A stretch of DNA of 25,175 bases, taken from positions 1 to 25,175 of the IMG/VR virus record IMGVR_UViG_3300046665_000774; one strand, given 5' to 3'. Every line of letters starts with the position of its first letter. Position 1 is the first letter of the stretch. Shown here piece by piece: positions 1 through 25,175 of the stretch. This stretch comes from a virus. The notes under the pieces are model-generated. The model ran no database searches. It was not told the DNA's origin and was given only the letters and a program-made list of their open reading frames with translations. A program made the translations under genes and the position numbers.

Positions 1-147
1 TCACGCGGCCACAGGAGAGGCGGCGGGCGCCGCACCTCCGGGCAGCGACGACGGAGGCGCCGGCCATACCTGATACACGCATCCACCTTCGGTCGTCTGC
101 ATGACGAGCCGCTGCTCGGTCGACGTGATGACATGGAAGTCCATCAT
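1..147 (-). CDS. Small hypothetical ORF at the end of the lysis cassette, 48 aa
   Basis: A frame opening ATG-ATG at 147 that overlaps the Rz stop by four bases, in the same style as its neighbours, with its TGA stop at bases 1-3. The product starts MMDFHVITSTEQRLVMQTTEGG and ends in a Pro/Ala-rich tail (PAPPSSLPGGAAPAA). It is too short for a fold call, with no signal peptide or membrane segment. The overlap with Rz supports real translation. The function is unknown, and a chance frame cannot be excluded. Confidence 0.55.
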   Translation of the reverse strand: MMDFHVITSTEQRLVMQTTEGGCVYQVWPAPPSSLPGGAAPAASPVAA

Positions 148-707
148 GGCACCTGCTTATCGGATGCGACCTTCACTGCGTCGTAGGCGGCAGTGCAGGC
201 CCGCAGGCCAACAATGGCGTCGTTCCGGGTCTGCCGCAGCCATTCAAGATCTGCTGCAACTCGTCCGTCGAGACTTGCGGTTGCTGGGCCGCTTGCCGGA
301 TCCAGGGCGGCAGCGGGCGCACTTTGATCGTGTCGGTTCGGAGCAGCGTGGCAGGCCCCGGTAATGGCGACTGACAGCCGGCGACGGCCAGCAGCAAGGT
401 CAGACTGCAGAGCAGCCGAGTTCGCTTGTTCATGGTTGAGCTCCGCTTGAAGTTTGGCGAGACTGTTCATTGCGCCGTCGAGATTGGCCTGGGCATTGCG
501 GACACGAGCGTTTGCGTCGTCGAGTGCTGCCCTTGCCTGCCAATCGCGCTCGACGTCGATTTTGTCGCGCCGCGCCGCCTCCATGGCGATGCCGATATCG
601 ATCAGATGTCCGCGATACCAGAGGGCGGTGCCGGCCGACAGCAAACAAAGCGCCGTAATGGCTGCCCAGCGTGGAATGCCGAGACGCAGGAGGATGGCGG
701 CGATCAC
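144..707 (-). CDS. Rz: i-spanin Rz
   Basis: A 187-residue inner-membrane spanin. I choose the GTG at 707, which overlaps the previous stop by four bases (GTGA) as at other junctions here. The hydrophobic part (residues about 2-31, ending ITALCLLSAGTALWY) is an N-terminal anchor. Next comes a long periplasmic coiled coil (about 40-110), with MEAARRDKIDVERDWQARAA and LAKLQAELNHEQANSAALQ. The C-terminal half holds a CHAA turn and a helix with LEWLRQTRNDAIVGLRAC. It pairs with the lipoprotein Rz1 encoded inside it to fuse inner and outer membranes at the end of lysis. Confidence 0.9.
   Translation of the reverse strand: MIAAILLRLGIPRWAAITALCLLSAGTALWYRGHLIDIGIAMEAARRDKIDVERDWQARAALDDANARVRNAQANLDGAMNSLAKLQAELNHEQANSAALQSDLAAGRRRLSVAITGACHAAPNRHDQSAPAAALDPASGPATASLDGRVAADLEWLRQTRNDAIVGLRACTAAYDAVKVASDKQVP
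173..433 (-). CDS. Rz1: o-spanin lipoprotein Rz1, nested in Rz
   Basis: An 86-residue lipoprotein wholly inside Rz, in the +1 frame. It starts MNKRTRLLCSLTLLLAVAGC, with a basic start, hydrophobic core and lipobox LAVAGC, so acylation would occur at C20 and the protein would go to the outer membrane. The mature part is short and proline-rich (SPLPGPA, VRPLPPW, ALPPTTQ), as is usual for Rz1. Nested Rz1 in a different frame is the classical lambda layout. The pairing with Rz is strongly supported by both sequences. Confidence 0.93.
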   Translation of the reverse strand: MNKRTRLLCSLTLLLAVAGCQSPLPGPATLLRTDTIKVRPLPPWIRQAAQQPQVSTDELQQILNGCGRPGTTPLLACGPALPPTTQ

Positions 708-1012
708 GAGACAGCCCAGTGCTCGGGCCAGTCCGGAAGATCGACCGTCTGCCCCGCCAATGCGTGCTGGCTGTCGGTCAAGAACTGGATCCGGCCGTCG
801 GTGACAAACGAATGGCAAAGCGGCGCATCATTGGCGCCGCGACCCATGTTGACGCCGACGGATGGCGTGAACGTCGGGCGCTCAGCATCACCGTTATAGC
901 CCCATGCGCCAGGCCCTTTCACCCCGACAGCGTGCGGTCGTTCGCAACCCGGGCAGAAGAACAGCGTGTAGCCGCTTTCGCCCATCCACAATTTCGAACT
1001 GACTTTTTTCAT
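704..1012 (-). CDS. DUF6527-type small protein in the lysis cassette
   Basis: A 102-residue protein with the pattern of DUF6527 proteins: an early FFCPGCERPHAVGV with a CxxC pair (about residues 20-23), WGYNGDAERPTFTPSV, then a second Cys/His pair in PLCHSFVTDGRIQFLTDSQHALAGQ, and a final PDW. The CxxC and CH pairs suggest a bound metal. The start is the ATG at 1012, which overlaps the endolysin stop by four bases; the codons open upstream belong to the endolysin gene. Such proteins recur between lysis genes in phages of this type. No function is known to me. Confidence 0.82.
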   Translation of the reverse strand: MKKVSSKLWMGESGYTLFFCPGCERPHAVGVKGPGAWGYNGDAERPTFTPSVGVNMGRGANDAPLCHSFVTDGRIQFLTDSQHALAGQTVDLPDWPEHWAVS

Positions 1013-1509
1013 TTCACTCCTTTCATGCAGAGATCCCGCTCCCGCTGCCGGCGCTTGGTTAAGCCTGCAACTTCCTGGCCGCCTGCACGATTCCACATCA
1101 ACAGCGCATCGCACGCGCCGATCATGTCGCCCGCGTTCGCGCGCCGGGCCATACTAGATCGGCAGAACGCCGGCACGCCGATGTTGAATGCTGCGTCGAT
1201 GAAGGCCACCTTCTGTCCATCCGTGAGGCGGCCCATCGGCACGCACTTCGCGATGCCGGCGGCGTGCCGCTCCAGGTCGCGGTCCAGCTGGGCGTCGCAC
1301 TCGGCTGGGGCGTATGTCTTGCCCGCGCGAGCGTTCTCGGTCGCGCCGTCGCAGTACGTCAGTACGCCGCCGATGTCGCGGTAGGTCTTGAGTACCCTGC
1401 CCTCTTGCACCGGCGTGAACGCCAGCAGCGCGGCCGCGGCGACGGCCCCAACAATGGCCAGCAAGCCGCGCCGCGGCGTTTTGATCTGTTCGGCCGCCAC
1501 GTCAGACAC
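1009..1509 (-). CDS. SAR endolysin, lysozyme-like GH24 (R21 type)
   Basis: A 166-residue muramidase. Residues about 15-32 form a weakly hydrophobic Ala/Gly-rich segment (GLLAIVGAVAAAALLAF), the mark of a signal-anchor-release domain. The catalytic set follows at standard spacing: E36, D45 and T51 in QEGRVLKTYRDIGGVLTYCDGAT. Later conserved parts are GRLTDGQKVAFIDAAFNIGVPAFCRSS and the final RRQRERDLC. It is exported by the Sec system, held inactive in the membrane, and released when the holin depolarises it. The start is GTG with a G-rich site near; a second GTG three codons later is spaced better, so the start is uncertain by three residues. Confidence 0.92.
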   Translation of the reverse strand: MSDVAAEQIKTPRRGLLAIVGAVAAAALLAFTPVQEGRVLKTYRDIGGVLTYCDGATENARAGKTYAPAECDAQLDRDLERHAAGIAKCVPMGRLTDGQKVAFIDAAFNIGVPAFCRSSMARRANAGDMIGACDALLMWNRAGGQEVAGLTKRRQRERDLCMKGVK

Positions 1510-1756
1510 CCCCGACTTTCTTCGTCAGCAGCGCTTCGACCTGCAGCCAGCCGCGGCACACCTGCAGCCCTACCTTGACGCCGACGATAGCCAGGCCCAC
1601 GTAGCGGAAGGTATTAGCGCCCAGGTGCGGCGCCAGGACGGGCATCCAGCCCTCGATCGTGGCGATGATCTGATCGGCGAACGGGTACAGGACCAGCAGC
1701 ACCGCCCAGACGTATTTGCCTGCCAGCTGTAGGCTTGCCTTGACCCGGGCCATCAT
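1502..1756 (-). CDS. Second small membrane protein (holin or antiholin candidate), 84 aa
   Basis: An 84-residue protein with two membrane segments: YVWAVLLVLYPFADQII at about 15-31, and YVGLAIVGVKVGLQVC at about 52-67. The N-terminus is basic (ARVKAS) and the C-terminus is LLTKKVGGV. It is placed between the first holin candidate and the endolysin. Tandem holin-like genes usually mean a holin/antiholin pair, but which is which cannot be told from sequence. The frame opens ATG-ATG, overlapping the previous stop by four or one bases. Confidence 0.75.
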   Translation of the reverse strand: MMARVKASLQLAGKYVWAVLLVLYPFADQIIATIEGWMPVLAPHLGANTFRYVGLAIVGVKVGLQVCRGWLQVEALLTKKVGGV

Positions 1757-1956
1757 TGCTTGAGCCCCAGTTGCGCATTAAGCGCGCGCTCTTCGCGGCG
1801 ATCCTTGCGGGCCATGTAGACAACGTTCGCGGCGCACGTCACCAGAGCGGTGACGATGCCGAAGATGATGCCCCACTGGGGCAGGGTCAAGGACGCGACG
1901 ATCGCGACGGCGGCGCCGGCGTAGCTGCCAGCTTCGGGCGCGGTTACTTGGGTCAT
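1753..1956 (-). CDS. Holin candidate, 67 aa, two membrane segments
   Basis: A 67-residue membrane protein. Segment 1 (about residues 12-25) is AGAAVAIVASLTL, and segment 2 (about 29-48) is GIIFGIVTALVTCAANVVYM. A charged tail KDRREERALNAQ follows. Two segments and a basic or charged C-terminus fit class II holins, including the phage_holin families found before endolysin genes. It would make the inner-membrane lesion that starts lysis. The start overlaps the papain-like gene stop by four bases (ATGA) and its stop overlaps the next start. Confidence 0.85.
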   Translation of the reverse strand: MTQVTAPEAGSYAGAAVAIVASLTLPQWGIIFGIVTALVTCAANVVYMARKDRREERALNAQLGLKQ

Positions 1957-2438
1957 GTTTGCCTTTCGATGGGCGTTAAAAAACCCGCCGGAGCGGGTTG
2001 AGCGAGGAACGTGAGGGCGGCGTGCAGCGTCCCGGGATCGAAGCGTGCTGGATCGGGCATGCCCAGCGCCGCGGCAACCGCTTCGCTGCAGAACCACTTC
2101 CGTTTGTCGTCACCGACAGGCGAGAACACGAAGTGCACGTTGCCGAGCAGGTCGTATGCGTCCCATTCGTGGGCGTCGAACCACTGGAGCGCCGGCAGCG
2201 CAAGATGATCAGGCAGGTCAATGAAGTCCCAGAGCGCCGGGTCGAACGTGAACCACTTGAACCGCACGCCGCCGTCCATGTACGATGCGGACGCCGCCTG
2301 GCTGTCGCCGCCCGGACCGCCGTCGAAGAAGATCAGCTCAACGTGCGAATATGGGCTGCGCGTCCACCAACGCACCAGACGGTTGTAGATGCCCGGCACC
2401 CCGGCATGCGTGCCCTTGTAGAAGGCGGCCCGCATCAC
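1953..2438 (-). CDS. Permuted papain-like (YiiX / NlpC-P60 superfamily) enzyme
   Basis: A 161-residue protein with the permuted papain layout. The histidine comes first, in SPYSHVEL (H32), and the cysteine comes late, in KWFCSEAVAAAL (C117), with a YDLLGN segment (95-100) between. Family members cleave amide bonds in peptidoglycan or lipid-linked substrates, so a cell-wall role in entry or lysis is plausible. It begins GTG-ATG, overlapping the preceding stop by four or one bases. The last 15 codons contain an intrinsic terminator, and the stop overlaps the holin start. No signal peptide, so export would need the tail or the holin. Confidence 0.75.
   Translation of the reverse strand: MMRAAFYKGTHAGVPGIYNRLVRWWTRSPYSHVELIFFDGGPGGDSQAASASYMDGGVRFKWFTFDPALWDFIDLPDHLALPALQWFDAHEWDAYDLLGNVHFVFSPVGDDKRKWFCSEAVAAALGMPDPARFDPGTLHAALTFLAQPAPAGFLTPIERQT
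1978..1999 (-). terminator. Intrinsic terminator inside the last codons of the papain-like gene
   Basis: On the minus strand a 7-bp stem AACCCGC/GCGGGTT with a TCCG loop is followed by a run of Ts. It is read as codons for QPAPAGFL. It lies 22 bases before the holin ATG and could limit transcription into the lysis genes. Confidence 0.8.
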
Positions 2439-2917
2439 AGCCCCGCCGCGGTGACGAACAACGCGTCCAGCTTGTCAGCGTCGAGGCCAACCGCCATCCC
2501 GATTTCGATGACGAGTGGTCGCGCGCGCTCGAATTCGAGCGAGTCCTCCCATTCGATCTGGGCCAGTCGCATCTTCTGGTTGCCTTCCGGCGTGCCGTCG
2601 TCCAGCTGCGCGATCGCCTCCGGCACGTCGTCGAGCAGGCCGGCCAGCAGCAGCGCTTGGCGAGCTTGGCGCCGCGTCACTCTGGACGGAATCGGCGCCG
2701 GAGGTGGTGGCGCGGGCGGCAGCGGCTCGATGCCGTCGCGCGCCTCGTTGGCGCGGTAGCGCACCCAGTCAGCAGATGCTGCGTCATCGACCACGATCAT
2801 TCGCGCAACGTGCTCTTCGGGTGGGACCTGGAGATAACAGCCGTCAAGCGTCCCGTCGTCCAGGTATGTGACATAGCGAATGACCGGCACTTCAGGAGTT
2901 TCAATGATTTCGTCCAT
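2435..2917 (-). CDS. Fibre-associated protein / chaperone-like, 160 aa
   Basis: A 160-residue protein next to the fibre gene. Residues 1-65 carry strands and a short helix (VIRYVTYLDDGTLDGCYLQV). A proline-rich hinge (LPPAPPPPAPIPS) follows at about 66-78. The C-terminal domain TRRQARQALLLAGLLDDVPEAI, then AQIEWEDSLEFERARPLVIEIGMAVGLD, is a small helical module often encoded after phage fibre genes. A role in fibre assembly or attachment is likely from position but not proven. The ATG overlaps the fibre stop (TAATG) and the stop overlaps the next start. Confidence 0.8.
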   Translation of the reverse strand: MDEIIETPEVPVIRYVTYLDDGTLDGCYLQVPPEEHVARMIVVDDAASADWVRYRANEARDGIEPLPPAPPPPAPIPSRVTRRQARQALLLAGLLDDVPEAIAQLDDGTPEGNQKMRLAQIEWEDSLEFERARPLVIEIGMAVGLDADKLDALFVTAAGL

Positions 2918-3924
2918 TAGGCTACCTTGATGAATTCAACTTCGGTGAAGACCTCAACCTGCCCAGATACCCCGGTGCCGACACCAAGATCCGTGCTGTT
3001 CGTTCCGATCGCTGTGTAATGGCGAACCTCAAACTGCGTACTCGTGCCCAGCACAAGGCGGCCGCTGAATTCGGAGTCTGAGGACGATCCGCCACTGCTG
3101 CTATGCGCGGAGCTTCCTAGCAGTGCCAGGGATCCTGAGGTGACGTTCCATAAGAACGCCCGATGTGTACCTACTGCATAGGCCGGCGCCCGCCCGCGCA
3201 CGTCATATGTTCCGGCCGGCACCGTTACCCGGTTGCTTGCCAGGGCTACGCCGCTCGGGATCGTGTTTTGATCCGTCGTGTTTAGTGTACGAACCTGCGC
3301 AGTCGAGTTGCCAGTCGATACTCCGCCAGAGGTGCTCGTGGCTTTGCGATCGCTGAATTTGGCGGACAGGGGAACGTAGGCTGTTCCTGCTGGCCCCATG
3401 TCACCGTTGCGCGTGTACTGGACTGTCACGGGATCGGACGCGCTAAATGGCGAGGGGGTCGATTGCGTGACGCACGTGACGTTGAATGCTCGGTAGCCAG
3501 ACACGGTTGTCCGGCCATTGACAGCGAACACGGCCCATTTCGTCGGGTCGGATGCTTTGCGCATCAAGAGATAACCCTTGACCGTGCTCGACGATGCGTC
3601 GAACTGGTCGAGGATGCCCGTGTAATCCGAACCGTCGGATCCGAGTACGTCCATGTAGATCGCAGTGGTCGCCGCGGCCGTGGATGCGGACATGCGAATC
3701 TTGCCGGAGCCCGGATCAGCATTCGTCGTTGCGGTGTCGAACGTGTACTGAACACCCATGGCGCCGCCCGCTGCGACGATGTTCATGCCTGCGAGTGTCG
3801 AATTGACTTGCGCTCCCCATACGGGGAAATTCGTCATCAGATATGCCACCGCGGCATTAAACGCGGGTTCGTCCATCGTTCGCGCCGGCAGCAGCGATGG
3901 ATCGAGCAGTGTTGTGATGGCCAT
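2917..3924 (-). CDS. Tail fibre protein with C1q/TNF-like head domain
   Basis: A 335-residue fibre. The N-terminus (SLLPARTMDEPAFNAAVAYLMTNFPVWGAQVN) is the attachment motif found in many phage fibres. A beta-rich middle leads to a short GDMGPAG collagen-like turn at about residues 173-179. From about 190 to the end is a compact jelly-roll head: VRTLNTTDQNTI, the strand VTVPAGTYDVRGRAPAYAVGTHRAFLWNV, a Ser/Gly-rich loop, and FEVRHYTA. Such trimeric heads usually bind the receptor. It overlaps the tip protein and the next gene by one base each (TAATG), which supports one tail-tip unit. Confidence 0.85.
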   Translation of the reverse strand: MAITTLLDPSLLPARTMDEPAFNAAVAYLMTNFPVWGAQVNSTLAGMNIVAAGGAMGVQYTFDTATTNADPGSGKIRMSASTAAATTAIYMDVLGSDGSDYTGILDQFDASSSTVKGYLLMRKASDPTKWAVFAVNGRTTVSGYRAFNVTCVTQSTPSPFSASDPVTVQYTRNGDMGPAGTAYVPLSAKFSDRKATSTSGGVSTGNSTAQVRTLNTTDQNTIPSGVALASNRVTVPAGTYDVRGRAPAYAVGTHRAFLWNVTSGSLALLGSSAHSSSGGSSSDSEFSGRLVLGTSTQFEVRHYTAIGTNSTDLGVGTGVSGQVEVFTEVEFIKVA

Positions 3925-5513
3925 TAAACAGTTCCTTGGATTTGCAGACTCATTGCCGACCTGGTCGGGTATTGAATGACGTTCTTGAAGCTGGTGTAGG
4001 TCCCGAAGAGACAGGCTGAACCATAGGCCGCCGCGCCGATCCAGGCCACAGGCTTTTGCCGGTACCCCTCCAGCGATTCGATGACGCTGTCGATCAACTC
4101 GTTGTCGAGGACGAGGTCGACGTCCATCACCTTCGCGAAGTTGCGCTTCACGACATTGCTCGTGCCATCGAAATTGAAGTTGACGGTCGAGTAGTCCTTG
4201 ATCTCACGTGACAGGCCGTATTGCGACAGCCCGACGTCGACCAGCGGGCCTACTACGCACATGCCGCATTTAGACGTACCTGCCGGCTTCTTTAGCAAGA
4301 TGGTCACGAGGCCGGTGTAATACGGAGGCAGCAGAACCGAGACCGCATACGACTTCTTCCGGATGCGCTTGAAACACCAGTTGTAGAACGAGCTTCCCGT
4401 GTCCGATATGATCAGGTCTTGGGTTTCCTGATACACCACCCCATCCGTCGGGTCGTAGCATGAGATGCGCACTTCGCTAGCGTCGGCGTTGCCGACATAG
4501 ACGCCCTGAGCAAGCGCCTGCGGAGATAGGACGATGAGAATCTCTTCAGGATTACTCGTTTGCGTGTTGTTGTAGCTGTCGAGCATCATCCAGCGATTGA
4601 CGACCGTTTTGAGCGGTACCCACTTGCTGGTGTCGGTCAGCGCATTACCAATATTCCCAGCAACAAGAGATTGGTACATCCCGTACGTCGCCGGGTCGTA
4701 TACCTGTGCGTCTTTGGCATATGTCGCTGAGCCGCTGTACGGCGCCTCGGTGATCGGCACATTCGAATAAACGAGCCCAGAACCGGATCCGAGTACATCC
4801 GCTGCCCGAGTAACTGGGACTGTTGTAGTCGGGATGTAGCTTGTCGCCCGATCCATCTCGATCTGCACGCGAGTTGCCTGGATCGAGTCGCCAATCGTCG
4901 TCGACGTCGTGCCACCCGGGTAGAGCAACAACGCGCCCGTCCCATTACTCGAGTACGTACGCTTAATTTCCAGAACGGTGTCGCCTACAGGCGACAGCTG
5001 CGCCAGGTTGAATGCTCCACCCACGAGCTGCGTGACAGTGCCCGGCCCAGACACGATTCGAGCCTGGGCGTCTCCCGAGTTGCCGAAGGAAGCATCGACG
5101 GTGTCGTACAAGCCCACCGTGGCGTTGGCGGATGAGTCGCCGCGCAACGCGATCGTCAGCACTACCGTTTGGCCGCCCGTCACGGCGCCAAAGTTAAACG
5201 TCAGTTGCTCGAATGCCGTACTCAGGGTTTTCGAAATACGCTGGTACGGCCGGCCGAAGTACGTCTTTCCCGACGCCGCGACCGACGCAGTGCCAACCCA
5301 GCCTGTCGTCAGTGTGTCCGACGCGGTGGCAAGATTCGTCGCCGCTGGCTCGACGACAGCATACGGCGCCTTCGTCAAGTCGGTAGGATCATATGAAATT
5401 GCGAACGCGCCGGCCGCTACCTGCACCAGCGCGCCAGATTTGTCGAACACCCATTTGGGCGACGGCCGCGAGATCGCGACGTCGCCCAGGGCAACCGGGT
5501 CGATTATCATCAT
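3924..5513 (-). CDS. Tail tip protein with carbohydrate-binding-like N-terminal domains
   Basis: A 529-residue protein directly after the tape measure. Residues about 14-235 resemble the jelly-roll module common in phage fibres: FDKSGALVQVAAGAFAISYDP, VVEPAATNLATAS, and the closing TSYIPTTTVPVTRAADV. Residues about 250-300 resemble a carbohydrate-binding 5/12-like module (YAKDAQVYDPATYGMYQSLVA, then KWVPL). From NRWMMLD (about 307) to the end is a family seen after tape measures in some siphoviruses, ending SLEGYRQKPVAWIGAAAYGSACLFG. I infer a distal-tail or tip protein that touches host surface sugar. The frame opens ATG-ATG; either start is possible, with only a weak ribosome site. Confidence 0.78.
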   Translation of the reverse strand: MMIIDPVALGDVAISRPSPKWVFDKSGALVQVAAGAFAISYDPTDLTKAPYAVVEPAATNLATASDTLTTGWVGTASVAASGKTYFGRPYQRISKTLSTAFEQLTFNFGAVTGGQTVVLTIALRGDSSANATVGLYDTVDASFGNSGDAQARIVSGPGTVTQLVGGAFNLAQLSPVGDTVLEIKRTYSSNGTGALLLYPGGTTSTTIGDSIQATRVQIEMDRATSYIPTTTVPVTRAADVLGSGSGLVYSNVPITEAPYSGSATYAKDAQVYDPATYGMYQSLVAGNIGNALTDTSKWVPLKTVVNRWMMLDSYNNTQTSNPEEILIVLSPQALAQGVYVGNADASEVRISCYDPTDGVVYQETQDLIISDTGSSFYNWCFKRIRKKSYAVSVLLPPYYTGLVTILLKKPAGTSKCGMCVVGPLVDVGLSQYGLSREIKDYSTVNFNFDGTSNVVKRNFAKVMDVDLVLDNELIDSVIESLEGYRQKPVAWIGAAAYGSACLFGTYTSFKNVIQYPTRSAMSLQIQGTV

Positions 5514-5519
5514 TGTGGT

Positions 5520-8500
5520 TTAGCTCGCTACCTTTGTTTGAATCGACTCGCCGCCATAAATCACTTTCGTGAGCAGATCCACAGTGGCCTGCAACTGCTT
5601 CACCTGCGCGACGTTCTCGGCGCTGTTGTTTGTTCGCAGCTGCGCGAGCTCCAGTCGCACTGCCTTGAGCTCGGCCAGTAGTGCATCGTTATTGCTCGAC
5701 GGCCGGCTTAACGCCTCGAAAAGAGCGCGGGTGCTGTGGATGCGGGACGGGCCCGTGGCCTCAATTTCAGGCCCGACCTCACCCACCAAGCGCACACCGC
5801 CACCAAAATCGCCGCCTCCGGCAAAGCCTGGTACACCTTTCAACTTCTTGTACTCGGCGCTGTCTTCGATAAAGGCACGAATCTGCGAGAGCGACATCCC
5901 GCTAGTGACCGCCTGCTGCCAATAAGCCAAGCCTGCGGCGTCAGGCGCACGTCCCAGCAGCTGCATGTAGGCTTGGCTGATGCCCGATGTCGCGGTGACG
6001 TATGGGTTCGCCTGCGCAGAGCCGAGCGAAGTCTGCAAGCCGGCCATGGCCTGCGCGAGCGACAGCGTTGCGACCGACTGGCCATTAATCGCGTCGATCT
6101 GCGCCTGGCCGTTCGCCACGATGGCATCAAGACGATCGAGCTGGCTCTGCGCCGCCTGCAGCGCTTTTTGTTCCACCGACAACTGGTCGTCCGTGAGGTC
6201 GCCCAGCTGCGCGATGTCGTTCTGCGTCTGGTACAGGTCACGCAGGTAATCCGCGTACGACGAGAACTGGCCCGACGCATCCTGCGAGACAGCACTCAGC
6301 GCGTCTTTCAGATCATCTGCGTTCGGGAATACCCCACCAGCCTTGGCGATCGCCAGCGCCGCGCGGATTTGTGCCTGGCCGACAGCACGCTCGACCAACT
6401 TCTGGTCCGGAGACTTGAGGCTGTCCAGTGTGCTGTGGAGCGATTGCGACAGCGACTGCAGCTTGGACACCGCCGCCGTGTGCGCATTGACGACGGTTTG
6501 CACCGCCGCTTTCTCGCGCTCGACCACCTTCTGCAGCACCGAGAACGCGCCGTCGACATCGCCAAGCAAGGTGCTCGCTGCGTCCTTCTCGGCCTGGAGG
6601 GCCGCGACCCGGTCGTACAACGCCAGGTTGACGGCTTTGATTTTCTCTCGCTCCTTTTCGTGCAGCTCGGCCGACGTCATCGTCAACTCGTCCAGCTTTT
6701 CCTGCAGCGACGTCCGCTCGTCCAGCGCATCCTTTTCCGCATCGATAACAGACTTGAGCGCCGGCGCGATCGTCATCAGTGTGGCGTACGCCTGCGCACC
6801 CGCTTCCGTCGTCGTGTCGAGACTGACCACGAAGTCGCGGAATGCCTGTGCTGCGTTTTCTCCGGCAGACGACAGGCCATACTGTGCGAGCGTCGGATCG
6901 ATTCGCTTCCTCAGCGCCGCGGCCTGCTCCTGCTCGCTGAAGAAGTTCGTCAGAAAGTACTCGCCCTGACTGGTGAATTTCTCCAGCCCGCCGGCCAGCT
7001 GTACCAGCCGATCGCGCGCCTCGATCGACGCGAGACCGATGGCACCGAACGCCTTGCCGAACGACTGGAACACGACGTCGACGGTTTGGTACTCGACCGC
7101 GAGACGAGTCAATGTCTCCAAGTAGCCCTCGCCGACCTGCTGGAACTGCTGCAGGCCGCCGACCGCGAACGTCGCCATCTGGTCGCCCAGCTTGGAGAAC
7201 ACCGACTCGAGAGTCTTTTGAAGGTCGTCACCCTTCAGGTCCTTCAGGCTTACCTGACCGATGTCCACCACGAAACTGTTTAGCTTCGCGGTAAATTCAT
7301 CGCCAGCCAGCCCCAAGGCCATGCCGTCTTGCTTCACGGTTTCTGCTAGGGATTTGATGATCGCCGTGAACTGGGCATTCGCTTCGTCTCCGAGCGGAGC
7401 CGTTTTGATCTCGTTGCTATCGCCGCGGAACCAGCCCCCCGACGTGGTGATGTCGGCGTACGAGTTGGCGTGTACGCCGCCGGCCAGGATCGACGCCAGC
7501 GACGACCGATCCAGCGTAATGCCCGAGTCGTCAATGCTCTGCTTTCCCCCAAAGATGGCCGTCGTAATTTTGCCGACTAACGGGCTTCTGCTAGCCAAAT
7601 ACCCGATGATTGCTCCGGCCACCATTCCCATCGGGCCACCAACGGCTCCCATCGAAGTGAAAGCCGACAGGCCCGCGCCCGCCATGCCGCCGACCGCCGA
7701 CCCGCCCATGGTAAGCATCGCGCGGGACACATTGGTCATTGCCCCGTTCGTAACGTTCAGGCCCGGCACGCTTGGATTAGCAACACCCGTGCTCTGCAGC
7801 AGCTGGCTCGCGAAACTGGCAATATTGCTATCGATGCTGCGCAGCGTCGCCAGCATGCTGTTGTTGACGGAGAGACCCTGATACGTATTTTTTTCGACCA
7901 GGTCGAGCGCGTTCTTGATCGACTCCGACTTCGCATCGCTGTCGCCCAGGACGGAGCCGGTGCCCTGCGCGGCCTGACGCTGCTGCGCAAGACTGACACC
8001 GCTTCCACCCCCAGATACCGCAAACCCTAGGCCAACCATGACTGCCGCCATTGCAGCCATGCGTGCCCAAGCGGTGTAAGGATCACCTCCGGCTTGGTTG
8101 GCAACCCCGGCCGCCGCGTTTGCCATGCCTTTAGCCTGAGCCGCGGCGACTTCCGGAGCGACGCTGGCAACTGCAGCCTGAGTTTCGGCCTGTTTGCCAG
8201 CAACAACAGCCGCGGTGTACGTGCCCACGAGTCCCAACTTCTGAGCCATGTTGGACAAAGCCATGGCCATTTCGAACGCCCGGAAGGTTTTCTCGACCCC
8301 TTCCATCGCCCGGTACCCGGCGGTATTCTCCTTGAAGAAGCCCTTTGCCGCAGCGCCCATGTCGCCATACGACTTGATCTGCGCTTGGGCCGATGCCTCG
8401 GCCGCCATGGCGTTGGCGTGCTGGATCTTCGCCTGGTCGCCGTGCGCATCCTTGGTCGCTGCGGCGAGCTGAGCGGCGATAGCAGCCTGGCTGCGCTCGT

Positions 8501-10667
8501 AGCCGCTCAGCGCAGTCGTCATGCTACCGATCGCAGCGCCGACACTACCGAATGCGCTGGCCATACCTTGCGCGGCCGACTGGGTCGCAGCGTCGAGCGC
8601 GGACATCACGTCGACCATCATGTGCAGCTGCTCGAGGTTACTGTCGTAAAGTTCCTGCTTCGCCGCACCGTCAACAATAGCCGCAGCGCGCTCGCGAATC
8701 GCCTTGGCCTCTTCACGGATTCGCTCGGCCCGCTCGCCGGTGAGATCCAGGCCCTCTGCAGTGATCGATTCGGCGTCCTTCCGCGCGGCTGCTTCTTCCA
8801 AACGTGTCGCAGTTAGGCCGGCGATCTGCTTTGCCGTCAGGCCGATCTGCTCGTTCTGATCGATCTGGGCCTGAGTCTGCTGTTTGAGACTCGCAAGTTC
8901 CGCCTGCTCCGACTCGATCAGGTCGGCGGAATTGTTCACGGCCTGGCGATAGCGCTGCTGTTCAAGCACGAAGAGGTCGTTGCCCCGCTTTAGCTCACGC
9001 GCATCGACGTCGCGGCCGATCTGGTCGATCTGCCCCTGCAGCTCCTTCACTTTGGCCAGGTTGTCGATTTTCCCGCTTTGCAGCTTCTTTTCTGCCTCCA
9101 GCGCGTCCCTCTGGTCGCGTAGCGCTTTCAGGTCGCTATCGGCACCCTTGTTGATGGCCTCTTCGTCGTTCAGCTGGCCAGTACGCTTCAGGAAGTCGAT
9201 CTGCAGCTGAGCCTGCTGGTTGTCGAACGTGCGTGCTGCCGCTTGCCGCTGCAGTGCAGACGTCTGCAAATCGATCTGCTTCACGGCGTTCTTGTAGACG
9301 GTCGAGTTCTCGCGCGCGTCCTTATTGACCTGGGCAACGTAGCGGTTGTACTCGGCCTGGCTGATCGCCCCGGTATCGAGCGAGGTCTTAAGCTTCGTCA
9401 GCTCACCTGCCGTCTGTGCGTTCACGCCGTTCAGGCGATTGCGCAAGTCGAGTGTGTCGCTGAGGGCCTTGTCGCGCTTCTGCTCGTCAGTCAGCACGAG
9501 CTGGAATTGAGCGAGCCGGTCGGTTGTATTCTTCTTCAGGTTGGCCGTCTCGGCGTCCTGGGCGCCTTGCGCTTTCTGCGCGGCACCGAGAATTGCTTCG
9601 CTTTTCGCATCGACTGCTTTGCGCTCCTGCTCGGCCTCTGCTACACGGGTCCGGCCGATTTCTTGGACCGCTTTCAACGAGGATCCGTCGACTAAGCCCT
9701 TCATGCCGCCACTGAACAGCGTGACGGCTTGCGCGGCGAACGCGCCGATGTCCTTACCGATCGTCTGGAAGACGTAAGCGATGTTCGTCCCCACCACTGC
9801 CAGCGCTTCGAATGTGGTCGTCAGAATCGCGTGCACGCCGGTCGCTTCTTTCACGGCCTGCCCTTCCTTGCCGGCAGCGCCGCCGACGGCGTCGAGAATC
9901 GCGCTCAGATCCTGCAGCGCGCCGCTGACCGCCAACACGCCGGAGAGCATGGCTTCACCGATCCCGTTCGAGGCAATCGTACGGAGGACGCTCCGCCAGG
10001 TATCGCCAAGGTTGCTGATCGCGCCGTCGAGCGTCGCCGCGCGCAACTCCATGCCGCCGCCGAAGTCCGTCTCGCCGATCTTGCGCAGGTAATCCTGGAT
10101 CTCCTTCGCGTTGTTCCCGATGTTGGCTGTCATGCCCTTGAACGTCAGGGCGACACGATCACCGTTCTGCTTCGCGGTGATGCCAAACTCTTTCAAACGC
10201 TCGAATTCGCCGGTGGCGGCGTCGGCCACCGCCTCGACCATCTGGTTGAGCCCTTTGCCCATCGCCGCAGCAGTGTTGCCGTAGGAACGCAGCGCACGCT
10301 CGGACGGGTCCAGGCCGAGGTTACGCATCTTGATGAAGGCTTCGGTCGCTTCCTGCACGCTGTACGGCGTCGTGGACGCGAATGACTGCAATGCCTTGAA
10401 CGCCACCGCGGCGTTCGCTGTGGATCCGGTCGCGGTGATGAGGGAGGCATTCAGCTTGTCGAACTCGCGTTGGGCGTCGACGACCTGGTGCACGAGCGCC
10501 GCGAACGAAATGCCCGCGGCCATGCCGATCAGCGCACCTCTGGCCATCTTCGCCATCTCGGCGATGCCGTTCACGGCACCACCGACCACGCGGCGGGCGT
10601 CATCCATATCGCGCTGCAGGCGCGCGATGTCAGCGCGTAAGCGGATTTCCATGTCGCCGATGATCAT
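5520..10667 (-). CDS. Tail tape measure protein
   Basis: A 1715-residue tail-length ruler and the largest gene here. Start: ATG at 10667, seven bases after GGAG; an open stretch further upstream crosses the terminator. Residues about 68-250 match the tape-measure N-terminal region (FDKLNASLITATGS, STTPYSVQEATEAFIKMRNLGL, ATGEFERLKEFGI). Long coiled-coil helices follow at about 380-730 and again after about 1290. Hydrophobic glycine-rich segments near 44-62 and 890-1110 could cross the membrane during DNA entry. Residues about 1555-1615 form a DUF4214-like unit (YMQLLGRAPDAAGLAYW, then EDSAEYKK). The C-terminus has the usual GGVRLVGEVGPEIEATGPSRI. At about 0.15 nm per residue this implies a tail near 260 nm. 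Confidence 0.95.
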   Translation of the reverse strand: MIIGDMEIRLRADIARLQRDMDDARRVVGGAVNGIAEMAKMARGALIGMAAGISFAALVHQVVDAQREFDKLNASLITATGSTANAAVAFKALQSFASTTPYSVQEATEAFIKMRNLGLDPSERALRSYGNTAAAMGKGLNQMVEAVADAATGEFERLKEFGITAKQNGDRVALTFKGMTANIGNNAKEIQDYLRKIGETDFGGGMELRAATLDGAISNLGDTWRSVLRTIASNGIGEAMLSGVLAVSGALQDLSAILDAVGGAAGKEGQAVKEATGVHAILTTTFEALAVVGTNIAYVFQTIGKDIGAFAAQAVTLFSGGMKGLVDGSSLKAVQEIGRTRVAEAEQERKAVDAKSEAILGAAQKAQGAQDAETANLKKNTTDRLAQFQLVLTDEQKRDKALSDTLDLRNRLNGVNAQTAGELTKLKTSLDTGAISQAEYNRYVAQVNKDARENSTVYKNAVKQIDLQTSALQRQAAARTFDNQQAQLQIDFLKRTGQLNDEEAINKGADSDLKALRDQRDALEAEKKLQSGKIDNLAKVKELQGQIDQIGRDVDARELKRGNDLFVLEQQRYRQAVNNSADLIESEQAELASLKQQTQAQIDQNEQIGLTAKQIAGLTATRLEEAAARKDAESITAEGLDLTGERAERIREEAKAIRERAAAIVDGAAKQELYDSNLEQLHMMVDVMSALDAATQSAAQGMASAFGSVGAAIGSMTTALSGYERSQAAIAAQLAAATKDAHGDQAKIQHANAMAAEASAQAQIKSYGDMGAAAKGFFKENTAGYRAMEGVEKTFRAFEMAMALSNMAQKLGLVGTYTAAVVAGKQAETQAAVASVAPEVAAAQAKGMANAAAGVANQAGGDPYTAWARMAAMAAVMVGLGFAVSGGGSGVSLAQQRQAAQGTGSVLGDSDAKSESIKNALDLVEKNTYQGLSVNNSMLATLRSIDSNIASFASQLLQSTGVANPSVPGLNVTNGAMTNVSRAMLTMGGSAVGGMAGAGLSAFTSMGAVGGPMGMVAGAIIGYLASRSPLVGKITTAIFGGKQSIDDSGITLDRSSLASILAGGVHANSYADITTSGGWFRGDSNEIKTAPLGDEANAQFTAIIKSLAETVKQDGMALGLAGDEFTAKLNSFVVDIGQVSLKDLKGDDLQKTLESVFSKLGDQMATFAVGGLQQFQQVGEGYLETLTRLAVEYQTVDVVFQSFGKAFGAIGLASIEARDRLVQLAGGLEKFTSQGEYFLTNFFSEQEQAAALRKRIDPTLAQYGLSSAGENAAQAFRDFVVSLDTTTEAGAQAYATLMTIAPALKSVIDAEKDALDERTSLQEKLDELTMTSAELHEKEREKIKAVNLALYDRVAALQAEKDAASTLLGDVDGAFSVLQKVVEREKAAVQTVVNAHTAAVSKLQSLSQSLHSTLDSLKSPDQKLVERAVGQAQIRAALAIAKAGGVFPNADDLKDALSAVSQDASGQFSSYADYLRDLYQTQNDIAQLGDLTDDQLSVEQKALQAAQSQLDRLDAIVANGQAQIDAINGQSVATLSLAQAMAGLQTSLGSAQANPYVTATSGISQAYMQLLGRAPDAAGLAYWQQAVTSGMSLSQIRAFIEDSAEYKKLKGVPGFAGGGDFGGGVRLVGEVGPEIEATGPSRIHSTRALFEALSRPSSNNDALLAELKAVRLELAQLRTNNSAENVAQVKQLQATVDLLTKVIYGGESIQTKVAS

Positions 10668-10680
10668 GCGGTTCTCCAAT

Positions 10681-10706
10681 AAAAACGGGCACCGCTTTGG
10701 GTGCCC
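10681..10706 (-). terminator. Intrinsic terminator between chaperone and tape measure
   Basis: On the minus strand a 7-bp stem GGGCACC/GGTGCCC with a 6-base loop is followed by GTTTTTATT. It lies in the 40-base gap between the T stop and the tape-measure ATG. Confidence 0.82.
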
Positions 10707-10707
10707 T

Positions 10708-11055
10708 TCAGGCTTTCTTGTGCATTGCCTCGATGGCGACGGCATCGAAGGCGTCGATCACTTCCAGCTCCCAGGACGTGAACTTCACGCAGTACAGCGT
10801 CTGGTACGCCAGAATGTCCTGCGGCGTGATCGGGCCCGGGCCATCCATGGTCATCGAGCGCCCGATTCGGCGGAAGGCGTCCCAGATCGGGCGCCCCACG
10901 CGCGGCCACTCGATGTTCAGCCGCGGGTCGCGCTCGCCAGTGTTTTTCGCGGCGCGCTGCAGGTGCGTACGCAACGTCGCGCCGTCACCGAGCCGCGCCG
11001 CTAGCTCGTACTCGGCGCGGCAGCACTCCGTCAGGCTTTCGCGGAGTCGGCGATA
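10708..11055 (-). CDS. Tail assembly chaperone T extension, made by -1 frameshift from G
   Basis: A frame at -1 relative to G, open past the G stop codon at 11031 and ending at 10708. I see no start codon with a ribosome site close to the G stop, so it is probably translated only as a G-T fusion of about 257 residues, as in lambda. The extension (RESLTECCRAEYELAARLG onward) ends in MDGPGPITPQDILAYQTLYCVKFTSWELEVIDAFD, typical of T-type domains that recruit tube subunits to the tape measure. The coordinate of the shift is tentative: I place it at the T run at 11055-11059, where the zero-frame codons are CTT TTT ATC. That is not a classical heptamer. Confidence 0.7.
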   Translation of the reverse strand, partial: YRRLRESLTECCRAEYELAARLGDGATLRTHLQRAAKNTGERDPRLNIEWPRVGRPIWDAFRRIGRSMTMDGPGPITPQDILAYQTLYCVKFTSWELEVIDAFDAVAIEAMHKKA

Positions 11056-11480
11056 AAAAGCTCGGTCTTGTGGATGCCGCCGCGCACCTGGCCGCGCAGC
11101 CACTGCTTCGTCGGATCCGTGAGCAGCGCGCGCACGTTCGCCGGCGTGCATTCGACCGGCTGGCCGGCACGCGCGACGTTCCAGCCGAGGACCGAAGCGA
11201 CCAGGTAATCGGTCTCATCTTCCATGTCTTCGAGCGGGTCGGACGACGGCATCTTGCCAGTGGCGGCGAACTCGGCACGCAGCTTGCGGGTGCGAGCGAG
11301 GTCGATGCGCTTGCGGGACTCGTGTTCAGGGCTGGCCAGCTCGATGTACGTGCTGGTCGGCTCCTTCGTTTTCGGGTTCACGAGCACGAGACGGCCGGTC
11401 GGCACATCGTCGAAGGCGTCGATATCGAGGGAGGCCACCAGTTTGTTCAGCAGGTTCGAAGGTTGGGTGTTTGCGTTCAT
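11031..11480 (-). CDS. Tail assembly chaperone G
   Basis: A 149-residue soluble, acidic protein between the tube and tape-measure genes, the fixed position of lambda gpG. It opens with helices (NLLNKLVASLDIDAFD) and strands typical of this class (GRLVLVNPKTKEPTSTYIELASPEHESRKRID), then a helical half with DPLEDMEDETDYLVASVLGWN. G coats the tape measure and is not found in the finished virion. A second frame opens at -1 and runs on past the G stop, so a G-T fusion is expected. The ribosome site upstream is weak (AAAGAG). Confidence 0.85.
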   Translation of the reverse strand: MNANTQPSNLLNKLVASLDIDAFDDVPTGRLVLVNPKTKEPTSTYIELASPEHESRKRIDLARTRKLRAEFAATGKMPSSDPLEDMEDETDYLVASVLGWNVARAGQPVECTPANVRALLTDPTKQWLRGQVRGGIHKTELFIADSAKA

Positions 11481-11590
11481 GGTTTCTCTTTCGCGGAGAG
11501 GTTGATGTGTTGCCCGTGCCGGCCGCCGCGCCCGCGAAAGGCGACGGCGACCAGTCGGTGCCAGGGTTGCCGCGACTGCGGCGAAAATGG

Positions 11591-12814
11591 TTAGACGGCC
11601 GAGTCTTGGATGGCGATGGTCGTCAGGTCTTCCGGCTGGTTGGTACCGCCGTCGGTGTTCAACAGCGCTTGGAACGGGATCGTCTGGATCAGGATCTTTT
11701 CGCCGTCGTCCTTCGACGCGCCGTTGACCTTTAAACGGTTCATGGCGAACGCGACGAAGTCCGAGTTGGCGGTGCCATCCGCCGTGAATGCCAGATACGC
11801 GCTGGTCTCGGTCTCGTTGTAGAAGGCGTCGCGCATCGCTGTCGAATCGAACTTGGCGGTGATCTGGCCAGTAACAATGACGCGGCCGGTCGACGCCTGG
11901 TCAGCGACATTCGAGCCGATGCCCGGCTCACCGGACTGCGCACACGAGATCTCGATGCTCGCGCTCGTGATCGTTCCGCCGGAGGTCGAGCCAACCTTCA
12001 CGACGCCGTTCACAGCAGCCATCACGCCAGTGACGGTGACGGGCGTCGGCGACGTGAAGTACTGCGCCGTGCCCGGCGTGGCGTCCTTGCCGACGAATTC
12101 GACCGCGATCGTCGCCATGCCGGTCGCCGGCAGGGTGAACGTGACCTTCGAGACTTTGCAGCCGGTGAAAACTTCGCTCGCGCCCGTTGCGCCGACGTCC
12201 GGGTGCCAGTGCTCGATCGAGAACGACTTGTCCGTATGGGCGGACTGCGGGATCATGGTCTTCTTGCCGACAACGGTCAGCGCTGCGCTCGCGATCGGAC
12301 CCTCGGCCGTCAGGTTCGAACCGTTGAGCGTAACGCCGGTTGCGATGGTCCCGGTCAAAGCCGTTACCATGATGTTTTTGTTCAGGTTATTGGCGTTAAA
12401 CGCTCCGGCCGTCAAGCGCACCACGTCGCCGATCTTGACGCCATCGGTCAGCCACGAGCCAGCCGCGCGCTGCAGCGTCCACGCGCCGGCCGTGCCGCCC
12501 ACGGTGATCGAGGCACCCGACACGACGACGCCCGCGACGAAGTCCTTCTTCACGGCCGCGGCGATGAAATCGCCGTACGTCTTGGCCGACAGCTCGCCGC
12601 TGATCGAGCCGCCGACTTTGCGCAGACCGTGGCGGAAGTCCGCAACCTGAAAGTCAGGACGGATCTCGTTGGACTGGTAGGTGTCCTTCGTCAGATCGAG
12701 CGACGATGTGACGCGGCGCAGCGATTGCGCGCCGGCCACCGCCGGCATGACGCCGTAGTTCGCGCCTTCCGATTTATACGTTACTTGCTTATATACGCCC
12801 GAGCCAGTGCCCAT
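11591..12814 (-). CDS. Major tail tube protein (Phage_tube_2 type)
   Basis: A 407-residue tube subunit. The N-terminal part (GSGVYKQVTYKSEGANYGVMP, then SSLDLTKDTYQSNEIRPDFQVADFRHGLRKVGGSISGELS) and the C-terminal strands (FVAFAMNRLKVNGASKDDGEKILIQTIPFQAL) are the familiar tube core. Between residues about 98 and 183 is an extra beta-rich segment (TWTLQRA-like AWTLQRAAGSWLTDGVKIGDVVRLTAG), a domain often inserted in this family and probably exposed on the tail surface. It polymerises as hexamer rings around the tape measure. It has a good ribosome site (AAGGA, about 7 bases) and a terminator upstream. Confidence 0.9.
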   Translation of the reverse strand: MGTGSGVYKQVTYKSEGANYGVMPAVAGAQSLRRVTSSLDLTKDTYQSNEIRPDFQVADFRHGLRKVGGSISGELSAKTYGDFIAAAVKKDFVAGVVVSGASITVGGTAGAWTLQRAAGSWLTDGVKIGDVVRLTAGAFNANNLNKNIMVTALTGTIATGVTLNGSNLTAEGPIASAALTVVGKKTMIPQSAHTDKSFSIEHWHPDVGATGASEVFTGCKVSKVTFTLPATGMATIAVEFVGKDATPGTAQYFTSPTPVTVTGVMAAVNGVVKVGSTSGGTITSASIEISCAQSGEPGIGSNVADQASTGRVIVTGQITAKFDSTAMRDAFYNETETSAYLAFTADGTANSDFVAFAMNRLKVNGASKDDGEKILIQTIPFQALLNTDGGTNQPEDLTTIAIQDSAV

Positions 12815-12834
12815 GTCGCTTCCTTTTTCGAAAT

Positions 12835-12867
12835 AAAAATGGCCCGCAAGCGGAAGCTGTGCGGGCC
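12835..12867 (-). terminator. Intrinsic terminator before the tail tube gene
   Basis: On the minus strand an 8-bp stem GGCCCGCA/TGCGGGCC with an inner AGC/GCT pairing is followed by ATTTTTATTTC. It separates the neck genes from the tube gene, whose own AAGGA ribosome site lies just after it. Tube protein is needed in high copy, so the break may mark a separate expression unit. Confidence 0.82.
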
Positions 12868-12889
12868 CGGGTTGAGATTGCAGATACTG

Positions 12890-13291
12890 CTAGTTTTGCT
12901 CGTGGTACGTGACCTTGAAATCGATACTCTGGAAGCTGTTGCCGGCGGCGTCCGACAGGTCCGGACCGACGGTATCGCGCACGACGCTGACGACGTCGAT
13001 ACCTGCGATCGCGCCGCGCTGGAAGTTGCAGGCCCGACGCACTAGGTCGATCAGCGCCTTCACGTCCGGATATGCCGCGCCCATGGCCGTCACCTGCACT
13101 CGGCTGGTCACCACCGAGTACTCGGCTTGGCCGTCGATCGCGCCAACCGGGACCGAGCTGACTTCGGTAATGCCGATTGCGGGCAGTGCAGCCCCCTCAT
13201 TCACTATTCCCGCCACGATCCGATCCGCCGGCACGCGTGCCACAACGGCCGGCGCGCCGACGAGCAGTGCTCGGATGACCTTCACGCTCAT
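12890..13291 (-). CDS. Tail terminator / completion protein (DUF3168-like)
   Basis: A 133-residue protein in the gene position of the lambda gpU-type tail terminator. The pattern matches DUF3168 proteins: an N-terminal helix and strand (SVKVIRALLVGAPAVVARV), SRVQVTAMGAAYPDVKALIDLVRRAC in the middle (strand then helix), and a late SFQSIDFKVTYHEQN strand. It caps the tail tube when the length set by the tape measure is reached and presents the head-binding surface. A terminator hairpin follows within 25 bases of the stop, before the tube gene. Family call is by pattern; position strongly supports it. Confidence 0.82.
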   Translation of the reverse strand: MSVKVIRALLVGAPAVVARVPADRIVAGIVNEGAALPAIGITEVSSVPVGAIDGQAEYSVVTSRVQVTAMGAAYPDVKALIDLVRRACNFQRGAIAGIDVVSVVRDTVGPDLSDAAGNSFQSIDFKVTYHEQN

Positions 13292-13770
13292 GATTCCTCC
13301 GGCGCAGGCACGTTGATTCCTTCTTTCGTCAGTCGCTGCCGGATCTTGGCAGCGGTTGCAGCGATCGCGGCGGCGGCCCGCGAATCAAACGTCGGCCGCA
13401 TGAATGGGTGGGAACGTGCGCCAGGGTGATCGACCTCCCGCACGGCGGTTCCGCTCACTTCCAGCGCATGACCAGGTTTCGCCTTGATCTTGTGTGCGGC
13501 GGTACCGAACTCGACCCAATGCCAATGTGGTGCCTTTTTCCCGCCGGCCTTGACCGATGCGTAAACGGTGCCGCCCCTCGACTTGGTCGTGACGCGAATG
13601 CTTGCGCGCAGGTCGCCGTCGTCCACGGGTGCCGCGTCCTGCGCGCCTTTCTTGAATTCGTTCGCGCCGGCACGCATTGCCGCGCGCATGATGTTGCGCT
13701 CGACCTTAACGGGCAACTGCTGCAGGAAGGCGTCCAGCTCGCGCCCCCCGATGATCGCTTCATCAACCAT
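13288..13770 (-). CDS. HK97 gp10-like neck protein
   Basis: A 160-residue protein of the HK97-gp10_like family. Hallmarks are an N-terminal helical pair (LDAFLQQLPVKVERNIMRAAMRAGANEF), then AAPVDDGDLRASI, a basic loop with GGKKAPHWHWVEFGTAAHKI, and a final RSHPFMRPTFDS before a C-terminal helix. In this family the H-x-x-E-FGT motif is diagnostic. It acts in joining the completed tail to the head. The ATG overlaps the preceding gene by eight bases and the stop overlaps the next start by four. Confidence 0.93.
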   Translation of the reverse strand: MVDEAIIGGRELDAFLQQLPVKVERNIMRAAMRAGANEFKKGAQDAAPVDDGDLRASIRVTTKSRGGTVYASVKAGGKKAPHWHWVEFGTAAHKIKAKPGHALEVSGTAVREVDHPGARSHPFMRPTFDSRAAAAIAATAAKIRQRLTKEGINVPAPEES

Positions 13771-14119
13771 GCGAGTAGCCTTCCAGCATCCATTCGACGT
13801 TTCGGCGATCGTCCAGCATGGCCGGGCCGGCTATGATCTGCATGACTCGCTCGCCCTTCCCATGCAACGTCACGCGCATTGCAGTGGTGATCCGGTCGTC
13901 GATGCCGATCCGCAGCCGCGTGCGCGTCACCGCAGTGACAACACCGTTGGCCGTGCTCTCGCCTCGGCTGGGCAGCTGGTCCTGCACGTTCGCCCAGATG
14001 TGGTCGGCCACGACCTCCCAACCACCAGCGCCCGGGATTTCGGTGCCATAGTCCGGATCGCGCGCACTCGTGCGACGCTCGATCGTGACCTGCTCGTCTT
14101 TCCTGAACGGCGCAGTCAT
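13763..14119 (-). CDS. Head-tail joining protein (Phage_H_T_join type)
   Basis: A 118-residue small beta-barrel protein placed between connector and gp10-like protein, exactly where HK97-type phages encode the head-tail adaptor or head closure protein. Typical features are the opening FRKDEQVTIERRTSARDPDYG with GGW, then VWANVQDQ-like IWANVQDQLPSRGES, and the closing NVEWMLEGYSHG, equivalent to the usual xRxxWxxxxxEG ending. The start is the ATG at 14119 (ATGA overlap); an in-frame ATG 46 codons earlier lies inside the connector gene. It probably plugs the portal after packaging and gives the tail its docking surface. Confidence 0.88.
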   Translation of the reverse strand: MTAPFRKDEQVTIERRTSARDPDYGTEIPGAGGWEVVADHIWANVQDQLPSRGESTANGVVTAVTRTRLRIGIDDRITTAMRVTLHGKGERVMQIIAGPAMLDDRRNVEWMLEGYSHG

Positions 14120-14655
14120 CCCGGCACCCAGTAGCGGTCTAGCTTTTTGCACAGGTACTGCGCGTTCGGGTTCGGGAAATAATCGTTCTCGATCATGCCG
14201 AGGATGTAGCCCTTGATCGCGGCAGGAACCGACGTCTCGTCCGGGCCATATCCGCACACGTATTGCACCTCAACGGCATTGATGCGCGCGGCCGTCGAGG
14301 GCCAGGCACGCCCCGGTGCCGGCACCACGTACCCCGGCTCACTCTTGGCGTCGACCATGTAGTCCTGTGGATCCAGCGTCTGCAGGGCGCCCGCCGGATC
14401 GTAAAACTTGACGTGCACGACGCTGACGATGGGCGGGTGAGGCAGACGAATCGCATCCGGGAACGCATCGAGAGTTACCTCCCACGTCTGCAAAATGAGC
14501 GCGCGGTGTGTTTCGTGCTCGGCCTCTTCCGTGTAGTCCTGCACCTTCTGTTGAAGCTCGGCATCGAGCGCGGTACCACTCGTGCGCGCAGACGCGCGCG
14601 CGGCAGCCATCGACACCGCCAGCGCAGCCGGCGGCACGATCAGTTGGTCAGTCAT
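14116..14655 (-). CDS. Head-tail connector protein, phiE125 gp8 family
   Basis: A 179-residue head completion protein of the phiE125 gp8 / gp6-like connector type. The N-terminal half is helical (LQQKVQDYTEEAEHETHRALI). Then comes the family-typical strand region TWEVTLDAFPDAIRLPHPPIVSVVHVKFYD, and a YxCGYGPDETSVPAAIKGYILGMI segment near residues 132-155. It forms a ring under the portal and begins the neck. The start at 14655 overlaps the previous stop by four bases (ATGA), and its own stop overlaps the next gene likewise. The family assignment is from recognised pattern and position, not from a search. Confidence 0.9.
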   Translation of the reverse strand: MTDQLIVPPAALAVSMAAARASARTSGTALDAELQQKVQDYTEEAEHETHRALILQTWEVTLDAFPDAIRLPHPPIVSVVHVKFYDPAGALQTLDPQDYMVDAKSEPGYVVPAPGRAWPSTAARINAVEVQYVCGYGPDETSVPAAIKGYILGMIENDYFPNPNAQYLCKKLDRYWVPG

Positions 14656-16184
14656 CGGTGATTCCTTTGCAATTCGGCCGGTCGAGACATATTGCTCTCG
14701 GCAGGTCGGCTTTCGTTGTAATGCTGTTGCGGGATATAGCCTCTGCCGACCGGGGCTCGCGCGTATGTCACTTGTGCGCTGTAGCGCAGCTGCGCGTCGG
14801 CGCCGGACAGGCCGAACGTGCCAACCTGCGTAAGAACGCAGCGCGCGGCGCGCATTATGACGCTGCCGCTGGCCACTGCAAACATGCCTGTAGATGTCGA
14901 CATTCGACGACCGACCAGCACCGGCGCGGCAGCGCCCGACCATGCAAAAGGGCACGACGCGGCGCCAAGCCGTCGGCGCGCGAGCACATTAGCCGCACCG
15001 GCCGTCAAAGCGAATGCTCCAGCGACCGCCATCAGCGTATAGGTCGGCCCGCCCGAACCTTGCGCCGGCGTGTATGTCATCTGAACGGCGCCCGGTGACA
15101 GAGCGAATGCACCTGACTGCAACGTCAAACGGCGCACGGTGATCATCGGTACCGCGGCGCCCAACAGCCCGAACGTGCCGACGTTCGCCGCCAACTTGCG
15201 AGCCGCAAGGATCGGAGCCGACGAACCATTCATCGCGAAAGCGCCGGCACCGGCCGTCAGTCGACGCCACGCAACCAGATTCGCGGGTGACCAACTTGAT
15301 GTCAGCGCACCAGCTGCCGCAACCAAGCGGCGAGCCGCCGACAGCGCCACTTGGGAAGCCGACATCTGGAAGGTGCCCACAGCGGCCTGGAGCACGTATG
15401 CGGCGAATGCTGTAGGCGACATCCACATACGTCGACGTCGAGCCGCGAACAGCTGCCACGGGTTGTCCGCCAGCGCCTGCATCTCCGAATCGGCCAGCGT
15501 GCGCCGCCAAACTACGACGAGCATCAGTGCACCGGTGCCCCATTGCTGGGCATTGGTGGCACGCGCACCGACGCAAATTGGTATCCCAATCCCTGGCGTC
15601 TTCATGGAAGACGGAGCGCCGACAGTGATAACCCCGTTCTGGAAGCAAGCGGTACGGGTTGGGCTTGCAGTCGCCCCCATGGTGAAGCCGCGAGACATCT
15701 CTGCTACCGTCAATGCTACCGGTGATGTGACCTGACCGGTCAGGGCGGTCATCGAGGCATTGAACGGGAGGAATTCAACCTTGCCCGCGTTCAGCCTGAA
15801 TTGCCAATAACGCTCCGAACTGTTGTCCATGTCGAGTGCGCTCTGGGTGGCACTCGTGGACGTGCACGTTCCGAAGGCGAAAAGACTGTAGTTCGGAGAA
15901 TCGATGGCGCCTTTCGCGGCCAACGTGTACATCGGGGTCGTCCCTATCGGGCGCCCGCCAGTTCCCTGCACCGTATTGGCTTGAACGCCGGCTGTGTAGA
16001 CAACATTATTTTGGGTAACGGGAAAACCAGATCCGTCAGTAGCTGACACAAACCCATACGCCTGATCCGCATGCATCAGGCATACCGTCATGTCTCGCGT
16101 GAGCGGGTTGGACCAGTCGATCGCCAACGCCTCGCCAGGCTGCGGCTGCGTCCTCCGTACAAGCCTGGATACGAGCGCGCCCAT
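14652..16184 (-). CDS. LamG-like lectin-domain protein with nine 22-residue repeats
   Basis: A 510-residue protein. The start is the ATG at 16184, which overlaps the previous stop; 103 further codons open upstream lie inside the neighbouring gene. Residues about 15-247 look like a concanavalin A/LamG-type sandwich, ending in the familiar DSEMQALADNPWQLF. From residue 270 a motif GxFx[LM], then about 12 residues, then RR[LM], recurs. Repeats start at 270, 292, 314, 336, 358, 389, 411, 433 and 455, an exact 22-residue period apart from one 9-residue insertion. The basic tail (480-510) is unstructured. Lectin-like folds often bind glycans, so a virion surface fibre or decoration is likely. The gene overlaps the connector by four bases. 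Confidence 0.85.
   Translation of the reverse strand: MGALVSRLVRRTQPQPGEALAIDWSNPLTRDMTVCLMHADQAYGFVSATDGSGFPVTQNNVVYTAGVQANTVQGTGGRPIGTTPMYTLAAKGAIDSPNYSLFAFGTCTSTSATQSALDMDNSSERYWQFRLNAGKVEFLPFNASMTALTGQVTSPVALTVAEMSRGFTMGATASPTRTACFQNGVITVGAPSSMKTPGIGIPICVGARATNAQQWGTGALMLVVVWRRTLADSEMQALADNPWQLFAARRRRMWMSPTAFAAYVLQAAVGTFQMSASQVALSAARRLVAAAGALTSSWSPANLVAWRRLTAGAGAFAMNGSSAPILAARKLAANVGTFGLLGAAVPMITVRRLTLQSGAFALSPGAVQMTYTPAQGSGGPTYTLMAVAGAFALTAGAANVLARRRLGAASCPFAWSGAAAPVLVGRRMSTSTGMFAVASGSVIMRAARCVLTQVGTFGLSGADAQLRYSAQVTYARAPVGRGYIPQQHYNESRPAESNMSRPAELQRNHR
14757..15377 (-). repeat. Nine tandem 66-base units encoding 22-residue repeats
   Basis: The repeats lie in the 3' third of the LamG-protein gene. 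They are diverged at DNA level but keep period and motif at protein level, with GTF, GAF or GMF openings and RR near position 16. The fifth unit is lengthened by 27 bases. The pattern suggests an old tandem expansion under protein-level selection. Confidence 0.8.
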
Positions 16185-16657
16185 CAGGTGTACTGCGCCG
16201 CTGCGCCCATGGCTTTGAGCACCGCGCCGGTCGCTATCGTCTGGCCCGAGCGATTCAAGATGTACACGTTGTACAGCGTCGGAAACAGGTCGACCGGCAG
16301 CGAGGAGAACAGTGCATTCGTGCTTGCCGTCGGTACCTTGGACGCGACAAACGAGCCCGCGCGCATCGTGTACGGGATGTACGAAGCGCCGGCCGTGAGG
16401 TCCACGTCGGGCGAACTCGCGCCGTCGATGACCGGCACGAGGTACAGGTCGGCGATGGTAGTGCCGGCGGCGATGCCGGTGATCGTTGCCCACTGCGCGG
16501 TGAGTGAGAACAGCGCGATGAACAAGTCTGCGAGGGCGCCCCCGGCGCGCGCGTCGAGCTGGCCGACGAGCACAGCGGAGCCTGTAGCGAACGCCGCCCC
16601 GGTCGTGCCGATTGTCACCAGTGATGCTGCTTCTTTCGAGAGGATGTTCCCGGCCAT
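16184..16657 (-). CDS. Hypothetical virion protein, 157 aa
   Basis: A 157-residue, Ala/Gly/Thr-rich protein beginning MAGNILSKEAASLVTIGTTG. The pattern of short hydrophobic strands separated by turns, with a conserved-looking middle (DLYLVPVIDGAS, ASYIPYTMRAGSFVA) and end (YNVYILNRSGQTIATGAV), suggests a beta-rich structural protein. The ATG overlaps the previous stop (TAATG), and its own stop overlaps the start of the LamG-repeat protein by one base, so the three are likely translated as a coupled set. The family is unnamed as far as I can tell. A role as base or partner for the following lectin-like protein would fit the gene order but is inference only. Confidence 0.8.
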   Translation of the reverse strand: MAGNILSKEAASLVTIGTTGAAFATGSAVLVGQLDARAGGALADLFIALFSLTAQWATITGIAAGTTIADLYLVPVIDGASSPDVDLTAGASYIPYTMRAGSFVASKVPTASTNALFSSLPVDLFPTLYNVYILNRSGQTIATGAVLKAMGAAAQYT

Positions 16658-17115
16658 TATTCGTTACTCCATGCGTCTACGATGTCACGCGCGGTCGGCG
16701 CGGAGATGCCGAGAACGTCGGCACGGCTGGCCGGCACCTGCGCCAGTTCATACAGGTCGGCGACCTCCGCTTCGGTCGCGATACCGCAGGCGACCCAACC
16801 GGCAAGCATCGCTTCCAGGCGCGGGTCCTCAAGGTGGATCGGATCGCCGCACGCGAACGAATCGCGAATGACCAGGCACGATGCGCGGCACGGGCTGTTC
16901 ACGTCGTTGCTGGCGTCCACGATGCGGGCATACGGACCGGCAGCGGCCCACGCCTTCGCGGTGGTCGAGCGCAACGGGCCAGTCGTCGTCGTCACTAGCT
17001 CCGTGAGCAAGTCGACGACGCGCACCGGATCGTCCGGCAGGTGCGCAGCGTAGCCGCGACCTTCCGGATCCTGCGTCAGTTCAGCGCGCAGGATTGCTTG
17101 CTGTGCAGGCGTCAT
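16657..17115 (-). CDS. Hypothetical phage protein, 152 aa
   Basis: A 152-residue protein starting MTPAQQAILRAELTQDP, an opening shared by a set of phage proteins found near head genes. The opening forms a helix, residues 35-75 form an Ala/Thr-rich middle (LLTELVTTTTGPL), and a helical C-terminus ends with RADVLGISAPTARDIVDAW. Four cysteines lie between about residues 80 and 110. It follows the preceding gene by two bases and overlaps the next by one (TAATG). No enzymatic motif is visible. I regard it as a virion or assembly accessory of the capsid-to-connector insert; the function is unknown. Confidence 0.8.
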   Translation of the reverse strand: MTPAQQAILRAELTQDPEGRGYAAHLPDDPVRVVDLLTELVTTTTGPLRSTTAKAWAAAGPYARIVDASNDVNSPCRASCLVIRDSFACGDPIHLEDPRLEAMLAGWVACGIATEAEVADLYELAQVPASRADVLGISAPTARDIVDAWSNE

Positions 17116-17117
17116 GA

Positions 17118-17531
17118 TCAGGTCAAGGTAAAAGCGCCGGCCGCCTGATCGAGATCGATCAGGATGCTTTCACCGTCGTTCAGTGTGATCGACGAGCCGT
17201 AATCGTAGAATCCGATCAGGTCGCCGTTTGCGGCGGTCGCGTTCGCCAGTACGGCGTAGCGGAACGGCCCAACCGCGCCGCCTGCTGCAGTCAGCGTCAG
17301 GTCGGCCAATACCTGCTTGTACACGCCACCGGACTGCGCAGCCGACGTCGTGGTCACGTTGCGCGACGAGCAGTTTGTATAGCTGATCTGCGCAATGTCG
17401 GCGGTGACAGCCGACCCAGCCGCCGTAGGCGCGGTGTTCGTCAGCAGGATTACCAGCTGGTCAGTCGCGAGGTTGTGCTTCTTCTTCGCGAGCGCCTCGA
17501 CGAACGCGTAGACTTTCTGGAATGCGGCCAT
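17118..17531 (-). CDS. Phage virion-associated protein of unknown function, 137 aa
   Basis: A 137-residue product with an AAAGG ribosome site. It begins with a helix ([18 protein letters not shown]), then alternates strands in a Thr/Ala/Gly-rich pattern: [61 protein letters not shown]. This pattern is familiar from small proteins encoded near phage capsid genes and suggests a beta-sandwich structural protein. I do not know of an assigned function. Decoration or head-surface protein is one possibility given the position after the capsid. No signal peptide or membrane segment. The next gene starts two bases after its stop. Confidence 0.85.
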
Positions 17532-17560
17532 CGGCTGCCTTTCAATGTTCGGTCAGGGGA

Positions 17561-17581
17561 GCGCCCGGGCTTCCCGGGCGC
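17561..17581 (-). repeat. Nine-base GC palindrome between two head genes
   Basis: GCGCCCGGG and CCCGGGCGC are perfect 9-base arms around a 3-base loop, lying between the 55-residue gene and the next one. No T run follows on either strand, so it is not a standard terminator. In RNA it would be a very stable hairpin that could pause polymerase, block RNA decay or separate expression levels. Confidence 0.75.
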
Positions 17582-17585
17582 ACAG

Positions 17586-17753
17586 TTACTGCTCGTCCGC
17601 CAACGACTGGGCGTAGGCCACAGCCTTCGGATCAGCGTCGACCGTGCCGGCCAGCGCTTTCGCGTCAGCAGGATCGATCTCGACGATGTCGTTGCATTTT
17701 CCGAGCGCGCACGCCACCAGGACGCGCACCTTCACTTTTTTGGCTTCAGCCAT
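17586..17753 (-). CDS. Small hypothetical protein after the capsid gene, 55 aa
   Basis: A short gene with a clear GGAG ribosome site about eight bases before its ATG. The product begins MAEAKKVKVRVLVACALG, followed by an acidic half with DIVEIDPADA and ending YAQSLADEQ. The layout, a basic beta-strand N-terminus and a helical acidic C-terminus, resembles small proteins of unknown function often found right after the capsid gene in this phage type. That parallel is from memory and not a search. It fills most of the gap between capsid and the next gene. A virion accessory or assembly role is plausible but not shown. Confidence 0.75.
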   Translation of the reverse strand: MAEAKKVKVRVLVACALGKCNDIVEIDPADAKALAGTVDADPKAVAYAQSLADEQ

Positions 17754-17803
17754 GTTCTATCTCCGGTTATGGCGGCCAGCGCGATGCCAGCCGCCGAGTG
17801 TGA

Positions 17804-19051
17804 TTACGACGCGCTGTTCTGGTAGTACTTGATCGCGCCGCCGATATCAACCAGGTTGGCGCCCATACGCGAGAACGCGACGAAGCCGACTTGGCCCTTG
17901 AGGGTGAAGGCGCTGTCGGTCATGCGGAACAGCGTGGTGTCCATCACGTCGCGGATCAGGTACTTCGAGAAGTCGCCAAACAGGATCGACTTGGCGTTCG
18001 CCGCCATGGTCGGCATGTGCTGGTTGATGACGATCTCTCGGCCGAGCAAACGGTCGGGCGCGCCACCCGGGTTGCCTTGCTCGTAACCGGGTACGAAGAT
18101 CGGACGGCCATTGCTGTCCTTCAGCTTGCGCAGGATGCGCAGCGTGTCGTCGTGCATCATCCAGCGGCCGGACGGACGATAGAACGGGTCGACGGAATGC
18201 TCCAAGTCGACCAGGTCGTCGTAGGTGACCGTGACGGTCTGACCGGTGCCGCCGACCTTGCCGGCCGCAGCAGCGGCCACGATGCCGCGCGGCTGGCCAG
18301 AGCCGGTGCCGACAGTGTGGTGGCGGTTGTGGATGCGGCCCTTGCGCAGCTGCAGCAGGTTCGAGATGTAGCCTTCCACGTTGAACATCGAGTCCTGCAG
18401 CAGCTCGAACGGCAGGGCGATCGACTTCGACGAATACTTGTAGACGTCGAGCGATGCTTGGCCGAAAGGCGTGTCCAGTCCGGTGACCGAAGCGTTCTGG
18501 CCGACGATCTCGCCTTCTTCTGCAGTCGAGTCGGCGGTCGGGAACAGCATCTGCGCACCGGTCGAGGTTTGGATACCAGTGGCGACGCTGCGAACCGCGT
18601 AGGCTGCCTTCATCGCCTGGATCAGGGTCTTGCTGAACTCGGTGGCGACGGTATACCCGCCCTCGGAGCCGGTGGTGGTCGACATCGCGGCGCGAATGTC
18701 CGGATTGACGCGGGCGTGCATCGCCGCGCGCTGCTCCGCACTCAGGGCGGAGAGGCCGCCGGTCAGCATCGCACGCAGCGCCGCGCCTTCATCGGTCTGG
18801 GCGCCGCCCGGGCGCGTCGCGGCCGCCAGCGCTGCGGCATGCTGCGCTTCCGGGCTTTCGCCGGCGAGCTGGGCCACGCGCTGCTCACGCGCGATCTCGG
18901 CGTCGACGGCCTCGACTTCGGCCAGGATGGTGTCCAGCTGGGCAGCCTCGGCGGCCGGCATGCGCTGGTCGGCCGGGTATTTGTTGTTCAGGTCGTGGGC
19001 CTTCTTGGCCGCGGCGTCGCGCTGGGCGCGCAGTTGTGCGAGCTTGCTCAT
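17804..19051 (-). CDS. Major capsid protein, HK97 fold
   Basis: A 415-residue capsid subunit of the HK97 family. Residues 1 to about 60 form a charged, alanine-rich coiled coil (delta or scaffolding domain). A linker runs to about 122, and the mature shell domain begins near MSTTTGSEGGYTV. Conserved family features are EGEIVGQN, the long E-loop region ending FGQASLDVYKYSSKSIALPFELLQDS, the A-domain stretch WMMHDDTLRILRKLKDSNGRP, and the final IKYYQNSAS. The delta domain is probably removed by the protease encoded upstream. An AAAGG ribosome site lies about 12 bases before the ATG. This is the most abundant virion protein, and its separation from the protease by a terminator may matter for dosage. 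Confidence 0.96.
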   Translation of the reverse strand: MSKLAQLRAQRDAAAKKAHDLNNKYPADQRMPAAEAAQLDTILAEVEAVDAEIAREQRVAQLAGESPEAQHAAALAAATRPGGAQTDEGAALRAMLTGGLSALSAEQRAAMHARVNPDIRAAMSTTTGSEGGYTVATEFSKTLIQAMKAAYAVRSVATGIQTSTGAQMLFPTADSTAEEGEIVGQNASVTGLDTPFGQASLDVYKYSSKSIALPFELLQDSMFNVEGYISNLLQLRKGRIHNRHHTVGTGSGQPRGIVAAAAAGKVGGTGQTVTVTYDDLVDLEHSVDPFYRPSGRWMMHDDTLRILRKLKDSNGRPIFVPGYEQGNPGGAPDRLLGREIVINQHMPTMAANAKSILFGDFSKYLIRDVMDTTLFRMTDSAFTLKGQVGFVAFSRMGANLVDIGGAIKYYQNSAS

Positions 19052-19103
19052 TTGGGAAATGCCTTTCGGTGGTTGGTCCGCTCTCGCGGCCGGGATTGGG
19101 CGT

Positions 19104-19127
19104 AAAAAAAGCCGCTCGAAAGCGGCT
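19104..19127 (-). terminator. Intrinsic terminator between protease and capsid genes
   Basis: On the minus strand a perfect 7-bp stem AGCCGCT/AGCGGCT with a TTCG loop is followed by seven Ts. It lies between the protease stop and the capsid start, inside the head operon. Upstream and downstream genes are on the same strand, so it must be read through, be partial, or be offset by a capsid promoter that I cannot find by eye. Confidence 0.88.
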
Positions 19128-19147
19128 GGTTTAGTGGCGCGAGAGCG

Positions 19148-19900
19148 TCAGCTAATTGGACGGCATGCCAGCATGCGGATACGCTGCTGCTGGCGTGCAC
19201 GGTGTTCTTCGGTGGCTGCCGGGTCGACGTGCTCGGGTTCGAGCGCGGCAGGCTTCGGTGCGCGCGCATACGCGCTCATGTCCCACGACGCCTCGGCCTT
19301 CTTGCCGACAGCAACGCGGTCGACCAAGCCGGCCGCGACCGCCTCCTCGGCGGTGTACCAGGTCTCGGCGTCCATGGCGGCGCGGACGTCGGCGACGGCC
19401 ATACCGCTTTTCTTGGCGTACTGCGCGGCTAGCGAGCCATCGATCTTCGACAACAGGGTGGCAGTCGCTGTCAGGTCGTTCGCGTTGCCCATCGCCCAAG
19501 TCCAGGCGTTATGGATCATGTAAAAGCCGCCGTCCGAAATCTCGACCTCATCAGCCGCGGTGGCGATGACCGTTGCCGCGCTGGCCGCATAGCCGTCGAT
19601 GTGCGCGATCACCTTGGCGCCGGTGTCGCGGATTGCCTGGCAGATCGTTTGCGCGGCGAACACGTCGCCGCCGGGGCTGTTGATGCGCAGGTGGATGGTG
19701 CCACCCTTGACGTCACGGATGGCGGGCACCAGGGTCTCAGCGGCCACGCCGCCCCACCAGTATGCGGTGTCCTCATCGGCCACAATCGCGTCGTAGATGT
19801 AGATCGTCGTCTCGTCGGCTGCGGCGACGATCTTCGACTGCGGCAGCCGTTCAGGCCGCTTCTTGTTGCTGGCCAGCAGTTTGGTCAGGCTCTTGGACAT
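19148..19900 (-). CDS. Head maturation protease, ClpP-like (S14)
   Basis: A 250-residue serine protease of the ClpP/S14 family used as a prohead protease. Seen in sequence are the oxyanion loop INSPGGDV, the nucleophile serine in GYAASAAT, and the histidine in YMIHNAW, with the acidic partner expected near ETWYTAEEA. The start is the ATG at 19900, six bases after GGAG. A TTG two codons earlier abuts that GGAG and is unlikely. The gene overlaps the portal by 50 bases. It probably cleaves the N-terminal delta domain of the capsid protein and itself during maturation. The C-terminal 40 residues (Pro, Glu, Arg-rich) may be a scaffold or self-cleaved tail. A terminator follows. Confidence 0.95.
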   Translation of the reverse strand: MSKSLTKLLASNKKRPERLPQSKIVAAADETTIYIYDAIVADEDTAYWWGGVAAETLVPAIRDVKGGTIHLRINSPGGDVFAAQTICQAIRDTGAKVIAHIDGYAASAATVIATAADEVEISDGGFYMIHNAWTWAMGNANDLTATATLLSKIDGSLAAQYAKKSGMAVADVRAAMDAETWYTAEEAVAAGLVDRVAVGKKAEASWDMSAYARAPKPAALEPEHVDPAATEEHRARQQQRIRMLACRPIS

Positions 19901-21161
19901 TCTCAACTCCGTTCGTTTTCAGTTTCGGGTTCGGCGGCATGTTCTCGAGTCGGCGAATTTCGTCGGCGTCCATGAACGGCATCTCGCCGGCGCGGCCCAG
20001 CGCGATCCGATAGGCCTCATAGCGGGACTTGACGTCAGTTCGCTCCAGCGCCGCAGTGATGTGCTCAACGAAATACTTTTGCCGGATTGGCCAAAGCTTG
20101 CTGTTTAACTCCTGGGCAATCGGGGTGAGGTGCCGCTGCAGCGTGTAGGTCTTGAACCCGATACCCTGCTGAGCAACGCCGGTGCCCCAGTTCGACACCG
20201 CGCCTCCATGGCCGACCATCGTGGGCGGCACACCAAAGATCCGGCAAATCTCCTCCACCGTGAACAGGCGCGTCGCCAAGATCTCGGCGTCCTTCGAATT
20301 CACACTAAGTTGGGCCGGCTCCAGGCCACCGCCGAGGATGAGTGGACCGCGTCCACCGTTCTGCACGCGCGCCAACAGCGACGCCTTCAGCTGCTCCAAC
20401 TGCTCCTTGTCTAGCTTCGAGGCCGTTTTCAGCGCATAGTCGAAATTGGCGCCACCGGAGAAGAACTTGCCGACGTGCTGTTGCGCTGCCAGCGCGGTAC
20501 CGATAGCCTCCAGAGCTGCGTAAGTGAGTGGGCTGGGACTGGTCAGCCCGTCGAATCCAAGGCTTGGCAGGTGGATAATGTCGGCCCGGTCCAGCACGTA
20601 CGACGGCTTGTCACCCGGGCGGATACGGTATCGCACCACGTCGCCATCCTTGAAAGGCATCACGGTGTGGCGCGGGAGTGGTTTCCAGCCAATCACGCGG
20701 TTGCTGTAGAAGCTTGGGCGGATCCACTCGCCGAAGCCGTCGCCATGCGAGAGTTTCGACAGAACGAGAGCCTCCCACGCCGCCGCCGCCGTCCAGCCAT
20801 CGCTGGCTTTCTCGTTCAGCATCCACCAGTACTCGTGATCGGCCGAGTCGCGCTCATTGCCCTTGCGCTCGTAGATTCCGAGCGGTAACGTGGCGATTGC
20901 GCCCGCGACCAGGGACATGCAGGCATAGGCAGCGGAGACACGCATCGCCGTCTCCGCTGTCACTGCGGCCCCAGATGAAGAACGGTGGGCAGCACCCAGC
21001 AGGTTCGCCAGCTCGCTCATCGTCAGGCTGCCATGCGAATTCTCGCCCAGCGCTACGATGCCCGCGCGCTCGGAAGCCCCGTCACGACCGGCCAGCCAAG
21101 TACCCAGCACGCGCGAGTCATGCCGCTGGGCCTCCAGGTTCAGTAGTGTTCCGGTCATCAC
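19851..21161 (-). CDS. Portal protein, HK97 family
   Basis: A 436-residue portal of the HK97/phage_portal family. It forms the dodecameric ring at the capsid vertex through which DNA passes. Family hallmarks visible are the VSAAYACMSLVAGAIATLPL helix near residues 75-94, a WW...LNEKAS segment at about 111-120, and the conserved FTVEEICRIFGVPPTMVGH region near 300-318, followed by the QxxxxTLQRHL helix. The C-terminal 35 residues are Pro/Glu/Gln-rich and probably disordered. The reading frame opens with GTG-ATG: the GTG at 21161 overlaps the terminase stop by four bases and the ATG at 21158 by one. Either could be used, and I keep the longer form. Confidence 0.95.
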   Translation of the reverse strand: MMTGTLLNLEAQRHDSRVLGTWLAGRDGASERAGIVALGENSHGSLTMSELANLLGAAHRSSSGAAVTAETAMRVSAAYACMSLVAGAIATLPLGIYERKGNERDSADHEYWWMLNEKASDGWTAAAAWEALVLSKLSHGDGFGEWIRPSFYSNRVIGWKPLPRHTVMPFKDGDVVRYRIRPGDKPSYVLDRADIIHLPSLGFDGLTSPSPLTYAALEAIGTALAAQQHVGKFFSGGANFDYALKTASKLDKEQLEQLKASLLARVQNGGRGPLILGGGLEPAQLSVNSKDAEILATRLFTVEEICRIFGVPPTMVGHGGAVSNWGTGVAQQGIGFKTYTLQRHLTPIAQELNSKLWPIRQKYFVEHITAALERTDVKSRYEAYRIALGRAGEMPFMDADEIRRLENMPPNPKLKTNGVENVQEPDQTAGQQQEAA

Positions 21162-22846
21162 ATGTCCAATACGTAAATTTTAGGGCCAGCTGCAGCCGCA
21201 GCAACAGGGTTGAGGGCCATCAGCTGCACGGCATCGAACATGGCCATCAGCGGGTCGATCTTCGCAGTGCCGCTGACCTGCTTGTTGATGCCGACGGCGT
21301 TGCCACTTTGCTGGGTGCGAGCGTTCCCGACGCACCACGCCATGAGCGGGCGTCCGCCGTGAAGAAGCTCACCGCCGGCTACCGCGCGCTCGGCGTCCTT
21401 GATAGCAGCGTTCAAACGCCAGCCCTGTGAGATTGCGACGATGTCGCTCTCTGGCTCGGCCGAGAATTCCCGCTGGACCAATTCCTTTACGATCGCGCCG
21501 ATGCCGGCGCCGTCAACGCCGACGCCGTGCTTCTCGGGCAAGCGGCCAGCGTCGCGGACACGACAGACCACGTCGGCAACGGCTTTTACGTCCGGGCCCG
21601 GCTTTTCTACGATGGTCAGGTCGCCTTCCTTCTGGAAGTCGAGTAGCCTTGGCGCGATCTCCTTCCGGCGTTCGAGCACGATCTTGTGCGCCCAGGCGTG
21701 ACACCACAGCAGCCACCTACCAGTGCCGCGCTCTCGGCCCAGAACCGCTACCCCCAGCAGGTCGTCCAGGCCGCCGCCGTCAATGCCGACCACCGCCACC
21801 TCGCAGCGGGCCAGCAGACTGTCCAAGGTAATGGACCTGTCGGCCGCAGCTTCCCAGAAGTCGGCACCGGCCCAGCGGTCAGAACGCAGGTTCAAGCCGA
21901 TTTCGACGTTGGCGTGCTTGGCCATGAAGCCACGGAATGATTCGGGACCGGCCTGCTGTGCAATCTTGAATTCGCGCTCTAAAAACGACTGGTCGACGGA
22001 GAACCCGATATTCGGGTTCACCATCGCCATGTTTTCCAGCAGCAGGCATTCACCCGACACCACCATTTCTGGCGGGTGCTCAAAGATGATCGGGACGAAG
22101 GACGGATCGACGATCTCACCGTCGCGGACCTTGCGTGCGTAGTCGAGCTTTTTCTTGAAAACCCCGGCTGGCGGCTCGTCGGATTGCGTCGTCAGCCAGA
22201 TAACGAAGCCTTCTGGACGAGACGCGCGGCCGCCCAGCGCCTCCCGGAACATGTTCTCGGCGCTCGCGATCTTGCCAAACAGGTGTAACTCGTCTACCAA
22301 CGTGCCGACGGACTTCTTGCCACCAACGGTGTTCTCGTCTGCCGCTAGCACCTTGAGTGTGGCATTGCTCTCGCGGTGCGTGATCGTCTTGACGTGCGAC
22401 TGGACGTGCATCAGGGCGTCCAAATCTTCGTCCTTCTGCACCATGTCGCGCGCGGGCGAGTACGCGTTGTTGGCGACCTCGACCGTAGGGGCCAGCACCG
22501 AGAACTCCGCCGACTGGCGCCAGTTGAGGATCAGGGCCGTCATCATGATCCCGGCGGCGACCGTCGACTTCGAATTCTTCTTCGGCAGCAGCACGAAGAA
22601 TTCGACAATCAGGCGCCGGCCGGTGTCGGCATCGTAGGCGCCGAAGATGCAGCGCACCAAGTCGAACACCCACTCCGCACAGGACTCGCCGAACGTCGGG
22701 CTGCCTGGCGCGTCGACGATCTTGAGCTGCCTGAAGATCGCGAGCGCCTGCTCTGCCTGGTCGGGGAAGATCGGCGGCGGGATGATCGTGTCGCCCGCGC
22801 GAAGCCGCGCCGCCCAGTCTGGGCAGGCTGTTGTCCAATCGACCAT
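21158..22846 (-). CDS. terL: Terminase large subunit (ATPase and nuclease)
   Basis: A 562-residue DNA-packaging motor of the Terminase_1 family, the class that accompanies HK97-type heads. The N-terminal ATPase has a Walker A-like loop LLPKKNSKST (86-95), a Walker B TLVDEL with catalytic glutamate (182-187) and a coupling motif TTQS (219-222). The C-terminal RNase H-like nuclease shows the expected acidic positions: GIDGGG (D356) with DD at 361-362, GVDGAG (D445), and a late aspartate at D531 or D538. Both domains look intact and the length is normal. It pumps DNA through the portal and makes the cos cuts. The stop overlaps the portal start. Confidence 0.96.
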   Translation of the reverse strand: MVDWTTACPDWAARLRAGDTIIPPPIFPDQAEQALAIFRQLKIVDAPGSPTFGESCAEWVFDLVRCIFGAYDADTGRRLIVEFFVLLPKKNSKSTVAAGIMMTALILNWRQSAEFSVLAPTVEVANNAYSPARDMVQKDEDLDALMHVQSHVKTITHRESNATLKVLAADENTVGGKKSVGTLVDELHLFGKIASAENMFREALGGRASRPEGFVIWLTTQSDEPPAGVFKKKLDYARKVRDGEIVDPSFVPIIFEHPPEMVVSGECLLLENMAMVNPNIGFSVDQSFLEREFKIAQQAGPESFRGFMAKHANVEIGLNLRSDRWAGADFWEAAADRSITLDSLLARCEVAVVGIDGGGLDDLLGVAVLGRERGTGRWLLWCHAWAHKIVLERRKEIAPRLLDFQKEGDLTIVEKPGPDVKAVADVVCRVRDAGRLPEKHGVGVDGAGIGAIVKELVQREFSAEPESDIVAISQGWRLNAAIKDAERAVAGGELLHGGRPLMAWCVGNARTQQSGNAVGINKQVSGTAKIDPLMAMFDAVQLMALNPVAAAAAGPKIYVLDM

Positions 22847-23257
22847 TTAAACCTTCTTTCCACCGGCAGCAGCCAGGCGCGGGGGCGCAGCCGGGGCGAA
22901 CTTGCCGGCGCCGGCCTTTTTGGCCTTCTCTGCGTCACCTTCCTTTTTTCCGCCGTCGCCTTTCTTGGTGTGCGTGTACTGGACCGCAGCGATCGCTGCG
23001 CGGATCTGCCCCGCGCTGGCATCTATCTGGCCGAGCGCGATCTTCTGCAACAAGGTCAGCATGTCGCAGGGCTCGATCTCGACCGGGACGGCCCTCTTAC
23101 GCTTCAACGCCCCGCCGCGGGCCTGCGGCTCCAACTTCGTTTCGACGGCCGCATTTGCTGATTTCTCGGCCGCTACCTTGGGCTTGCGCCCAGCGCCGGG
23201 GCGTGCGCCGCCAGAGTTGGGGCGCGGCCCTCCGCTCTTGCCTCGTACGCCAGCCAT
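22847..23257 (-). CDS. terS: Terminase small subunit
   Basis: A 136-residue basic protein whose N-terminus carries the glycine/arginine motif GGARPGAGRKPK (about residues 16-27), a hallmark of phage small terminases. The middle (about 60-95) is helical and includes a repeat-like stretch LLQKIALGQIDASAGQIRAA, typical of the oligomerising part. The tail is low-complexity Lys/Ala/Gly. The small subunit recognises cos DNA and delivers it to the large subunit. The ATG has an AGGAAA ribosome site, and the stop codon abuts the large-subunit ATG with no gap (TAA then ATG), supporting coupled translation. No clear helix-turn-helix can be read by eye, so the DNA-binding role rests on family and position. 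Confidence 0.85.
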   Translation of the reverse strand: MAGVRGKSGGPRPNSGGARPGAGRKPKVAAEKSANAAVETKLEPQARGGALKRKRAVPVEIEPCDMLTLLQKIALGQIDASAGQIRAAIAAVQYTHTKKGDGGKKEGDAEKAKKAGAGKFAPAAPPRLAAAGGKKV

Positions 23258-23375
23258 TTGCTGATTTCCTAAATCAAAAAAGGGACTTTTTTCCGCGAAT
23301 GGGAGGGAGCGTGGTGTCCTGTCGCGGACCTCCCAGACTTTTGCCCCCCCCGGGGTGTACAGCGCTGGCGCGGCG
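23258..23375. other. Probable cos region (packaging site)
   Basis: An intergenic stretch of 118 bases between HNH and small terminase, the usual place of cos in HK97-like phages. It holds three inverted repeats: TGATTT/AAATCA at 23262-23276, AAAAAA/TTTTTT at 23276-23292, and GGGAGG/CCTCCC at 23301-23334, the last enclosing GTCC/GGAC. Further on, eight Cs are followed by four Gs at 23344-23355. Adjacent A and T tracts imply intrinsic bending, which terminase-binding regions often use. The site is inferred from position and symmetry. I cannot identify the nick positions or overhang. Confidence 0.45.
23262..23276. repeat. Inverted repeat over the small-terminase ribosome site
   Basis: TGATTT and AAATCA are perfect 6-base arms around a 3-base centre. 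On the minus strand the centre is AGG, part of the AGGAAA ribosome site for the gene starting at 23257. The arms could pair in the mRNA and hide the site, or the duplex could be a protein-binding site. Confidence 0.55.
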
Positions 23376-23741
23376 CTACGCCACCCCGCGCTGGGCCGCG
23401 AGCAGCCGCATCAGATCGACCACGGCCGCGCGGTCGTACGCACTGTTGGCGCGCTGACGCGCCTCGATCTTGCTCTTGGCGTCATGGCACGTCCCGCATA
23501 GCACGCGCTTGTTCTCGTCGTCGTCCGTGCCTCCGGCCCACAGCGGAACATCGTGATCGACATCCTTGCCGAGGCGTCCGCAGTTCTGGCACAGCCCACA
23601 GTCACGTTTGCGGATCCGCTCGCGATCGCGAACGCCCGCAGAGCCGCGCTTGCGTTCAACCACGTTCGGCTGAGCTGGTGCGAGCATAGCCAGTCGACTA
23701 CCTGTGGTCTGCAATCGTGGCTTTAACGTGGTCAGCTTCAT
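23376..23741 (-). CDS. HNH endonuclease beside the terminase genes
   Basis: A 121-residue product with a complete phage-type HNH zinc nuclease fold. A first CxxC knuckle is at C51/C54, the catalytic DH pair at D62-H63, a conserved N at about 77, and a second CxxCH at C82/C85/H86. The start chosen is the ATG at 23741. It overlaps the previous stop (TAATG) and has a GAGGAAG ribosome site; the 25 codons open upstream of it lie inside the preceding gene. In HK97 and related cos phages the HNH protein sits next to the terminase genes and stimulates terminase cutting at cos. The order here (HNH, intergenic gap, small then large terminase) matches that. The N-terminal 40 residues are basic and probably bind DNA. 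Confidence 0.92.
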   Translation of the reverse strand: MKLTTLKPRLQTTGSRLAMLAPAQPNVVERKRGSAGVRDRERIRKRDCGLCQNCGRLGKDVDHDVPLWAGGTDDDENKRVLCGTCHDAKSKIEARQRANSAYDRAAVVDLMRLLAAQRGVA

Positions 23742-23965
23742 TACTTCCTCGAAGGCGGCAGAGCGCGCACCAGGTCGACCAGCGACTGCGACGGAAAGCC
23801 GTAGCCTTTCGCGCACAGCAGCTGCTTCGCCTCCTCGGCGTCGACCAGTCCACGGCAGATCCGGTCAAGGGCGGCGGTGTCGGCCTCCTTCGCCAGGATG
23901 GCTGGGCGGGTACCGACAACAGCGCGCACGATGCGGTCTCGGTAGATCAGGATCAGGTTCGGCAT
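23741..23965 (-). CDS. Hypothetical protein, 74 aa
   Basis: A 74-residue product with an ATG start 13 bases inside the preceding gene. The N-terminus is hydrophobic and strand-like (NLILIYRDRIVRAVV) but too short and too interrupted by charge to be a membrane span. The rest is helical and acidic, then basic (LVDLVRALPPSRK). No family recognised. Its stop codon overlaps the HNH start (TAATG), so the two are probably coupled. It may belong to the packaging end of the late operon, but the sequence itself does not show a role. Confidence 0.6.
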   Translation of the reverse strand: MPNLILIYRDRIVRAVVGTRPAILAKEADTAALDRICRGLVDAEEAKQLLCAKGYGFPSQSLVDLVRALPPSRK

Positions 23966-24171
23966 GCTTCCACCTTCACAATCATGGCGATCTGACCGAG
24001 TCGCTCACACCAAGCTTCGCCAGGAAGCAGCTGTGGCCTCATGTGCGAAACCACGGGGCGGCCGGCGATGTCTCGTACCAGGACATGGAGTTCAGCAGGA
24101 CGGCGCTCGATCGCTCCATTGACTACGACGCGCAACGTCGGGACAGCCGGACCCACGGCGCTGGAGGTCAC
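23953..24171 (-). CDS. Hypothetical protein, 72 aa
   Basis: A 72-residue product starting at a GTG that overlaps the preceding stop codon (GTGA), so translation is probably coupled. The predicted fold is mostly beta strands: TLRVVVNG, ELHVLVRD and AMIVKVEA read as alternating strands. There is one cysteine near each of residues 55 and 70, and no membrane segment. No family recognised. It lies in a run of small genes leading to the HNH endonuclease, which in HK97-like phages form the right end of the virion genome next to cos. Function unknown. Confidence 0.6.
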   Translation of the reverse strand: MTSSAVGPAVPTLRVVVNGAIERRPAELHVLVRDIAGRPVVSHMRPQLLPGEAWCERLGQIAMIVKVEACRT

Positions 24172-24467
24172 TTCCTCACCCGCATGCCGCCAACGCGGCG
24201 CAACGTGCGCATGTGCCGGACCTCTTCGCGCAGCGATTTCAGCTCCGCCAGAATCAAGGCCGGCGTCTCGTCCTGCTGCAACTCGCCGAGCGTGTACGAA
24301 GCGGAAACCGGCACGGGCACCGTATCGAGGCCGAGTGCGGCCAGCGCGCTCTGCACTGCCTTCGCTGCGGTAGCGACTCGCTCCAACATTGCCAAGGCGT
24401 CTTGCAACCCGGACGTATCAACGTCGATGCTCAGCGTCGTCGGCTCGGCGATGTTCTTCGCGGTCAT
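24168..24467 (-). CDS. Hypothetical late protein, 99 aa
   Basis: A frame starting ATG with an upstream AGAGG ribosome site eight or so bases away. The open frame continues further upstream, but only through the terminator, so this ATG is preferred. The 99-residue product has no signal peptide or membrane segment. It looks helical: residues 22-45 form an alanine-rich amphipathic stretch, residues 65-85 a charged helix, and the C-terminus is very basic (RRVGGMRVRK). No family recognised. It is the first gene after the late leader and overlaps the next by four bases (GTGA). Position suggests a small late or packaging-linked protein, but the function is unknown. Confidence 0.65.
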   Translation of the reverse strand: MTAKNIAEPTTLSIDVDTSGLQDALAMLERVATAAKAVQSALAALGLDTVPVPVSASYTLGELQQDETPALILAELKSLREEVRHMRTLRRVGGMRVRK

Positions 24468-24483
24468 GGCTACCTCTGGAAAT

Positions 24484-24506
24484 AAAAAAGCCCGCGCGAG
24501 GCGGGC
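24484..24506 (-). terminator. Intrinsic terminator in the late leader
   Basis: On the minus strand the arms GCCCGC and GCGGGC form a short GC hairpin followed by six Ts, then ATTTC. It lies only 17 bases before the ATG at 24467, so it acts on transcripts arriving from upstream and not on the gene that follows. It is a candidate target for a late antiterminator. Confidence 0.8.
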
Positions 24507-24507
24507 A

Positions 24508-24639
24508 AAAGCTCGGAGCGGTTGGCAACGACCACGAGCAGGAGACATCGGAATTCGTGCCGGTTACAGCGTCCGGCGACGTGGCGCGCCTGGAGCTGCG
24601 CTCGTCTGTTCTGGCCGGTGCCAGGTCGAGTCCTGAAAT
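24508..24639 (-). other. Non-coding leader between two terminators
   Basis: About 130 bases with no gene on either strand that I can support. A frame open from 24548 runs straight through the next hairpin and has no ribosome site, so I reject it. The segment sits after one terminator and before another, directly upstream of the first late gene. A late promoter with a downstream terminator, as in lambda pR'-tR', would fit here. I could not find a convincing -35/-10 pair by eye. Confidence 0.4.
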
Positions 24640-24672
24640 AAAAAAAACCGCCTTGGCTCAGCCTTAGGCGGT
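24640..24672 (-). terminator. Intrinsic terminator after the moron-like gene
   Basis: On the minus strand a perfect 7-bp stem (ACCGCCT / AGGCGGT) encloses a further GGC/GCC pairing and is followed by a run of Ts, then ATTTC. It starts about 38 bases after the stop codon at 24711, so it most likely ends that gene's transcript and insulates it from the late operon. Confidence 0.85.
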
Positions 24673-24710
24673 CAAATTGCGGCAGTTCGGCAATTCAATG
24701 CAAGAAAGAC

Positions 24711-25175
24711 TTATGTCCGATCAATGTATTCCCGGATCGATTTTGTCACGGCCTTACCTAAAAGCTCATTTGCTTCGGCAAGAATCTGATTATCGGCGAA
24801 TGGGAATTCGGGCGGCGGCTCGTCAATCAAAAGACATTTCAGTTGAAAGCTGTGGCCATACCATGAGATAACAAATGGAACGACAACGGTAAACTCCTGA
24901 CCGTAGGCCCTGCCACCACCACCCTCCTTATGTGCAAAAGTAATTGCCAAGGCGAACGGCAACGTTGAACGATCCTCGATCTCAGGATGTTTGCGAATGA
25001 ACGTGCCACCCACTAGAGTGCCGAGCTCACACACTTTCCAAGTACGGCCAACCGAATTATTAACGTACTGAACAAACGCAGAAACAAATTCCATCATCTC
25101 GCGAGCTTTCCTGGACTCGAATTCAATCCGGTCCAGAATATCCTTGCGGAGTGCAACGTAAAGTTCACCGTCCAT
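24711..25175 (-). CDS. Hypothetical protein, moron-like, possibly 5'-truncated
   Basis: An open frame of 154 codons whose ATG is the last three bases of the window, so the true start could lie further upstream. I do not recognise the family. The protein is soluble-looking, with a charged helical start (residues 1-35), a glycine run followed by a hydrophobic strand (VVVPFVISWY) in the middle, and a helical C-terminus. It has no signal peptide. GC is about 49% by hand count over 24781-25140, against roughly 60-65% in sampled lines of the neighbouring genes. A strong terminator follows the stop codon directly. Low GC, a private terminator and a place at the edge of the late operon are what one sees in morons, that is, cargo genes expressed from a prophage. 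Its role is unknown. Confidence 0.6.
   Translation of the reverse strand: MDGELYVALRKDILDRIEFESRKAREMMEFVSAFVQYVNNSVGRTWKVCELGTLVGGTFIRKHPEIEDRSTLPFALAITFAHKEGGGGRAYGQEFTVVVPFVISWYGHSFQLKCLLIDEPPPEFPFADNQILAEANELLGKAVTKSIREYIDRT

Follow-up and report, generated by a model that had tools for sequence, protein, structure and literature searches.

We analyzed 25,175 nucleotides of viral DNA (the window; IMG/VR record IMGVR_UViG_3300046665_000774, positions 1 to 25,175) and propose that an array of exactly spaced 22-residue repeats in one of its proteins, encoded by gene D, is a docking rope for bead subunits encoded by the nearby gene A, with a lectin-like tip and an anchor at the neck or tail end. 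We put the probability of this explanation at roughly 0.68. The main argument for it is that arrays change their period with the class of another small gene; this suggests a rope dependent on partner subunits.

Architecture of gene D

The open reading frame of gene D begins with an ATG at 16184 and its stop ends at 14652 (Table 1). The ATG overlaps the stop of gene C, and the stop is itself overlapped by the gene for a head-tail adaptor, which starts with MTDQL at 14655.

Table 1 Features of gene D and its cassette in the window
Feature	Coordinates	Strand	Length or residues	Remarks
Major head protein	17804-19051	-		Upstream of gene A
Gene A, proposed bead subunit	17118-17531	-	137 aa	Co-occurrence with GxF-22 arrays
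Gene B, cassette partner	16657-17115	-	152 aa	MTPxQ...DPxxRGYAxHLP
Gene C, small cassette protein	16184-16657	-	157 aa	MAGNIL...
Gene D	14652-16184	-	510 aa	LamG-like domain, 22-residue array and C-terminal cap
LamG/ConA-like jelly-roll domain of gene D	15447-16184	-	Residues 1-246	Ends NPWQLF; AF2, Foldseek
Nine 22-residue repeats	14757-15392	-	Residues 265-476	
Nine extra residues, QGSGGPTYT	15036-15062	-	Residues 375-383	Joins sub-arrays of 5 and 4 repeats
C-terminal cap	14652-14756	-	Residues 477-510	YARAP..YNESRP..QRNHR

A position-matrix scan placed the repeat openings at residues 270, 292, 314, 336, 358, 389, 411, 433 and 455, that is, at spacings of 22, 22, 22, 22, 31, 22, 22 and 22 (residues 270-476 correspond to 14757-15377). 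Self-similarity at lag 22 was 0.53, whereas 500 shuffles of the residue order gave at most 0.06 at any lag. Both results bear out an earlier, sequence-only reading of this DNA, which had described nine repeats at an exact 22-residue spacing with a single exception of nine additional residues. The GxF openings and RR pair of that reading held for most repeats: strict GxF opens seven of the nine (the other two open with GAL and CPF), and a basic pair, which may be RR or RK, follows the opening in six. We rejected the nine extra residues as an imperfect repeat since the ends of the sub-arrays show a link of 5 + 4, the first sub-array running from AYVL to VQMTYTP and the second from TYTL to QLRYSA. 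This link was present in all ten GxF-array proteins aligned, whereas whole 22-residue units were gained or lost among them.

The N-terminal part of gene D was modeled well by AF2 (monomer, 21 aligned sequences), with a pLDDT of about 90 over residues ~15-250, and in Foldseek searches of PDB and BFVD the model resembled concanavalin/LamG jelly rolls. The LamG domain that had been read from the sequence is therefore upheld by its fold, which is common to the LamG/ConA-like domains of phage adhesins (Laminin_G_3, PF13385); unlike those, the gene D protein had no significant match in a Pfam search, Laminin_G_3 included. Relatives of similar architecture (L041 and L105; L numbers denote loci of the comparison) match Laminin_G_3 below its cut-off. 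Clostridial neurotoxin binding domains and sialidases were rejected as identities for this domain, being generic jelly-roll Foldseek matches of 7-16% identity that are uninformative on toxicity. In the same AF2 model the array stayed below a pLDDT of 50; only towards its end did it show short, weak strand pairs, FxLxG followed by xxLxxxRR. Monomer structure prediction, which had been proposed as a check on the repeats, thus gave no confident solenoid, and a sequence search of the full protein against PDB returned nothing useful.

The lectin domain is 36-96% identical among viral contigs and a Massilia prophage, and the array types behind it are wholly different (GxF-22, TGVSA-22, and periods 20, 21 and 24). 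Between the window and L002, the lectin domain is 96% identical, the array 58% and the cap 29%; between L002 and L013, the corresponding values are 73%, 86% and 87%. Judging from such identities, the lectin domain, array and cap recombine as pieces. YARAP-type caps also stand behind period-20 arrays (L038, L066). In L002, L013 and L014, the YARAP cap is replaced by short repeats of ~10-11 residues (GSGSRVVPFE) or 9 residues (FAGGTKRVV). A domain of ~110 residues (KMTVDRDPDE...) forms its own next gene in L002 (5205-5540) and L013 (7521-7856); in L030, L031, L033 and L035 it is part of the array protein, as a fusion at its C-terminus. In L051 and L056, a second lectin-like domain follows the lectin part where others have the array.

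Gene neighborhood

On the minus strand, the gene order is head protein, genes A, B, C and D, head-tail adaptor, head closure, neck/tail completion and tail tube. This order, with the major head protein upstream and the head-tail adaptor downstream, fits the earlier assignment of gene D to the head region. A more specific placement at the head or neck had also been suggested, and is supported by the gene order together with a fusion found among relatives: in the myophage-like L020, the protein at the same position ends in a fused neck terminator domain (PF23961).

Gene B lies upstream in every relative examined with enough flanking sequence, and the order B-C-D recurs in contigs with siphophage-, myophage- and podophage-like neighbors (morphotype judged by gene content). 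Gene B is itself a mosaic, in which the N-terminal MTPxQ..DPxxRGYAxHLP and C-terminal PASRADVL segments are conserved and the middle parts are alternative among relatives. Family and PDB searches with gene C gave no match. The place of gene A is taken by Gp80 (PF23140) in L027 and in the Massilia prophage L066, the full order in L027 being Gp80, B, C, the lectin-array protein and the Gp77 fibre-tail adaptor (PF23148). In the window, the gene after D encodes the head-tail adaptor, and the genes scanned there included no Gp77.

The proposed bead protein

The gene A protein was modeled with a pLDDT of 88.9, and this model had no Foldseek match in PDB at E <= 0.001; a sequence search of PDB with the bead profile gave nothing useful either. 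It was not recognizable as Gp80: there was no Pfam match, BLASTP gave nothing for a bead homologue, and the hhalign probability was 5-7%. We also looked for a natural fusion of array and bead, which AF2 could have modeled as a single chain, and found none.

Weak bead relatives were observed upstream of arrays that differ in period or motif (L036:4584-5048, L041:4039-4500, L009 and L004:6696-7058), and these similarities suggest that one old bead superfamily may serve several rope classes. Such weak relatives (E of 1e-4 to 1e-14) are all that accompanies the period-24 arrays (L036, L041, L009/L023) and the TGVSA-type period-22 arrays (L004 and relatives), and our claim of a bead-loaded rope leaves these arrays out. 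A Sec-like hydrophobic leader, for example MKPFRILAGLVLAFSLPVQA-QSLTDFAENK, begins 17 of 44 Gp80-type open reading frames (L043, L045, L060, L063, L151-L153, L178 and others) and none of the 105 window-type bead frames; it is an odd feature for a virion part assembled in the cytoplasm.

The array period follows the class of the bead gene

If the array is a rope, its period is expected to depend on which class of gene A is present rather than on the lectin domain, and we tested this prediction. Searches of viral contigs with the gene D array and with a Manatee Spring array found no relatives because arrays drift too fast, which makes the bead the better handle. The records behind the lectin loci, together with two named phages, contained a window-type bead (family A3) at strong E-values in 12 cases: L047, L053, L057, eight near relatives, and MW202742, a Manatee Spring phage. 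All 12 carry a GxF/GxY array of period 22. In MW202742, several genes and ~3 kb separate the bead from the array, to which no lectin domain is attached. Both GxF loci that lack a bead (L029, L030) are cut off upstream. Lectin-set loci without a bead have no GxF array; L058 combines a GxF array with a weak bead match, and L036 a weak match (1.6e-4) with a period-24 array. Gp80 (PF23140), found in 11 records of the whole set, was accompanied by period 20 wherever an array was measurable and never by GxF. Some period-20 arrays (e.g., L014, L038, L059) have no detected Gp80, for which other bead classes or contig gaps must be allowed.

The association recurred when viral loci were fetched by their beads. 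Among 80 such loci, lag 22 was found in 48, lag 20 in one and lag 25 in one, and in most of the remainder the contig ends close to the bead; where at least 5 kb downstream and at least 3 kb upstream were available, a lag-22 or GxF array was present in 34 of 35. None of the 30 loci fetched by Gp80 showed lag 22 within 6.5 kb; 16 had lag 20 and one had lag 18, and several lacked an array despite full flanks. The resulting ratios of lag 22 to lag 20 (48:1 for the bead, 0:16 for Gp80) give p = 2.6e-14, a value that is indicative only: independence among the contigs is incomplete, and the bead profile was seeded in part from phages with arrays. After clustering of the beads at 90%, 26 bead loci remained with lag 22 and 12 Gp80 loci with lag 20, and neither side contained a locus with the other's lag. 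Lag-22 arrays also occur in three more Manatee Spring phages that are annotated and carry the bead, and the GxF array of another annotated phage, EBPR siphovirus 2, is irregular. In the isolated cyanophage Pam1 of Pseudanabaena, the bead adjoins a protein with a repeat-like N-terminus (gp9-gp10 neighborhood, L180:7866-9003); only two repeat-like segments, ~21 residues apart, could be read there by eye, and the pair is possibly a minimal rope.

Within the 48 bead-linked arrays, 376 of 451 spacings were exactly 22. The other near spacings were mostly 24 (16 cases), 26 (12) and 20 (11), as against 23 (6), 25 (6), 27 (3) and 21 (1), a preference for 20, 24 and 26 that is expected if strands must keep facing the same way. 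Arrays contain from two to about 79 repeats. The longest observed belongs to a 3,033-residue open reading frame, L093:11215-20313, that begins ~0.8 kb downstream of its bead gene. The array lies downstream of the bead in 41 loci and upstream in 7, mostly within ~2 kb.

Joint exchange of bead and array

A comparison of L025 with the Massilia prophage L066 separates the bead and array from the rest of the cassette. Their head proteins are 85% identical, B 69%, C 54%, the lectin domain 39% and the cap 66%, whereas their beads are unrelated and so are their arrays (period 22 vs 20). Since the exchanged bead and array flank ~1.7 kb of conserved interior, they appear to have changed together around it, and on these alignments linkage alone does not seem to explain the association between bead and period.

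A proposed bead-loaded rope and its alternatives

According to the explanation we prefer, each repeat would offer an extended, strand-forming segment clasped by a single gene A bead subunit, and the equal spacing of the repeats would line these subunits up into a regular, chain-like fibre. The array would be disordered until loaded with beads, which would explain its poor structure prediction. The lectin-like N-terminus would probably form a glycan-binding tip at one end of the fibre. The C-terminal end is the likely anchor at the head-tail junction, attached through the exchangeable cap either directly or by way of an adaptor, as the neck-terminator fusion and the exchange of caps suggest. 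We dropped a parity rule, under which dimeric beads would demand even repeat numbers, because sub-arrays of 5 + 4 and other odd totals occur.

The sequence-only reading had envisaged a solenoid or stacked-strand rod carrying the lectin. An elongated arm bearing a lectin-like domain is supported by our results, but a rod that stands by itself is not supported, given the low pLDDT of the array and a period that follows the bead class. In its full form, this alternative makes the array a self-contained shaft (a beta-solenoid or a homotrimeric rod of stacked strands) and the bead gene an unrelated neighbor. Phage fibres are often trimers, and the exact in-register repeats, their alternating hydrophobic residues and the weak strand pair that AF2 gives per repeat would all suit a shaft; nevertheless, we consider it unlikely, as it leaves both the tracking of the bead by the period and the joint replacement of bead and array unexplained.

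We hold it for a long shot that bead and array are co-inherited neighbors that never touch, with the array serving as an entropic spacer and the bead as some other head or fibre protein. Such an arrangement would agree with the short distance between most pairs and with the relatedness of the contigs, but the bead-period association survives clustering of the beads, gene order varies, the swapped pieces of L025 and L066 lie on either side of a conserved interior, and the distant pair of MW202742 has no lectin on its array. It is very improbable that the array serves directly as a surface for receptor binding or decoration, with repeats varied for specificity. Repeat number does differ among relatives and arrays are swapped as modules, yet conservation is strongest in the period and the anchor positions, and no hypervariable face was seen.

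Implications for other phage adhesins

Structure prediction fails on the repetitive stretches in which many phage adhesins end, a situation that the 2026 paper on phage LSH1 calls unexplained (PMC13243795). We lean slightly towards the broader view that exact-period adhesin arrays (20, 22, perhaps 24 and others) constitute a class of docking ropes, each with its own bead family, in which repeat number sets the length and modules are exchanged across tail types. If true, tips, beads, ropes and anchors would swap as modules among phages of different tail types. A rule leading from period to partner gene would give unfoldable stretches a function, name the missing partner and allow fibre length to be predicted from repeat number.

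Comparison with known fibre systems

Fibre I of the Ralstonia podophage GP4 was reportedly described by Zheng and colleagues in 2023 as a set of gp80 dimers that a long rope protein connects. PDB entry 8JOU has 10 chains with the Gp80 sequence, and searching PDB by sequence, including with an array profile from Burkholderia phage BcepIL02, did not find the rope. BcepIL02 encodes Gp80, then a protein of ~20-residue repeats annotated as virion-associated, and then the Gp77 fibre-tail adaptor, so that a bead-position gene, an exact-period array and an adaptor (Gp80 PF23140 and Gp77 PF23148 in GP4) likewise occur there and in L027. As in GP4-type systems, the window encodes an exact-period repeat protein near a small bead-position gene. 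Unlike in GP4 fibre I, its bead is not Gp80, its period is 22 rather than 20, its array is fused to a lectin domain, and genes B and C lie between bead and array. As gene A is not Gp80 by sequence, profile or fold, we liken it to GP4 and do not place it inside that family: it would work like the GP4 system without being a member, and the transfer from GP4 to the window draws on position and co-variation.

In Alishewanella phage LSH1, gp34-36 are virion proteins, namely an adhesin with an unpredictable C-terminal part, which its authors left unexplained, a fibril protein matching 8JOU_g, and an Ig-fold protein (PMC13243795). The payload of that adhesin is a beta-helix lyase-like domain, whereas that of the window is LamG-like. 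Slicko01, a phage related to LSH1, encodes a large protein with a period-20 array, which fits as a candidate for the stretch that could not be modeled. In JC1 virions, both neighbors of the array protein were detected, and the array protein, gp54, is absent from the list (PMC9144972), which counts against our explanation. The Anabaena myophage A-1(L) has bead-chain neck fibres with a carbohydrate-binding end piece, encoded by gp82-gp81-gp80 (PMC10966104). Its beads are trimers modeled without a rope, and no repeat rope protein is described, whereas the window has an array; in both, however, the fibre is, or in the window is proposed to be, a chain of repeated bead subunits.
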